This document shows positions 1-64,000 of a DNA stretch of 64,000 nt, in pieces. How positions within the stretch are numbered: the first letter of the stretch is position 1; the number at the start of each line of letters is the position of its first letter. The stretch spans positions 62,001 to 126,000 of the forward strand of contig JACOEM010000007.1 in the NCBI GenBank assembly GCA_024998565.1. Direction: 5' to 3'. The notes below the pieces were generated by a model that was not told the origin of the DNA, ran no database searches, and was given only the letters and a program-made list of their open reading frames with translations. The stretch is from Nitrospira sp. (GTDB lineage: Bacteria; Nitrospirota; Nitrospiria; Nitrospirales; Nitrospiraceae). Both the position numbers and the translations under genes were made by a program.

Positions 1-106
1 TAATCCCCGAGTCGTGCGGGGAAATAAGGTTGTGCCGATCCGGGTCTTAAGCCGATGAATATAGGAAATCATCGATTAGTCAGACAGTTAGTGTGATGAA
101 TTGCGC

Positions 107-122
107 AGGAACGAACGTTGCT
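107..122 (+). promoter_or_regulatory. Weak sigma-54-type promoter candidate before the LPP20 lipoprotein
   Basis: AGGAAC, five bases, then TTGCT gives the invariant GG-N10-GC spacing of -24/-12 promoters (GG at 108-109, GC at 120-121). Nine of eleven consensus positions match, which can happen by chance. It would place transcription start near 133, about 75 bases before the start codon at 208. It gains interest only because a sigma-54 activator is encoded 3 kb downstream. Confidence 0.25.
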
Positions 123-207
123 CTGAAGTTCCTGTATCGCGGTCTGGGGCGATTAAATACCAGGAAGTCGGGAACCGGACAATCATTCTTACAGGAGGAG
201 GCGAGAC

Positions 208-840
208 ATGAGGCGATTACAGACGGTAGTGATCACAGGGACACTGGCGGTGGCGACTTTGGTTGTGGGATGTGCGGGACAAAAGCCGCAGCAAGGTGGC
301 CCTCTGGCCAGAACAGATACGCCGATTCAGGAGGTCAAGGATCTGCCGAAGTGGGTTACCGAGAAGGGGGCGGCGTTCAGCGGCGAGCGTCGGGTGTTGT
401 ATGGGGTCGGCAACAGTGCGGGCATCTATAACCCTGCGTTGCGTCGGAAGGCGGCGGAGGGTCAATCCAGAAACGACCTTGCGGCCACCTTGCAGGTCTA
501 CGTCGCTGGGCTCCAGAAACAATACATGGCCGAAACGACAGCGGGCAGTATGGATAAGTCGAGTGTGGAGCAGCATATTCAAGACACGTTCAAACAGGTG
601 ACCGAAGCGACCTTGGTCGGTGCGCAGGTTGTGCAATATTGGGAAAATCCTCTGCGAAACGAAGCCTATGCCTTGGCACGGCTCGACATCGAACAATTTA
701 TGGACATCATGAAAAGCTATGCTGCGGCCAGCGGACAGTTCAAAGAATTGGATGCCAACCTGCGGGAGTTTGTGAGGAAGAATGCCGACAAGGCGCACGA
801 CGAGCTGAACCAGGAACTCGATCGGAAGAAGCGCAGCTAA
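208..840 (+). CDS. LPP20-like lipoprotein
   Basis: 210 residues. The signal peptide ends in a lipobox (VVG-Cys22), so a membrane-anchored lipoprotein is predicted. The region around residues 48-115 resembles the LPP20 family: LPKWV, then LYGVG, NPALRRKAA, and a helical stretch before YMAET. The start at 208 follows a strong ribosome-binding site (AGGAGGAGG, 192-200). It is the first gene of a rightward group that includes a secreted-type protease and a CHASE2 sigma-54 activator. LPP20 proteins have no agreed biochemical function; some are encoded near caspase-like peptidases, and a caspase remnant lies 7.5 kb downstream. The family call is by motif memory and fairly safe; any role in envelope stress is inference. 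Confidence 0.7.
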   Translation: MRRLQTVVITGTLAVATLVVGCAGQKPQQGGPLARTDTPIQEVKDLPKWVTEKGAAFSGERRVLYGVGNSAGIYNPALRRKAAEGQSRNDLAATLQVYVAGLQKQYMAETTAGSMDKSSVEQHIQDTFKQVTEATLVGAQVVQYWENPLRNEAYALARLDIEQFMDIMKSYAAASGQFKELDANLREFVRKNADKAHDELNQELDRKKRS

Positions 841-1052
841 TGTGTTTCGGCCAGTACTGAGTAACGTGACATGTCGAAATTTGCCGGACTGCTGTCAAAC
901 AGCGATATGTGCATGTGACGAGCCGGTCGGCTAGCCATACTGTAAAGGGGAGTAAGGAAGAAGGGACATGTAATCGGATAGAGGGCGCAGGAACCGGCGT
1001 CTCTATCCGCTTGCATAGAGATATCTCCAGTACAAGTCGAGTGGAGAACAAC

Positions 1053-1556
1053 ATGATACAGATGAAACGAGGCGTGACTTTCAGCATACGAACGAGAGTG
1101 GCTGGAGCCGTACTGTCCGTCGGGCTGTTCTGTGTCGGAATAGTAGGTGCGATGTCATCGCCAGACGGGTGGCTCATAACACCACAGGAAGCTGCGTTGG
1201 CGCCGCGAGCTGAGGCGCCAGGGGGCGCACCATTGGATGTGGGCCGACAGGAAAGCAACCTTGGGCCGACCATCGAAATCCTGAAACCCAACGCTGGCGG
1301 GAAAGCGTCTGGCCCGGTCGAAATTCAGATCAATTTTGTGCCGAAAACGGGGCCGGTGGATGTGACCAGCCTCAAAGTCACTGTGGTGAAGTTCATTCCG
1401 TTCGATATCACCGACCGGCTTCGCGACTACGCAACAGCGGACGGGATTCAAATCAAAGAAGCTAAGATCCCAGCGGGTAAGCACATCGTGCGCATCAGCG
1501 TGGCCGATGCACAGGGAACGCGAAGCGTAAAGGAAATCGAGTTTGAGGTGTTGTGA
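1053..1556 (+). CDS. Exported hypothetical protein, possibly Ig-like fold
   Basis: 167 residues from ATG 1053, preceded by GTGGAGA at 1041-1047; the reading frame stays open upstream to 909, but that extension has no hydrophobic start. After a basic N-terminus comes one hydrophobic segment (about residues 13-32), so it is secreted or anchored. The C-terminal part (residues 70-167) is rich in alternating beta-type sequence such as GPVEIQINFVP and HIVRISVADAQG, which suggests a beta-sandwich. I do not recognise a named family. It stands 40 bases before the serine protease gene, so co-transcription is likely. Confidence 0.6.
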   Translation: MIQMKRGVTFSIRTRVAGAVLSVGLFCVGIVGAMSSPDGWLITPQEAALAPRAEAPGGAPLDVGRQESNLGPTIEILKPNAGGKASGPVEIQINFVPKTGPVDVTSLKVTVVKFIPFDITDRLRDYATADGIQIKEAKIPAGKHIVRISVADAQGTRSVKEIEFEVL

Positions 1557-1608
1557 GGAATGGGGTGGCCTCTGAGGTTGATGAGGCTACCCAGCAATGG
1601 AGAAGAAC

Positions 1609-2676
1609 ATGATGGACGAGTGCAGCACGAAACGCTACAAGGGCGCAGCTCTCCTGGCCCATTCCGGTGTCCTGTGGGTCATAGTCGGACTCATTCTTTG
1701 TATTGCCGCTCCGGTCGGGGCCTCGACGCCGGCTCAAATTTATGCCACTGCCGCTCCGGCGGTGGTCTTGGTCGTAGGGAGTTCGGAGGACGGTGCGATG
1801 TCCGGAACCGGGTCCATCATCGATCCGTCGGGTCTTGTCCTGACGAACTCGCATGTGATTTTCGACAGAGAGGCAAAGGCTCCCTATCGGAAGCTGTGGG
1901 TCTTCTTGCGACCTGATCGGGTTACAGGGAACGACAAGACCGACCTTACCCGTCGATTGCCGGCGACCTTGGTTGCCCATGATCCGGAGTTGGATCTCGC
2001 CTTGTTGAAAGTGGAGGGATCCGCTTCCATGCTTCCGGTACTGCCGATGGGCGATCCCGGAGTTATCACCATCGGGTCGCGTGTCCTTGCGATCGGACAT
2101 CCGGAGCAAGGTGGCCTTTGGAGTTTGACGACCGGAGTGATTAGTGCGGAATGGGAGAACTTCACCAACGTACCAGGAAAGCACGTCTTTCAGACGGAAA
2201 CGGGACTCAATCGCGGTAACTCCGGGGGCCCGCTCATAGACGAGAACGGGCAGCAGATTGGGGTCAACACCTCGATGGCGAGAAAGGCGAAAGACGGCCT
2301 GGCGATCACCAGCATCAGTTTCGCCGTGAAGTCCAGTGTGGCCAAGGAATGGCTGGCCAAGCAGGGCGTGCAGGTCGCCTATGCGAAATCTTCTCCACCG
2401 GTTGGTGAGGTGAGGAAGGAGCCCACTCCATCGACCGAAGCCGAGAAAGTTCCACCGCGCAACGATGCCGGTTCTGGGCGCACTCAGCCGAGTGCCAAAC
2501 CGCAACCGGCGACGGTGTTGGAAAATCAACCTGAGGCGAAGCCGGAAGCCGGTCCGGGGCTGCCGCCGGTCCGGCCGTTCAGTTTGGATCGCCTGATGCG
2601 CGGGTTGGCGCAGGTCAGCGAAGATTTGGAATCACAAATGGAACAGATGCAGGACGAAATTCGTAAGCGCCGGTGA
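1609..2676 (+). CDS. Trypsin-like serine protease (HtrA/Deg type, no PDZ seen)
   Basis: 355 residues. An N-terminal hydrophobic segment exports or anchors it. The chymotrypsin-fold triad is visible: His82 in LTNSHV, Asp129 in ELDLALL, Ser205 in RGNSGGPL. The protease domain covers about residues 45-260; a proline-rich linker and a C-terminal helical tail (last 35 residues, SLDRLMRGL onward) follow where a PDZ domain would be expected in DegP. ATG 1609 was preferred because GGAG at 1600-1603 is well placed; ATG 1597 is an alternative. The next gene starts nine bases after the stop. By family knowledge it cleaves proteins in the envelope; its targets are unknown. Confidence 0.85.
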   Translation: MMDECSTKRYKGAALLAHSGVLWVIVGLILCIAAPVGASTPAQIYATAAPAVVLVVGSSEDGAMSGTGSIIDPSGLVLTNSHVIFDREAKAPYRKLWVFLRPDRVTGNDKTDLTRRLPATLVAHDPELDLALLKVEGSASMLPVLPMGDPGVITIGSRVLAIGHPEQGGLWSLTTGVISAEWENFTNVPGKHVFQTETGLNRGNSGGPLIDENGQQIGVNTSMARKAKDGLAITSISFAVKSSVAKEWLAKQGVQVAYAKSSPPVGEVRKEPTPSTEAEKVPPRNDAGSGRTQPSAKPQPATVLENQPEAKPEAGPGLPPVRPFSLDRLMRGLAQVSEDLESQMEQMQDEIRKRR

Positions 2677-2685
2677 GGAGCAGTC

Positions 2686-3330
2686 ATGGAAGCTATAGGT
2701 CGAAAATGGTTGTGGGCGCGAGCCCGGGGAAGGGGGCGGGCCTCGTGCATAGCCCTACTGGCGGTGTTGATCGCGATTGGTCCGGGGCTGGTGGCCGCAA
2801 CGGCGGTCGAGCCGCCCGCCACCAAGTTGGATTGTTCCGTGTACGAAACGAAATCCATGAACGTCTCTGCGGCGTTCACCGTCGCGCAGTTCATTTTCAA
2901 CATTATTCCGTCCATCGGATTCAGCCGAACCACGGGCGTGGCCTGGGACAAGGTTGTGCATGGGACCATCGCGCGGTATGTCGAACTCTGTAATCGCTAC
3001 AATGCTGGTTTGGTCGATAAGGCCGAATATGAAGCGCGATTGAAGGAGATCGAAGCGTTGTATAAAGAAACCAAGGAAATGGAGGAAAAGCTGTTTGCGG
3101 CGACTCGGCAGCGCGCGAAGGCCTCGGGGGACGAGATGGACGAGCTGTTGGGGAGGAAGCGCAAGGAGCAATCAGGTCCAGCGGAGGTGGAGGCCTCGGT
3201 CAAGGCTTTGGCCGAGAAGGTGGAACATCTCGACCCTATCGGCAAACCGCTCAAGCCGGCTGCTCCTTGTAAGCCGCCCGATATGTTGGGAGCGCCTGGA
3301 GCGCATTCGGAGACGGGACGGAATTGTTGA
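2686..3330 (+). CDS. Exported hypothetical protein with helical C-terminus
   Basis: 214 residues. A long Arg-rich N-terminus precedes a hydrophobic signal segment (residues 20-40). A second hydrophobic stretch, TVAQFIFNIIPSIGF, lies near residue 70. Residues 100-190 are charged and heptad-like (EYEARLKEIEALYKETKEMEEKL), so a coiled coil is likely. Three Cys lie outside the signal segment (near residues 50, 105 and 204) and a fourth is the last residue. The start is nine bases after the protease stop, with GAGGAG in between, so the two genes are probably translated from one message. No family recognised. Confidence 0.6.
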   Translation: MEAIGRKWLWARARGRGRASCIALLAVLIAIGPGLVAATAVEPPATKLDCSVYETKSMNVSAAFTVAQFIFNIIPSIGFSRTTGVAWDKVVHGTIARYVELCNRYNAGLVDKAEYEARLKEIEALYKETKEMEEKLFAATRQRAKASGDEMDELLGRKRKEQSGPAEVEASVKALAEKVEHLDPIGKPLKPAAPCKPPDMLGAPGAHSETGRNC

Positions 3331-3902
3331 GGAGAACTGATTCGGCAGGAAAGCAGAGGCAGCGCGTGGATGACATATGCGTGCTCATCGGGTGGTGAAT
3401 CTAGGCGAGGTTAATACGAGCACCGATAGATCCGGTGGCCATCGGAATTTTCTTGTGGCGCCGACCAAGCGAGGGCGCTCAATGCGATTGCTCTCTTGAT
3501 TCGACGTTACACTGGAGACGCGTCAACAGCACGAACGATCTGGATCGAGCGCGGCAACTACAGCGGCCGCGATTGAGTTAGGACTGTTTGCGTACAACTG
3601 TCTCTCTCACAAGTTGCATCCCGTCGGCCACGCCCGCATCCTCCCGTCCCTGGTACGGGCACTCTTGCGCTCGTTGGCCAGGATCGGCAGGCGGAATCTG
3701 CGGGTAGAGGGCAAGAACGCAGGCGACTACGTGGCTCAACAAACTGGGGCATCTTGAGCGGTGGCCACGATGCCCATTCCGCACGAAACCGAACGCGCGT
3801 CACAGTTTTTCCGGACCGGCCCGTACCGGATTTGTGGTCGGCTGCCGACTCGGTCGAAAAGTGCTGTGGCCATGACGGTGTGAGGGTGATGTAGGAGTTC
3901 TG
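3331..3902. other. 572-base gap with no supported gene
   Basis: Short open frames occur on both strands, but none has a ribosome-binding site, a signal peptide or a recognisable motif. No strong hairpin with a T-run and no convincing promoter was found. It separates the protease pair from the sigma-54 activator. It could contain eroded coding sequence; the leftward frame over 3578-3784 is the best candidate and is weak. Confidence 0.4.
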
Positions 3903-6707
3903 ATGCCTTCTCGGTGGATGATTGTCGGTGTAGTTGGGTTACTCGCGACGAGCCTGGTCTGGGGATTGACCACGATGCTCCCGCAATTGCTCGGGTCGTG
4001 GGAGATGGCGACATATGATCTCCGGATGCGCTGGCAGGGTGCGGGCAAAGCCGATCCTGCGATCGTGTTGATCGGGCGTGACGCGGAGAGCGATAGGCAG
4101 TTCGGGGCCGGGATCTGGGACCGCGCGGTCTTTGCCAAAATGATTGCCGCGCTAGGCCGGGCCGGCGCGCGAACCATCGCGCTCGATTTTCACATGCCCG
4201 ATGTCAGCCCGATGGAGCGCGGTAACGGGGCCAGTGATCGCGCCCTGATCGCGGCGACCAGTGGAGCTGGTACGGTGCTGTATCCGATGGCGGTCGCGTC
4301 GGCAGGTCAGGGGGTTACCGCCCCACCGACCCTTCCGGATGTGTTCAAGTCGATGATGCCCACATTCGATTCCCATGTGGTGGATGCGCTTCCGCAAGCC
4401 GTTCGTATCGAGGGCCCCTTTCTCGCGTTGTCTTCGGCAGCAGCCGGGGTCGGGCATATCGCCGCTTGGCCTGATGAAGACGGGGTCTATCGCCATGTAC
4501 CCACCTTTGTTGCAGTCGGAGGCCGAGCGGTGCCTGCCTTGGGTGTCGCGATGGCGGCGAGTGCCCTGCGTGTGCCTCCTGATCGTATTGAGCTGGGGCT
4601 AGGCGACGCGCTCCGGTTTCGCGACGCGCGTTTTCCAGATGGACGTCACCGGACCTTTTCGATACCGGTCGATGCCCAAGGGCGGCTGTTGATTCGCTAC
4701 ACAGGTCACTGGACCGACGGCGCCTTTCCCTACTTGTCGTTTGTTGATGTGTGGGAGGCGATTGCTGAGGGGCGCGAGGCAGAGCTACGGGAGCAGGTCG
4801 CGGGGAAGCTCGTGATCCTCGTGCATGCCGCGCTGGGGTCCGACAAGCGCCGAACACCCTATGAGGTGGACGCGCCGGGCGGCTTCATTCTGGCCAATGT
4901 CGCCAACACGATCCTAACCCAGCAGATCCTGCGCGAGCTTAGCACGTCAAACGGCTGGCTGGTGGCCTTCTTTCTAGGCCTGGGCGCCGCTGCCGCAATG
5001 ACGCTCCTTTCCGGATGGGGCGGACCAGTGGTGGCGGGTGCGCTGGGCCTGTCCTACGCGGCCACGACGTTTCTGGTCATGGGGTTCGGCGGGCTCGTCC
5101 TCCCTGTGCTCTCGCCGCTTGCGGCCTTGACCGTTGCGGCTCTGCTCTCGCTTGGCTGGACGCGGCAGCGTGCCACGGACCGTGTGAGCTACTTGGAGAA
5201 CGAGCAGCTTGCATTGCATCGTGCGCTGGCGACGAAACAAGTGTTACTTGCGCAGCAGGAAACCCGAGCGGATCAGTTGGAGGAAGACTTCGTGGCGGCG
5301 AAGGCGGATGCTGCGATGGGCGTCGATCGTCAGACGTTCTTCGAGCGGACGATCTCGTCATTGCAGCAGCAACTGCAGGCCGCGGAATGTGACGCCAACG
5401 AGACGAGGCTCGCGGTGAAGGAATTGGAGGGCAGGCTTGCGTCGATGAAGGCCGTGCAGCCAGGGCGTGGAGCGCTGGCCACAGAAGAGCAAGAGGAGGT
5501 CCAGCAGGAGTGCGCTCGGTATGGCATCGTCACCGGAGACCCTGCCTTGCTACAGTGCTGGAAGGACTTGAAACGTGCCGCTCGCAGCGAGGCGCCGATC
5601 CTCATCCTAGGCGAACCGGGAACCGGGAAGGAGTTGTTCGCCCAAGCCGTGCATCGATTCAGCGAGCGAGCAGCCAAGCCGTTCGTGGCGGTCAACATGG
5701 CGGCTGTGCCCCCGGACATCTTCGAAAGCCAACTCTACGGCCACCTTCGCGGTTCGTTCACCGGAGCGGTGCATGATCACGAGGGGTATTTCCTTCAGGC
5801 CGACAAGGGAACGATTTTTCTCGACGAGATCGGCGATCTGCGTTCCGACTTGCAGGCAAAATTACTGCGCGTTCTGCAGGAGGGAGTTGTTGCACGCGTC
5901 GGCGAGCGAAAGCCCGTTCGAGTGGATGTGCGTGTGGTTTCCGCGACGAATCGAGACCTCATGCGGGGCATTGCGGAAGGGTGGTTTCGAGAAGATCTCT
6001 ATTATCGGTTGCATGGAATCGAGTTGTATTTGCCGCCGCTGCGTGAACGACACAACGACATCGCGGAACTTGCAATGGCGTTTGTCGAGCAAGCCACAGC
6101 GAAGCGCGGCCGCACCCAGATGGTTCTCTCACAAGGGGCCATGGAGCGGCTCAAGGGGTGGCCCTGGAAGGGCAACGTGCGGGAGCTCAAACGGTGCCTC
6201 GAGAATGCCGTGATCTTGACGGACGGGCCCATGATCTTGGAACAAGATTTGCGATTGACCGGCCCAGCGGTTCTCACACCACGCGATACGACTGAGGTGC
6301 CGTCGGCCCTGTCGTCGGAGGCGGAGGGAGACCCACGGAAGAGCGATCAAGCGTTACTCCGGGTGCTCCGCGACCACAGCTTCGATTTACAGGCCACCGG
6401 CGCGACCCTCGGATGGGATCGCAGTACGGTGATGCAACGGTTAAAGGGCATGTGTTTCCAGGCTATGGTAGAAACCAAAGGCGATGAACGGGCGGCGGCA
6501 GCGAGTCTGGCGGGCGAACCGGGATTGACCAGACTGGTGGAGGTCAAGCTCAAAGAGTATGTCGAGCATCTGGGCAAAGTTGTGGCCACGTATCCCTCAA
6601 CGGAAGCTGCGCTGACCGGGTGCCGGAAGCGGTTTAAGAATCTGCCGGAGCGTTATCAGGAGGCGCTGGCGACGCTGGTCCGCCTCAACATGGAGGGTGG
6701 CGGGTAG
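3903..6707 (+). CDS. Membrane-anchored CHASE2 sigma-54 activator
   Basis: 934 residues. Order: N-terminal membrane helix (residues 5-25); extracytoplasmic CHASE2-like sensor (about 30-330); a cluster of membrane helices (about 348-425); coiled coil (427-516); AAA+ sigma-54 interaction domain (about 540-790) with Walker A GEPGTGKE (570-577), GSFTGA loop (617-622) in place of the usual GAFTGA, Walker B FLDEIGD and sensor SATNRD; then a Fis-like helix-turn-helix near 818-850 and an 80-residue extension. There is no receiver domain, so the signal should come through CHASE2 across the membrane. Known biology: such proteins remodel sigma-54 RNA polymerase by ATP hydrolysis. GAGGGTGATGTAGGAG precedes the ATG. 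Candidate sigma-54 promoters lie at 7750-7765 and 8946-8961, just downstream. Confidence 0.88.
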   Translation: MPSRWMIVGVVGLLATSLVWGLTTMLPQLLGSWEMATYDLRMRWQGAGKADPAIVLIGRDAESDRQFGAGIWDRAVFAKMIAALGRAGARTIALDFHMPDVSPMERGNGASDRALIAATSGAGTVLYPMAVASAGQGVTAPPTLPDVFKSMMPTFDSHVVDALPQAVRIEGPFLALSSAAAGVGHIAAWPDEDGVYRHVPTFVAVGGRAVPALGVAMAASALRVPPDRIELGLGDALRFRDARFPDGRHRTFSIPVDAQGRLLIRYTGHWTDGAFPYLSFVDVWEAIAEGREAELREQVAGKLVILVHAALGSDKRRTPYEVDAPGGFILANVANTILTQQILRELSTSNGWLVAFFLGLGAAAAMTLLSGWGGPVVAGALGLSYAATTFLVMGFGGLVLPVLSPLAALTVAALLSLGWTRQRATDRVSYLENEQLALHRALATKQVLLAQQETRADQLEEDFVAAKADAAMGVDRQTFFERTISSLQQQLQAAECDANETRLAVKELEGRLASMKAVQPGRGALATEEQEEVQQECARYGIVTGDPALLQCWKDLKRAARSEAPILILGEPGTGKELFAQAVHRFSERAAKPFVAVNMAAVPPDIFESQLYGHLRGSFTGAVHDHEGYFLQADKGTIFLDEIGDLRSDLQAKLLRVLQEGVVARVGERKPVRVDVRVVSATNRDLMRGIAEGWFREDLYYRLHGIELYLPPLRERHNDIAELAMAFVEQATAKRGRTQMVLSQGAMERLKGWPWKGNVRELKRCLENAVILTDGPMILEQDLRLTGPAVLTPRDTTEVPSALSSEAEGDPRKSDQALLRVLRDHSFDLQATGATLGWDRSTVMQRLKGMCFQAMVETKGDERAAAASLAGEPGLTRLVEVKLKEYVEHLGKVVATYPSTEAALTGCRKRFKNLPERYQEALATLVRLNMEGGG

Positions 6708-6750
6708 GCGCTCGGTGAGTAGGCTGGCGCGGGCGAAGAAGGAGGAACCG

Positions 6751-7158
6751 ATGACTCCTGCATGGTCAGTGACTGGTTTCACGGTGTGCTGCATCCTGTA
6801 TGTGCTGGGGGTGTTCTCTACTCCTTCAGCCCAGGCCGGCGGTTGCGAGAAATGGAAATCGGAGTTCCTGAGTGGGGCGATGACGCTGACCTCCTACATT
6901 AATACGCACCACAAATATTTTCAGAAGAAGCTGACCAGTGTCGAGTTTGAGGCGCAGGCCCTCAACCTTGTTGCCAAGCTGACGGCGCTTGAAGGTCGGG
7001 TCAAGGCTGTCGCGTCGTGTGTTCACCCCGAGGATAAATTCGAAGGCCGGAGGCGATTCCTGCTCCAGACGTTGGCTGTCGTGATTCCACTCATGAAGGC
7101 GGGGGATGTGGTGGCGCCGGAGATTCGCGACCGACTGGAACGGGAGGGGCATGACTGA
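6751..7158 (+). CDS. Small exported hypothetical protein
   Basis: 135 residues from ATG 6751, which follows AAGAAGGAGG at 6736-6745. A signal peptide ending near APAQA-like sequence (SAQAGG, residues 26-31) predicts export. The mature part is helical with two Cys (residues 32 and about 92). It begins 43 bases after the CHASE2 activator and probably shares its message. No family recognised; it could be a periplasmic partner of the sensor domain, but that is guesswork from position. Confidence 0.6.
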   Translation: MTPAWSVTGFTVCCILYVLGVFSTPSAQAGGCEKWKSEFLSGAMTLTSYINTHHKYFQKKLTSVEFEAQALNLVAKLTALEGRVKAVASCVHPEDKFEGRRRFLLQTLAVVIPLMKAGDVVAPEIRDRLEREGHD

Positions 7159-7259
7159 CGAGGTAGTGGCATGCAGGTCACGATGGTGGGGTTGTTGTCT
7201 TCGAGATGTCTAGAAGATCGGCTGATCAAAGGGACGATCACTGAGCTGGTCGCCTGAGG

Positions 7260-7297
7260 GAGGGCCTGTGGGAGATGCATTCTTCACACAGGCCCTC
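7260..7297. terminator. Strong stem-loop between convergent genes
   Basis: AGGGCCTGTG (7261-7270) is exactly complementary to CACAGGCCCT (7287-7296), extended by a G-C pair outside; loop of 16 bases. It lies between a rightward gene ending at 7158 and a leftward gene ending at 7346. No T-run follows on the + strand, so it may end transcription with Rho help or protect 3' ends. Confidence 0.4.
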
Positions 7298-7345
7298 TGG
7301 AGGAGCAATGAGCTTGGATGCGCATTTACGCACAGTGGTCTCTCA

Positions 7346-7690
7346 CTAACGTGTGGATGGTGAATCTGAACAGGCCGCAGGGTTGGCCAGGCAGTAAAGC
7401 GCCAATAAGAACACGCCGGTCCCAACTACCTGCTCAGCCGTATCGTTGGCGCGGGACTGGCTCTGAGTCATGAGCCGGTTCGGTGCCACCCACTCCACGG
7501 CTCCGTTCAGATACCGCACTTTGACCCACCCGTTCTCTTTGCCCAGGACGACGACCAGCTGATTCTCGAAGAGGTGGTCCAGATAGTACGTGTCGCCCCG
7601 ATCGACGAAGCGATAGTCGGCAGCCTGACTGGTTACCGGCATGAGAAGTAAGAGGCTGCAAAGGCCAGCAATCAGGAATTTAGTCATCAT
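7346..7690 (-). CDS. Small exported protein with SH3-like region
   Basis: 114 residues on the minus strand. ATG 7690 follows AAGGAG with good spacing. A clear signal peptide ends at SQAADY (about residue 23). Residues 30-75 (TYYLDHLFENQLVVVLGKENGWVKVRY) look like a bacterial SH3 fold; a hydrophobic segment near residue 90 (TGVFLLALYCL) and a short Cys-containing tail follow. It faces the sigma-54 activator cluster and has its own -24/-12 type promoter match at 7750-7765. Function unknown; SH3-like domains often bind peptidoglycan or protein ligands in the envelope. Confidence 0.65.
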   Translation of the reverse strand: MMTKFLIAGLCSLLLLMPVTSQAADYRFVDRGDTYYLDHLFENQLVVVLGKENGWVKVRYLNGAVEWVAPNRLMTQSQSRANDTAEQVVGTGVFLLALYCLANPAACSDSPSTR

Positions 7691-7749
7691 GGCATTCTCC
7701 TTTTGTTTGGAACGTGGGTTTCGGTTCAATCGCAGTTGTTCCTGTGTTG

Positions 7750-7765
7750 AGCAAGGCGGGTGCCG
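7750..7765 (-). promoter_or_regulatory. Sigma-54-type promoter for the SH3-like gene
   Basis: On the minus strand the sequence reads CGGCAC, five bases, TTGCT. GG (7764-7763) and GC (7752-7751) are separated by exactly ten bases, and ten of eleven consensus positions match. Start of transcription would fall near 7739, about 50 bases before ATG 7690. Position, orientation and the nearby sigma-54 activator gene support it. Confidence 0.5.
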
Positions 7766-8126
7766 AGACCGTTTGAATGGGAATAGTCTCGCAAGGCATT
7801 GAGATGTAAGTGAAAAGTGGCTTCAGCCACTAAGAAGTCTCTGTGGGGAGATTCCGTCCGTTCCCGGCATGCTGCGGGGGTTCTGAAAGGATGCTCAAAA
7901 ATCCCAAGGTTGCAAGGGGCAGCCGCTCAGCGACAGAATCACGGATTTCTGCAGGATGGCTGATCGGCGCGGGAGAGGCTGCGGGAGGAATAGGGGGTTC
8001 AATAAGCTGGGGGATATCTGAGGGTAGCGGTAGGGCTATCCTACGACCATTGTCACATAAGATTTAGTCCTCAGAAGGATACTGGCCTGCCTGAGTCAGC
8101 CGGGCTTAGGCGCGAAGTAGCCAAGT
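7766..8126. other. Gap of about 360 bases with no supported gene
   Basis: A 74-codon rightward frame (7843-8067) has no ribosome-binding site and a Gly/Ser-rich composition typical of non-coding GC-rich DNA. Nothing else stands out. Confidence 0.4.
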
Positions 8127-8748
8127 ATGGTCTGCTTTCCCGCCAAGGTCGCACAGGATTTTGTGGAGGTAATTCAGAGCCAGAAGGGCTCGTTGTATCG
8201 CGATGTGACGGCCAAGGTCCTCACCGACGGCGGGGCGACCAAGGATGAAATACTCGATGGTCTGGACTGATGGTGCCAATGGCGTTTGCTGTTTCTTGCC
8301 GACGAATGCCAATCCGGACAAGCTGCTGCGGACCGGCGTGGTCTTCTCCGACATTAAGAACCCCTTGGCCTCGATTGCTGGCAAGGCGCTGTTTTTCGTG
8401 GATACCTGCCATCCCGGCAATATCATGGGTGCCAGGCGGGGTGTCGCGGACATTAACGTCGTGGTCAACGAGCTGGCCAGCGCCGAAACGGCGCAGTGGT
8501 CTTTGCCTCCTCGACTGGCAGGCAATATTCGCTGGAAGATCAAGCCTGGGGAAACGGGGTCTTTAATAAGGCGTTGGTGGAAGGCCTGGGCGGCAAGGCA
8601 GACGATACGAGCAAGGGCACGATCAGCATCAACATGCTGGATCTGTATCTCTCCGAGCGAGTGAAGCAACTCACCGGCGGCAAGCAGACCCCCAGGGACC
8701 ACCAAACCCAACACCGTTCCAGACTTCCCGATCACCCTGCGGCGCTGA
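8127..8748 (+). pseudogene. Decayed caspase-like (peptidase C14) gene fragment
   Basis: Three reading frames must be joined to read it. Frame A (8127-8270) gives FVEVIQSQKGSLYRDV and ATKDEILDGLD then a stop. Frame B (about 8271-8500) gives ANGVCCFLP, LLRTGVVFSDIKNPLASIAG and ALFFVDTCHPGN. Frame A resumes at 8496 (FASSTGRQYSLEDQAWGNG, TISINMLDLYLSERV). A last shift yields TVPDFPITLRR and a stop at 8746-8748. DTCHPG is the catalytic-Cys block of caspase-fold peptidases (usually DTCHSG). The stretch that normally carries the catalytic His-Gly is missing at the first junction, and the N-terminus is absent. So the gene is dead: truncated, internally deleted and frameshifted at least three times. 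Confidence 0.8.
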
Positions 8749-8945
8749 GGCCGGTCCAACCGTTTTTGGCCTCTTCTTCCCTGCAGGGCGCGGCGAGCTC
8801 CTCCATTTTGCGGGGACGCCGCTCGCCTGGAATGGCAATGGCGTCAGCTTCCTCCTCCCGCTTTTTCTCGAGGGTTCCTCGGATACACTCGGTTTCACAA
8901 GAGATTTTGACGTAGTGCCCCGAATCATCTCCTGCGTGGACCCGC

Positions 8946-8961
8946 TGGCACTAGGATTGCG
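8946..8961 (+). promoter_or_regulatory. Sigma-54-type promoter for the small membrane ORF
   Basis: TGGCAC (8946-8951), TAGGA, TTGC (8957-8960): every core position of the -24/-12 consensus is present, with GG-N10-GC spacing. Predicted transcription start near 8972, thirty bases before a start codon at 9002 that has a good ribosome-binding site. A sigma-54 activator gene lies 2.2 kb upstream. Confidence 0.55.
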
Positions 8962-9001
8962 GTATCGCATTGGCATAACCCACTACGAAATGGAGGATGC
9001 C

Positions 9002-9106
9002 ATGTTGGAACTCGCGCTCATCGTCTCGATCAGCATCCTGGCAGCACTGGATTTCCTGAACGTGGGGTCGGACGCAGATGGCCCACAGTCCCTTCAGCAT
9101 GAATAA
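9002..9106 (+). CDS. 34-residue membrane peptide
   Basis: ATG 9002 follows GGAGG (8992-8996) by five bases. Residues 2-19 (LELALIVSISILAALDFL) form one hydrophobic helix, followed by a short acidic tail. It stands directly behind a sigma-54-type promoter and 39 bases before the next, frame-broken gene. Too short for family assignment. The combination of promoter, ribosome-binding site and membrane helix makes it more than a chance frame. Confidence 0.5.
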   Translation: MLELALIVSISILAALDFLNVGSDADGPQSLQHE

Positions 9107-9145
9107 CGCAGGACGTGTCTGAATTTTCACCACAGGAGGTGTCTC

Positions 9146-9537
9146 GTGGGAAACTTTATCCTTGGGGCGATTGTTGCAGTGCTGGGGCTTGCGTATGTCG
9201 GAGGCTGGGACCGGGGAATGAAGCGGTTGGTCACATCGTCGAGGTGCATCAGGTCGCGGACGTGGGCCTCATCAACGGTGAGCCGGACGCGGGTGTGCGC
9301 GTGAAGACGACCATCAGGAATGAGGGGAAAGAAGGGTTCCTTCGCGTGAAGGCACGATTGTCCAGTTCAGAGGGAGAATGGACCCGCGAGCAGAAGCTCC
9401 ATTTCGATAGCGGTGAATCCAAAGAGCTGGCGTGGTTTTTTAGTGAACCCTCGGTCAACGCGTCCAACGTTCAGTCCTGGGTGGAAGTATCGCCTGGTGT
9501 CAGCTCGGTACAGGAATCAAAAAGAAAGGCGATCTGA
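9146..9537 (+). pseudogene. Frame-broken small membrane-anchored protein gene
   Basis: GTG 9146 has an excellent ribosome-binding site (AGGAGGTGTCT, 9135-9145) and starts a hydrophobic segment (GNFILGAIVAVLGLAYVGG). That frame stops at 9302-9304. A second frame (-1 relative to the first) carries protein-like sequence to 9537: VHQVADVGLINGEPDAGV, then TTIRNEGKEGFLRVKARLS and ESKELAWFF. Joining them between about 9217 and 9240 would give a roughly 130-residue anchored protein with a beta-rich domain. I see no classic slippery heptamer, so a mutation or sequencing error is more likely than programmed shifting. No family recognised. Confidence 0.5.
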
Positions 9538-9683
9538 CACTACAGGTACGAATGGGGCCTGCTGCCTTCTGCTACAGCTGATCGGCTTCCGCTGTAGCGC
9601 CGCTCCACGGGTATGACCGGCGGCGACCTCACGCGGAGCCCGTAACACCTTCACATTCACCTCTTCCTTGCTAATAGCCACTC

Positions 9684-9699
9684 AGGCATTGCCTTTGCT
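9684..9699 (+). promoter_or_regulatory. Weak -24/-12 match before the FBP aldolase/phosphatase gene
   Basis: AGGCAT, five bases, TTGCT: GG (9685-9686) and GC (9697-9698) have the right ten-base spacing, nine of eleven positions match. It lies 87 bases before the start codon. A chance match is quite possible. Confidence 0.2.
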
Positions 9700-9785
9700 C
9701 ATTCCGAGATGAGGACCTTCCAGGGCCGACGCTGGAGATTCGGCGCAGAGGCCAGCAACCAGGCTTTATCACCCAGAGGTGCAAC

Positions 9786-10898
9786 ATGGCAGCGGAGAGC
9801 TCACAGACCATCACGTTGAGTGTGATCAAGGCGGACATCGGCGGCTTCGTCGGGCATTCGGCTATGCATCCGGCCTTGATGGATTGCGCAAGGGAGAAGC
9901 TTGCGGCGGCGAAAAGCGGCGGGCTGCTCGTCGATTACCATGTGTCGGCCTGCGGCGATGACTTGCAGCTCATCATGACGCATCGTCACGGCGTGGATCA
10001 CGAGCGGATCCACCGTCTTGCCTGGGATACATTCGAGGCCGGCACTGCCGTCGCGAAGGAACTGCATCTCTACGGCGCAGGGCAGGATCTGCTGGCCGAT
10101 GCCTTCAGTGGAAATGTGCGGGGGCAGGGGCCGGGCGTGGCCGAGATGGAGTTTGTGGAACGGAAGTCCGATCCGGTGCTGATTTTCATGGCGGACAAGA
10201 CGTCGGCGGGTGCCTGGAATCTCCCCCTGTACAAGATGTTCGCCGATCCGTTCAATACGGCGGGTCTCGTCATTGCGCCCACGCTGCACCAGGGATTCCG
10301 GTTCGAGGTGCACGATATCTACGAGCACAAGAAGATCTTGTTCGATTGTCCCGAAGAACTCTACGACATGTTGATGTTCATCGGGTCCCCCGGTACGTAC
10401 ACGATCAAGTACGTGTACTCACGGGCGGACGGGACGATTGCGGCGGCCTCGTCGACGGAGCGGCTCTCGCTCATTGCGGGCAAGTATGTCGGGAAAGACG
10501 ACCCGGTGATGATCGTCCGCGCGCAGCAGAACTTTCCAGCGGTGGGCGAAGTGCTCGATCCGTTCCGGTATCCCTGGATCATCGAGGGCTGGATGCGTGG
10601 TTCGCATTACGGTCCGCTCATGCCGGTCTCGGTGAAGCAGGCGACGCCGACCCGCTTCGATGGGCCTCCGCGCGTCGCCTGTCTGGGATTTCAATTGGCT
10701 GACGGCAAACTCGTCGGGCCGCGGGATATGTTCGACGATCCGTCGTATGATGAAGCGCGCCGGGATGCGAACCGGATCGCCGATGTGTTACGGATGCACG
10801 GTCCCTTTGAACCGCACCGGTTGCCCCTCGACGACATGGAGTACACGACCATGCCGCAGATTATGAAGAAGTTGGAAGGTCGCTGGGCAACGGTGTAG
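9786..10898 (+). CDS. fbp: Fructose-1,6-bisphosphate aldolase/phosphatase (archaeal type)
   Basis: 370 residues, the usual length of the bifunctional FBPA/P family. The enzyme joins dihydroxyacetone phosphate and glyceraldehyde 3-phosphate and then removes the C1 phosphate, giving fructose 6-phosphate; this makes gluconeogenesis one-way. Visible marks: KADIGGFVGH near residues 15-24 (metal ligands), CGDDLQLIMTH (56-66), DPFNTAGL, and GKYVGKDDP, where Tyr234 and Lys237 match the known Tyr/Schiff-base Lys pair spaced by three. The ribosome-binding signal is modest (AGAGG before ATG). A cupin gene follows 16 bases on. The family is typical of Archaea and deep-branching, often autotrophic, bacteria, which suits an autotroph that needs anabolic sugar synthesis. 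Confidence 0.95.
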   Translation: MAAESSQTITLSVIKADIGGFVGHSAMHPALMDCAREKLAAAKSGGLLVDYHVSACGDDLQLIMTHRHGVDHERIHRLAWDTFEAGTAVAKELHLYGAGQDLLADAFSGNVRGQGPGVAEMEFVERKSDPVLIFMADKTSAGAWNLPLYKMFADPFNTAGLVIAPTLHQGFRFEVHDIYEHKKILFDCPEELYDMLMFIGSPGTYTIKYVYSRADGTIAAASSTERLSLIAGKYVGKDDPVMIVRAQQNFPAVGEVLDPFRYPWIIEGWMRGSHYGPLMPVSVKQATPTRFDGPPRVACLGFQLADGKLVGPRDMFDDPSYDEARRDANRIADVLRMHGPFEPHRLPLDDMEYTTMPQIMKKLEGRWATV

Positions 10899-10914
10899 CT
10901 GGTTGCGGAGAACT

Positions 10915-11193
10915 ATGGTCACGGTCGATCAGCAGGCAGTCGCCAGGAAATGGCAGGCGCGGGGCTTCAGTTGTGATCTTTGGGTTGATCCGCCCGGGCA
11001 AGTGTGGGAGGATTACCGCCACGCGACCGACGAGTTGGTGATGCCGGTCGAGGGCCGGTTGGAACTGGAGTTCGGGGGCCGGTGTGTCCGGCCCGAACCG
11101 GGCGAGGAGATCCTCATTCCGGCCGGAGTGTCCCATACCGTCAGAAACATCGGCGGCACCAGCGTGAAGTGGCTGTATGGATACAGTCGCTAA
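10915..11193 (+). CDS. Small cupin-domain protein
   Basis: 92 residues from ATG 10915 (GCGGAG just upstream; TTG 10903 is an alternative start). One cupin barrel: DELVMPVEGRLELEFGG (first motif region) and PGEEILIPAGVSHTVRNIG (second motif with the His of the metal site). Stand-alone cupins bind a metal or small ligand; substrate cannot be told. It follows fbp by 16 bases and precedes an ACT-domain gene by 39, so the three are probably co-transcribed. Confidence 0.8.
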   Translation: MVTVDQQAVARKWQARGFSCDLWVDPPGQVWEDYRHATDELVMPVEGRLELEFGGRCVRPEPGEEILIPAGVSHTVRNIGGTSVKWLYGYSR

Positions 11194-11232
11194 CATCCGA
11201 GACGAACTGACTCAGCAGAGGGAGAGGAGCCC

Positions 11233-11643
11233 ATGCCGACAACGACGCAATTTGTGGTGAGTGGACAGAGTAAGCCTGGAGTGCTGGCTGAAGTGGCGGC
11301 CGTGCTCGGGGCTGCGGGAGTCAACATCAAGGCGTTCTCTGCGCCCGAAGTCACCGGTCCGGGAAAGCTTCGCCTGATTGTGGCGGATGTGGATACGGCT
11401 CGTATTGCGCTGAGAAAATCCAAGATCAAGTTCCGTGAAGAGACCGCCCTGATTTTGAGTCTGGAGAATAAGCCCGGCGCCTTGAAACAGGTGGCCGATT
11501 CGCTCACCAGGGCTCGCATCAATGTGAAGTGCGGCTATTGCACCCCGTCGCGGGAAGGCAAACGCGCGATCGTGGTGCTGACCGTTTCGAATACGACCAA
11601 AGCCCTCGGGGTGCTGCGCACCCATTCACTCGACGAATTCTAA
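11233..11643 (+). CDS. Tandem ACT-domain protein
   Basis: 136 residues, start after GGGAGAGGAG. Two ACT repeats: residues 5-65 (FVVSGQSKPGVLAEVAAVL, then AGVNIKAFSAPEV) and 72-130 (LILSLENKPGALKQVADSL, then ARINVKCGYC). Each has the ACT pattern of a beta strand, a Pro-Gly turn and a helix. ACT pairs bind amino acids and usually regulate an enzyme in trans; the ligand is not visible here. A 15-bp hairpin begins 14 bases after the stop codon. Confidence 0.8.
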   Translation: MPTTTQFVVSGQSKPGVLAEVAAVLGAAGVNIKAFSAPEVTGPGKLRLIVADVDTARIALRKSKIKFREETALILSLENKPGALKQVADSLTRARINVKCGYCTPSREGKRAIVVLTVSNTTKALGVLRTHSLDEF

Positions 11644-11651
11644 TCCGCCTT

Positions 11652-12359
11652 ATGCCGGGGGAGAAGAGGACAAGCACCAGCCGTCTTCTTCTCCCCCTGT
11701 TCGCGTTTCTCCTCACCACATGGCTCAGCGGCTGCTCCGGCTGGAGTCCGGCGCGTCCGTCGTATCCACCCGGCTATCCGTTAGGGTTTATCGAACGGGG
11801 CAGCGCGTCCTGGTACGGGCCCGGCTTCCACGGCAACCGCACGGCAAACGGTGAAGTCTACGACATGCACAAATTGACGGCGGCGCACCGGACGTTGCCG
11901 CTGGGGTCGGTGGCGGTCGTGCGATCTCTGAGCACCGGCCGGCAGGTGACCGTGCGGATCAACGATCGGGGGCCGTTTGCGCGCGGGAGAATTCTGGACC
12001 TGTCTTTGGCCGGAGCCCAGGCTGTCGGGATGGTCGGGCGCGGTACCGATGAAATCGAACTCCGGGTGATCAGTTACGAGGGACGAGCCGGGGGGATGGG
12101 GGTGTTGCGCGTGCAGGTCGGTTCCTTTGCCGATCCGGCCAACGCACGAGCTTTGGTCGAACGATTGAGGAGTGCCTATCCTGGCTCAAAGATCGTCGGC
12201 GTCGATCTTCCGGATGGTCGCCGGTATCGGGTGTATGCGGGACAATTTCAAACGGAGGTCGCAGCCGAGCAGGCCGCCGCGCATCTGAGACGGGCACTGG
12301 AGACCGATCCATTCATCGTGCGCGACGATGCGCCGGGGGCGACTACGGGGAATCCTTGA
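11652..12359 (+). CDS. rlpA: RlpA-family lipoprotein with SPOR domain
   Basis: 235 residues. Lipobox WLSG-Cys near residue 28. The double-psi barrel domain shows ASWYGPGFHGNRTANGE, then INDRGPFARGRILDLS, both RlpA signatures; a SPOR domain occupies the last 80 residues (LRVQVGSFADPANARALVE, YRVYAGQF). RlpA proteins are outer-membrane lipoproteins at the septum; some are lytic transglycosylases on peptide-free glycan strands, which SPOR binds. ATG 11652 is the only sensible in-frame start before the signal peptide, but it has no clear ribosome-binding site and its codons 2-16 form a strong hairpin, so translation may depend on the upstream ACT gene, which ends eight bases before. Confidence 0.88.
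   Translation: MPGEKRTSTSRLLLPLFAFLLTTWLSGCSGWSPARPSYPPGYPLGFIERGSASWYGPGFHGNRTANGEVYDMHKLTAAHRTLPLGSVAVVRSLSTGRQVTVRINDRGPFARGRILDLSLAGAQAVGMVGRGTDEIELRVISYEGRAGGMGVLRVQVGSFADPANARALVERLRSAYPGSKIVGVDLPDGRRYRVYAGQFQTEVAAEQAAAHLRRALETDPFIVRDDAPGATTGNP
11657..11697 (+). promoter_or_regulatory. 15-bp hairpin overlapping the rlpA start region
   Basis: 11657-11671 pairs with 11683-11697 in a 15-bp stem with one G-T wobble and an 11-base loop. The arms begin GGGGGAGAAGAGG and end CTTCTTCTCCCCC. It starts 14 bases after the ACT gene and five bases after the A of the rlpA ATG. It could attenuate transcription between the two genes or control rlpA translation. A partly T-rich tract (TGTTCGCGTTTCTCC) follows. 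Confidence 0.5.
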
Positions 12360-12626
12360 GGGTGCGGGAGCATGGTAAATAGTCTAAATGACTGATATGC
12401 TGACTAATTGTGCTCGGCATGGAAGTGTCGTAATGCTTGATGCGCCTGTCTGCCTGTGCTAATTGTAATACGCGATGGATGAAAGTGACCCGAGAGGACC
12501 CGGTCTGGTCGTCTTCTCACGACAGAGGGCAAGTCTTGCAGTTCGAACCCAAGGCTTCGGACTGATCCAAGGTTCCACCATTCACTCCTTCAACGTGAGT
12601 CTGCACCTCTAACCTCGATAGGTCTT

Positions 12627-17832
<5,206 letters not shown>

Positions 17833-17833
<1 letters not shown>

Positions 17834-18786
17834 TATCGGCCGGGATGTAGAGGGTCGTCGCTTTCGAAAAAGAAATCGCCGAGGCCCTGCGGCAGGGCCT
17901 GGTCGCCCAGGGCGCGCTTTCGACGGCGTGACTGAGTCGGCAGATCGAGCGCTTCTTCGCCGAGGACTTTCATCAGTGATTCCCGCCAGGCGGCATCGGC
18001 CGACAGCGGGTGCGTCGGGTCCTGCGCGCGACGCTTCAGCGCGTATTGCAGGAGATGAATGCCGTCGCGCACGGAATATTCGAGACTGAGCTGGTGGGCC
18101 TCCTGGAGAAAGTCGACGGTCATGGCCAGCATCTCCGCCGGCGCGAAGGGCAGGTGATACCGGAGGATCGCCAGTTCGTCTTCGCGCGCCGGGAACCCCA
18201 TGCCCAGCGTCGGCTGCAAGCGCGAGAGAATATAGTCGGGCACCTCATACGTGGACGCGTCTTCGTTCATGGTCACGCAGCAGCGAAACTCGGCATGGGC
18301 GTTGATCAGAATGCCGGCGATGATGGATTCCACGCAGCGCCGGTGATCCAGGAGCGGAGCCAGCGAGGCCCAGCTTTTCTCGTTCATGCGGTTGCCTTCG
18401 TCCAGCACGCAGATGCTGCCTGTGAGCACCGCAGTGACCAGCGGCGAGGCGTGGTAACTGATGGTGCCGGATTCCGCCAGGACGGGCGTGATCAGCAGGT
18501 CTTCCGGGCGGGTGTCGGCTGTGCACTGAAACACGTAGAGGTCCTGCTTGCGTTCGCGGGCTCCCGCCATCGCCAGAGTGGTCTTGCCGATGCCCGGCTG
18601 ACCGGTGATGCGGGGAGACAGCGGTAGGTCACGCTCGTCGATCACCAGCCAGCAGGCCAGTAACTGTTTGAGAATCTCCCGGTTTCCGATCCATTCCTGG
18701 CCCATCGTCATGGGCTGAGCCAGGTGCAGCGTAATGCCTTCGATGGTGACGGTGCGGGAGGTGCCCGGTTGTGCGCTGGGTGACAT
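17833..18786 (-). CDS. MoxR-type AAA+ ATPase
   Basis: 317 residues from ATG 18786. Walker A GQPGIGKT (62-69), Walker [11 protein letters not shown], a sensor region [12 protein letters not shown] and an arginine-finger stretch [19 protein letters not shown]. MoxR ATPases work as chaperones that load metals or activate partner complexes. The frame is open up to 18927, but that extension crosses a poly-G run (18851-18859) and overlaps the divergent trp-side promoter, so ATG 18786 is preferred; its ribosome-binding site (ACGAAAGACC) is weak. The partner gene at 17833 starts inside its stop codon. Confidence 0.85.
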
Positions 18787-18892
18787 GGTCTTTCGTGCCG
18801 GTGATTGGATAGAATAGGCGGAACGGCGATCTGGTGCGAACGGTAGCATAGGGGGGGGGAGGGGGTCAAACGTCTCTGCAGCCCATTTCACT

Positions 18893-18921
18893 TTGACTTT
18901 CGCTGCCTTGGACCGTATTCT
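18893..18921 (+). promoter_or_regulatory. Sigma-70-type promoter of the LysM-trp operon
   Basis: TTGACT (18893-18898), exactly 17 bases, TATTCT (18916-18921). It sits 104 bases before the LysM lipoprotein start, between divergent genes. The same -35 word with a 17-base spacer recurs in front of other genes in this window. Confidence 0.55.
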
Positions 18922-19025
18922 ACCCACTTTCGAAGGCTGCGAATCGGAAGCGGATGCGCCATGCGCGGGTTACCTTGATGACATTCGAAAGCCTCTCCTG
19001 GAGAAGGCCGCAACGAAGGAGCGAC

Positions 19026-19724
19026 ATGATGAGTCAGCGAAACTCACGGATGAGACACGCAGTAGTGGTTCCGATCGGGTTGCTCGTACTGAGCGGCCTG
19101 AGTGTGAGCGGATGCGTGATGTCGGAGAAGTACGAAGCCGAAAAAGCGCGCAGCCTGAACTTCCAGCGGCTCCTGGCGCAGGAAGAAAAGCGCAGCGCCG
19201 AACTGGACAGCGAAGTCAAACGAAGCAAACGCGAACTGAGTGAGTACGAGGCCCGCAATCGGGAACTCGGCGCTCAGGTGGAAGCGGTGCGTCAGCAGGC
19301 GGCTCAAATTCAGGAAGAGGCCCAGGCGATGAAGGAAGCCAGCCTGCTGGAGAAGCGGGCGCATGAAGATATGAAGCGCCTGACGACAATTCCATCCAAG
19401 ACGAAAAAGGCCGCAGCTGCGGCGAAGAAGGACTTTACGGCCGCCGTCGATGAGGCGTTGAAGGCGGATGTGTCGTCGGAGTTGAGTCTGGAATCGGCGA
19501 AGGACGCAGCCAAGAATGTGCTCGGTCAGGAACAGGCGGGAGCGGATGCCCTCGGTGCAACTTCGGCATCGGCAACCGGCAACACTCACACGGTGCGTCC
19601 CGGTGAAACCCTGTATCGCATCGGGCAGAAGTATCACGTCGGTGTGGACCAATTGCGGAAGTGGAACAATTTGGACAATAGCACGGTTGTGGTCGGACAG
19701 AAGTTGATCATCAGCCGGCCCTAG
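19026..19724 (+). CDS. LysM lipoprotein with coiled coil
   Basis: 232 residues; AAGGAG six bases before ATG 19026 (ATG 19029 also possible). Lipobox LSVSG-Cys near residue 30. Residues 35-120 are a long charged coiled coil; an Ala/Lys-rich linker follows; the last 45 residues are a LysM domain (HTVRPGETLYRIGQKYHVG, QLRKWNNL, VGQKLIISRP), which binds peptidoglycan. It should tether the outer membrane to the wall or organise it. It lies directly upstream of trpE (21 bases) behind the operon promoter, an unexpected leading gene for a tryptophan operon. Confidence 0.85.
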   Translation: MMSQRNSRMRHAVVVPIGLLVLSGLSVSGCVMSEKYEAEKARSLNFQRLLAQEEKRSAELDSEVKRSKRELSEYEARNRELGAQVEAVRQQAAQIQEEAQAMKEASLLEKRAHEDMKRLTTIPSKTKKAAAAAKKDFTAAVDEALKADVSSELSLESAKDAAKNVLGQEQAGADALGATSASATGNTHTVRPGETLYRIGQKYHVGVDQLRKWNNLDNSTVVVGQKLIISRP

Positions 19725-19744
19725 TGTCGCGATTGTCGTGCCTT

Positions 19745-21241
19745 ATGAGTAGACAACAATACTCTCTCACTCTGGATGAATTCCGAGCCCTCGCGGCGGA
19801 AGGCAATCTGATTCCGCTCTATCGGGAAATTCTGGCGGACTATGAGACGCCCGTGTCGGCGTTTGCCAAAATCGACCATGGGCCGACGGCCTATCTGCTC
19901 GAGAGTGTGGCCGGTGGTGAAAATTGGGCGCGGTATTCGTTCCTGGGTAGCGGCTCATCGGCGGTGATCCGCGAGGAGAAGGGTGACTTGGTCTTGACGC
20001 GGGGGAAGAAGAACCTGCGGATTCAAAGTCGTGGTAATCCGCTGGAGCGGCTGCGCGAATTGATGGAAGAGTATCGTCCGGTGACCGTGCCCGGCCTGCC
20101 CCGGTTCGTCGGCGGCGCGGTGGGCTACTTCAGTTACGATATGGTGCGGACGTTCGAGGAGCTGCCGGCGCTGCGCAAAGACAGCCTCGGCCTGCCGGAC
20201 TTTGCCTTTCTGCTCACCGACACGCTGCTGATCTTCGACAACGTCTCGCAGAAAATCAAAGTGGTTGCGAACGCCTACCTGGAATCGACCAAGGAACGGG
20301 ACATCCGTGACGCCTATCGCCATGCCACCACGCGGATTGAAAAGATGATTGCGCGGCTGAAGCGGCCGGTGCGGCAACCGCGGCAGAAACGCCGCCGGAA
20401 ACCGATCACCTTTACGTCCAACATGAACAAGGCCGATTTCGAGAAGATGGTCGTGCGGACCAAGGAGTACATCCGCTCGGGCGATATCGTGCAAGCCGTC
20501 TTGTCTCAACGGTGGGAAACGCAAATCCATACGACGCCGTTTCAACTCTATCGCGCCCTCCGAGTCATCAATCCCTCGCCCTACATGTATTACCTGCGTG
20601 TGGCGGGCGTGGAGCTGGTGGGGTCTTCGCCGGAGACGCTGGTGCGTTGTGAAGACGGCCAGATCTCACTGCGCCCCATTGCCGGCACGCGGCGCCGCGG
20701 GCAGACGCCCGAAGAAGATCAGGACCTGGCGCGACGGCTGTTGGCGGATGAAAAAGAGCGGGCCGAACATGTGATGCTGGTGGATCTCGGACGCAACGAC
20801 GTGGGTCGGGTGGCAGCCAGAGGCTCGGTGAAGGTGGAGTCGCTGATGCAGGTCGAGCGGTATTCGCATGTCATGCATATTGTGTCGCAAGTGACGGGAC
20901 AGTTGGAAAGCAACAAATCCGTGTACGATGTTATGCGAGCCTGTTTCCCGGCGGGGACCGTGTCGGGTGCGCCGAAGATTCGCGCGATGGAAATCATCGA
21001 GGAATTGGAGCCGACGCGCCGCGGGCCCTATGCGGGAGCGGTGGGGTATTTCGGCTTTTCCGGCAACATGGACATGTGCATCAACATTCGGACCGTCGTG
21101 ATCAAGGGGCGGCAGGCTTATATTCAAGCGGGAGCCGGTATCGTCGCCGATTCGATTCCTGAACATGAATACGAAGAAACCTGCAACAAGGCGCGAGCGA
21201 TGATGAAAGCCATCGAACTCGCCGAGCAGGGATTGGAATGA
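19745..21241 (+). CDS. trpE: Anthranilate synthase component I
   Basis: 498 residues from ATG 19745. With TrpG it turns chorismate and glutamine into anthranilate, the committed step to tryptophan. The feedback-inhibition motif LLES lies at 51-54, followed by the ENWARYSFLG region. The chorismate-binding half (residues 230-490) shows VQAVLSQRWE, GSSPETLVR, LRPIAGTRRRG, LVDLGRNDVGRVA and VSGAPKIRAMEIIEELEP. GTG 19724 upstream is in frame but would extend into the LysM gene stop. A presumed operon with the LysM gene precedes it and trpG follows after 90 bases. Confidence 0.97.
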   Translation: MSRQQYSLTLDEFRALAAEGNLIPLYREILADYETPVSAFAKIDHGPTAYLLESVAGGENWARYSFLGSGSSAVIREEKGDLVLTRGKKNLRIQSRGNPLERLRELMEEYRPVTVPGLPRFVGGAVGYFSYDMVRTFEELPALRKDSLGLPDFAFLLTDTLLIFDNVSQKIKVVANAYLESTKERDIRDAYRHATTRIEKMIARLKRPVRQPRQKRRRKPITFTSNMNKADFEKMVVRTKEYIRSGDIVQAVLSQRWETQIHTTPFQLYRALRVINPSPYMYYLRVAGVELVGSSPETLVRCEDGQISLRPIAGTRRRGQTPEEDQDLARRLLADEKERAEHVMLVDLGRNDVGRVAARGSVKVESLMQVERYSHVMHIVSQVTGQLESNKSVYDVMRACFPAGTVSGAPKIRAMEIIEELEPTRRGPYAGAVGYFGFSGNMDMCINIRTVVIKGRQAYIQAGAGIVADSIPEHEYEETCNKARAMMKAIELAEQGLE

Positions 21242-21331
21242 GCGCGTGAAACGTGACAGGTCAAGCGTGAAACGCAGGAACGGCGACCCCACGAGATACG
21301 ATTCACGAACGACGAGCGACGAGTGGTCCAT
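21242..21331 (+). repeat. Low-complexity spacer built on GTGAAACG words
   Basis: GCGTGAAACG occurs twice within 32 bases, separated by TGACAGGTCAA, followed by GATACGATTCACGAACGACGA. The composition differs from coding DNA on either side. A similar GTGAAACG/GTTACACGT spacer fills 55112-55321. It gives trpG only a poor ribosome-binding context. Confidence 0.5.
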
Positions 21332-21895
21332 ATGTTGTTGATGATCGACAATTACGATTCCTTTACCTACAACCTCGTGCAATATTTCGGCGAGTTGGGG
21401 GAAGATGTGGTCGTCTACAGAAACGACAAAATTTCCATCCGGGAGATCGAAGCCCTGAAGCCGCGCCGGCTCGTCATTTCGCCCGGCCCCTGCACGCCGA
21501 ACGAGGCGGGAATCTCGGTGGAAGCGATTCGGTATTTCGGCGGCAAACTGCCGTTGCTGGGTGTGTGTCTCGGCCACCAATCGCTGGCGGTTGCGTTCGG
21601 CGGCGAAGTGATCCGCGCCGAGCGTCTCATGCACGGCAAGACGTCGATGGTTCGCCACGACGGTCGCACGATTTTTCGCAATCTGCCGAACCCGTTTGAG
21701 GCCACCCGCTATCATTCACTCATCGTGAATCGCAAGAATCTCCCGGACTGTTTCGAGATCAGCGCCGAGACCGCCGAAGGCGAGATCATGGGGATGCGCC
21801 ACAAGACGCTGGGTATCGAGGGTGTGCAATTCCATCCGGAATCGATTCTCACCACCGCCGGTAAGGAGCTGCTCAGGAATTTCTTGAAACTCTAG
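21332..21895 (+). CDS. trpG: Anthranilate synthase component II (glutamine amidotransferase)
   Basis: 187 residues from ATG 21332. Class I glutamine amidotransferase that feeds ammonia to Trp[19 protein letters not shown] at the N-terminus, oxyanion region SPGPCTP (50-56), nucleophile Cys79 in GVCLGHQ, and His168/Glu170 in VQFHPES. In many bacteria the same subunit also serves para-aminobenzoate synthesis, which may apply here. No strong ribosome-binding site is seen; GTG 21323 is an alternative start. Confidence 0.97.
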
Positions 21896-21981
21896 TCCAC
21901 GGCTGTCGGCCACCGGCAATCAGTGTCCTCTATGAAGCCTTCCGACTGATTACCGACCGCGGATTGCTGATCGCGCCCCTC
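21896..21981 (+). repeat. Low-complexity spacer with AATCAGT/ACTGATT inverted repeat
   Basis: The spacer contains GGCAATCAGT and, 18 bases later, ACTGATTACCGACCG, which can pair as a short stem; GGATTGCTGATC follows. It resembles the scrambled CAATCAG/CTGATT-type spacers of this genome and separates trpG from trpD. Confidence 0.4.
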
Positions 21982-22998
21982 ATGATCAAAGACGCAATCA
22001 ATACATTGGCCGAACGGTCCGATCTCACCGAGCAAGAAGCTGAAACCGTGATGGGCGAGATTATGGACGGCGCGGCCACTTCCGCCCAGATCGCCGGCTA
22101 TCTCATGGGGCTGCGGATGAAGGGGGAGACTGTGGCCGAGATCGCCGGCTCCGTGCAGGCTATGCGGGCCCGCGCAACCAAGATCCGGGTACGGGATTCC
22201 CAGGTCGTAGATACCTGCGGCACCGGCGGTGATCGGGCGCATACCTTCAATATTTCGACTACTGCGGCGTTCGTGGCAGCGGGCGCCGGGCTGACGGTGG
22301 CGAAACATGGCAACCGGTCGGTCTCGTCCAAATCAGGCAGTGCCGATGTGTTGGCCGCGCTGGGTGTGGCGATCGATCTCCCGCCTGAGCGGGTCGCCGA
22401 CTGTGTGAACGAGGTGGGGATCGGGTTTCTCTTCGCGCCGCTCTATCATAGTGCGATGAAACACTGTGCCCAGCCGCGGCAGGAACTGGGGATTCGGACG
22501 CTGCTGAATATTCTCGGCCCCCTGACTAATCCAGCCGGTGCCCGCATACAGGTCGTCGGGGTATTCGATGCCGGCTTGACGGAGTTGTTGGCGAAGGTGC
22601 TGCTCCACCTGGGCGCGCAACATTGTTTTGTCGTGCACGGCATGGACGGATTGGATGAGATCACCGTCACGGACCGGACCCGGATTTCAGAGGGCAAAGC
22701 CGGCGTGGTGTCGAGTTATACCATCGATCCGACGGAATTCGGCCTCACACGCGTCAGGCCGAAAGAACTGGTCGGTGGGAGTGCGGAAGACAATGCCGCC
22801 ATCACGCGCGATATTTTCCGGGGACGGAAAGGACCGAAGCGCGACATCGTGTGTCTGAATGCCGCACCGGCGCTCGTGGCCGGACGCAAGGCGAAGACGC
22901 TGCAGGAAGGGTTTCACCTCGCCCAGCAGACGATCGACTCGGGTGCGGCGATGGAGAAACTGGATCAACTCATCGCATTTACGAAGAAGGCGTCGTGA
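21982..22998 (+). CDS. trpD: Anthranilate phosphoribosyltransferase
   Basis: 338 residues from ATG 21982 (an in-frame TTG lies 18 bases upstream). It transfers phosphoribose from PRPP to anthranilate. Marks: CGTGGD (79-84), HTFNISTTAAFVAAGAG, KHGNRSVSSKSGSADVLAAL, and RTLLNILGPLTNPA. Length is standard and no fusion to trpG is present. trpC begins four bases after its stop. Confidence 0.97.
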   Translation: MIKDAINTLAERSDLTEQEAETVMGEIMDGAATSAQIAGYLMGLRMKGETVAEIAGSVQAMRARATKIRVRDSQVVDTCGTGGDRAHTFNISTTAAFVAAGAGLTVAKHGNRSVSSKSGSADVLAALGVAIDLPPERVADCVNEVGIGFLFAPLYHSAMKHCAQPRQELGIRTLLNILGPLTNPAGARIQVVGVFDAGLTELLAKVLLHLGAQHCFVVHGMDGLDEITVTDRTRISEGKAGVVSSYTIDPTEFGLTRVRPKELVGGSAEDNAAITRDIFRGRKGPKRDIVCLNAAPALVAGRKAKTLQEGFHLAQQTIDSGAAMEKLDQLIAFTKKAS

Positions 22999-23002
22999 CA
23001 TC

Positions 23003-23827
23003 GTGATTCTCGATCGGATTCTCGAACATAAAAAAGCGGAAATTCGCCACAAGAACAGCCGCGGGTATCTCGCGGAGCTGAAAACCAGAATTCGCGATGC
23101 TGGCCCGACACTGGGGTTTGCCGTGAACCTGGACGCGCGCCGGACTCGGACCAGGCCCGCGCTCATCGCGGAGGTCAAGAAGGCCTCTCCGAGTCTCGGT
23201 CTGTTGCGGCCGGAGTTCGAGCAGCGCTTCGAGCCGGTGGCCATCGCCGAAGCCTATCGGGAGCATGGGGCTGCGGCTGTCTCCGTGCTGACGGACAAGG
23301 ATTTTTTTCAGGGCAGCCTCGAGTATCTCTCCGATGTGAAGCGGAAAGTCGGCCTGCCTGCGCTGAACAAAGAGTTCATGGTGGCGGATATTCAGTTCTA
23401 TGAAGCCAGGGCCTATGGCGCGGACGCGGTCCTGTTGATCGTGGCCGGGTTGGAGAAGCGCCAATTGATCGACTTCTCCGCCCTGGCGAAAGAGTTGTCG
23501 CTCGATGTGCTGGTGGAGACGCATCATGAACGCGAACTCGATACCGTGTTGGAATGGCTTCCGGATGTCCGTCTGATCGGTATCAACAATCGTGACCTCA
23601 AAACCTTCTCCACGGATCTGGGCGTGACCCTGCGACTGGCGAAACGCATTCCCGGCGATAAGCTGATCGTGAGTGAAAGCGGGATTCACAAGCGGGAGGA
23701 TGTGACGCGGTTGGTAGAGGCCGGTGTCCATGCCATGCTGATCGGCGAGTCGCTGATCCGGGCGCAGGATATCGGCGTGAAAATTCGTGAGTTGCTGGGC
23801 GATGAATCCAACAAGGAGAAGCCATGA
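23003..23827 (+). CDS. trpC: Indole-3-glycerol-phosphate synthase
   Basis: 274 residues from GTG 23003, four bases after trpD. TIM-barrel enzyme that closes the indole ring. Motifs: IAEVKKASPSLG (catalytic Lys), YREHGAAAVSVLTDKDFFQGS, LPALNKEFM, LIGINNRDLKTF, VSESGIHKREDV. The stop codon overlaps the next start (ATGA), so the lipoprotein that follows is translationally coupled to trpC. Confidence 0.96.
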   Translation: MILDRILEHKKAEIRHKNSRGYLAELKTRIRDAGPTLGFAVNLDARRTRTRPALIAEVKKASPSLGLLRPEFEQRFEPVAIAEAYREHGAAAVSVLTDKDFFQGSLEYLSDVKRKVGLPALNKEFMVADIQFYEARAYGADAVLLIVAGLEKRQLIDFSALAKELSLDVLVETHHERELDTVLEWLPDVRLIGINNRDLKTFSTDLGVTLRLAKRIPGDKLIVSESGIHKREDVTRLVEAGVHAMLIGESLIRAQDIGVKIRELLGDESNKEKP

Positions 23828-24138
23828 AGACGCGACTCTCTCTCGCTGTAATGGCGGCGCTGCTGACCTTGGCCGGTTGTATGAATCAGGAGATCCATGA
23901 ATATTCCCCGAAGTGGGATTCCTGGATGGGCAGCAGCAAAGACGACCGCATCAAGGACATGGGCATCCCCACGAAGTGCCATTCGTTCAAGGACGGCGGC
24001 GAAGTGTGCGAGTGGTCTGTTCCCCAGCAGGACGGGCGGCAGGACTTGATCGGCCTGACTTTCAACGCCAAGGGGCAGGCCTGCCAGTGGTCCTATCGCG
24101 GGTTCTACGGCATGCAGAAGAGCAAGCAGAGTTGCTGA
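23824..24138 (+). CDS. Small lipoprotein inside the trp operon
   Basis: 104 residues. Signal peptide with lipobox TLAG-Cys19. The mature part has Cys at about residues 52, 60, 83 and the last residue, and aromatic-rich sequence (EYSPKWDSWMGSSKDDR, QWSYRGFYGMQ). The pattern SSKDDRIKDMGIPTKC, where a protein is keyed to (D/N)-R-(I/L)...GxP, recalls small envelope lipoproteins of the SmpA-like kind, but I cannot name the family. It overlaps trpC by four bases (ATGA) and precedes trpF by four, so it is firmly embedded in the operon although nothing links it to tryptophan chemistry. Confidence 0.75.
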   Translation: MKTRLSLAVMAALLTLAGCMNQEIHEYSPKWDSWMGSSKDDRIKDMGIPTKCHSFKDGGEVCEWSVPQQDGRQDLIGLTFNAKGQACQWSYRGFYGMQKSKQSC

Positions 24139-24142
24139 CGCC

Positions 24143-24775
24143 ATGGCTGTAAAGGTTAAGATCTGCGGTCTGACGAATGCCGAGGACGCGGCCGTGGCGG
24201 TGGAAGCCGGCGCGGATGCGGTCGGGTTCGTGTTTCATAAAAAGAGCCCTCGGTGCGCGGAAGCGGCGGCGGTCAAGGCAATCGTGAAGGAACTGCCCCC
24301 GTTTGTGTTGCCGATCGGCGTGTTCGTGAATGAGGATGCGAAGGTGGTGCGGGACATCATGGACAGTTGCGGTCTTGCCCTTGCGCAGCTTCATGGGGAT
24401 GAGACGGCGGCCTATTGCGAGATGCTGGGGCGGCCGGTGCTGAAGGCGATTCGTCTTCGGGATCGACGGTCATTTCTGGCGCTTGCCGAGTTTCAAGGGC
24501 GCGCCGGCGTGCGGGGATTTCTGGTGGATGCCTTTTCTCCCGACGCTTATGGCGGCACGGGACAGGTGGCCGATTGGTCCTTGGCTGCGGAGGCCGCGGC
24601 GGTGGCGCGTATTCTTCTGGCCGGAGGGCTGACGCCGGAGAACGTCGTGCAAGCCATCGAGCAGGTGCGGCCCTACGGCGTCGATGTCAGCAGCGGAGTC
24701 GAGGCCTCGCCCGGCAGGAAAGGCCATGACAAGGTCCGGGCCTTTGTGCAGGCCGTGAGGCTTGTCTCCCGCTAG
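24143..24775 (+). CDS. trpF: Phosphoribosylanthranilate isomerase
   Basis: 210 residues. Amadori isomerase of the tryptophan pathway, (beta/alpha)8 barrel. KICGLTN at 5-11 holds the catalytic Cys, [13 protein letters not shown] the catalytic Asp and phosphate loop, [12 protein letters not shown] and [19 protein letters not shown] the C-terminal phosphate-binding end. Start four bases after the embedded lipoprotein. A promoter for trpBA overlaps its last codons. Confidence 0.96.
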
Positions 24776-24790
24776 GCCAGCGTCTATACT
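24762..24790 (+). promoter_or_regulatory. Internal sigma-70-type promoter for trpBA
   Basis: TTGTCT (24762-24767), exactly 17 bases, TATACT (24785-24790). The -10 box matches five of six. It begins inside the end of trpF and lies 33 bases before trpB. Confidence 0.5.
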
Positions 24791-24822
24791 TTTGTTTTTC
24801 ACGACTAGCTGAAGGGATTCAC

Positions 24823-26013
24823 ATGGCGATACCAGATCGACATGGGCGGTTCGGCCCATACGGCGGACGGTATGTCCCTGAAACTCTCATGCCCGCCTTG
24901 CTGGAACTGGAAGAGGTATACGAGCGGACACGCCGGGACAAGGGGTTTCAAGCCGAACTGAAGCACTATTTGAAAGAATATGTCGGGCGGCCGACGCCGC
25001 TGTATTTCGCCCAGCGTCTGACGAAGCGATTGGGTGGTGCCAAGATTTATCTCAAGCGCGAAGACCTGTGTCATACCGGCGCCCATAAAATCAACAATGC
25101 GATCGGGCAAGCGCTGCTCGCACGACGGATGAAAAAGCCTCGTCTGATTGCCGAAACGGGTGCGGGGCAGCACGGAGTGGCGACGGCGACTGTCGCCGCA
25201 ATGTTCGGCCTGGAATGTGAAATCTACATGGGCACGGAAGACATGCAGCGGCAGGCGCTGAACGTCTTCCGGATGCGGCTCCTGGGTTCGACGGTTACCG
25301 GCGTGGATGCCGGCAGCCGGACGTTGAAGGATGCCATCAGTGAAGCGATGCGGGATTGGACGACCAACGTGCGGACGACCCACTATGTGCTCGGTTCAGT
25401 TCTGGGTGCGCATCCCTATCCGATGATGATCCGGGATTTTCAGTCCGTCATCGGCCGTGAAGCCCGCAAACAGATTCTGGCCGCGGAAGGGCGTCTGCCC
25501 GATTGTCTGATCGCCTGTGTCGGCGGCGGCAGTAATGCGATGGGGCTGTTTCACGCCTTCGTTCCGGATAAGAAGGTCAGGATGGTGGGGGTCGAAGCCG
25601 GAGGTCTGGGCGTCGAGAGCGGCAAACATGCGGCCCGGTTTGCGGGCGGTCGCCCTGGTGTGTTGCAAGGGACCATGACCTATCTGCTGCAGGACGAGAA
25701 CGGTCAGGTGAATCTTACCCATTCCGTCTCGGCAGGTTTGGACTATGCGGCGGTGGGGCCGGAGCACAGCTACTACAAGGAAACGAATCGTGCCCAGTAC
25801 ACGTCGGTCACGGATGATGAGGCGTTGGAGGCGTTCGATCTGCTCGCGCGGGAGGAGGGGATCATGCCCGCGCTGGAAAGCGCCCATGCCATCGCCGAAG
25901 TGGTGAAGTGTGCGCCGAAAATGAAGAAGAGCCAGATCCTCATCGTGAACCTGTCCGGGCGCGGCGACAAGGATGTGCAGCAGGTGGCGAGAATCAAAGG
26001 CGTCACGCTGTAG
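24823..26013 (+). CDS. trpB: Tryptophan synthase beta chain
   Basis: 396 residues, standard TrpB1 length. PLP enzyme that condenses indole with serine. Lys89 in [13 protein letters not shown] holds [27 protein letters not shown] (phosphate clamp) and the C-terminal LSGRGDKD are all present. The N-terminus ([19 protein letters not shown]) is typical. AAGGGA precedes the ATG. trpA follows after a 165-base repeat-like spacer. Confidence 0.97.
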
Positions 26014-26178
26014 CAGGTGGTTGAAAACGGCCTCCAGCTTTGTTCTCGCGGCGCGCACAGGTTCGACGTACTGCAGGAGTACGCCTCAGCTCCGCGCTTG
26101 CTGCGGCCGCGCTGGATGATCGTTTCGACCCTCCTGCGATTGGTTTCAAGGATGATCGAGAGGGATAGGTATATCCAT
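26014..26178 (+). repeat. REP-like intergenic element with hairpin
   Basis: The spacer between trpB and trpA contains GTACT (26068-26072), GCAGG, AGTAC (26078-26082), a perfect hairpin, flanked by GC-rich runs (CTCGCGGCGCGCACAGG and GCTTGCTGCGGCCGCGC). Its ends are roughly inverted (GTGGTTGAAAACG near the start, CGTTTCGACCC near 26136). From memory, elements of this kind recur between genes in Nitrospira genomes; no second copy is present in this window. It carries no gene. Confidence 0.5.
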
Positions 26179-26979
26179 ATGAATCGTTTGGATCACAGAT
26201 TGAGTCAGCTGAAGGCGAAGGGGGAGAAGGCGCTGATCACCTACATCATGGCGGGGGACCCGTCGTTGCAGGAGACGGAGCAGTTGGTGCTCGAGTTGGA
26301 GCGGGCGGGCGCCGACGTCATCGAATTAGGGGTGCCTTTTTCCGATCCCATCGCCGATGGACCGGTGATTCAGAAGGCCGCCGAGCGTGGCCTCCAGAGC
26401 GGGACCTCGCTTCGAAGGATCCTGGAATCGGTGCGGCATCTTCGGACGTCGACCCAGATCCCGATCGTCCTGATGGCCTATTACAACAACATCCATGCGT
26501 TCGGTGAGGCGGAATTCTGCCGGATCGCTGCGGATGCGGGTGTGGACGGATTGATCGTGCCGGATATGCCGCCGGATGAGGCGGGGCCGTTGCGTGGTCC
26601 GGCTGGTGAGGCCGGACTCCATCTGATCTTTCTGTTGGCTCCGACCAGCACTGCGTCGAGGCGGGCCTATGTGGCAAGGGAGTCCGGCGGATTTGTCTAT
26701 TATGTTTCCATCACGGGCATTACTGGGGCTAAACTACAGGACGTGGCGGGCGTACGCGAGAACGTCGCCAAGATCAGAAAGCACACCAAGACCCCGGTGG
26801 CTGTGGGATTCGGCGTGGCGACTCCGGAGGATGCCGCGCGGGTGGCTCAGGTCGCCGATGGCGTGATCGTGGGCAGCGCAATTGTGCGTCGTGTTGGAGA
26901 GCATGGGCAGGATGGCCGACTCGTTCAGGAAGTGGGTGCGTTCGTGCGATCCCTCAAGGAGGCGATGCAGCCGGCCTAG
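26179..26979 (+). CDS. trpA: Tryptophan synthase alpha chain
   Basis: 266 residues from ATG 26179. It cleaves indole-3-glycerol phosphate to indole. Glu49 (VIELG) and Asp60 (SDPIAD) sit at the canonical catalytic positions; PTSTASRRAYVA, YYVSITGITGA and VAVGFGVATPEDA are family marks. The frame is open back to 26017 through the repeat element, but that region is non-coding in character. It ends the trp gene set. Confidence 0.96.
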   Translation: MNRLDHRLSQLKAKGEKALITYIMAGDPSLQETEQLVLELERAGADVIELGVPFSDPIADGPVIQKAAERGLQSGTSLRRILESVRHLRTSTQIPIVLMAYYNNIHAFGEAEFCRIAADAGVDGLIVPDMPPDEAGPLRGPAGEAGLHLIFLLAPTSTASRRAYVARESGGFVYYVSITGITGAKLQDVAGVRENVAKIRKHTKTPVAVGFGVATPEDAARVAQVADGVIVGSAIVRRVGEHGQDGRLVQEVGAFVRSLKEAMQPA

Positions 26980-26984
26980 CCGGC
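26970..26984 (+). terminator. Short hairpin at the trpA stop
   Basis: GCCGGC, CTA, GCCGGC spans the last codons and the stop, followed by AGCTCTTCTCC. The six-pair stem with a three-base loop and a pyrimidine tract could stop transcription; there is no clean T-run. Confidence 0.3.
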
Positions 26985-27181
26985 AGCTCTTCTCCCCCCT
27001 CAGTATTCTATTCAACTTTTCAGCCGACATCTTCGTGCATGATTCCTGTGGAGCCCCGTCCGTCGCATCGGTCAGACCAGGACGGCGGCTCCCGGTTGCG
27101 TATTGTCCTGATCCGAGGAATTCGTGGGAGCGGAGACGTTCCCTGCCGTGCAACGTGTGACGCTTCATATGAGGAGACGCC

Positions 27182-28255
27182 ATGGCCGTAGCTCGTCGTA
27201 AGGTCAGCCGAACCAACCGCAAGACGACATCGAAAACCGCATTGGTTGCTCCACGCCGCAAAGCTACGGCGCGTGTGCCTGCGGCAATGGGTGAAGAGCG
27301 CGTCATCCGTACTCTGCAACAGGGATTGTTCGATACCCTGTCCGGTTCCGAAGGGGAGGGCCGTTCACCCATCAGCGTCTCGGCGGCGTTTGTGCAATCG
27401 TTCCTGCAGCTGACGAAGGTTCAGGCGATCGCCGTGTACGTGCGTGATGAGCAGACCCGCGAGATGACCTGTCTGGCGGAGGCCGGGAGCAGCGATGCCT
27501 CTGTGGCCGGGAAATGGCGGGAGGGCCTGGCCAGGGTGGAACAGAATGCACAGGTGAGCAGCGGCGACTTGTATGGTTTACGATTGCACCGGATCGGTCG
27601 AATGGACGGCGTCGTGATGTTTCAGACCGGGAAGTCCCAGCGGTTGCCCTCGCGGAAGTTACTGACCGTGTTGACGACAGTCGAACCCTGGTTGGCGGTC
27701 TTGCTGGACCATGCGCGATTGACCGTCAAATACGCGGCGAAGATTCTTCGGATCCAACACATGGAGCAGGTGAGTGATCTGTTGAATTCGTCGCTGGCGG
27801 AAGAGGAGAAGTTACGCCGGGCGCTGGATGCCGCGGTTCGCCTGGTGGAAGCGGAGGCCGGGGCCTTGTTCCTCAGTGCCGGTGATGGAATCTTGAAACT
27901 CTGTACGGTCGCGGGGGAGCGCGCAGCAGGTCTGCCCGGGCTTCAATCGACGATTGCCGCGGCTGTTCATCGGACGGGCCAGGCGGTGTTGATTACGCGG
28001 GGAGGGCAGGATGCCAGACTGGTTGCCGGTCAGGGATGGCAGGCCGCCTTGCCGGTGGCGTCTCTCGTCTCCGTGCCTGTCCGTATGGGAACACAGGCCG
28101 TGGGTGTGTTGGAGGTGGTGAATCGGCGAAGCGGCAAATCGTTCAGCAATTGGGATGTGCTGGAACTGGCGAGTCTCTCGAACCAATTCGGGCTGGCGAT
28201 CGATAATCTGCGCAGAGGAACCGTCGGGGAGGGTGATACGAAACGGGGCGGGTAA
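27182..28255 (+). CDS. GAF-domain protein
   Basis: 357 residues. A very basic N-terminus (about 35 residues, many Arg/Lys/Ala) precedes two GAF-type modules: a degenerate one (about 60-185; QAIAVYVRDEQTREMTCLAE) and a clearer one (about 205-345; LVEAEAGALFLSAGDGILKL, VSVPVRMGTQAVGVLEVVNR, DVLELASLSNQFGLAIDN). No kinase, cyclase or DNA-binding output domain is present. GAF modules bind cyclic nucleotides or other small ligands. GAGGAG stands before the ATG. It converges on the next leftward lipoprotein gene with a two-base gap. Confidence 0.75.
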   Translation: MAVARRKVSRTNRKTTSKTALVAPRRKATARVPAAMGEERVIRTLQQGLFDTLSGSEGEGRSPISVSAAFVQSFLQLTKVQAIAVYVRDEQTREMTCLAEAGSSDASVAGKWREGLARVEQNAQVSSGDLYGLRLHRIGRMDGVVMFQTGKSQRLPSRKLLTVLTTVEPWLAVLLDHARLTVKYAAKILRIQHMEQVSDLLNSSLAEEEKLRRALDAAVRLVEAEAGALFLSAGDGILKLCTVAGERAAGLPGLQSTIAAAVHRTGQAVLITRGGQDARLVAGQGWQAALPVASLVSVPVRMGTQAVGVLEVVNRRSGKSFSNWDVLELASLSNQFGLAIDNLRRGTVGEGDTKRGG

Positions 28256-28257
28256 GG

Positions 28258-28863
28258 CTAGCGTTTCTCGGGCGGCATGTACTTGATCATGTCCGTCGCC
28301 AGCTTCGTAGCAAGATCCCGCATGTCCGGACGGATGAAGAGATAACTTTCCTGCACCTGGTGGCGCGCTTTCCAGACAATGGCGCCGTTCACGGCATCGA
28401 CCAGCCGCATGCTCAGGCCCACGCGGGCGATATTATCGCCTTCTTCTCTCGTATATTCCCAGGCATTCACCTTCACCACCAGCAGAGAGTCGGCACCCAA
28501 CGCGTGCCCGATCTTGATCGCGGAATTCTTGTCCGATTGGCCCGTCGTTTCCATCCGTGAGAAATAGGTCACGAGCGCATCGAACGCATCTTTCGTGGTC
28601 TGGAAGGTATCGGTGACCTGATCGGGGGGAACGACCTTCTCGACGCGGCGGCTCTTGATCAGCACTTTCGCCACCACTTCTTCGACGTCTTCTCTGGCGC
28701 TATCGTAGGTGCCGGAAATCGGGAGAATAGCCATGGTCTTGGGGTAGAACCCGCGCGCGGCCGGCCCTTCCCACATTTCTTGCAAACCTCCGCAGCCGGT
28801 CAGGAGGCCGGTCATCAGGAGGCAGAAAACAACACTGATGGTGCGTACTGTGTGTCGTGTCAT
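28258..28863 (-). CDS. DUF799/CsgG-like lipoprotein
   Basis: 201 residues. Lipobox LLTG-Cys24. The mature part, YPKTMAILPISGTYDS, VVAKVLIKSRRVEKVVPPDQV, HALGADSLLVVKVNAWEY and LVDAVNGAIVWKARHQV, follows the pattern of lipoproteins that share the CsgG-type fold (GNA1162/DUF799). Such proteins sit at the outer membrane in assembly or secretion complexes. A perfect 12-base palindrome (TTGCTATAGCAA, 28866-28877) lies just before the start codon in place of a ribosome-binding site and might be an operator. A beta-barrel gene lies upstream on the same strand, 46 bases away. Confidence 0.6.
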   Translation of the reverse strand: MTRHTVRTISVVFCLLMTGLLTGCGGLQEMWEGPAARGFYPKTMAILPISGTYDSAREDVEEVVAKVLIKSRRVEKVVPPDQVTDTFQTTKDAFDALVTYFSRMETTGQSDKNSAIKIGHALGADSLLVVKVNAWEYTREEGDNIARVGLSMRLVDAVNGAIVWKARHQVQESYLFIRPDMRDLATKLATDMIKYMPPEKR

Positions 28864-28909
28864 GGTTGCTATAGCAAGTGTAGCAGATTGATTCAGTGCG
28901 AACGTAACC

Positions 28910-30055
28910 TTAGAAGGTCAAGGCCACGGACCCGGATGCCAGGGCAGCCTGGTCTCTGAAATCATACCCGCCGGCAATATCGATGCGCAAGGCAAGGATG
29001 CGAAGTCCGAAGCCCGCCGTCGGAATAAACGGTGTCTTGGCATCCTGCATATTCTTAAATGCGCCGACCCTGAAGGACAGGAGTTCGGACAGGATTGTCT
29101 GCTCCGCGCCCAGGCTCAGGACCTGACTGTACACGCCCGGGGTGAGCGTATTGTTCTTCGTAATATCCACATCGGCAGATAAGGTCAACGAGTTATAGGG
29201 GTTGACGGCCACGCCGGTGCGAACCTGCGGGAGCAATTTGAATTTGTCTCCGTTCGGCGCATCGAAAGTCGGCGCGTTGATGTCCTTCGCCACGATCCCC
29301 ATCCGCAACCAGGACGAAGGCCGGAACATCGCTCCCACGTCGATCCCGATCGCGGTCGAGATCTTCGCGCGCCCGATGTCTTCGAATACTCTCACGTCGT
29401 CGCTGGCGCCACGGATGTTGGTGGATCCCGTATAGGCCGCGCCTTGGATGACCTTGCCGGTGACGCCGATCGAAAACATCCGGTCCATGAAGGCGTAGGC
29501 GTAGGAGAGGGCGGCTTGGCGGACTTCCAGCCCGTTCATGGCGAACTGCCCGTTCACGCTGAGATTGGTGCCGTTATTCGTAAATCCGACCGGGCCGCGC
29601 AGGAAGCCGCCGGCGGTGGCGACGTCGGAGACGTTGAACCCCAGTGCATGTTCGCCGAAGTTGCCTTTGACGTACAATCCACCGGAGGCAGCTGCGGTGA
29701 GGTTGGCGCCGGGACGGTTGATGCGATCGATCTGTTGCTGGAGGCGGGCGATGTTGCCGGCCGACGTATCGTTCAAATTCAGGTTGTTGATGTCTTTCAG
29801 GGAATCGAACACGTCGCCTCGATCGACGACCTGACCGCTGCCCTGAAAACGGATATCGAATTTCTTGTTCATCGCCATGCCGGCCGGATTCCAATAGGTG
29901 GCCAGGGAGTCGGATGTCGTGGCCACTCCGGCTCCGCCCATGCCCATTTGTCGCGATCCGACAAACACAAATTCGACCGCGGCTGCTTGAAGAGGCAGGA
30001 GGATGGCAAGACAAATGGTCGTGAGCCGGACGTACGGTGCGAACGATGTCTTCAT
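28910..30055 (-). CDS. Outer-membrane beta-barrel protein (TraF-like/FadL-like)
   Basis: 381 residues. Signal peptide ends at QAAA-VEF. The mature N-terminus GSRQMGMGGAGVATTSDSLATYWNPAGMA is the pattern of FadL/PorV-type and plasmid TraF_2-type barrels. The rest alternates polar and hydrophobic residues as beta strands, and the protein ends in Phe (SVALTF), the usual barrel-assembly signal. A helical insert (DTSAGNIARLQQQIDRI) lies near residue 100. It may be a porin-like or assembly protein; the ligand is unknown. The lipoprotein gene downstream could be a partner. Confidence 0.7.
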   Translation of the reverse strand: MKTSFAPYVRLTTICLAILLPLQAAAVEFVFVGSRQMGMGGAGVATTSDSLATYWNPAGMAMNKKFDIRFQGSGQVVDRGDVFDSLKDINNLNLNDTSAGNIARLQQQIDRINRPGANLTAAASGGLYVKGNFGEHALGFNVSDVATAGGFLRGPVGFTNNGTNLSVNGQFAMNGLEVRQAALSYAYAFMDRMFSIGVTGKVIQGAAYTGSTNIRGASDDVRVFEDIGRAKISTAIGIDVGAMFRPSSWLRMGIVAKDINAPTFDAPNGDKFKLLPQVRTGVAVNPYNSLTLSADVDITKNNTLTPGVYSQVLSLGAEQTILSELLSFRVGAFKNMQDAKTPFIPTAGFGLRILALRIDIAGGYDFRDQAALASGSVALTF

Positions 30056-30197
30056 AAACCTGGTCGAACTCCAACGTGAATGCGAGGATGGGTCAGTCTA
30101 CGAAAAGATGCTGACGCCGTCAAGAAATCCCGATCAAGGTCGGACGATTCAGCCGCGCCGCGCAAGTGGGCGAGGGCCATCCACCGATTGTCTCGCG

Positions 30198-30866
30198 TTA
30201 TGAGGATACGATCATCCCGTCCTGCATGGAGACGATGCGATCGGCCTGGGATGAGAGCTTGTCGTTGTGGGTCACGATGACGAATGTGGTCCCACGGGAG
30301 CGGTTCAACTGACGGAGCAAGGTGAAGAGGGCGTCGCCGGTATGGGAGTCGAGGTTGCCTGTCGGTTCATCGGCCAGCACCAGATCCGGTTGTTGCATCA
30401 AGGCGCGCGCGACGGAGACTCGCTGTTGCTCGCCGCCTGAGAGTTCGCCCGGTTTGTGGTGGAGTCGATCAGCCAGACCGACCTCGCCGAGGAGTTTCGT
30501 CGCCTCGCCGACGACATCGGCCATATCGCGTTTTTGAATCATCGCCGGGAGGCAGGCGTTTTCGAGGGCGGAGAATTCCGGCAGCAGGTGGTGGAATTGA
30601 AACACGAACCCGACACGTTTGTTGCGGAACTCGGCCTGCTCTTGCTCGGTGAGCGTAAAAAGATTCTGGCCGTCGAACGACACGGTGCCCTTGGTCGGGC
30701 GATCCAGGGTCCCGAGGATTTGCAGCAGGGTGCTCTTCCCGGCTCCGGAGGCGCCCATGATCGCGATCAATTCCCCGCGTTTGATGTGCAGGTTGATGTT
30801 ATTCAACACGACGAGTTCACGCCCGCCCATGGGAAACGATTTGTAGAGATCGACGACGTCAATCAT
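30198..30866 (-). CDS. lolD: Lipoprotein-releasing ABC transporter ATPase
   Basis: 222 residues. Walker [10 protein letters not shown] (38-46), Q-loop [17 protein letters not shown], signature [15 protein letters not shown], Walker [14 protein letters not shown]-loop VTHN. The [15 protein letters not shown] stretch is typical of LolD. With LolC it drives release of mature lipoproteins from the inner membrane to the LolA carrier. It is the last gene of the leftward run lnt-prfB-lysS-lolC-lolD, 62 bases after lolC. Confidence 0.93.
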
Positions 30867-30928
30867 GTCGGTGCTGCAATCTGCAATGGTTCACGATCAA
30901 TCGTGTTGCTGGGAAGTCCCGGACTCTC

Positions 30929-32206
30929 TTATTCATAGCGCAAGGCCGCCGCCGGATCCAGTTTGGCGGCTTGGAGCGAGGGGTAGAGCGTGGCCGCGAA
31001 ACTGATCAGAATCGCAGACCCGGCGACCAGTAACACATCCGAACCGAGCACATGGACCGGGATGCGGGAGATGTAGTACACGGTCGGGTCGAAGGTCCAA
31101 AAGGTCTGGATCAGCCAGAGAAACGTATACCCGAGCGGGACGCCGATGGCCGCACCGGAACAGCCGATGATCAGGCCGTTGAGCATGAAAATACGCATGA
31201 TGCCTTTGCGTGTCGCGCCCATCGCCTTGAGAATGGCGATCTCGCGCTGTTTTTCCGTCACGATCATGGTGAGGGTACTGACGATATTGAAGGAAGCCAC
31301 GATGGTGATCAAGACCAGCAGGAGGAACATCATCGTCTTTTCGAGTTTGAGTGCCGAAAACAGATTGCGGTTCATCTGCATCCAGTCCCTGGCCCAGAAG
31401 GCGAATCCGAGATGGTGCTCGATCGCGCGGGCAATGTCCGCCGCGCGGAACACATCGGTGACTTTCACCTCGATACCCGTCACGCTGGCGCCCATGTTGA
31501 AAAACTTCTGCGCCTCTCCCAGTTCGATGTACGCGAGGGAGGAGTCGTATTCGTACATGCCGGATTGAAAGATGCCGACGACGACGAATTGTCTGATTTT
31601 CGGCGTCATGCTGGCGCCCGTGATCGGGCCGACGGGGGAAACCACATTCAACGTGTCGCCGGGGAAGGCGCCGAGCCGCATCGAGAGTTCTTTTCCCAGA
31701 ATGATGCCCGGCCGCATGGCTGTGTCGGGACCGTTCGGCTCCCGTTCTTTTTCGGGAATGACCACTTTATTCTGTCGCGCGAGGTCGTCGAGGTTGCCGT
31801 TGACGAGATTGTGGGCCAACTCGGTGACCGTGCCTTCCCGTGCAGGGTCGATCCCGCGAAGAATAATGCCCTGGACACCGGACGGAGAAGTGAGCAGGAC
31901 CTGGCGGAAGATGAACGGGGTGGCGGCGACGACGTCCGGGACGGCTGCCACCTTCTTCACCTGGTCTTCGTAGTCGACCATGGATTCCTTCATGCGGTCG
32001 TTCACCAGGATGTGCGCCGTGGTGCCGAGAATCTTGGCCTGCACATCCTCCTTGAACCCGGTCATGATCCCGACCGTGCCGATCAGGGCGGCGACGCCGA
32101 GCGTAATCCCGGCAATCGAGACGATGGTGTTGAAGGAGATGGTGCGGTTGCGTCGCTTCGCGCGCAGGTACCGCAATCCGATGAAGATTTCGTAGGGCAG
32201 CGCCAT
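30929..32206 (-). CDS. lolC: Lipoprotein-releasing ABC transporter permease (LolC/LolE family)
   Basis: 425 residues. One N-terminal membrane helix (about 22-45; IVSIAGITLGVAALIGTVG), a large periplasmic domain, then three helices (about 275-300, 325-350, 380-405): the MacB/FtsX layout. LRYLRAKRRNRTISFNTIVS at the start is the LolC/E hallmark. Only one such permease is encoded here, so it may form a homodimer as in LolF-type systems. The gene starts two bases after the lysS stop. Confidence 0.92.
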   Translation of the reverse strand: MALPYEIFIGLRYLRAKRRNRTISFNTIVSIAGITLGVAALIGTVGIMTGFKEDVQAKILGTTAHILVNDRMKESMVDYEDQVKKVAAVPDVVAATPFIFRQVLLTSPSGVQGIILRGIDPAREGTVTELAHNLVNGNLDDLARQNKVVIPEKEREPNGPDTAMRPGIILGKELSMRLGAFPGDTLNVVSPVGPITGASMTPKIRQFVVVGIFQSGMYEYDSSLAYIELGEAQKFFNMGASVTGIEVKVTDVFRAADIARAIEHHLGFAFWARDWMQMNRNLFSALKLEKTMMFLLLVLITIVASFNIVSTLTMIVTEKQREIAILKAMGATRKGIMRIFMLNGLIIGCSGAAIGVPLGYTFLWLIQTFWTFDPTVYYISRIPVHVLGSDVLLVAGSAILISFAATLYPSLQAAKLDPAAALRYE

Positions 32207-32208
32207 GT

Positions 32209-33690
32209 CTACTTTTCAGGCCTCAGCTGCGGGAAGAGGACCACATCCCGGATCGAGGACTGATTGGTGAAGAGCATGACCAACCGATCGATGCCGATCC
32301 CTTCACCCGCAGTCGGCGGCATGCCGTATTCGAGGGCGCGCAGGAAGTCTTCATCGACGCGGTGGGCTTCCTCGTCTCCGGCCGCATGTTTCGCCGCCTG
32401 AGCCTCGAAGCGCTCGCGCTGATCGAGCGGATCGTTCAACTCGGAGAAGGCGTTGGCGATTTCACGTCCCGCGATGTAGAGCTCGAACCGGTCGGTGAGC
32501 GACGGATCGGAGTCTTTCCTTCGCGCGAGCGGGGAAATCTCGATCGGGTAGTCGGTGATGAAGGTCGGCTGTTGGAGGCGTGGCTCGACGGTCTCTTCGA
32601 AGATCTCGTTGAGGATATTCACCAGTGATTCTTTGGGAGAGACTTCGACACCGAGGCGTTGGGCCGCCGCAAGGGCCTCATCGCGATTCGTGAGGACGGA
32701 GGGCGGCAGGCTATTCACTTCCAGAATCGATTGGTGATACGACCATCGGCGCCACGGCGATTCCAGATTGATCTGTGTGCCTTGATAGTCGAGCGTGGTG
32801 GTGCCGAGAATGTCCTGGGCCAACCGGCCGAAGAGTTCTTCGGTCAACACGATCAAGTCGTGGTAGTCGGCGTAGGAGACGTAAAACTCCAGCATGGTGA
32901 ATTCGGGATTGTGAATCGTCGAGATGCCTTCGTTCCTGAAATTCCGGTTGATCTCAAACACGCGCGGGAAGCCGCCGACGATCAGCCGCTTGAGATAGAG
33001 TTCCGGGGCAATGCGAAGATAGAGCTCGGCGCCCAGGGCATTGTGATGGGTGACGAAGGGTTTCGCGGCGGCGCCGCCGGGAATCGGGTGCATCATCGGC
33101 GTTTCGACTTCGAGAAAGCCGCGTTCGATCAGAAACGCGCGAATCCCCGAGACGATGCGGCTGCGCAGAGCGAATATCTGGTGAACCTGTGGATTGGCAA
33201 TGAGATCGACGTAGCGCTGCCGATACCGGGTTTCGACATCGGTGAGCCCATGCCACTTTTCGGGAAGCGGGCGGAGCGCCTTGCTCAGAAACGTGAGGGT
33301 CTTCACTTCCACCGTAAACTCGTTGGTCTTGGTGCGGAATAAGACACCCGTGACACCGATCCAGTCGCCGAGATCCAGTCCCTCGGAAATCTGGTGGGCC
33401 TGATCCCCCAGCGTGTCCTTCTTGAGGTAGACCTGCAGGCGATCCGATCCGTCCTGCAGCACCGCGAAGGCAGCTTTGCCGAAGCGGCGCAAGCCGACGA
33501 TACGGCCGGCGATGGTACAGCCGATCTGCTCCTGTTCCAGCACCTCTTTGGTTTTCTCACCGTGGAGACGCGTGAGTTGTCCTGCGCGGTCCTTGACCTC
33601 GAAGCGCGTGCCATAGGGAGCCACCCCGAGTTGCCGAAGTTGGTCGAGTTTCTTGATGCGTTGTTGGCGTTGATCGTTCAGTTCATCCAT
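32209..33690 (-). CDS. lysS: Lysyl-tRNA synthetase, class II
   Basis: 493 residues from ATG 33690 (GTG 33696 also in frame). OB-fold anticodon domain (about 55-150; GRIVGLRRFGKAAFAVLQDGS), motif 1 around RSRIVSGIRAFLIERGFLEVETP, motif 2 FEINRNFRNEGIS, motif 3 GEGIGIDRLVML. It charges tRNA-Lys in the cytoplasm. No ribosome-binding site is obvious before the start; the preceding spacer is low-complexity. lolC begins two bases after the stop. Confidence 0.97.
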   Translation of the reverse strand: MDELNDQRQQRIKKLDQLRQLGVAPYGTRFEVKDRAGQLTRLHGEKTKEVLEQEQIGCTIAGRIVGLRRFGKAAFAVLQDGSDRLQVYLKKDTLGDQAHQISEGLDLGDWIGVTGVLFRTKTNEFTVEVKTLTFLSKALRPLPEKWHGLTDVETRYRQRYVDLIANPQVHQIFALRSRIVSGIRAFLIERGFLEVETPMMHPIPGGAAAKPFVTHHNALGAELYLRIAPELYLKRLIVGGFPRVFEINRNFRNEGISTIHNPEFTMLEFYVSYADYHDLIVLTEELFGRLAQDILGTTTLDYQGTQINLESPWRRWSYHQSILEVNSLPPSVLTNRDEALAAAQRLGVEVSPKESLVNILNEIFEETVEPRLQQPTFITDYPIEISPLARRKDSDPSLTDRFELYIAGREIANAFSELNDPLDQRERFEAQAAKHAAGDEEAHRVDEDFLRALEYGMPPTAGEGIGIDRLVMLFTNQSSIRDVVLFPQLRPEK

Positions 33691-33696
33691 GATCAC

Positions 33697-33791
33697 ACGG
33701 AGCGTATGGCTGCTAGCGAATAGCTGATGGTCCGGAACAGGTTCCGTTTCCTGCTATCTGCTATAGGCCATAGGCTATCAGCTCCCTTTCT
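33697..33791 (-). repeat. Palindrome-rich low-complexity spacer (AGCTGAT/ATCAGCT type)
   Basis: On the + strand AGCTGAT (33720-33726) is matched by ATCAGCT near 33776, with GGAACAGGTTCC and CTATAGGCCATAGGCTAT between them. These shuffled AGCTAT/CAGCT words do not look like coding or ordinary promoter DNA. The spacer separates prfB from lysS. Confidence 0.5.
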
Positions 33792-34935
33792 TTACAGGTC
33801 ATCATCCTTCATGCCGACCGGTTCCGGGGCTTTCCCGCCGGTCAGTTTTCTCTGGAGATAGGCTTCGATGAACCCGTCCAGCTCACCGTCCATAACGGCG
33901 GAGACCTGGCCGACTTCGTATCCGGTCCGATGGTCTTTGACCATCTGGTAGGGCTGGAAGACATAGGACCGGATCTGGCTGCCCCAGGCGATGTCCTTCT
34001 TTTCGCCCACGATGGCGTTGAACTCGGCTTCTTTTTTGCGCTGCTCCACTTCAAAGAGGCGCGCGCGCAAAATTTTCATGGCGCCGTTGCGATTTTGCAG
34101 TTGCGACCGTTCATTCTGACATTGCACCACGATGCCCGTCGGAATGTGGGTGATACGGATGGCGGTCTCGACCTTGTTGACGTTCTGACCGCCGGCGCCA
34201 CCGGCACGGAAGGTGTCGACTCGTAGATCCTTGTCGTCGATCACCACTTCCACATCGTCGTCGAGTTCGGGATAAACGAAAACCGAGGCAAAGGACGTGT
34301 GCCGGCGTTTGTTGGCGTCGAACGGGGAGATCCGCACGAGGCGATGCACGCCGGCTTCGGCTTTGAGATAGCCGTAGGCATAGGGTCCGCTGACGGACAG
34401 CGTCGCGCTCTTGATGCCCGCCTCATCGCCGCCCTGCAAATCCAAGGTCTCGACCTTAAATCCTTTTTGCTCGGCCCATCGCACGTACATACGCAGCAGC
34501 ATCTGCGCCCAGTCCTGCGATTCGGTTCCGCCGGCACCGGGATGGATCGCGAAGATGGCATTGCTCGAGTCCAATTCGCCTGAGAGCAGCAACTCGATGC
34601 GGAATTGGGCGACGGCTTTTTCGAATGGTCCGAGTTCGGCCAGGAGTTCCTGCTCCAGCCCCGCATCGCCGGATTCCATTGCCAGTTCGAGAAGTGCCTC
34701 GATGTCGTTTTGCCGGCGTTCGGTCTCCCGCCAGCGGGACAGTTCCCGATCGAGGGCGGCCTTGCGGCGGTTCACCTTGGCGGCCGCCTGCGTATCTTTC
34801 CAGAAATCCGGCAGGGAGGTTTTGACTTCGATGTCGTTGAGTTCAGCGGTCATCCGAGCCAGGTCAAAGATGCCCCCGTAGTTGAGCCAACTGTTCGCCG
34901 AGGGTACGCACACGGGTTCGGACATCATCTAACAT
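33792..34935 (-). CDS. prfB: Peptide chain release factor 2 (programmed +1 frameshift)
   Basis: 380 residues after recoding. The true start is ATG 34935 (AAAGGA upstream): 23 codons ending RGHL, then an in-frame TGA at 34866-34864. Slipping one base at CTT-TGA-C continues as [10 protein letters not shown] in the +1 frame to 33792. An internal Shine-Dalgarno-like CGGGGG lies just upstream of the slip site, as in Escherichia coli. The rest is a standard RF2: SPF tripeptide ([10 protein letters not shown]), catalytic GGQ ([11 protein letters not shown]). RF2 reads UGA and UAA, so low RF2 favours the shift: self-regulation. lnt ends 18 bases upstream. Reading only the ungapped frame would give a wrong N-terminus starting at 34928. 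Confidence 0.96.
34863..34869 (-). promoter_or_regulatory. prfB: Programmed +1 frameshift site CTTTGAC of prfB
   Basis: On the minus strand the bases read CTTTGAC, with the TGA stop in the zero frame at codon 24 and a G-rich Shine-Dalgarno-like element (CGGGGGCAT) a few bases upstream. This is the canonical RF2 recoding site. Confidence 0.93.
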
Positions 34936-34953
34936 GGCACGGTCCTTTCTCTG

Positions 34954-36588
34954 TCAGGCTGGTCGCCCGGCTGGTTCACCACCGGCGGGTTCTGTGTCTT
35001 GGGAAAAGTAGCCGGTCAGGCACAAAAGCGCGACGAGTATAGCACAGGCATACGCAAAGAGATCACCGTATTGCGAGTAAAAGGTCTGCTGATGGCTGAT
35101 GGCAATGGTTCCTCTGAGCGCGTCCTGCGTGAAGATCGGTGACTGTTGCGTGACACGTCCGTAAGGGTCGATGAAGCCGGAGATGCCGGTGTTGGCCGCC
35201 CGGGCGAAGGCGACATGATTTTCCACGGCGCGAAAGACCACCATGCCGAAATGTTGATAGGGCGCCGACGATGGACCGAACCAGGCATCGTTCGTGACCG
35301 TGACCATGAAATCGGCTCCGTTCGCCGCAAACTGCCGCACGAGGTTGGGGAAGATCACTTCGTAACAAATGACGACGCCGAACTTCACGTGGAAATCGGT
35401 GAGCGTGGCTGCGGTCACCGCGGGCGGGTTCTTCTCGCGGGGCTTGAACATCAATAACGTCGATCCCGGTCCGGCTTCGAAGTCGCCGATGCCTTCGACG
35501 AGTTTGTCCAGGAAGAACAAGATTGAATTGTGAAACGGAATGTATTCGCCGAAGGGAACCAGATGTTGCTTGTCATAGCGACCGAGGATCTGGCCGTCGG
35601 TGGCGAGCAGGTACGCGCTGTTGAGCAGGAAGGGGCGGCCGTCCGGATGACGTCGCAATGCGGGGCTGCCGAACAGCAGTGGGGCGCCGGAACGGCGAGC
35701 CATGTCGTTCACAACTGCGCGGTACTGCGGTTCCATTTCAAATACAAAGGGTGTGGCGGCTTCCGGCCAGACGATGAGATCCAGGTTGTCGCCCAGTCCC
35801 GCAGTGAGTCGATCGTAACGCGCCATCGTCTCCTGGCGAAATGCCACATCCCATTTCTGGGCCTGCTCCACATTCGGTTGCACGACTCCCACCGACAATG
35901 TGCGGGTCGGGACATGCTGGGCGGAAGACAAGAGGGTGGTGCCATAAAACAGGGCGACGCCGAATCCGGCTATAGCCGCGACCGATGATGGCCAGGGAAA
36001 GGAGCGGATCTGAAATCCGCGATAGGCCTTGAAACTCCAGATGATCGTTTCCGCCAGCGCGGCGTTGACCAACACGAGGAGGAATGAGACGCCGTACACT
36101 CCGAAATGGTCGGCCAGTTGGATGATGGGAAGCCATTGGTATTGGGAATATCCGAACAGTGCCCAGGGTAAACCGGAGAGAAAGTAGGTACGGATCAGTT
36201 CCAAGGTCACCCAGAGAAAAGGCGCGGGCAGGAAACCCAGCGTCGGGAATGCCGTCCGGATCCACGAAAGTCCGCCTGCATAGACGGCCATGTAGAGTCC
36301 GAGGTAGACCGTGAGCAACAACATCACCAGGGTGGCAATCGGGAACGGGACCTTCCCGTAGACGTTCATGGCTGTAATGACCCAAAACATCGAGCCCGTG
36401 AAGGCCAGCGTGCCGGAAAGCCAGCCGATACGGAACGCGCGGCCCGGCGACAGGTATTCGACCGCGATATGCAGCGGGACCAGCGCGAACCAGGCCACCA
36501 TGCCGAGGTCGAACGCGGGGAAGGAGAGGGGATAGAGAAGACCGCTCGCGCAGGCAAGCAGAATGAGGCGTGCGCGGGAGATGGTCAT
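34954..36588 (-). CDS. lnt: Apolipoprotein N-acyltransferase
   Basis: 544 residues from ATG 36588. Six or more N-terminal membrane helices (residues 5-230), then a nitrilase-type domain with the triad Glu276 (VWPEAATP), Lys340 (YDKQHLVPFGEYIP) and Cys408 (VICYEVIFPN), and a C-terminal membrane helix. It adds the third acyl chain to lipoproteins in the inner membrane, which lets LolCD recognise them. The lolCD genes lie further along the same leftward run. A -35/-10 pair at 36596-36624 ends about eight bases before the start codon, so the message may be nearly leaderless. Confidence 0.95.
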   Translation of the reverse strand: MTISRARLILLACASGLLYPLSFPAFDLGMVAWFALVPLHIAVEYLSPGRAFRIGWLSGTLAFTGSMFWVITAMNVYGKVPFPIATLVMLLLTVYLGLYMAVYAGGLSWIRTAFPTLGFLPAPFLWVTLELIRTYFLSGLPWALFGYSQYQWLPIIQLADHFGVYGVSFLLVLVNAALAETIIWSFKAYRGFQIRSFPWPSSVAAIAGFGVALFYGTTLLSSAQHVPTRTLSVGVVQPNVEQAQKWDVAFRQETMARYDRLTAGLGDNLDLIVWPEAATPFVFEMEPQYRAVVNDMARRSGAPLLFGSPALRRHPDGRPFLLNSAYLLATDGQILGRYDKQHLVPFGEYIPFHNSILFFLDKLVEGIGDFEAGPGSTLLMFKPREKNPPAVTAATLTDFHVKFGVVICYEVIFPNLVRQFAANGADFMVTVTNDAWFGPSSAPYQHFGMVVFRAVENHVAFARAANTGISGFIDPYGRVTQQSPIFTQDALRGTIAISHQQTFYSQYGDLFAYACAILVALLCLTGYFSQDTEPAGGEPAGRPA

Positions 36589-36595
36589 TGCCTGT

Positions 36596-36624
36596 AACTT
36601 AACGAAAGACCTGAAGAGATTCAA
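36596..36624 (-). promoter_or_regulatory. Possible promoter of lnt
   Basis: Minus strand: TTGAAT (36624-36619), 17 bases, TAAGTT (36601-36596). The -10 box is only seven bases from the start codon, which would give almost no leader. Confidence 0.3.
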
Positions 36625-36683
36625 CCGTGCTCTTTGGCGGATGGGCTTGGGGGAGGATCATCCCAGACTGGTCGTTCGACCGG

Positions 36684-37082
36684 TCAGCGCCCCGATCGCC
36701 CGCCGAACCTGCTGTATCTGCCAGGACTGCCGGATGATGCGGGGGGCTGTGGGTATGGAGTTGCCATACCTCTTGGTTGGAGCGGCAGTAACGGCGCCGG
36801 TGTGACGAGATTCGGCGGTGTCGGTGTTCCGAATGGTGTGACTGATCCGGGCACTGCGCCATGGGGAGAACTGAACGTGTGTGACGGAAGGCCGGACCCC
36901 AGATGGGTGACACCTTTGTTTCCATGTGCGTCGGAATGGATGGCGTTCCCTTCCCCCAGCGGGGTCAGGGTGCTGGTGGTTCCGTCGCGCTGCTGAAGAA
37001 TCGACGGCTGGGAACCGGCGATGGAAACCGGGCCTAAGAGCGTCCATGCGGTCAGTAGCACCAGCAAGCTGGTAGTCGGCAT
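36684..37082 (-). CDS. Small secreted Pro/Gly-rich protein
   Basis: 132 residues from ATG 37082, with GGCGGAG seven bases upstream. A signal peptide (LLVLLTAWTLLGPVSIAGS) is followed by a mature chain rich in Pro, Gly, Ser and Thr with no Cys (GTPTPPNLVTPAPLLPLQP, PYPQPPASSGSPG). It looks disordered. The frame is open further upstream to 37256, but that part lacks export features. Similar low-complexity exported proteins occur at 50162-50584 in this window. No family recognised. Confidence 0.5.
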   Translation of the reverse strand: MPTTSLLVLLTAWTLLGPVSIAGSQPSILQQRDGTTSTLTPLGEGNAIHSDAHGNKGVTHLGSGLPSHTFSSPHGAVPGSVTPFGTPTPPNLVTPAPLLPLQPRGMATPYPQPPASSGSPGRYSRFGGRSGR

Positions 37083-37496
37083 AGAATGCTCCGCCTGTAG
37101 ATACGCGGGGGGATTGCTGTCCACATTGTACCGAATGTCCGTCCCTGATGGGTGAACCGCCACATTGAGATATTCAAGGATGCGAGAGAGTCCCTGCCCG
37201 GCAACCCGCGTCCGCTCTAGGTTCTTGCCATATTGACTGCTTTTTGAGCGAGGCATAGACTAACTTAGTTATTCAATGCCACCCTTTCTGCAGGTGGTCG
37301 CATGGTCTTCCGTGGCGAACATGACCGCCGCTCTGACCAAACCAGCCTTGTCCCGTTCTGTCCGGTCGGTACCCTTCTTCCACGACGTTCCGCATCAAGA
37401 TCTTCTGCCCGTGCTTTGTGTCCCGCAAGGCCGGGAATACAGTTCCGTTCTACGGATGCGTCATCACACACCAACCACACCAAGGAGGATTTTTCT
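37083..37496. other. 414-base divergent intergenic region
   Basis: It holds a good rightward promoter (37233-37261). The frames that cross it on both strands have no ribosome-binding sites and no protein-like features. A long leader of about 230 bases would precede the first small gene at 37497. Confidence 0.4.
37233..37261 (+). promoter_or_regulatory. Sigma-70-type promoter upstream of the small membrane gene group
   Basis: TTGACT (37233-37238), exactly 17 bases, TAGACT (37256-37261). It points toward genes at 37497, 37599 and 38597. Confidence 0.45.
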
Positions 37497-37589
37497 ATGC
37501 TGAGACGACAGCGATCTGGTGCGGCTCAGATTCCGGCGCGCCGGCATCCTGCCTGTTTGCCCCGCGCCGAACTACCCGAGGCAGGATAG
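37497..37589 (+). CDS. 30-residue basic peptide with strong ribosome-binding site
   Basis: AAGGAGGA (37482-37489) stands seven bases before the ATG. The peptide is Arg- and Ala-rich with one Cys (RRQRSGAAQIPARRHP) and ends nine bases before the next start. It may be a real small protein or a leader peptide that couples ribosomes to the following gene. Composition alone would not support it; the ribosome-binding site does. Confidence 0.35.
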   Translation: MLRRQRSGAAQIPARRHPACLPRAELPEAG

Positions 37590-37598
37590 GAGGATATC

Positions 37599-38543
37599 AT
37601 GGGACGAAAATATGACCTCATCGATGTCGTGGCCGCCATTGGATTGGTGGCCACGCTGTTCGGCGGGTATCTATTGGTGACGGCTGCCGATGGTTTTTGG
37701 CAGGCACCGATCGCTCCCGCTGTGAACATGACCACCGCGATTCACGATCCCTCCACCGGCATGCAGTATCTCCAGCCGGTTCTGGGCCAAGCGATCGTTT
37801 ACGATGCCTTGCTCGACCGGGAGGCTGGTGCTGCCCTCTCCGCTTCCGCCATGGAGTTAAACCGGGCGGTGAGTGAATCCCAGCTGATCTCGACGACCCT
37901 GCTGAGTCCGCTGGTGCTGGCAGAGTTGCACGCGTTTGGACAGGAAGCCGATCATCGTGCGCGGATGCAGTATGTCATGGGCAAGTCCGTCGTCAATCAG
38001 ACTCGTCGTGGGCTTGCAAGCGGAGCCCTCTCTGCCGGCCAGTATGCCGGCGATTTCAACGCGAACCTGATCCAGAGGGCCGAATCGATCGGACAGCGCA
38101 TGCACGATCAGTTTGAGTCGACCAGGCAGGCGATCCTTGGCCGGTCGATCGTTGAGGCGATTCAAGAGGAGGATCGTATGACGGCGATGGTCCAGGAGCG
38201 AATCGGTCGGGCCGTCGTTCAAGTGACCCAGGCGCAAGAAGGGTATGCAGAGGCGAAGGCGGCCGGGCAGATTCAACTCGCCAGCGCGATGAGCGCGGCC
38301 GTTCGCACGGATGCATTGGTGGATCGGTTGGCTCTGCTCGAGGAGATGCCGGCCGGCCGTACGATGGTTGCCTACCACTCCACTACCACCGCCGATATTT
38401 CGCGCGAGGCCCTGGTGCTGGCCTGTCTTGGCCTGATTGCATTGTTCGTCGGTGGTTTGGCGTTCAGCAGTAAGAGGGAGGCGGACAGTATTCCGCTGTG
38501 GAAGTTAGAGACGTTGCTGCAGTTGCACCGTTCAGGTAGATAA
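37599..38543 (+). CDS. Unknown protein with membrane helix at each end
   Basis: 314 residues; TAGGAGGATATC precedes the ATG. Membrane helices at about 9-28 and 272-292, a helical extracytoplasmic or cytoplasmic middle (AMELNRAVSESQLISTTLL, RIGRAVVQVTQAQEGYAEA) and a short charged C-terminus. Two helices flanking a mainly helical domain recall chemoreceptor sensor architecture, but no methyl-accepting or HAMP region is present. No family recognised. A 40-residue membrane peptide follows 53 bases downstream. Confidence 0.65.
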   Translation: MGRKYDLIDVVAAIGLVATLFGGYLLVTAADGFWQAPIAPAVNMTTAIHDPSTGMQYLQPVLGQAIVYDALLDREAGAALSASAMELNRAVSESQLISTTLLSPLVLAELHAFGQEADHRARMQYVMGKSVVNQTRRGLASGALSAGQYAGDFNANLIQRAESIGQRMHDQFESTRQAILGRSIVEAIQEEDRMTAMVQERIGRAVVQVTQAQEGYAEAKAAGQIQLASAMSAAVRTDALVDRLALLEEMPAGRTMVAYHSTTTADISREALVLACLGLIALFVGGLAFSSKREADSIPLWKLETLLQLHRSGR

Positions 38544-38596
38544 CGCTGCTCCCGGTGAATCGCTCGACGATTTTCAGGGGCAAGAGGAGGTCGGAC

Positions 38597-38719
38597 ATGT
38601 CGTGGGAAAACTGGGCCGTGGCCATCGGGCTGGGCGCACTCCTCATGATGTTTTTTGTGTTGATGGAGTTGTTCTTTGCTGGTCCGCGGCAGCCATTGGA
38701 TCATGGGCGAAGAAAATGA
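38597..38719 (+). CDS. 40-residue membrane peptide
   Basis: AAGAGGAGG (38582-38590) lies six bases before the ATG. Residues 6-28 (WAVAIGLGALLMMFFVLMEL) form one hydrophobic helix; the tail is basic. It may work with the upstream membrane protein. The ribosome-binding site, helix and position make it credible despite its size. Confidence 0.5.
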   Translation: MSWENWAVAIGLGALLMMFFVLMELFFAGPRQPLDHGRRK

Positions 38720-38805
38720 GATCGCGGAGGAGTCCATCTCGAAACGAGGGAGCGGCGTAGCGCTTCCTTCGGTGCTGAGGATTTCCCGGGCTGGTGAAGC
38801 GCCTG

Positions 38806-39147
38806 TTAGTTAAGACAGGACCAGAGGCCTGGGAGCATCACTTTGGCCATGGCCTTGAGCTCGGACTCAGATTGTGGGGGAACGCCCGAGAGGGCGATAC
38901 CGAAGTTGTGGCCCTTCGACCAGCGGACCGTGGCCCGGCGGATGAGCATGGGCGTCTCGGGGGTCGGCTGGATGACGATCACCACCAGTTCCATTCCCAC
39001 GCTGACTTGCTCTTTTCCCCGAATACGCCCGCCTGAGGCGTTGAAGTCCTCAGTGACGCCGATGGTTTGAAATGTGCCGTTTGAATAATAAATGGGGTAC
39101 TGCACGGGAATACGTCTGGCCCCGCGTTCGCGATAGGCAGTGTTCAT
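38806..39147 (-). CDS. PilZ-domain protein
   Basis: 113 residues. Single PilZ domain: RERGARRIPVQYPIYY supplies the RxxxR part of the cyclic di-GMP motif, EDFNASGGRIRG the (D/N)-x-S-x-x-G part with Ala-Ser-Gly-Gly, and VRWSKGHNFGIAL the closing strand. It probably binds cyclic di-GMP. Its start overlaps the stop of the VanZ-like gene (ATGA), so they are translated together. Confidence 0.75.
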   Translation of the reverse strand: MNTAYRERGARRIPVQYPIYYSNGTFQTIGVTEDFNASGGRIRGKEQVSVGMELVVIVIQPTPETPMLIRRATVRWSKGHNFGIALSGVPPQSESELKAMAKVMLPGLWSCLN

Positions 39148-39584
39148 TTCGACGACGTTCCTTTCCTCAGGGGGTGTACGTTCGCTCTCAGAGCCGGTAC
39201 GAACCGGTCAGTCTGTCTGGAGGTGCTGTGTAGCCACAGCATCAGGGCGCCGGCCATCATGGCACCCGTGAGATCGTTCAAGAGATCAGAGAGGGAGGCT
39301 TCGCGTCCCGGGGCCGTTCCCTGGGCCACCTCCGTCCATAAGCCAAAGACCCCGGCAAACGCGATTCCAACGAGCAGGGCGTAGCGAATCGGCCAGCCAC
39401 GCAGGCGGAACCCAACCATAGCCAACCAGGCCAGGAGGCCGTAGGCCGGTACGTGCGCCGCATCACGCCAGTCACCCGGGACAAGGTGCAGGAGCGAACC
39501 GGTGAATCCGATGCCGGGCGAAGCGACGGCAAGACCCGCCAGCAACAGCATATAGCCGGCGATGACGGCGACGACAAGCAACAT
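39144..39584 (-). CDS. VanZ-like membrane protein
   Basis: 146 residues from ATG 39584, with GAAAGGA upstream (GTG 39611 is an alternative giving nine more residues). Four hydrophobic segments (LLVVAVIAGYMLLLAGLAV, AAHVPAYGLLAWLAMVGF, ALLVGIAFAGVFGLWTEV, DLTGAMMAGALMLWL). DxxHxxxYxxL-type and Glu-containing motifs (DAAHVPAYGLLAW, GLWTEVAQGTAPGREAS, SDLLNDLTG) match the VanZ family. Function in the family is unclear; some confer teicoplanin tolerance. Confidence 0.7.
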   Translation of the reverse strand: MLLVVAVIAGYMLLLAGLAVASPGIGFTGSLLHLVPGDWRDAAHVPAYGLLAWLAMVGFRLRGWPIRYALLVGIAFAGVFGLWTEVAQGTAPGREASLSDLLNDLTGAMMAGALMLWLHSTSRQTDRFVPALRANVHPLRKGTSSK

Positions 39585-39749
39585 GGAAGGACGTCCTTTC
39601 GATGAGTTCACGTGACCTTGCGCAGGGTACGGTGCAGGGTGCGTGAATCACCATCGGTCCTTCGGCGAAGGGACTAATGCTTTGGAGGGGCGAGGAGTGT
39701 TCGGCAGAGGGATTGGCCGTTGATCGGCGGGTGTCGCGAATGAGCCGGG

Positions 39750-40262
39750 TCAGGACTTTTTGTCGGGCTTTTGATGCTGCCACTGTCCGGGGGTGGTTGA
39801 ACGGGCCTGGTAGGCCTGTCCGAATCCGAGCACGAGGTGGGCATCCTGCATCCGTAGCTCCCACAAGGCAAAGTCGCCGAAACCGAACATCATGTGTGAC
39901 TGGGGGAACTTTGCGAGATAACGCTGCTTCACCGATTCATGGGCCATGTCGGTCGGAGGGAGGATTGAGGCCGTTCCCTGTAGGTTGATGCGTTGCAGAG
40001 CCAGCGGGTTCTTGCCTGGCTTGTCCGGCTCGGCGAGAAACAGGCTGACACGGGCGTCTTCAAGGAGATGCTGGGTATGTAAGGCCAGCCGGCTGAGGTG
40101 AAGATACAGGCGGGACCAGTCGTCTCCGAGCAGGTAGGGTACATGGGAACCGAAGGGATGCCCGTTCCGGAGGGTCAGTAACACGCCTGTTCGTGTCTGT
40201 TCGACCAACATTCTCCAGGCTGCTTCAAGATCATCATTCGACATGGCATCCGGCATCGACAT
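39750..40262 (-). CDS. Pyridoxamine-5-phosphate-oxidase-like flavin-binding protein
   Basis: 170 residues from ATG 40262 (GGGAG upstream). Split-barrel flavoprotein pattern: LVEQTRTGVLLTLRNGHPFGSHVPYLL, LYLHLSRLALHTQHLLED, ARVSLFLAEPD and INLQGTASILPP. Members of this fold (including HugZ-like haem-degrading proteins) bind FMN or haem. The C-terminal part with HMMFGFGDFALWELRMQDAH resembles the HugZ-type extension. Substrate unknown. A very good promoter lies just upstream. Confidence 0.75.
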   Translation of the reverse strand: MSMPDAMSNDDLEAAWRMLVEQTRTGVLLTLRNGHPFGSHVPYLLGDDWSRLYLHLSRLALHTQHLLEDARVSLFLAEPDKPGKNPLALQRINLQGTASILPPTDMAHESVKQRYLAKFPQSHMMFGFGDFALWELRMQDAHLVLGFGQAYQARSTTPGQWQHQKPDKKS

Positions 40263-40284
40263 CGCGTCATCTCCCTTTCTGCGA

Positions 40285-40312
40285 ATTGTAGCGGCCTCCT
40301 GCAAATTGTCCA
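40285..40312 (-). promoter_or_regulatory. Sigma-70-type promoter of the flavoprotein gene
   Basis: Minus strand: TGGACA (40312-40307), 16 bases, TACAAT (40290-40285). Both boxes match five of six consensus bases. It lies 23 bases before the start codon. Confidence 0.5.
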
Positions 40313-40443
40313 GCCATCTGAGAAACGGTGCCCGGAAGGGGTTGTGCCCGGGCAGATCATCCTTTGCCATGAGGTTGTCGGCAGGATAAGATGGCCCAAC
40401 GGGTAGGGTAGACATGGTCATGTCGGGAAGGGAGACGTAAACG

Positions 40444-40845
40444 ATGAGACACATGCGATGGGGAGTGGCAGTACTCGGGCTCTGTGTGCTGACGGGCGGA
40501 ACCGGATGTGGCGGTAAACAAGCGGAGATCAAAGAAGATCGATTGACTGTCGGACGGGTCCAGGGCGAGGTGAAAGTCGGCATGTCGGCCGCGCAGGTGG
40601 CGGAACTGCTGGGTTCGCCGAATATCGTCACCACCGACGACAAGCGGCGGGAAGTGTGGATCTACGACAAGGTGTCGACCGACCGGGTAGATACGGCGAG
40701 TTCTTCCTACGCCGGCCTGATTATTCTCGGTACCAACTCCAGCGACCGTTCCAGCTCGCAGCGTCAACGCACCCTCACGATCATTATCAAGTACGACGAA
40801 GAGAAGAAGGTGCGTGATTTTGCCTACAACTCGACCCAATTTTAA
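40444..40845 (+). CDS. SmpA/OmlA-like (BamE-like) lipoprotein
   Basis: 133 residues; GGGAGACG precedes the ATG. Lipobox GGTG-Cys22. The region VQGEVKVGMSAAQVAELLGSPNIVTTDDKRREVWIYD is the characteristic SmpA/OmlA fold seen in BamE and its relatives. A Ser-rich loop then TIIIKYDEEKKVRDF follows. It heads a row of four lipoprotein genes. It may act in outer-membrane assembly, though many family members are not BamE. Confidence 0.7.
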   Translation: MRHMRWGVAVLGLCVLTGGTGCGGKQAEIKEDRLTVGRVQGEVKVGMSAAQVAELLGSPNIVTTDDKRREVWIYDKVSTDRVDTASSSYAGLIILGTNSSDRSSSQRQRTLTIIIKYDEEKKVRDFAYNSTQF

Positions 40846-40858
40846 GGGGGGCGTTGGA

Positions 40859-41437
40859 GTGATTCGGCGTCTGCTCCCGGCCATGTTCTCCGTGTTGGTG
40901 CTCCCGGTCATGCTCGGCGGCTGCGTGCAGCCAACGCAGCCCGCGGAGTTTTTTCAACTCACGCCGGAGAGCAGCGCCCATCGAGCGATGCAGACCCGTT
41001 TCTTCGACACGGAAAACGATCAGGAATTGTTGTCCGCCTCGGCTGCCGCACTCCAGGATCTCGGGTTTCAAGTCGAGGAAAGTGTGCGGGAAGTCGGGTT
41101 CCTGCGAGCCGCGAAAGAACGCAGTGCCCGGGAGTACGGTCAGTACAGAAACCGTTTCTTTATCTGGCTCCTGTCACTCGGGCATGTCGTCATCCCGATC
41201 GATCTGCACCAAAAAATTGCGGCCAGCCTCGTGACCCGACCGATCAATGAGGCGCATTCGCGGCAGGAAGTCCGGATTATCTTCTACCGGGCGGTGTGGA
41301 AGGGGGACGGGCAGGCCGACCGCAATTACATTCCTCCCGGCGAACAGAAAATGGAAATGATCCGGGACCCTGAAATCTATCAGCAATTTTTCGCGAAGCT
41401 CTCCAAGGCTGTATTCTTGGAGCCGCATTCGATTTAA
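40859..41437 (+). CDS. Tandem-family lipoprotein 1
   Basis: 192 residues from GTG 40859 (GGAG close upstream). Lipobox MLGG-Cys22. Shares with its two downstream neighbours a core of the form MQTRFFDTEND, AAALQDLGFQVEESV and, near the C-terminus, DPEIYQQFFAKLSKAVFLEPH. Between them is a membrane-interacting stretch FFIWLLSLGHVVIPIDLHQ unique to this copy. Function unknown; the three look like products of tandem duplication. Confidence 0.7.
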   Translation: MIRRLLPAMFSVLVLPVMLGGCVQPTQPAEFFQLTPESSAHRAMQTRFFDTENDQELLSASAAALQDLGFQVEESVREVGFLRAAKERSAREYGQYRNRFFIWLLSLGHVVIPIDLHQKIAASLVTRPINEAHSRQEVRIIFYRAVWKGDGQADRNYIPPGEQKMEMIRDPEIYQQFFAKLSKAVFLEPHSI

Positions 41438-41449
41438 CGACGAGGACTC

Positions 41450-41887
41450 ATGAACCGGACACAGGTCGTCGGCGCAGTTGTGGTCATGCTGGGAAGTGTC
41501 ATGTTGCAGGGCTGCGTGGCGCCGGAGCCGCGGCAGGAACTCTTCGCGCCGACCGATGCGCAGATGAAGATCCGCAGCGCGCAGACCCGCACGTTCGAGG
41601 TCAAGGAACACACCGTGGCCATGCGCGGTGTCATTGCGGCTCTGCAAGACCTGGGATTTATCATCGAACGCGCGAACGAACCGCTCGGGTTGGTCACCGC
41701 GGCTCGCTTTGCCGAACCGAATTATTACGATGTGCTCGGCGTGACCGTCACCGTGCGCCCGCAGCAGGACGGCAAGACGATGATCCGTGCCAATGCGATC
41801 TACAACAGCAAGCCGATCGAAGATCCCAAGGTGTACCAGAACTTCTTCGCGGCGGTGGAACGGTCGTTATTTCTGGTGAAGGATTAG
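41450..41887 (+). CDS. Tandem-family lipoprotein 2
   Basis: 145 residues. Lipobox MLQG-Cys22. The core repeats the family pattern: RSAQTRTFEVKEHTV, AALQDLGFIIERANEPLGLV, then DVLGVTVTVRPQQDGKTMIRANAIYN and DPKVYQNFFAAVERSLFLVKD. It is the shortest of the three and may show the minimal domain. It follows copy 1 by twelve bases, and copy 3 starts immediately after its stop. Confidence 0.7.
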   Translation: MNRTQVVGAVVVMLGSVMLQGCVAPEPRQELFAPTDAQMKIRSAQTRTFEVKEHTVAMRGVIAALQDLGFIIERANEPLGLVTAARFAEPNYYDVLGVTVTVRPQQDGKTMIRANAIYNSKPIEDPKVYQNFFAAVERSLFLVKD

Positions 41888-42484
41888 ATGGTGTCTCGCC
41901 TCGCCATCCATCGATGCCGCCGGTCGAGCAACCGCATGGTCGTGATTGGCCTCGCTCTGCTGGTTTCCTTGACCGCCGGCTGTTCGCCCTACGAGTGGCG
42001 ACATGAGAACCAATGGGAGTCGCGCGACCAGATCTGGCTTTCCGAGGCCAGCCAGGTCAAGGTGCGGGCGGCTCAAAGTCGCGTCTTCGACACCGCTGAT
42101 CGTCTGAAGACGATTCAGGCGGTCGTGTCCACCTGTCAGGACTTGGGTTTTGCGGTGGAAGTATTGGATGAAACCCTGGGCATTGTCTCCGGCAAGAAAT
42201 TTGACGACTACGAATCCACCCCATGGGGCGATCCTTCCTATCACCTGTATCGGGACGACGGATTGCTGATCCTGACCCGGCACTTCCGAAGTTGGGGGCC
42301 GTTTTATCACCGCAGCAATCTTGTGCGGCTCACCGTCACCGTTCGCCCACGCGGTGAACAGCAACTGATTGTGCGCGCCAGCGCCCAGTACTACCTCAAG
42401 GCCATCGAGTCCCCGGAGCCGTATCAGCAGTTCTTTCGCCTGCTCGAGCAGGCGCTCTTCATTCAGGCGAACGCGCTGTCATAG
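41888..42484 (+). CDS. Tandem-family lipoprotein 3
   Basis: 198 residues. A longer basic N-terminus leads to the lipobox SLTAG-Cys32. Core: RAAQSRVFDTADRLKTIQAV, CQDLGFAVEVLDETLGIVSG, LTVTVRPRGEQQLIVRASAQYYLK and PEPYQQFFRLLEQALFIQ. An extra insert (YESTPWGDPSYHLYRDDG) lies in the middle. The ATG is directly adjacent to the stop of copy 2, so translation is coupled. Confidence 0.7.
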   Translation: MVSRLAIHRCRRSSNRMVVIGLALLVSLTAGCSPYEWRHENQWESRDQIWLSEASQVKVRAAQSRVFDTADRLKTIQAVVSTCQDLGFAVEVLDETLGIVSGKKFDDYESTPWGDPSYHLYRDDGLLILTRHFRSWGPFYHRSNLVRLTVTVRPRGEQQLIVRASAQYYLKAIESPEPYQQFFRLLEQALFIQANALS

Positions 42485-42546
42485 CGAGTGCCGGAGCGCT
42501 CGATGCGCCTGAGTGCGAGCTAGCGCAGCCTGCGGCGATGGCTCGG

Positions 42547-43257
42547 TCAGCGGTGTGATCCGCCGATGGCCTCCGTGTGAGCGCTGCTCAGGGAGCCTTG
42601 CTGTAAGACGGGATCGAGATTGAACGCCACACTGATTCGGGGCGCCGTTCCACGATAGGTATTCACGGCATGAAACAGCCAGCCTGGGAACAGCAGGCAT
42701 TGTCCGGCCGCAGGGGAATAAGAAATGCTGGTTCCGGCATCATGCAGTTCGGTCATGCTGTACTGGAGATAGGGCGCCAGCATGCGCGGCAGACAGCCCC
42801 GCGGATCGTAAATCTGCAATTCGCCTCCCTTTCCCAGGGTCGGACAGACCTCGCCCACGTCGACGTAATAGACGCCTGCCCAGAAACTTCCGGGGTGGGA
42901 GTGGGCGGCATTGGTCCCGCCGTTCCGTTGCACGTTGGCCCATACCTCGACGACTTCCCAATCGGGGCGACGGGCGGCATGGCGGCATCGGTCGGAGAGG
43001 GTTGTGACTTGTTTGGCCACTTCGATGACGGGCGCAAACAACTCGCGTAACGGGCTTCCTGCCCAATTCATCATGGAGAGGTCGTGCGGCGAGGACCACC
43101 CGATCACTTCGGCATCCCGGTGGCTCGGGACGGAAGCCTCACGCGCCAGAATCAGTTGAGAGAGCTCGGCATTGATGCGTTCGTGGTGCGCAGGCGTAAA
43201 CACCAGTAGAGGTGTGGAGAAAAGGGGCGTGATTTGAATCTCGATTTCGGTCGGCAT
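42547..43257 (-). CDS. Putative 2-oxoglutarate/Fe(II) oxygenase (TIGR02466-like)
   Basis: 236 residues. Double-stranded beta-helix signs: NAAHSHPGSFWAGVYYVDVG (metal His region), GGELQIYDPRG, then LFPGWLFHAVNTYRGTAPRISVAFNL (second metal His and the Arg that binds 2-oxoglutarate). This is the layout of the putative 2OG-Fe(II) oxygenase family. Substrate unknown. It is transcribed away from dodecin and has its own promoter with TTGACT at 43322-43327. Confidence 0.75.
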   Translation of the reverse strand: MPTEIEIQITPLFSTPLLVFTPAHHERINAELSQLILAREASVPSHRDAEVIGWSSPHDLSMMNWAGSPLRELFAPVIEVAKQVTTLSDRCRHAARRPDWEVVEVWANVQRNGGTNAAHSHPGSFWAGVYYVDVGEVCPTLGKGGELQIYDPRGCLPRMLAPYLQYSMTELHDAGTSISYSPAAGQCLLFPGWLFHAVNTYRGTAPRISVAFNLDPVLQQGSLSSAHTEAIGGSHR

Positions 43258-43298
43258 GGAAGGGGACCCATCCTGTGTAACGACCGTCGATGTGGGGC

Positions 43299-43327
43299 AG
43301 GCTATCTTCGGATGTGCGACAAGTCAA
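43299..43327 (-). promoter_or_regulatory. Sigma-70-type promoter of the 2OG oxygenase gene
   Basis: Minus strand: TTGACT (43327-43322), exactly 17 bases, TAGCCT (43304-43299), 42 bases before the start codon. Confidence 0.45.
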
Positions 43328-43410
43328 CCTAGGTGTTTTCCCAGGATGCCAAGATTCAGCCGTCCTCTCACTGGGCAGTGCTGGGGCAGGCCGTTTACTG
43401 CGATGTAGGC

Positions 43411-43439
43411 TTGACAGCGCTCTATGGTCGGCCTAGCCT
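43411..43439 (+). promoter_or_regulatory. Sigma-70-type promoter of the dodecin gene
   Basis: TTGACA (43411-43416), exactly 17 bases, TAGCCT (43434-43439), 45 bases before the ATG. The same -10 word occurs in the divergent promoter 107 bases away. Confidence 0.5.
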
Positions 43440-43483
43440 GATGTGCCGAGTGTGGTATCCACCATTCAACCAGGGAGGCTATC

Positions 43484-43687
43484 ATGTCTGTCGCACGTGT
43501 GACGGAAATCATTGCCGCATCCCCCACGAGTTTTGACGATGCCATTCATCTTGGAATCGCTCGCGCGAACAAGACGTTACAGAATGTGAAAAGCGCCTGG
43601 ATCGAGGATCAGAAAGTGGATATCGAAGACGGAAAGATCACCCAGTATCGTGTGGCGCTGAAGGTCACATTCGTCCTGAAGGATTAG
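43484..43687 (+). CDS. Dodecin
   Basis: 67 residues, the full family length. Dodecin forms a hollow twelve-subunit shell that stores flavins. Marks: VTEIIAASPTSFDDAI, helix ARANKTLQNVKSAWI with Trp39 that stacks on the flavin, and DGKITQYRVALKVTFVL. AGGGAGG precedes the ATG. A conserved 58-residue protein gene follows nine bases later. Confidence 0.93.
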   Translation: MSVARVTEIIAASPTSFDDAIHLGIARANKTLQNVKSAWIEDQKVDIEDGKITQYRVALKVTFVLKD

Positions 43688-43696
43688 AGGAGCATC

Positions 43697-43873
43697 ATGA
43701 AAAATGTGGAGATGACCGTCGAGGGGACCGTGCTGACCATCAAGGTCGATTTGTCGAAAGAGTTCGGGCCGTCGGCATCGGGAAAAACGACGATTATTGC
43801 CTCGACGGAGGGAAACGTCACCATTCCGGGGCGAGAGGAGAAAATCGGTCTGAATGTCTACCGGAAGAAGTGA
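43697..43873 (+). CDS. Conserved 58-residue protein
   Basis: ATG 43697 follows AGAGGAG; stop at 43871-43873. The sequence (MTVEGTVLTIKVDLSKEFG, SASGKTTIIASTEGNV, KIGLNVYRK) matches from memory a widespread small protein of unknown function that ends in IGLNVY plus basic residues. Beta-rich, no Cys, cytoplasmic. Its position directly behind dodecin suggests one message. It is easily missed because it is under 60 codons. Confidence 0.7.
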   Translation: MKNVEMTVEGTVLTIKVDLSKEFGPSASGKTTIIASTEGNVTIPGREEKIGLNVYRKK

Positions 43874-43891
43874 GCAGTGCTGAAGTAAAAC

Positions 43892-43955
43892 GGTTTATCG
43901 GGTAATCGACCAGTGAAGGCCGGACGAGGTCTTCCCTGTGCCTATCCGATAAGCC
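43892..43955 (+). terminator. Long inverted repeat after the dodecin pair
   Basis: GGTTTATCGGGTA (43892-43904) can pair along all 13 bases with TATCCGATAAGCC (43943-43955), using two G-T pairs; loop of 38 bases. It begins 18 bases after the 58-residue gene. It could mark the transcript end or be a regulatory stem before the REC-PAS gene. No T-run follows. Confidence 0.35.
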
Positions 43956-44047
43956 ATTCAGCAGCGGCTCGCTAGAGCGCTGGATTCTTGTCATCGAAAA
44001 GAGGAGAATGACAGCCGACGCGTCAGACCGGTCGTAAGACGATACCC

Positions 44048-45631
44048 ATGGTTTCGTTGACCGCCATGTCAAAGACCACGCCCAGCGTGACCGAGCTTCC
44101 ACTTCCCCAAATCCTGATCGTAGACGACGACCCCGATATCGCGCTCGTACTGCATGATCTCCTGGAGCACGTCGGCTACCGTGTCTCAGTCGCCGGCACC
44201 GGCGCCGAGGCTTTGGCCAAGGCGAAGGCGGAATCTCTGTCCGCGGTGGTACTGGACCTGATGTTACCTGATATGGACGGACTCTCGGTCCTCACCCTCC
44301 TGAAACAAATCGACCCGGTGCTTCCGGTCATCATGCTGACGGCGTTTGTCGAGGTGGCGAAAAAGCACAGCTCCCTCACCGAAGGAGCCTTCGGGTATTT
44401 GACGAAGCCGTACGATGCCGAAGAATTAAAAGCGCTGATCCGGCGTGCCGTGGGAGTGAAGCATCTCTCCATCGAAGCTGCGGCGACCAAGCAGGCGTTG
44501 ACGGCCAGCGAAGACCGGTTTCGGGAAGTGGTGCAGACCGCGCCCGACGCGATTGTGCTCGCGGACGGGGAGGGGAGAATCCTCTCCTGGAACAGCGCTG
44601 CCGAGCGTCTGTTCGGGTATCTGGCCGGGGAGGTGTTGGGGGAATCCCTGACAATGATCATGCCCGAACGGTACCGTGCCAGGCATGTCCAGGCGTTAGC
44701 GCGCGTACGTACCACGGGCGATTTACGCCTGAAGGGCACGGTCGTGACCATGCACGGGTTGCACAAGGATGGCCGTGAATTTCCGATTGAGATGTCGCTG
44801 AGCAGTTGGATTTCCGACGGGCAGCGCGTGCACTGCGGCATCGTGCGGGACATCACGGCGCGGAAAGAGGCGGAAGCGCGATTGTTGCAGCAGCAGATCG
44901 AACAGCAGGTCTTGCTGGACCTGATCCCGGCCATGGTCTGGTATAAGGACTCGCACAATCGTATCCTGCGCGCGAATCGCCGCGCGGCGGAATCCATCAA
45001 GAAGACCGTGGCCGAGATCGAGGGCCGGTCGACCGATGAGTTTTATCCGGAGGAAGCCGAGCGGTATCATCAGGATGATCTGGAGGTGATCGTCTCGGGG
45101 CGGCCGAAGCTTGGAATCATCGAGCCGTACCAACCAGGGGCCGGTGAAAAATGCTGGGTGCAAACCGACAAGGTGCCGTATCTGGACCCGCAGGGAAATG
45201 TGCTCGGAGTATTGGTCTTCGCGCAGGACATCACGCAACAGAAACGGACCGAAGAGGCGTTGCGTGAGAGCGCGGAGTGTCTTCGTGTGGTGATGGAGTC
45301 GGCATCGAACGGCATCGTCATCGCGGATGCCGGCGGAAAGATCCTGTCGGCGAATACTCATTTCGAAGTGCAGTTTGGTTATGAGCGTGGCGAACTGCTT
45401 GGCCAGCCGGTTGAACGGCTCATTCCGGCGAGACTGCGTCCGCAAAGCGCAGACCGTTCCGCTGTCTTTCTGGTCGATCCGAAAGACCTCCCGGTAAGCG
45501 ATGCCCGGCAGTGTGTCGGCTTGCGGAAAGACGGCACGGAGTTTCCCTTTACGATGACCCTCTCTCCGTTGCCGACGGCGAACGGAATCCATACGGTAGC
45601 GGCCATCAACCAGGCACAAGGGACCGCATGA
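44048..45631 (+). CDS. Response regulator with three PAS domains
   Basis: 527 residues. REC domain (about 20-140): acidic cluster VDDDPD, phospho-acceptor Asp70 in VVLDLMLPDMDG, Thr in MLTAF, Lys in YLTKPYD. Then PAS 1 (about 155-275; PDAIVLADGEGRILSWNSAAERLFGY, SSWISDGQRVHCGIVRDITARKEAE), PAS 2 (about 285-405; PAMVWYKDSHNRILRANRRAA, VLVFAQDITQQKR) and PAS 3 (410-527). No kinase, cyclase, EAL or DNA-binding part follows. It may pass a signal by protein contact, or be the sensing half of a split system. The ribosome-binding site is weak; ATG 44066 is also possible. The next gene overlaps its stop (ATGA). Confidence 0.88.
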   Translation: MVSLTAMSKTTPSVTELPLPQILIVDDDPDIALVLHDLLEHVGYRVSVAGTGAEALAKAKAESLSAVVLDLMLPDMDGLSVLTLLKQIDPVLPVIMLTAFVEVAKKHSSLTEGAFGYLTKPYDAEELKALIRRAVGVKHLSIEAAATKQALTASEDRFREVVQTAPDAIVLADGEGRILSWNSAAERLFGYLAGEVLGESLTMIMPERYRARHVQALARVRTTGDLRLKGTVVTMHGLHKDGREFPIEMSLSSWISDGQRVHCGIVRDITARKEAEARLLQQQIEQQVLLDLIPAMVWYKDSHNRILRANRRAAESIKKTVAEIEGRSTDEFYPEEAERYHQDDLEVIVSGRPKLGIIEPYQPGAGEKCWVQTDKVPYLDPQGNVLGVLVFAQDITQQKRTEEALRESAECLRVVMESASNGIVIADAGGKILSANTHFEVQFGYERGELLGQPVERLIPARLRPQSADRSAVFLVDPKDLPVSDARQCVGLRKDGTEFPFTMTLSPLPTANGIHTVAAINQAQGTA

Positions 45632-46101
45632 ACCTTCGCCTTGTGTTGACGGTCGGCGCACTGTGTTTCATCGCGCTCCTGTTGGTGATCGGCATCCGTA
45701 CGGCTATCCGTTGGTTGAAGATCCATTATCCGCAACGGGCCAATGCCGTGCTTTTCGGAGTCTGCCTGTTCCTGGCCGGGGCAGGCGTCCTGATCGCCGC
45801 CGAGATGAACGATCGACCGACCTTCCGGCCGAATGACCTGCTCACACTGCAAGAGCCGGTGGTGGCGAGGACGATCGTGAGTGATCGCGAGTCGCGCAGC
45901 ATGACCTGCGTCGTGGATCGCCATGAGCATCTGGGCGTGTTGGAACTCGAGAACGAACGAGGCACCATGAGGGCTCGCGTCGAGAGTAACAATACATCCG
46001 AGCCGCTGTATTGTCCGATCGGAGTCGAGGTCCGGATTGAGGCGGCCTGGCTCCATCACCCGACCATCACGCATCGCCAGGCGGGCGCAGACAGCCCATA
46101 A
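45628..46101 (+). CDS. Small membrane protein coupled to the REC-PAS gene
   Basis: 157 residues from ATG 45628, overlapping the previous stop by four bases. Two membrane helices (about 3-25 and 38-58), then a soluble beta-rich domain of about 95 residues (VVARTIVSDRESRSMTCVVDRHEHLGVLELE, RVESNNTSEPLYCPIG) with two Cys. No family recognised. The overlap implies co-translation with the PAS protein, so it may be its membrane partner. Confidence 0.55.
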   Translation: MNLRLVLTVGALCFIALLLVIGIRTAIRWLKIHYPQRANAVLFGVCLFLAGAGVLIAAEMNDRPTFRPNDLLTLQEPVVARTIVSDRESRSMTCVVDRHEHLGVLELENERGTMRARVESNNTSEPLYCPIGVEVRIEAAWLHHPTITHRQAGADSP

Positions 46102-46534
46102 ATCACTTGCTCCATGCTCTTGACTCATCGCCGTGCGGAGGCCTATCGTAAACGGGTGGGGGGAGTTAACGCCCCGGGGGAATATGTACAAAAAGGGGAT
46201 TGAGTGTTGAGGATGGTGTGCATGCCCAGCTTGTACTGGGAAGCCTGAAATCCTCCCGAGATCTCCGCCGTATCTACCTCTCCTCGGTAGGTGCGTCCTC
46301 CTCCCACCCAAACATCCGTCACCACCCTGCATCGTTGTTGCGTATCACTCCTGGTTCGATCACCCTGCATTTCATCCACCGTTGCAGCGTGTTTTCCCGC
46401 ATCGAGATGCGGACGAGAATACGCTCAAGGCTTGACTCTCCTGGTCGTTCCCTGTAAACGACGAAGAGTGTACGTATTGGTCGTGTGCACTCCAGCGAGC
46501 CGGTCCGATGTGAATTCCTTGCGTGAGAGGTTGA
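46102..46534. other. 433-base gap holding the topoisomerase VI promoter
   Basis: Only the promoter candidate at 46432-46460 stands out. Frames on both strands (leftward 46143-46379, rightward 46200-46457) lack ribosome-binding sites and protein-like features. Confidence 0.4.
46432..46460 (+). promoter_or_regulatory. Sigma-70-type promoter of top6B-top6A
   Basis: TTGACT (46432-46437), exactly 17 bases, TAAACG (46455-46460). The -35 word is the one used elsewhere in the window; the -10 box is weak. It lies 74 bases before the top6B start. Confidence 0.35.
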
Positions 46535-48649
46535 ATGGCCATCAAGACATCATCGCCGCGTGCTCAGTCTTCCGCTCCTGCGCCCCAGTCCGAAACCACC
46601 GTGTCTGAATTGCGCCCGTCCCGAAAAAAAACCGGATCCAGAGAGGACGCGTCCGCGGCGGTGACCGCGGTGGAAATGGGGGCACGGCAGCGGGAAATTT
46701 CCGTCTCCGAATTTTTTACGAAGAACCGGCATCTGCTGGGTTTCGACAATCCCCGCAAGGCGCTGCTGACCTGCGTGAAAGAGGCCGTCGATAACTCGCT
46801 GGATGCGTGCGAAGAGGCGGGCATCTTGCCGGAGGTGACAGTGAGGCTTGAAACGGTCGCGAACGGACAGGCGCCGGTTGCACCCAGTCAGGCGACTCGT
46901 TTCCGGATCACGGTGAACGACAACGGGCCTGGCATTGTGCGTCAGCAGATCCCCCGTGTGTTTGCCAAATTGCTGTATGGTTCGAAATTCCACCGCATGC
47001 GGATGAGCCGGGGACAACAGGGCATCGGTATTTCAGCGGCCGGCATGTATGGGCAATTGACGACCGGCAAACCGGTGAAAGTGATTTCCCGCACCGGGCC
47101 TCGCGCGGCGGCGCACTACTTCGAAGTGCAAATCGACACCAAGAAGAACGAGCCGTTGGTGCATGAGAATAAACAAATCGACTGGGCTCAGCCTCAAGGC
47201 ACCGAAGTGGCGCTTGAAGTGGAAGGACGTTATCAGAAGGGCCGCGCGTCGGTCGATGAGTGGCTGGAGCAGACGTCGATCGCCAACCCGCATGTGCGGC
47301 TCGTCTATCACACACCCGAAGGCGAAACGAAGGAGTATCCTCGGACCTATCACGAGCTGCCGCCTTCACCGAAAGAAATCAAGCCGCATCCCTATGGCAT
47401 TGAGTTCGGAGCCTTGCTCAAGATGTTGCAGGACACGAAGAGCCAGACGGTGGCCGGTTTCCTCGCGAGCGACTTCTGCCGGGTCTCGCCTGCGTTGGCC
47501 GAGGAGATCTGCAAAGCGGCGAAGCTGTCGCCCTCTACCAAGCCTCGCGACGTGAAGCATCAGGCCGCCGAAACGCTCTACAAAACAATTCAGACCACCA
47601 AGATCATGGCGCCGCCGACGAACTGCATTTCCCCGATCGGGGAGAAGGCGATCCTCTCGGGGCTCTATAAACAAATTAAAGGAGAGTTTTATACGGCCGT
47701 GAGTCGTCCACCGGCCGTCTATCGCGGCTACCCCTTTATCATCGAGGCAGGGCTCGCCTTCGGGAAAGGTCCGGAGGAAGTCGCCAAGCCCCAGCAGGCC
47801 GCCGTGCCGCTGGCCGAAGGTGAAGACCAGGGCAACGATACCGAGCAGGCGCGGGTGATCCGCTATGCGAACCGGGTGCCGCTGCTCTATCAACAATCGG
47901 CCTGTGCCACGTTCAAAGCGGTGCTCAGCACCACCTGGCGAAACTATGGGGTGTCGCAGTCTCGTGGCGCACTGCCTGCCGGTCCGATGGTGATTTTTGT
48001 GCACATGGCATCCGTATGGGTGCCGTTCACCAGCGAGTCGAAAGAAGCGATCGCCGACTACGACGAAATTCAGAAGGAAATTACGCTGGCGCTTCGTGAG
48101 GCCGGTCGGCGGCTGGGGATTTTTCTGCGAAGAAGAGAGCGGGCCGCCAGTGAGTTTCGTCGTCGCAATATTTTCGAGCTCTACATAGAAGAGGTGGTGG
48201 CCGCGTGCAATCGCTTGAAAGGCGGAAACCTTCCCACGGAGAAATTGAAGGAGCAGTTGCACAAGATCGCCAGTTCCCGGACGGGCGGGCTCAAGACCGA
48301 TGAGGCGCTCGGGAAAACCGGTGCCGGACCCGAAGGCCTGCCGCACTCGATCATCGTGACCGCCGAGGGGATCGAGGGAGAGACCGAGATTGCTCAGCAA
48401 CCGCCTGGATTGCCTGCACTTTCCGCCAATACGGGGGAGGATGAGCCGATCACGGAGACGAAAAAGCGGATGAAAGCAAAGCGCGGCTCGAAGGAGACAC
48501 CCAACGTCGGAGAGGGCAGGTCTGTCGGGGCAACGAAGGCGAAAGCCGGACAGCAAGCCCTGTTCGGCGATGAGTCATCGTCAAAGAAGCGGGCGGCACC
48601 GCTCAAGAGAAAACCTGCGCGGACAACCGCCACCCGAAAAAGGACATAG
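46535..48649 (+). CDS. top6B: DNA topoisomerase VI subunit B
   Basis: 704 residues. ATPase subunit of a type IIB topoisomerase that passes one duplex through another. GHKL motifs: KEAVDNSLDACEE with Glu83 and Asn87, NDNGPGI, and SRGQQGIGISAAGMYGQ. The H2TH region and transducer follow (GEKAILSGLYKQIKGEFYTAVSRPPAVYRGYPFIIEAG, ANRVPLLYQQSACATF). The N-terminal 50 residues and the last 120 are low-complexity, the tail rich in Lys and Arg, which may help DNA binding. GAGAGG stands before the ATG. top6A begins nine bases after the stop. The enzyme is typical of Archaea and plants and uncommon in bacteria. Confidence 0.96.
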   Translation: MAIKTSSPRAQSSAPAPQSETTVSELRPSRKKTGSREDASAAVTAVEMGARQREISVSEFFTKNRHLLGFDNPRKALLTCVKEAVDNSLDACEEAGILPEVTVRLETVANGQAPVAPSQATRFRITVNDNGPGIVRQQIPRVFAKLLYGSKFHRMRMSRGQQGIGISAAGMYGQLTTGKPVKVISRTGPRAAAHYFEVQIDTKKNEPLVHENKQIDWAQPQGTEVALEVEGRYQKGRASVDEWLEQTSIANPHVRLVYHTPEGETKEYPRTYHELPPSPKEIKPHPYGIEFGALLKMLQDTKSQTVAGFLASDFCRVSPALAEEICKAAKLSPSTKPRDVKHQAAETLYKTIQTTKIMAPPTNCISPIGEKAILSGLYKQIKGEFYTAVSRPPAVYRGYPFIIEAGLAFGKGPEEVAKPQQAAVPLAEGEDQGNDTEQARVIRYANRVPLLYQQSACATFKAVLSTTWRNYGVSQSRGALPAGPMVIFVHMASVWVPFTSESKEAIADYDEIQKEITLALREAGRRLGIFLRRRERAASEFRRRNIFELYIEEVVAACNRLKGGNLPTEKLKEQLHKIASSRTGGLKTDEALGKTGAGPEGLPHSIIVTAEGIEGETEIAQQPPGLPALSANTGEDEPITETKKRMKAKRGSKETPNVGEGRSVGATKAKAGQQALFGDESSSKKRAAPLKRKPARTTATRKRT

Positions 48650-48657
48650 GACAGGGT

Positions 48658-49764
48658 ATGGCACAGGCAAAGACGAAGAAGAACGGGGCGGTGGGGAAAA
48701 AGCTCGTCGGGATGGCCGATGTGGTCATTGCGGCGGCGCAACGGGCCAAGGACCCGACGTTTGAAATTCCGATCCGTGCCTTGTCGAACGTGTCGTTCAA
48801 TCCCCGCCGGGGACTGATCGAGATGGGCGAGAAGAAGCAATCCCGGTCGTTTTTTAACGTTGGGATGGCGAAGAAATTCATGCAGACGATGCTGGTGGCC
48901 GATGCGCTGGCCGAGCTGCAGCAGGCCGATCTGACCACCTCGCTCAGGGAAATCTATTATCGGACGAAACATACGATTCAGGACTCCCATGAGAATACCT
49001 TCGATACGCAGGACGAGTCCGACCCGATTATCGAAGATCTCGAAGTCTCGCTGGTAGCGCTCCGGGAAGAACTCCATGTGCGCGCGGAAAACAGCGGCAG
49101 CATTGTCGGGCCGGTCGTATTCGGGGACGACGGCGACCGGGTGGATTGTGCCAAGCTGGGCAAGGGTGGATATTCCGTGCCCTCGATCGTCGAACCCGAG
49201 TATCTGGAGATCCGCCGCTGCACCGCCGACTTCCTCCTGCTGGTCGAAAAAGGCACGCAGTGGAATCGACTCTCGGAAGATAAGTTCTGGCGGCGATACA
49301 ACTGTGTGCTTCTGACGGGGAACGGGCAACCGCCGCGCGGGGTGCGGCGGCTGGCGCGTCGTCTGCACGAGGAGCACAAGCTGCCCGTGTATGTGCTGGT
49401 CGACAACGATCCCTGGGGGTATTATATTTATTCGGTCGTGAAACAGGGCTCGATCAACCTAGCATTCGAAAGCCAGCGTATGGCGATTCCGAAGGCGAAA
49501 TTCATCGGGCTTTCCAGCGCCGATCCGGAACGTTATGAGTTGCCGAGGAATGTGGGCATCAAGCTGAACGAAAAAGACATTACCCGCGCCAAAGAGCTGC
49601 TGAATTATCAATGGTTCCAGAAGCCGGCCTGGCAGCATGAAATCAAACGCATGCTCACAAGCGGGCTGAAATACGAACTGGACGCGCTTGCGAACAAGGA
49701 CTTTCAATATCTCACTAAGAAGTATCTGCCGCGCAAGTTGAAGGAAAAGGACTGGTTGGATTAG
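48658..49764 (+). CDS. top6A: DNA topoisomerase VI subunit A
   Basis: 368 residues. Spo11-like cleavage subunit. Winged-helix part with SLREIYYRTKHT; Tyr101, the second of the pair, is the expected catalytic residue. The Toprim domain shows LLLVEKGTQWNRL (metal Glu) and YVLVDNDPWGYYIYSV (Asp pair). C-terminal ISP-like sequence (VGIKLNEKDITRAKELL, WQHEIKRML, LEALANKD-like) is standard for Top6A. It forms an A2B2 enzyme with Top6B, nine bases upstream. A possible P-II-like gene follows after 72 bases. Confidence 0.96.
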   Translation: MAQAKTKKNGAVGKKLVGMADVVIAAAQRAKDPTFEIPIRALSNVSFNPRRGLIEMGEKKQSRSFFNVGMAKKFMQTMLVADALAELQQADLTTSLREIYYRTKHTIQDSHENTFDTQDESDPIIEDLEVSLVALREELHVRAENSGSIVGPVVFGDDGDRVDCAKLGKGGYSVPSIVEPEYLEIRRCTADFLLLVEKGTQWNRLSEDKFWRRYNCVLLTGNGQPPRGVRRLARRLHEEHKLPVYVLVDNDPWGYYIYSVVKQGSINLAFESQRMAIPKAKFIGLSSADPERYELPRNVGIKLNEKDITRAKELLNYQWFQKPAWQHEIKRMLTSGLKYELDALANKDFQYLTKKYLPRKLKEKDWLD

Positions 49765-49836
49765 CAGCTGAGCGTCGCGTTTCTTCCGACAGGGCCTCGC
49801 GTCCAACGCGTCTCATGACGCTCCTGGAGTCACGAT

Positions 49837-50142
49837 ATGAATATGCTGATGTTGGCTTTCCGGTCGTCGTTGAAGGAACGGGTGCATGTGTTACTCGAAC
49901 AGTGCGATGTTCGCGCCTACACCGAACTGCCTGAGACGACCGGAGCCGGACAGACGGGTCCCGCTGACGGTGTCTCCTTCTATCCGGGCGTCAACAATGT
50001 GATCATGGTCGCCGTGGACGATGCGCATGCCGAGCGGGTTGAGCGAGCCGTGAAGGCGTGGCGTGATGAGGTGGTCCAACGTCCAGGTGGACAGAAGCCC
50101 TCCATTAGGGTATTTAGCTGGCCTTGCAGGCAGCTGGTGTAA
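49837..50142 (+). CDS. Possible P-II-like small regulatory protein
   Basis: 101 residues; GGAG nine bases before the ATG. The pattern MLAFRSSLKERVHVLLEQCDVRAYTELPE, then GVSFYPGVNNVIMVAVDD and VERAVKAWRDE suggests a ferredoxin-like beta-alpha-beta fold of the P-II-like type with a loop (TTGAGQTGPADG) where P-II proteins carry the T-loop. No uridylylated Tyr is evident. It could bind a nucleotide or act as a trimeric regulator. Moderately supported by shape, not by a firm motif. Confidence 0.45.
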   Translation: MNMLMLAFRSSLKERVHVLLEQCDVRAYTELPETTGAGQTGPADGVSFYPGVNNVIMVAVDDAHAERVERAVKAWRDEVVQRPGGQKPSIRVFSWPCRQLV

Positions 50143-50161
50143 CGAAAGAAACGGAGTCTCT

Positions 50162-50584
50162 GTGAATCGGCGTGGCAGATCGCATCCGGGGCGGGTTCAC
50201 GTGGAGATCTGTGTCCTTGCCCTCAGTGTGGCCATGATGCTGGCCCCTGCATTCGTGACGGCTCAGACGTCGCCACCGGCATCGACCCCACAGAATCAGC
50301 CCGGACAAAACCTGCAATCCCCGGGAACCCTTCCGCTCCAGAATCCTCTCGCACAGCAGTCGTCGATTACGGCGACGGCCTCCGGCGCCAGCGCGCCGCA
50401 AAGTAACACCATTCCCTCCAGTCAGGGTAAGTCGTTCGGCACGATCGGCAAGGGGCTGCCCGGCATGACGGGTGGACCGGCGCTCACCGCGCCGATGGGG
50501 TCGCAAGATCCGTCCTCACGCTCTATGCGTCCGACCGTCATTCCTCCGCTCTTCTGCGATCCGTCCATCAATATTCCCTGCTGA
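50162..50584 (+). CDS. Small secreted Ser/Pro/Gln-rich protein
   Basis: 140 residues from GTG 50162 (ACGGAG upstream). Signal peptide ends near VTAQTS. The mature chain is low-complexity (PPASTPQNQPGQNLQSPG, SGASAPQSN), Gly-rich in the middle, and ends with two Cys eight residues apart (FCDPSINIPC). Probably periplasmic or surface-exposed, mostly disordered. No family recognised. Confidence 0.5.
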   Translation: MNRRGRSHPGRVHVEICVLALSVAMMLAPAFVTAQTSPPASTPQNQPGQNLQSPGTLPLQNPLAQQSSITATASGASAPQSNTIPSSQGKSFGTIGKGLPGMTGGPALTAPMGSQDPSSRSMRPTVIPPLFCDPSINIPC

Positions 50585-50642
50585 CGAACCGTTGCAGATA
50601 GCCAGTCTTCGGCCGGCGCACGTGGCTGTGTGATGGCTGGTT

Positions 50643-51074
50643 TTAGGAACTGCGTTTCGAGGCGGATGGTTCGATCCGGATGCTTCCGGTGGGAGTCATG
50701 GCGCCTTGTGGATTGTCGGCCTCGAGCCAGACATTGAAGCGCACGGTGGTGGGTTTCGAGAAGCAGAGGCTGACGGATTGCATGGGAGCAATGGTCACCG
50801 AGTCCTGTAGGACTCCAAATTGGGAAAACCCTTTGTCACAGGAGATCAACTCGGGGTTGGTTTCTTCGAGCATCCGTAGCCGGACGGCGTGGGAGTTCAG
50901 GTTCTGCCATCGGATTTCATCGCCGACCTGCACGATCAGGTGACGAGGCGCGACCTCCGCGCGGATATTGAAATATCGAACCGCACCGGTGAGGCGCGGG
51001 CCGGATGGGGTGCTGCAACCCGCCTCGACGGCGAGCAGACCGAGTACAATGAGAAGCGACAGCGTTCGAAGCAT
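50643..51074 (-). CDS. Cupredoxin-like lipoprotein
   Basis: 143 residues. Lipobox VEAG-Cys20. The mature part resembles a cupredoxin sandwich: VAPRHLIVQVGDEIRWQNLNSHAVRL and a C-terminal strand VSLCFSKPTTVRFNVWLEADN. One His and one Cys could serve as metal ligands, but a complete type I copper site (His-Cys-His-Met) is not evident. It is divergent from the DUF1800 gene. Confidence 0.5.
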   Translation of the reverse strand: MLRTLSLLIVLGLLAVEAGCSTPSGPRLTGAVRYFNIRAEVAPRHLIVQVGDEIRWQNLNSHAVRLRMLEETNPELISCDKGFSQFGVLQDSVTIAPMQSVSLCFSKPTTVRFNVWLEADNPQGAMTPTGSIRIEPSASKRSS

Positions 51075-51120
51075 GCGCGATACTACAGAACTATATCGCG
51101 TGTTGGCTACTAGGATTGTT

Positions 51121-51169
51121 ACCAGGTAGGGCGACGGGCAGAAACCCTGTCAACCTGGTTGCGACAGGG
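51121..51169 (+). promoter_or_regulatory. Structured leader with pseudoknot potential before the DUF1800 gene
   Basis: CCCTGTC (51145-51151) pairs perfectly with GACAGGG (51163-51169). The loop between them contains ACCTGGT (51153-51159), which is the exact complement of ACCAGGT at 51121-51127. The three pieces can form an H-type pseudoknot or two exclusive hairpins. The element lies about 47 bases before ATG 51216. It matches no RNA family I know. Confidence 0.4.
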
Positions 51170-51215
51170 CCGTTGTCAGAGAGAGCGCCGCATTCACTGT
51201 TCCAAGAGTTCACGC

Positions 51216-52538
51216 ATGAGTTTGACGTTCGACGAGGCCCGCCACTTTCTCTCCCGCACGGCGTTCGGTGGAACGCCTGAAGAAATTCGGCGTGTGATGC
51301 AGCTGGATCGTGCTGCTGCAGTTGTGCAGGCGTTGGCGATTCCCACGAACAAGGCGCAGACAGCGACGCCTGCCTGGATTCATCGTCTCCCTCCGTTGCC
51401 GAGGGTGCGCAAGCACTGGAGCGAGGCGCAGAGGAAGACGTTCCACGAAGGACTGAAGGCGGATGGACAGGAACTGAAGGCCTGGTGGTATCGGGAACTC
51501 CTCACTTCGCGGTGCCCGCTGCTGGAGCGCATGACGTTATGGTGGCACAACCACTTTACGTCCAGTTTGCACAAGGTGAAGTGGCCGCCGTTTTTGTATC
51601 AGCAGAATGTCCTGCTGCGGCTCTATGCTCTGGGGTCGTTTCGCACGCTGCTCACCGCCATCGCCAGGAATCCGGCGATGCTTCTGTATCTCGACACACA
51701 GAGCAACCGCAAAGAACATCCCAATGAAAATTTTGCCCGTGAGTTGTTCGAGCTCTTCACGTTGGGAGAAGGCCACTATACCGAACAGGACATCAAGGAG
51801 GCTGCACGGGCATTTACCGGGTGGCATCTCGATTTCCATACCGGCGCGTTCCGTGTCGATCTGCGTCATCATGACGACGGACGCAAAGTCGTATTCGGAA
51901 AGTCCGGTCCCTTCGAGGGCGATGATATTCTCTTCCTGACGCTGGAGCAGCCTCAGGTGGCCCGGTACATCGTCGGGAAGCTCTGGCGTGAATTTATTTC
52001 AGACCGGCCCGACTCGCTGGAAGTGGATCGTCTGGCCGATGCATTCGGAAAAAAGAACTATGAGATCGCCGGATTGCTCCAGGACCTGCTCCTCAGCCCG
52101 CAGTTCTGGGCGCCTGAGAATCGAGGCGTCCTGATTAAGTCCCCAGTGGAGCTCATCGTGGGCACCGCAAGGCTCTTCAACCTGCCGCTCGAAGACACGT
52201 TGCAACAGATCGGGATTGCCCGCCGGCTCGGGCAGGAACTCTTCGACCCTCCCAACGTGAAGGGTTGGCCAGGTGGTACACGGTGGATCACAACTTCGAG
52301 CCTGCTGGACCGCACGCAGATGCTGCATCGTGCGATTCGCGGCCACGAGACCGGTCATGCGCACGGGATGGCCGATATGGGCCACGGGCCCGGCGGGCCG
52401 TGGCTCGCGACGGAACCAATCGAAGTCGTGCAGGCTACGCTGCTCCCGTTTTCCCCGGTGCAGTCCTTGACGGAAGCGGAAGAGCGCGGCCAGGCGGTGC
52501 ACCAATTGGTATTGGATCCGGTGTATCAACTCAAGTGA
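51216..52538 (+). CDS. DUF1800 family protein
   Basis: 440 residues from ATG 51216. DUF1800 signs: ARHFLSRTAFGGTPEEI at the start, WWYRELLTSRCPLLERMTLWWHNHFTSS, NENFARELFELFTLGEGHYTEQDIKEAARAFTGW and NVKGWPGGTRWI. No signal peptide is visible. The family is nearly always paired with a DUF1501 protein, as here (seven bases to the next gene), and no biochemical role is established. A structured leader precedes the gene. Confidence 0.9.
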   Translation: MSLTFDEARHFLSRTAFGGTPEEIRRVMQLDRAAAVVQALAIPTNKAQTATPAWIHRLPPLPRVRKHWSEAQRKTFHEGLKADGQELKAWWYRELLTSRCPLLERMTLWWHNHFTSSLHKVKWPPFLYQQNVLLRLYALGSFRTLLTAIARNPAMLLYLDTQSNRKEHPNENFARELFELFTLGEGHYTEQDIKEAARAFTGWHLDFHTGAFRVDLRHHDDGRKVVFGKSGPFEGDDILFLTLEQPQVARYIVGKLWREFISDRPDSLEVDRLADAFGKKNYEIAGLLQDLLLSPQFWAPENRGVLIKSPVELIVGTARLFNLPLEDTLQQIGIARRLGQELFDPPNVKGWPGGTRWITTSSLLDRTQMLHRAIRGHETGHAHGMADMGHGPGGPWLATEPIEVVQATLLPFSPVQSLTEAEERGQAVHQLVLDPVYQLK

Positions 52539-52545
52539 GGCCGCC

Positions 52546-53760
52546 ATGAACGGGAAGGAGTTGGATCGACGAACGTTGTTGAAAGCCGCAGCGGCTCTGC
52601 CGCTCGTGTTATTACGTCCACAGTGGTTATCGGAACTCCGGGCGGCGGATACGAACGAAGCGGGTGCTGGAGTAGGCAGTCGGGAGCGTGTGTTGCTGTT
52701 GATTGAATTGCACGGCGGGAACGACGGCTTGAACACGCTCATTCCCTACGGAGAGGACGCCTACTATCGGGCTCGTCCTCAACTGGCAATTCCGCGGGAC
52801 CAGGTTCGCCAGCTCACCCCTCAGTTCGGGCTCCATCCGGCGCTCACCTCGCTGATACCGTTTTGGGAGAGGAGAGAGCTGGCTTGTCTGCATGGTGTCG
52901 GGTATCCCCGACCGAATCGTTCCCATTTTCGATCCATCGAGATTTGGGAGACGGCGTCAGACAGCGAGCAGGTGCTGGACAGCGGCTGGCTCTCGCGTGT
53001 GTTTGAGCAACATCCGCTGCCGGCGCGATTCACCGCCGAGGGGATTGTGCTTGGCAAGGGCGATAGCGGCCCATTGAGTGGAGGGAAGGCACGCACCATT
53101 GCCCTGCATGATCCGGGGCAGTTTCTGCAGCAGGCCGGGTCCGTCAGACCGGCTTCCCTCTCGATGAGCAACCCTGCTCTGGCCCATATTCTGGAGGTGC
53201 GGCGGGAAATCTCCCAGGCGGCTTCCGATCTCCAGGGCCGTATGCGGCAGGCGCCGTTACTCACGGTCGGCTTTCCGGCGAATAAGATCGGCAAACAGCT
53301 GGAGGTCGCAGTCAAGCTCATCGCCGCGCAGGTGCCGGTCGCGGTCATCAAAGTCACGCAAGGAAGTTTCGACACCCACGCCGGTCAATCGGCGACACAT
53401 CATCGGTTGCTGGAGGAACTGGCGCAAAGTCTGACGGCCTTCCGCGCGGCAATGGAGCAGCTGGGCGCCTGGAAGGATGTGCTGGTCATGACCTATTCGG
53501 AGTTCGGTCGCCGGGTCGGAGAGAACGCCAGCCATGGAACCGACCATGGTACGGCAGCGCCGCACTTGTTCATGGGCGGACGGGTGAAGGGCGGTTTCTA
53601 CGGCGCACCTCCCTCACTGAGAGATCTGCAGGACGGGGATCTGAAACATACGCTCGACTACCGGGCTGTCTACGCCACGGTCATTGAGAAATGGTGGAGA
53701 TTACCTGCCATGTCTTTCGGATCCGGGCGCTATCCGGCGCTCGACTGTCTTACTGAGTGA
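52546..53760 (+). CDS. DUF1501 family protein with Tat signal
   Basis: 404 residues. The N-terminus DRRTLLKAAAALPLVLL (from residue 7) is a twin-arginine signal, so a folded, perhaps metal-bearing protein is exported. Body: LLIELHGGNDGLNTLIPYGEDAYYRARPQLAIP, HPALTSLIPFWE, NRSHFRSIEIWET, SFDTHAGQSATH, VMTYSEFGRRVGENASHGTDHGTAAPHLFMGG. This is the sulfatase-like DUF1501 pattern with conserved His/Asp residues. It probably works with the DUF1800 product. Confidence 0.9.
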   Translation: MNGKELDRRTLLKAAAALPLVLLRPQWLSELRAADTNEAGAGVGSRERVLLLIELHGGNDGLNTLIPYGEDAYYRARPQLAIPRDQVRQLTPQFGLHPALTSLIPFWERRELACLHGVGYPRPNRSHFRSIEIWETASDSEQVLDSGWLSRVFEQHPLPARFTAEGIVLGKGDSGPLSGGKARTIALHDPGQFLQQAGSVRPASLSMSNPALAHILEVRREISQAASDLQGRMRQAPLLTVGFPANKIGKQLEVAVKLIAAQVPVAVIKVTQGSFDTHAGQSATHHRLLEELAQSLTAFRAAMEQLGAWKDVLVMTYSEFGRRVGENASHGTDHGTAAPHLFMGGRVKGGFYGAPPSLRDLQDGDLKHTLDYRAVYATVIEKWWRLPAMSFGSGRYPALDCLTE

Positions 53761-53768
53761 GTCGAGAC

Positions 53769-53797
53769 TTGATTTTACAGGCCGTTCTTCCTATTCT
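53769..53797 (+). promoter_or_regulatory. Sigma-70-type promoter of the Cys-rich protein gene
   Basis: TTGATT (53769-53774), exactly 17 bases, TATTCT (53792-53797), 28 bases before the start codon. The -10 word is the same as that of the trp operon promoter. Confidence 0.45.
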
Positions 53798-53824
53798 GCT
53801 GCCGTCTGAAAGGAAGGTGAAGGC

Positions 53825-54190
53825 ATGACACGATATCTATCGCGACGCATGGCGGGGAGTGTAGTGTTTCTGCTGGTCGTCCTGTTGATCAGTGTGACTG
53901 TGCCGGTCAGGGCGGAGCAAGCTGGCGTCGAGAACATTCCAGCGATCACCCAGGCACCGGAAAATCGCGGCAGCGGCCTTCAGCAGACTCAGGCTCCGGC
54001 GGCACCGTCGTTGCCGCTGTTGTTCGCCGAAGGCTCCAATTCCTGCGAGATCGTGTCCTGCGGCATGGGGATCAAACAGACCTGCCAGATCACCTGTCCG
54101 GCCGATAAAACGCCCAAATGCAGTTGTGACTGCGAGCGGAGCATCGGCCCGATGTGTATGGACTACAAGGCGAACTGTCGCTGCGAATAG
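53825..54190 (+). CDS. Small secreted cysteine-rich protein
   Basis: 121 residues; AAGGAAGGTGAAGGC before the ATG. Signal peptide ends near PVRAEQ. A proline-rich linker precedes a 48-residue C-terminal domain with ten Cys (CEIVSCGMG, TCQITC, KCSCDC, MCMDY, NCRCE), enough for five disulfides. Likely a stable extracellular knot. No family recognised. It has its own promoter after the DUF1501 gene. Confidence 0.65.
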   Translation: MTRYLSRRMAGSVVFLLVVLLISVTVPVRAEQAGVENIPAITQAPENRGSGLQQTQAPAAPSLPLLFAEGSNSCEIVSCGMGIKQTCQITCPADKTPKCSCDCERSIGPMCMDYKANCRCE

Positions 54191-54206
54191 CGCGTGACCG
54201 ACCGGG

Positions 54207-54407
54207 TCACTCGTTGTCCTGAGAAGACGATTCCGGTCCGCCCACCGTCAGGCTCGGTCCTGGGACTCGGTACTGCTCTCCTGCCCAAGCCCCTAAGTCG
54301 ATCGTTTGACACCGTTCCGAACAAAACGGACGCCAGGGATTGTCCTGCCATGTAGTGGGCTGGTGGCATTCGGGGCAGCGGCTGATGCGCAACGGAGCAG
54401 GGGACAA
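54207..54407 (-). CDS. yacG: Zinc-ribbon protein YacG (gyrase inhibitor family)
   Basis: 66 residues from TTG 54407 (GAAGG upstream). CPEC (Cys11, Cys14) and FCSERC (Cys29, Cys33) bind zinc; WRPFCSERCQTIDLGAWAGEQYRVPG is the family signature. In E. coli YacG binds GyrB and inhibits gyrase. It begins five bases after the stop of the NlpC/P60-like lipoprotein gene. Confidence 0.88.
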   Translation of the reverse strand: MSPAPLRISRCPECHQPTTWQDNPWRPFCSERCQTIDLGAWAGEQYRVPGPSLTVGGPESSSQDNE

Positions 54408-54412
54408 GGTGT

Positions 54413-55111
54413 TTACCTTCTGTCTGGTAATGAGGCTGACTCTACCACCCTCGTGCCGAAGGCGGCAAATAACTCCCCGGTCAGGTAGGGCGTCTGTTCG
54501 CCGTCCCGCCAGTGTTTCCGGCGCATGTAGTCATTGAGCAAGCGGCCGTCGGCGGTGCGGTGGATGTGGGGGTGGGCCACGTTCATCCGGTATCGCTCGA
54601 TCGCTCCGGCCACGCGGCTGATAAAGACAATCGTGCCGTTGCTCTCCACCCTCTCCACGATCCCCACATGGGTCAGGGGATCGTTGACGAGGCCGTCTCC
54701 GTTGTAGTCCCAGGTATTGTCGAAGAACACCAGATCGCCGGCTTGCACGACCGGACCGCGGTGGAGCTGTCCGTGTTTGCGCAGATGGTTGTAGATCAAC
54801 CCCACGCCGTTGGCCCTTCCTTCGCCGCTTCCTCCTTCGAAAAGATCGATCCCGTGGGCGAGGTAGATGGCTCGGGTCACTCCGGCGCAATCGTAAGAGA
54901 TACGGCGGCCCTGGCTCTCGATCGTTCTCGCGCCGACCAGGTTGACGGCCGTTTGTACGATCGCCTGTTTGCGAGGATCCGGTTGGGTGGTGCGGCAGCA
55001 GTCAGGAAGCGGTGTGACCGCCTGGCGGATACCCTGGGATGCCGGAGCGGCGCAGGCGCTCAAGGCAGCGCCGACCAGCAAGACGCAGAGCCTGTGAGAG
55101 AATCTTGGCAT
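54413..55111 (-). CDS. NlpC/P60-like lipoprotein hydrolase
   Basis: 232 residues. Lipobox ALSA-Cys20. Catalytic Cys75 in ISYDCAGVTRAIY, His148 in LTHVGIVERV, and a GDLVFFDNTWDYNGDG stretch: the layout of NlpC/P60 or CHAP amidases/peptidases that cut peptidoglycan cross-bridges. AHPHIHRT later in the chain may add the third polar residue. TATACT lies 12 bases before the ATG with no clear ribosome-binding site, so the message could be short-leadered. yacG follows after five bases. Confidence 0.75.
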   Translation of the reverse strand: MPRFSHRLCVLLVGAALSACAAPASQGIRQAVTPLPDCCRTTQPDPRKQAIVQTAVNLVGARTIESQGRRISYDCAGVTRAIYLAHGIDLFEGGSGEGRANGVGLIYNHLRKHGQLHRGPVVQAGDLVFFDNTWDYNGDGLVNDPLTHVGIVERVESNGTIVFISRVAGAIERYRMNVAHPHIHRTADGRLLNDYMRRKHWRDGEQTPYLTGELFAAFGTRVVESASLPDRR

Positions 55112-55321
55112 ACGGACTTAAGTATAGCTGGTCTTCAGAATCATGCTCGATAGCAATGAGTTACAGAATGCTCACCACGGCCGTTCAGAAATTCGTAAGA
55201 CGTGAAACGTTACACGTAACAGGTGTCTGGAAAAAGGCGTTACGTCGTCCCACGTTTTACCTTTTACGAATGACGTTTGACGACTCCTGTGAACGTTGCT
55301 ACGGAACGTTCCGGCATCCGG
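55112..55321. repeat. Low-complexity spacer of GTGAAACGTTACACGT type
   Basis: The 210 bases contain CGTGAAACGTTACACGTAACAGG, GGCGTTACGTCGTCCCACG, TTTTACCTTTTACGAATGACG and similar shuffled words. It is clearly unlike neighbouring coding DNA and resembles the spacer at 21242-21331. No gene. Confidence 0.55.
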
Positions 55322-56974
55322 TCAGGCTCCGGCGCTGGAGAAGACCTGCCTGATCAGCGCTTGCGCATCCTCCTGAATCCGCCTGAGATGGGCCTGGCCC
55401 TTGAAGCTTTCCGCATAAAGTTTATAGACGTCCTCCGTTCCGCTGGGGCGCGCGGCAAACCAACCGTTGGCCGTCGTCACTTTTAACCCTCCGATGGAGG
55501 CCTTATTCCCTGGCGCCTCCGTCAGCATGGCGGTAATCGGTTCTCCCGCGAGTTCCCGGCTCTGCACCTGCTGCGGGGAGAATTTCTGGAGGGCGGCCTT
55601 TTGCGTCCTGGTGGCCGGGGCATCGATCCGTTCGTAGACCGGCTCGCCGAGGCGGGCCGTCAGGTCCGCGTAGAGTTGCGCGGGATCTTTTCCGGTGACC
55701 GCCAGCATTTCCGCCGCGAGCAGATCCATAATGATACCGTCCTTATCGGTGACCCACGTGCTGCCGTTGCGACGGAGAAAGGCCGCGCCCGCACTTTCTT
55801 CACCGCCGAGTCCTAACGATCCGTCACGAAGACCTGGGACAAACCACTTGAAGCCGACCGGCACCTCCACCAATTGTCGCTGCAGACTGCCCGCGACCCG
55901 GTCGATGATGCTGCTGCTGACCACCGTCTTGCCGATTCCTGCGCCGGGGCTCCATCCTGGGCGATGGGTAAACAGATACGAGATCGCGGCGGCAAGGTAG
56001 TGATTGGGGTTCATCAAGCCGCCTCCGGGCGTCACAATGCCATGGCGATCGGTATCGGTGTCGTTGCCGAAGGCGAGGTCGAAGCGGTCTTTGAGTTTGA
56101 TGAGCGAGGCCATGGCGTGGGGGGACGAGCAGTCCATGCGGATCTTGCCGTCCCAATCCAGCGTCATGAAACGAAAGGTCGGATCGACGGACTCGTTGAC
56201 GATGTGCAGGTCTAAACCATACCGTTCTGCCAGTGGACGCCAGTAGGCCACGGCGGCGCCGCCTAACGGATCGACGCCCAGACGCAACTTCGTCGCTTTG
56301 ATGCATTCGAGATCGACTACATTGGGAAGGTCCGCGAGATAGCCGCCGACGAAATCGTGTTGCGTCGTGGACGCGGCCTTCAACGCCTGGTCATAAGGGA
56401 CGCGTTTGACGCCGTGTAGTTTGGCCGCCAGCAAGGCATTGGCGCGGGTCTCAATCGCCTTCGTCACCTCTGTGTCGGCCGGACCGCCGTGCGGCGGGTT
56501 GTACTTGAAGCCGCCGTCCTCCGGAGGGTTGTGCGAAGGAGTGATGACGATGCCATCCGCAAGACCGGACGCGCGGCCCTGATTCGTGGTCAGAATTGCG
56601 TGCGAGATGACCGGTGTGGGGGTATACCCGTCGTCGCGATCCATGCGGATCTGAATGCCGTTTGCGGCCAAGACTTCCAGTGCACTCCGTTGAGCCGGCG
56701 CGGAGAGGGCGTGCGTATCCTTGCCGATGAACAGGGGGCCGGTCGTTCCGGCCTGAGTCCGGTATTCGCAAATAGCCTGGGTAATCGCAAGAATGTGCGT
56801 TTCATTGAAGGTGCAACGAAGGGAAGACCCACGATGTCCGCTCGTGCCGAAACTCACCCGCTGTTGGGGATCGGAGGCGTCCGGTACGTTGCCATAGTAG
56901 GCCTGTTCAAGTTTCTCGAGATTGACCAGTTGTTCCGGTTGTGCCGGTTGTCCGGCACGAGGGTGGAGAGCCAT
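55322..56974 (-). CDS. pgm: Phosphoglucomutase (alpha-D-glucose specific)
   Basis: 550 residues from ATG 56974 (GAGGAATCT upstream); close to the E. coli enzyme in length. Interconverts glucose 1- and 6-phosphate. [12 protein letters not shown] near 40-51, Ser147 in [12 protein letters not shown] (phosphoserine loop), metal loop [12 protein letters not shown], sugar loop [15 protein letters not shown] and phosphate-binding [14 protein letters not shown]. It supports glycogen and cell-surface sugar metabolism. It has a very good promoter divergent from the thioredoxin-fold gene. Confidence 0.95.
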
Positions 56975-57031
56975 AGATTCCTCGGCAAATGATGATGGGT
57001 GGATGAGGCGGTTCAGAATGACGCCGCACTC

Positions 57032-57060
57032 AGTATATACGGCTCGATGAGCAATGTCAG
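57032..57060 (-). promoter_or_regulatory. Sigma-70-type promoter of pgm
   Basis: Minus strand: CTGACA (57060-57055), exactly 17 bases, TATACT (57037-57032). Both boxes match five of six consensus bases. It lies 57 bases before the pgm start. Confidence 0.5.
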
Positions 57061-57130
57061 GCATGCGTTTGCTTGCGCGGTCCTCCGCGCGGGTGTTAAG
57101 ATCCGCTCACGTTAAGGAGAGGGGTTGTCC

Positions 57131-57397
57131 ATGCCGAATATTACCTTATTGCACTCACCGACCTGCGGAGCCTGTCCATCAGCGAAACGCCTGTGGAAGG
57201 AACTTAGGGTAAAGTATAGCTTTAGCTATCGCGAGGTCGATATCACGACCCCGGATGGTCAGGAATTGGCGAATCGGCATTCGGTCCGGGCCGTGCCCGC
57301 GACGATTATCGACGGCCGTCTGACCTTCGTCGGGGTGCCGCCTCGTCAAAGCGCCGAGAAGGCGTTGCAGCTGAAGATGAAACCGCAGGGTGCGTGA
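57131..57397 (+). CDS. Thioredoxin-fold/glutaredoxin-like protein
   Basis: 88 residues; AAGGAGAGGGG before ATG 57131. Active-site Cys12-Gly-Ala-Cys15, then helix PSAKRLWKEL, and the cis-Pro motif RAVPATIIDGRLTFVG. This is a minimal thioredoxin fold, likely a thiol-disulfide reductant in the cytoplasm. A zinc-ribbon peptide gene follows 12 bases later. Confidence 0.8.
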   Translation: MPNITLLHSPTCGACPSAKRLWKELRVKYSFSYREVDITTPDGQELANRHSVRAVPATIIDGRLTFVGVPPRQSAEKALQLKMKPQGA

Positions 57398-57409
57398 GAC
57401 TGGAGAGAT

Positions 57410-57574
57410 ATGACCGTTCCTGATGATGACGATTTTGAATTGCCGATTCTTCCTATGATCGATAAGGGGCCGCCGCCTGAATGCGGGACGTGCGGAGACC
57501 CGATGAAGTTCATCGATGGCGATTGGGCCTGCGTCGATTGCAACGGTGAGCTGCTCGGTCCGGAAACCGGCTAG
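57410..57574 (+). CDS. 54-residue zinc-ribbon protein
   Basis: ATG 57410 (GGAGAG upstream), stop TAG 57572-57574. Acidic N-terminus (PDDDDFELPILP), then CGTC and, 14 residues on, CVDC: four Cys spaced for one zinc. It follows the thioredoxin-fold gene by 12 bases and is probably co-expressed. Function unknown; possibly a small redox or metal partner. Confidence 0.6.
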   Translation: MTVPDDDDFELPILPMIDKGPPPECGTCGDPMKFIDGDWACVDCNGELLGPETG

Positions 57575-57606
57575 CAGCCACCGGCGTTCTTGGCCTCTCA
57601 CGCGTG

Positions 57607-57657
57607 TAGTGCGGAGCGTCGCCGAGATACTCTCTGCGGCCTTCCGCTCCGCGCTCT
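57607..57657 (+). repeat. Inverted repeat before the AddB-like gene
   Basis: GCGGAGCG (57611-57618) is exactly complementary to CGCTCCGC (57645-57652), with GTAG/CTAC outside it offset by a few bases. It lies between the zinc-ribbon gene and the nuclease gene, 24 bases before the latter's start, and may end the first transcript or be structural. Confidence 0.35.
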
Positions 57658-57680
57658 ACGATTAACGGCCCACGGTCTCC

Positions 57681-60600
57681 ATGCTCCGCCTCGTCACCGG
57701 CCCGTTTCATCCCACACTCGAATCGCAACTCGTTCACGATCTGCGTGTTCTCAAGTCCGGCAAACCCCAAGCCGCAGTCGCGCTGGTGGTGCCTTCGGAT
57801 CAGTTGCGTCGCTCGCTCAAGCGGCTGCTGGTCGTCAAGCGGGGGCTGGCATTACTGAACGTCCACATTCTCTCGTTTCACCAGCTCGCGCTACAGTTGC
57901 AGCGCGAGCGCCTCACGACAGCCGGAGCGTCTGGTGCGGTGCGGCAGATTGAACTCGTCACCGACACGTTTTTCGAGCGCCTGCTTCAACACCTCGGGGA
58001 GCGCAACGTGCCTCAGACCGGGGCGCTTCGTTTGTCCCAGCTGCCGTGCGGCGCCTGGCCGGCTTTGTGGGCCAGCGTGCGAGACCTCAAGGATGCCACG
58101 GTGGATTCCGCCCTGGCGTTACGCGCGGTGGAGGAACGTCAGTTCCCGCCTGAGGACGGTGACAAGCTGAAGGGATTGTTTACCCTATATGCGGCGCTGC
58201 GGGACGGCAGTGCCGCGTTGGGTGTGGGATCTCCGGATGACTTGGCCGCGCTCGTCACCGATTTTGTACCGGCCTCTCCCTTTCTCCGTGGTCTCAGCGG
58301 TCTCTGGTACTACGGGTCGTACGACCTGACGCAAACCCAGCTGACTCTCCTGGAATCGCTCAGCCTCTCCCTGCCGGTCACGGTGTATTTCCCGCTCAGC
58401 GAACGACCGGCCTACGGTTTTGCGCGACAGTTTTTGGAGCGGCACCTCTACCCGATCGCCGGAGGGGCCGAGGAACCAGCTGAGGCTGCCTCCGGTGATG
58501 GTGCGCAGAATTCTCAGGAACTAAATGTATCGGTTGAGGTGCGCAATGCCGCCGGGATCGACGATGAGCTGACGCTGGTCTGCAAACAGATCCTGTCGCT
58601 GGTGGAAACTAACGGCTTTACGTTCGACGAGATCGGTGTGGTGGGTCGCACCCTCGTGCCGTACCAGGTGTCTCTGAGACGAATCTTCGACCAGCATCGC
58701 ATTCCGTTTCTTTCCAGTGCGACGGTGCCGCTGTTACAGGAGCCGGCCGTGAAGACGCTGCTTCACCTGGCCCGGCTCAAGGGGAGCGGGCTGCATCGGC
58801 CGGCCATGTTGGAGGTGATAACCTCCCCATGGAATCGCCGCCTGACGGCCGACCGTGGCGGGGTTGAACCGCGTCCGGACCTTTGGCGATCGGCGGTGCT
58901 GGCGCTTGGGATTACCCGTGGCGAGGAGGAGTGGCGACGGCTCGCGCAATTGGGCCGTCTGGAATCCTGGTCGTCCGATGCCGACGGCCCCGTGACGGAA
59001 GCGCTCGAGTCGTTCTCAATCGATGGCGTGCAGCTGCGTCTGTTGTGGGACTGCCTTTCACCGTTGATCGAGGATGTGAAGCGCCTTCCTGAGCAGGGCG
59101 GATACAGCGCTCTGACCGATGCCTTCTGCTCCCTCGCTGAGACCCATCTGACCGTTTCCCTGGGAGCCTCCACAGCCATTGACGCGACGGCGCAATGGGA
59201 CGATGCCCCGGATGTGCATGAGGCGCTCTCCCGTGTCTTCGCCGAGCTGCGGGCCCTCGATCGCCTCGACGTCCACGTTACTTGGGACGAATGGACGGAT
59301 ACGTTTGCGGAGATGTTGACGCGCGCGACCCGCGCCTTGGCGCCGTCCTCACACCACGGCGTGCAGGTGTTGGATGCGATGGCGGCCCGCGGCGTGGGAT
59401 TTCGTGCCCTCTTTCTGATCGGAATGAACGAAAAACTGTTTCCCCGGTATATCCATGAAGATGGATTTCTTCGTGACCGGCACCGACTGGTGTTGAGCGA
59501 AACCCTGGGCTACAAGATCGACCAGAAGCTGCAGGGCTATGGGGAGGAGGCGCTGCTGTTCGAGCTGTTGCGAGCGTCGGCCGGGGAACGCCTGTATCTC
59601 TCCTATCAACGGGCGGATGCCGCCGGTCGCCCCTTGGCGCCCTCCGGTTATCTGGATGCGGTCGGGGTGGTGCCACACCCCTCGGATCCTGAGTCTCTGT
59701 TCGCCCTTCCACGTCGGTGGCCGGATCGTGTCGATCTTCCGCTCTTCACGCCCCACCTGCAGACGAGAGAGGAACTGGCCGTGAGCATGGTACTGCAGGG
59801 GCGCGACGTGACAGCCCTGTTGGAGGCGGTCGGACGTGACGGGTTGTTATTTTCCCATGGACTGGGGGCGCAAGGAGTGATTGAAAGCGGTCATCCGGCG
59901 CTGAGCGCGTACGACGGGATGCTTGAACATGCAGGCGCCCATTGGAAGACGGTCACCGAACGAGGGTTTTCGCCGACGGCATTGGAAACCTATGCCCGTT
60001 GTCCCTTTCAATATTTTTCCGGACAGGTGCTCAAGCTTGAATCGGTGCGCCCCGTCCCCTCCATGGAACTCACGCCTCCGGCGATGGGCCAACTCTGTCA
60101 TGACGCGTTGCGACGCTGTTATCTGGCGCTGATCCAACAGGGCTGGCCGGCGACGACGTTGTCTGCCTCCGTCATCACTGCGGAGGTGAATCGGGCAGTC
60201 CTGCAGGCCTTTGAAGCCTATGCCACCACGCATGGCACCGGGTATGCCTTGATCTGGGAGTTGGCACAGGAATCGGTCCGGCGGTTGATCGAAGCGACGA
60301 TCGTGCTTGATCGTGAAGCGGCGTTGGCCTCGGGGTTCCATCCCGCCGAATTCGAATTGGATGCCACCGGGATTTTGCCGGATGGTTCAGGCGGGCAGGA
60401 CATTCCGCTACGTGGACGATGGGATCGGGTGGATCGGCATCCGGGGTCCGGCGCGGTGAGGGTCATCGATTATAAGTATCGAGCGAACGACCGCGTGGAG
60501 GCCAAGGATCGCAATCTCCTGCAAGCGGCCCTGCGTGCTCAACGGCTGCAGCCTGCGCTCTATGCCTTAATGACCGCTGTCGGGTCGTCCGGCGGCCGGC

Positions 60601-60911
60601 AGGGGCCTCAGCCGGAACAGGTCGAGTTTCTCTATTTGCTCCCGCATGCCGCTCCTGCGGTTGAGCGTGTGTCCTTCGCCGCTTCGGCCTGGCAGGGACC
60701 CTCCGGTCCGATGTTGAGCAGGACGATGCAGGTGCTGCTCGATGGCATACGCGCCGCACAATATTTCATCGTCCCGGACGCCCACTGCACCCATTGTGAC
60801 TTCTCAACCGCCTGCCGCCGCGCCCATCAACCGAGCTGGTGGCGGGCCTATCGGTCCTCGCAGGCCAGGACGTTACGGGACGTGCGATCGCAGAAGGTGC
60901 CGCGTGACTGA
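57681..60911 (+). CDS. AddB-like PD-(D/E)XK nuclease
   Basis: 1076 residues. The C-terminal RecB-type nuclease domain shows RGRWDRVDR and RVIDYKYR (metal and catalytic Lys). Four Cys in the AddB iron-sulfur arrangement enclose it: Cys774 (YARCPFQYFSG), Cys1036, Cys1039 and Cys1045 (HCTHCDFSTAC). The N-terminal 700 residues follow AddB's helicase-like shape (VALVVPSDQLRRSLKRLL, GFRALFLIGMNEKLFPR), but TGPFHPTLESQLV stands where a Walker A would be, with no Lys-Ser/Thr, so ATP hydrolysis is unlikely in this subunit. It overlaps the helicase gene that follows by eight bases. Known pairs of this kind resect DNA double-strand ends for recombination. Confidence 0.85.
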   Translation: MLRLVTGPFHPTLESQLVHDLRVLKSGKPQAAVALVVPSDQLRRSLKRLLVVKRGLALLNVHILSFHQLALQLQRERLTTAGASGAVRQIELVTDTFFERLLQHLGERNVPQTGALRLSQLPCGAWPALWASVRDLKDATVDSALALRAVEERQFPPEDGDKLKGLFTLYAALRDGSAALGVGSPDDLAALVTDFVPASPFLRGLSGLWYYGSYDLTQTQLTLLESLSLSLPVTVYFPLSERPAYGFARQFLERHLYPIAGGAEEPAEAASGDGAQNSQELNVSVEVRNAAGIDDELTLVCKQILSLVETNGFTFDEIGVVGRTLVPYQVSLRRIFDQHRIPFLSSATVPLLQEPAVKTLLHLARLKGSGLHRPAMLEVITSPWNRRLTADRGGVEPRPDLWRSAVLALGITRGEEEWRRLAQLGRLESWSSDADGPVTEALESFSIDGVQLRLLWDCLSPLIEDVKRLPEQGGYSALTDAFCSLAETHLTVSLGASTAIDATAQWDDAPDVHEALSRVFAELRALDRLDVHVTWDEWTDTFAEMLTRATRALAPSSHHGVQVLDAMAARGVGFRALFLIGMNEKLFPRYIHEDGFLRDRHRLVLSETLGYKIDQKLQGYGEEALLFELLRASAGERLYLSYQRADAAGRPLAPSGYLDAVGVVPHPSDPESLFALPRRWPDRVDLPLFTPHLQTREELAVSMVLQGRDVTALLEAVGRDGLLFSHGLGAQGVIESGHPALSAYDGMLEHAGAHWKTVTERGFSPTALETYARCPFQYFSGQVLKLESVRPVPSMELTPPAMGQLCHDALRRCYLALIQQGWPATTLSASVITAEVNRAVLQAFEAYATTHGTGYALIWELAQESVRRLIEATIVLDREAALASGFHPAEFELDATGILPDGSGGQDIPLRGRWDRVDRHPGSGAVRVIDYKYRANDRVEAKDRNLLQAALRAQRLQPALYALMTAVGSSGGRQGPQPEQVEFLYLLPHAAPAVERVSFAASAWQGPSGPMLSRTMQVLLDGIRAAQYFIVPDAHCTHCDFSTACRRAHQPSWWRAYRSSQARTLRDVRSQKVPRD

Positions 60912-63900
60912 ACCGACGCAAATTCCGGATCAGGCGGCCAGGGAAGCAGCCGCCACGACGTTCGATCGGAATGTCGTCGTGATCGCCGGGGCGGGAACCG
61001 GGAAAACCACACTGCTGGTGAACCGGTTATTGTACCTACTCATGCGCCGGACCGATCCGTTGGATCTGTCGCGCATCGTGGCCCTGACCTTCACCAACAA
61101 AGCCGCCACTGAGATGAAACTCCGTTTACGGGAGCGCCTTCGCTCGTTGGTGAACGTGGAAGGTCGCGACAATCCTGCGGCCGGTAGTGGCACGGTTTCG
61201 ATCGCCGACCTGCGCATGCGGTATGGCTGGACGACCGATGAGATCGTGGCCCGGGCCGATGCCGCACTCCGTGACGTCGAGAAAGCGCAGATCGGAACGC
61301 TGCATAGTTTTGCCGCGCATCTCTTGCGCCTGTACCCGATTGAAGCCGGAGTCACACCGACGTTTCAAACGGACGAAGACGGTTCACGGTTTGAGGAACA
61401 TTTTACCAATGAGTGGGAGTTGTGGCTGGATGGTGAGCTGGGGGCGGCGGGGAGTGATCACGGTCGCTGGCGGATACTCCTGGATACGTTCAGCCTGGAC
61501 GAACTACGCGAGTTGGCCTACAGCCTCCACAGTGACTTGATTGATTTGAATGGGCTGATGCAACAGGTGGGCGAGACCGGCCTGAATCCGGGATTGCGTG
61601 ACTGGTTCTCCCTCCGTAAGGCGCAGGCGGAACGTCTGCTCGCACGATATGACCGCCCGAAGCGACGCAAAATCGAACTGATGCTCGCCGCGGTCGCGGA
61701 ACTGTTCGCCCTCCTGCTTGCCGAGGGGTTGGGCGCGCTGCGGTCTTTCCCACGCGAGTCGCAGGAATTGTTGGCCAAAGATCTCGGCGCCGCCCCGACC
61801 GGTTGGGAGGAAGACGACTATGAGGCGGTGGAGTCATTGCAGCGGATCGCCAAACGGTTGCTCAGGGTCGATCATGAACTCCTGCAGCATCTGCTGGCCC
61901 TGCTCTCGCCTTTCGTGCAGTCAGTGCGGAAGTCGTTCCTGGATTCCGGCTGGCTTACCTTCGACGGCTTGGTCGGTAAGGCCCGGACCCTGCTTCGCGA
62001 TCATCCGCCCATACGTGAGCAGTTGAAACGGGACTATCGCGCGCTGTTGGTCGATGAATTTCAGGATACGGACCCCGTGCAGTACGAGATTGTGCTCTAT
62101 CTGGCGGAGCGCCCCGGCACACAAGCCGGTTCATGGCGGGAGACGGAACTCGAATCGGGAAAACTGTTCATCGTCGGTGACCCGAAGCAATCGATTTATG
62201 CCTTCCGTCGGGCCGATATCGAAGCGTTCGATCACGTCGTCGATCGGCTGGAAGGCAGCGGGGCGTTGCGCTGCGAACTGGCCACGAACTTTCGCAGCCA
62301 TGCGCAGGTGCTCGATCTAGTCAACGGCGTATTCAACCGGCTTCTGGTGGCGCAACCTGCCATTCAGCCGCCGAACGTTCCGCTGACGGTGCAGCCCAAT
62401 CGATCGAGTCAGTTCCGTAATCCCGGGGTGGAGCTCCGGTTGGTCGCATCGGAAGGCGACGGCGACTTGGATTCGGCAGCGGCCACGCGTGTGGAGGCGG
62501 AACAGATTGCACTGATGGTGTCGGGTTTGTTGCGGCCGGCCGGGCAAGGGGGCGAAGCGAGGGGACCGGAAAGCGGGCTTCGCCCCGGGCATATCGCGCT
62601 CCTCTTTCGAAAATTGACCCAGGCTGAGCACTATCTGGAAGCCCTCCGGCGGCATGGCATTGCCTACATCATCGATGGAGAGAAACATTTTTACCGCCGG
62701 CAGGAGGTGATCGACCTGGTCAACATGCTCCGGTGCGTCGACAATCCTCACGACCGCATTGCCCTGGTGGGGTTGCTCCGGTCGGCAGTGGGCGGGCTGC
62801 CTGATGACGCGCTGGTCGGCCTGCAGGAACGGCAGGCGCTGGATTACCGCGAAGTCGCTCGCCTGACAGACTGGAGCAGTCCGCATGCCGAGCCGCTTCG
62901 CCGGTTGTATGGCGCGTTGGCACGGCTGCATGAGCAGGCGTGCTGCTCTCCGTTGCCTGAGGTGCTGGACCTCATTTTTGCGCAGCTCCCTGTCCTCGAA
63001 CTCGCAGCGGCATCCCTGCACGGAGAACAGGCCGTGGCCAATCTCTTCAAGGTTCGCCAGATGGCGGCCGAGCTGGCCGATCGTCCGAATCTCACGTTGA
63101 ACGGCTTTGTCTCACTCATGCTGGAGCGGCTCAGGGAGCAACCGGAAGAAGCGGAGAGTGCGCTCTCCGAGGACACGCTGGAGGCGGTGCGCGTGCTCAC
63201 GATCCATAAAGCCAAGGGCCTGGAGTTCCCGCTGGTGATTCTGGCCGGGTTACACCATGGCGACGGCGCGGGGCGAGGTTCTGCGCGACCGCTCATTTGG
63301 CATGACTGGTCGACGGGCGTGCAGGGGCTCGACTTGGGCGATCGCTGTAGCCTGGGTGCGGTGCTGGTGGCCGAGAAGGCGCGCACGCGTGAACAAGCGG
63401 AACGGCGTCGGCTGTTCTATGTCGGGATGACGCGCGCACGGGAGTGTCTGGTGTTGTCCGGAGCCCTGCCGCGGCGGCGGGTGCGGGGGGCGTTGTTGGA
63501 ATTGTTGGAGGAAGCGGCCGGAGCGGAACTCGGCCTGGCCGAACAGCAGGACATTCCGGTCGGTGCTGTCGGATTGCGTCAGATCGTTCTGCAGGGCGAT
63601 GATCGTCCGCCCGCCAGGCAGCGCGAACGTCCCGTCGCATTAGAAGGCGCGGTAATGGACCGGGCGTTCTCCGAACGTTGGATGCAGCGCGACCGGAACT
63701 GGCAGGCGCAGCGATCGGAACCCTTGCTGGTCTCTCCGTCGGACTTCATTCAGAAACCGGCACCGGCATCCGAGAGGGAACCAGGGCAGGTGAGACGGGT
63801 GACGCCGGGGAAGACCGTGGGGACCATCGCCCACCGGCTTCTACAATACTGGGATTTCACCGCTGATGTGGCGTCACAGGTAGCGTTGATCGACCACACT

Positions 63901-64000
63901 TCGCTGGCGCTTGATGAACCGGATACGGGGATGCAGGAGGCTGTGATCGAGGAGGTACGGGACCTGTTGCGAACCTTCGCCCAATCTGCGGCCTACGATC
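60904..64000 (+). CDS. AddA-like UvrD-type helicase-nuclease (partial)
   Basis: GTG 60904 lies inside the last codons of the nuclease gene. At least 1032 codons are present; the frame is open at the window edge. UvrD/RecB motifs: Walker A AGAGTGKTT (28-36), VALTFTNKAATEMK (Ia), VDEFQDTD (383-390, motif II), VGDPKQSIYAFRRAD (III), ELATNFRSH (IV), LTIHKAKGLEFPLVI (V) and FYVGMTRARECL (around 838-849, VI). The nuclease domain seems to begin near GTIAHRLLQYWDF at the end of the window. With the AddB-like subunit it would unwind and degrade DNA ends. Confidence 0.92.
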   Translation, partial: MTEPTQIPDQAAREAAATTFDRNVVVIAGAGTGKTTLLVNRLLYLLMRRTDPLDLSRIVALTFTNKAATEMKLRLRERLRSLVNVEGRDNPAAGSGTVSIADLRMRYGWTTDEIVARADAALRDVEKAQIGTLHSFAAHLLRLYPIEAGVTPTFQTDEDGSRFEEHFTNEWELWLDGELGAAGSDHGRWRILLDTFSLDELRELAYSLHSDLIDLNGLMQQVGETGLNPGLRDWFSLRKAQAERLLARYDRPKRRKIELMLAAVAELFALLLAEGLGALRSFPRESQELLAKDLGAAPTGWEEDDYEAVESLQRIAKRLLRVDHELLQHLLALLSPFVQSVRKSFLDSGWLTFDGLVGKARTLLRDHPPIREQLKRDYRALLVDEFQDTDPVQYEIVLYLAERPGTQAGSWRETELESGKLFIVGDPKQSIYAFRRADIEAFDHVVDRLEGSGALRCELATNFRSHAQVLDLVNGVFNRLLVAQPAIQPPNVPLTVQPNRSSQFRNPGVELRLVASEGDGDLDSAAATRVEAEQIALMVSGLLRPAGQGGEARGPESGLRPGHIALLFRKLTQAEHYLEALRRHGIAYIIDGEKHFYRRQEVIDLVNMLRCVDNPHDRIALVGLLRSAVGGLPDDALVGLQERQALDYREVARLTDWSSPHAEPLRRLYGALARLHEQACCSPLPEVLDLIFAQLPVLELAAASLHGEQAVANLFKVRQMAAELADRPNLTLNGFVSLMLERLREQPEEAESALSEDTLEAVRVLTIHKAKGLEFPLVILAGLHHGDGAGRGSARPLIWHDWSTGVQGLDLGDRCSLGAVLVAEKARTREQAERRRLFYVGMTRARECLVLSGALPRRRVRGALLELLEEAAGAELGLAEQQDIPVGAVGLRQIVLQGDDRPPARQRERPVALEGAVMDRAFSERWMQRDRNWQAQRSEPLLVSPSDFIQKPAPASEREPGQVRRVTPGKTVGTIAHRLLQYWDFTADVASQVALIDHTSLALDEPDTGMQEAVIEEVRDLLRTFAQSAAYD

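Follow-up and report, generated by a model that had tools for sequence, protein, structure and literature searches.

Bacteria of the genus Nitrospira are central to nitrification. In the 64,000-nucleotide stretch of a Nitrospira genome analysed here (the window), a 34-residue membrane peptide appears to belong to a local regulon that was overlooked in the preliminary description of this DNA. We consider it quite likely that a CHASE2-AAA+ activator governs this regulon through three sigma-54-type promoters (P1, P2 and P3), and that an operon encoding the peptide and a putative beta-sandwich protein is one of its outputs. The operon comprises the following elements:

8946..8960, forward strand: predicted sigma-54 -24/-12 promoter core P3, TGGCACTAGGATTGC, which heads the peptide operon
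8992..8996, forward strand: ribosome-binding site GGAGG, 5 nt 5' of the ATG
9002..9106, forward strand: ORF of the 34-residue one-helix membrane peptide, MLELALIVSISILAALDFLNVGSDADGPQSLQHE
9146..9537, forward strand: second operon gene, coding for a one-helix membrane protein with a predicted beta-sandwich domain

The preliminary description had reported TGGCAC-N5-TTGC at 8946–8960, a GGAGG and an ORF with one hydrophobic helix, all of which are present as described. The ORF extends from the ATG at 9002 over 34 codons to a stop ending at 9106, while the 30-base length given for the leader presumes the predicted transcript start near 8972. Sigma-54 recognizes the consensus TGGCAY-N5-TTGC, with GG and GC at fixed spacing. 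The exact TGGCAC-N5-TTGC has a single match in the whole window, and the couple of equally good chance matches previously estimated per 64 kb is too many, since ten fixed bases arithmetically give about 0.12 on both strands. With up to one mismatch, seven matches were found in the window versus 4.6 expected. Taken alone, the motif is therefore weak evidence that proves little. Genome-wide, 32 TGGCAY-N5-TTGC sites were detected (versus 12 for a reversed-pattern control).

The seven one-mismatch matches would suit the view that a chance motif lies beside a meaningless short ORF, but the comparison with relatives leaves this view a negligible probability and effectively refutes it. Searching 29 genomes of the genus with positions 8700–9560 gave matches in seven, the window genome included, and five of the 29 carry the peptide together with the site. 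In these five genomes both half-sites of the -24/-12 core are intact (TGGCA[CT]-N5-TTGC), the GGAGG is present, the distance from core to ATG is 41 or 42 nt and the peptide is exactly 34 residues long. Alignment of promoter and peptide across relatives, which the preliminary description had proposed as a check, thus speaks for its reading. Between the window and G018, 16 of the 20 positions of the promoter block (8943–8962) are identical, versus 30 of 122 in the preceding spacer (8821–8942) and 13 of 28 in the leader; relative to G005 the contrast is small (15/20 versus 75/122 in the spacer). Conservation, rather than motif score, is what raises the predicted promoter above chance. Sigma-54 itself (RpoN, PF04552) scored over the cut-off in 29 of the 29 genus genomes, and the gene of a probable activator lies about 2.2 kb upstream of P3. 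The earlier proposal of a sigma-54-type promoter in front of a small one-helix membrane peptide is supported on all these counts. Scans of 8600–9800 found no sigma-70-type promoter (0.6 expected by chance) and no terminator (1.2 expected by chance), and both results are hence uninformative.

Might the conserved block instead be a leader of the ordinary kind, or extend the peptide N-terminally from GTG 8915, with the -24/-12 likeness as a by-product? The frame is open from 8915 in the window genome. However, the leader measures 41 nt here and 42 nt in G018, which shifts the frame, and its poor conservation is set against TGGCA and TTGC bases that are invariant in five genomes. The extension was rejected on account of the leader indel and the poor leader conservation, and we regard this reading as very improbable.

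The best 19-residue mean hydropathy of the peptide is 2.21, and 15 of its residues are invariant among the five genomes. In the peptide frame, dN/dS ranges from 0.08 to 0.40 over ten genome pairs, whereas the two alternative frames, compared over five pairs, give about 0.7 or higher; judged by these substitutions, the peptide is under purifying selection. Three of the peptide loci lie on Nitrospira MAG contigs (WYAX01000014.1, JACOEL010000008.1 and JACQHN010000528.1). When a peptide profile was run against 235 genomes of the order, strong full-length matches (E 1e-21 or better) came from five, namely the window genome, G002, G005, G006 and G018. Weak matches in 17 further genomes (E 0.003–0.085) were considered as distant relatives and treated as chance: 16 of them cover part of the profile and one, in G044, covers the whole profile with an insertion. 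When these 17 loci were scanned loosely on both strands, three had a site-like match, in no case upstream of the peptide match. Across the genomes searched, the module is thus lineage-restricted within Nitrospira.

The window-genome peptide contains no lysine or arginine and has an acidic tail, which suggests that its C-terminus is exported. It matched no NCBIfam family at E 0.01, and the G018 variant, compared with Pfam, hit only Hol_Tox (PF16935; E 0.075). This weak match would fit a peptide that acts as a small holin-like toxin or as an addiction element instead of a stress accessory, as would the shortness of the peptide, its one helix and its patchy distribution. The Hol_Tox score, however, is 13.3 bits against a curated cut-off of 23.3, and a holin-like toxin identity was rejected for that reason. 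The lysine- and arginine-free, acidic-tailed peptide of the window genome and its conserved operon partner also argue against a toxin, as does an Rfam scan of 7300–9800 to E 1 that returned no structured-RNA match. We hold the toxin reading to be decidedly improbable.

From the arrangement of the locus, the peptide is the first gene of a predicted two-gene operon, another feature overlooked in the preliminary description. The second gene encodes 130 aa in G005, G006 and G018 and 147 aa in G002, in each case without interruption; GGAGA precedes it in G002 and GGAGG in the other four genomes. The window copy matches in two frames (9146–9220 and 9205–9531), as a one-base loss near 9207 splits the gene; the four relatives with the operon are unaffected. 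This loss may represent true decay or a base-calling error. Second-protein matches were found in 8 of the 235 genomes of the order. Outside the genus these are G076 and G095, and reading of their two loci revealed neither a sigma-54 site nor the peptide. The predicted structure of the protein has a mean pLDDT of 67.2. Fold searches with this model gave a best Foldseek E of 5.8e-3 and a best VIA Z of 8.3 (rmsd 2.3, 82 aligned), with CARDB, DUF1425 and other Ig-like folds as candidates; that is, the structure searches point only to a common beta-sandwich.

The probable activator is encoded upstream of the operon:

3903..6707, forward strand: protein with a CHASE2 sensor, an AAA+ sigma-54 interaction domain and a C-terminal region that reads as helix-turn-helix-like

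Its CHASE2 domain was recognized at E 2.8e-38 and its Sigma54_activat domain, the AAA+ sigma-54 interaction domain by which a bEBP is identified, at E 9.4e-63. The canonical loop of bEBPs is GAFTGA; here it reads GSFTGA. Using the N-terminal 466 residues as query, we obtained matches of 49–100% identity in exactly the five peptide genomes, a raw count that ignores kinship. None of the 24 genus genomes without the peptide has a close orthologue: 20 of them contain some match at E 1e-20 or better, at 28–41% identity, and four contain none. For G005 continuity was assumed, as the N-terminal part of the activator is on contig C15 and the C-terminal part opens the contig (C2) of the peptide. PADLOC placed RtcR-like models on the AAA+ part of the activator, caspase models on two G018 proteins and protease models on 1597–2673, all at domain level. 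The nearby CHASE2-AAA+ activator probably switches on the peptide promoter; the link between activator and P3 rests on their co-occurrence and on shared palindromes, to which binding is predicted. The sites concerned are:

4..23, forward strand: candidate UAS of P1, TCCCCGAGTCGTGCGGGGAA, found by motif scan and conserved in G006 and G018
107..121, forward strand: P1, a weak sigma-54-like site in front of an LPP20-like lipoprotein gene (208–840); sequence AGGAACGAACGTTGC
7346..7690, reverse strand: SH3-like protein with an N-terminal signal-like helix (SH3_3 E 1.3e-4, below the cut-off)
7751..7765, reverse strand: P2, the sigma-54-like site of the SH3 gene, CGGCACCCGCCTTGC, identical in G005 and TGGCATTTCTCTTGC in G018 and G002
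7861..7880, reverse strand: candidate UAS of P2, one mismatch, with a copy in 4/4 genomes that have the SH3 gene
8777..8816, forward strand: candidate UAS of P3, consisting of palindrome TTCCCTGCAGGGCGCGGCGA at 8777–8796 (one mismatch) and a degenerate second copy ending TGCGGGGA

Four of the 29 genus genomes have the SH3 gene, and all four carry the peptide. The P1 core departs from the consensus at two bases, reading GGAAC-N5-TTGC in the window genome, G006 and G018, and the P2 core at one. We defined the palindrome from the regions upstream of P2 and P3; the half-sites as first drawn formed no pair 5' of P2 in the window genome and in G005, and the motif was recast as TYCCC-N10-GGGRA. As such it is not enriched, with 12 occurrences in the window at up to one mismatch versus 11.0 expected. 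Its position is what distinguishes the locus: a palindrome starts 60–200 nt upstream of the -24 element in 12 of 12 examined promoters of the locus (P1 in the window genome, G006 and G018; P2 in the window genome, G005, G018 and G002; P3 in all five), although nine of these cases helped to define the motif, which leaves just the three at P1 as out-of-sample cases. The hit at 4–23 in fact led to the discovery of P1. At P3 a copy starts 140–169 nt upstream of -24 in 5/5 genomes. For the window genome the upstream palindrome (8777–8796) was counted, its downstream copy being degenerate here and better preserved in relatives. None of the 31 other TGGCAY-N5-TTGC sites of the window genome has the palindrome upstream, and in 69 loci of three other peptide families it accompanied 1 of 100 sites (0/53, 0/34 and 1/13 by family; own copies counted, sites up to 200 nt from a locus end excluded).

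The near absence of the palindrome from those other families means that other activators are likely to exist in the genome, which also has many sigma-54-like sites. P3 and the peptide could accordingly be real sigma-54 elements driven by a different activator, with the CHASE2 protein serving only its neighbouring genes. Against this stand the marking of P1–P3 by the palindrome among the examined sites and the distribution of the close activator orthologue, present in 5/5 genomes with the peptide and 0/24 without, and we think a different activator unlikely. In the CHASE2-activator regulon that we favour, the membrane-bound protein would perceive a signal outside the cytoplasm, bind the palindromic enhancers about 100–170 nt upstream of the three local promoters and drive sigma-54 RNA polymerase at P1, P2 and P3. 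From P3, the operon of the acidic 34-residue one-helix peptide and the one-helix beta-sandwich protein would be transcribed. The latter would be exported, and the peptide might act as a membrane-embedded partner or feedback modulator, either of the beta-sandwich protein or of the membrane helices of the activator. Such a regulon could serve an envelope-stress response, and the locus offers a testable set of membrane sensor, enhancer and three promoters.

The gene order of the window (lipoprotein, protease, activator, SH3 protein, WD40/caspase genes, peptide operon) is the same in G018. One of these genes is no longer complete in the window:

8136..8748, forward strand: remains of a broken WD40-caspase gene (peptidase C14), with an 82–87% DNA match to the uninterrupted gene of G018 and G002

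The G018 caspase protein matches Peptidase_C14 at E 6.9e-18. Stages of decay of this gene can be followed among the genomes: G018 and G002 have it uninterrupted, in the window it is broken, G006 has a shorter piece and G005 almost nothing. Given the frameshift in the second operon gene and the broken caspase gene, the function may be fading in the window genome. Downstream of the peptide operon of G018 (locus L014, from 7937), the translations of several ORFs read as integrase-, HNH- and terminase-like, giving this region a prophage-like appearance.

Absence of the ORF in a close relative with a conserved flank had been named in the preliminary description as a finding that would count against it. 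Such a case exists. G028 lacks both promoter and peptide; from 9403 onwards its flank shows 94% identity, the highest similarity among six loci compared. However, the absence appears to be a secondary deletion, because a stump of the second gene (47 C-terminal residues) remains and the close activator orthologue is missing as well. G028 also lacks the SH3 gene, and the pattern fits a loss of the whole module.

In the phage-shock (Psp) response (PspF, pspABCDE, pspG), small inner-membrane proteins are produced under sigma-54 control. The locus resembles that system as a sigma-54 regulon with a small membrane protein, and would work like a Psp-type switch, yet it lies outside the Psp system, and the kinship with phage shock suggested earlier could not be upheld. 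PspA was over its family cut-off in 0/29 genus genomes, with two weak sub-cut-off hits (G004 and G016); as a control, the model was detected in 9 of 14 known genomes. The activator carries CHASE2 and reached 226.4 bits with the PspF equivalog TIGR02974 (cut-off 443.55), and the peptide showed no likeness to PspB, PspC, PspD or PspG (window copy versus NCBIfam, G018 variant versus Pfam). Membership was rejected on these three grounds. According to PMC2763126, the Psp response answers membrane stress.

Sigma-54 is treated as a controller of the bacterial exterior in passages of Francke et al. 2011 (PMC3162934), and the local targets, a lipoprotein, an SH3 protein and a membrane peptide, look envelope-directed in the same sense; tiny membrane peptides and a CHASE2 activator are not described in those passages. 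Activator, sigma-54 promoter and regulon were likewise read from genomes in the sigma-54 regulon reconstruction excerpted from PMC6615313, there for Clostridiales, a different phylum. The part of PMC3501461 consulted deals with caspase homologues of prokaryotes that carry WD40 or CHASE2 domains, and WD40, caspase and CHASE2 domains likewise come together in the G018 locus; the present case differs in that CHASE2 forms one protein with a sigma-54 activator and in that the window has a broken caspase gene. In the passages of the open-licence PMC literature that were searched (including PMC3162934, PMC8195603 and PMC3501461), we found little on sigma-54 control in Nitrospira, and nothing on a CHASE2 sigma-54 activator or on sigma-54-controlled small membrane peptides in this genus.

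Besides the focal peptide, several of the 32 TGGCAY-N5-TTGC sites of the window genome precede short hydrophobic ORFs. A ribosome-binding site and a membrane micro-ORF come after five of the 32 (four with a stricter hydropathy limit), whereas the rate over all window positions is 0.25%. An intergenic mask, crude and rough on 3-kb pieces, gave 2 of 14 versus 1.0% (P 0.009). That is, the enrichment is strong against all positions and modest against a rough intergenic background. Three further peptide families were searched for at E 0.01 across the 29 genus genomes. A 31-residue one-helix peptide ending in CPTDCH (own copy C7:40437-40529, reverse strand; locus L068, C7:38500-42900) occurs in 27 genomes; its sigma-54 site is 27 nt upstream, and it adjoins genes reading as universal-stress proteins. 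All but one of the 27 copies end in CH, and the CX3CH-like end possibly binds heme or metal. The 33-residue peptide MVRMIKKVGDRELAWVMLAIAAVALWSTWGLAS, also with a sigma-54 site, is found in 25 genomes at 63–100% identity (C2:1180-1278 of the window genome, forward strand; locus L056, C2:100-3000). For a 40-residue peptide (C1:84212-84331, forward strand; locus L053, C1:83100-86000), 17 genomes gave matches, nine at E 1e-11 or better and eight weaker, one of these with an internal stop; its site reads TGGCAYGAGGGTTGC in the window genome and several relatives. None of the three peptides matched Pfam at E 0.01.

A -24/-12 site lies upstream of every copy of the 31-, 33- and 40-residue peptides (27/27, 25/25 and 17/17); by shuffling of the upstream sequences, 0.12, 0.08 and 0.14 would be expected. 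A site was counted if it lay within 160 nt upstream, retained GG and GC and differed in the core by no more than one base, C/T variation at the end of the -24 hexamer being allowed in addition. Our case for a wider pattern rests on the conservation of these families rather than on the micro-ORF count. Seen in this way, the focal peptide is a lineage-restricted case of something more general in Nitrospira, which the preliminary description had overlooked. With expectation and doubt evenly balanced, we propose that sigma-54 constitutes a dedicated control layer for at least four kinds of familyless one-helix peptides of 31–40 residues, three of them widespread in the genus, under different activators; in one lineage, the CHASE2-AAA+ activator would drive the peptide and its beta-sandwich partner as the output of CHASE2/WD40-caspase envelope sensing. 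Peptides of 31–40 residues are easily missed by gene callers, and a conserved sigma-54 promoter provides a route to finding them together with a prediction of when they are made. The three genus-wide peptides are candidate membrane or respiratory accessories. Elsewhere in the window genome, a stretch of about 7.5 kb in locus L067 (C6:198000-212000) has four sigma-54-like sites, one of them preceding a lipoprotein-like ORF of 58 aa and another preceding an ORF that reads as a CBS-domain protein.
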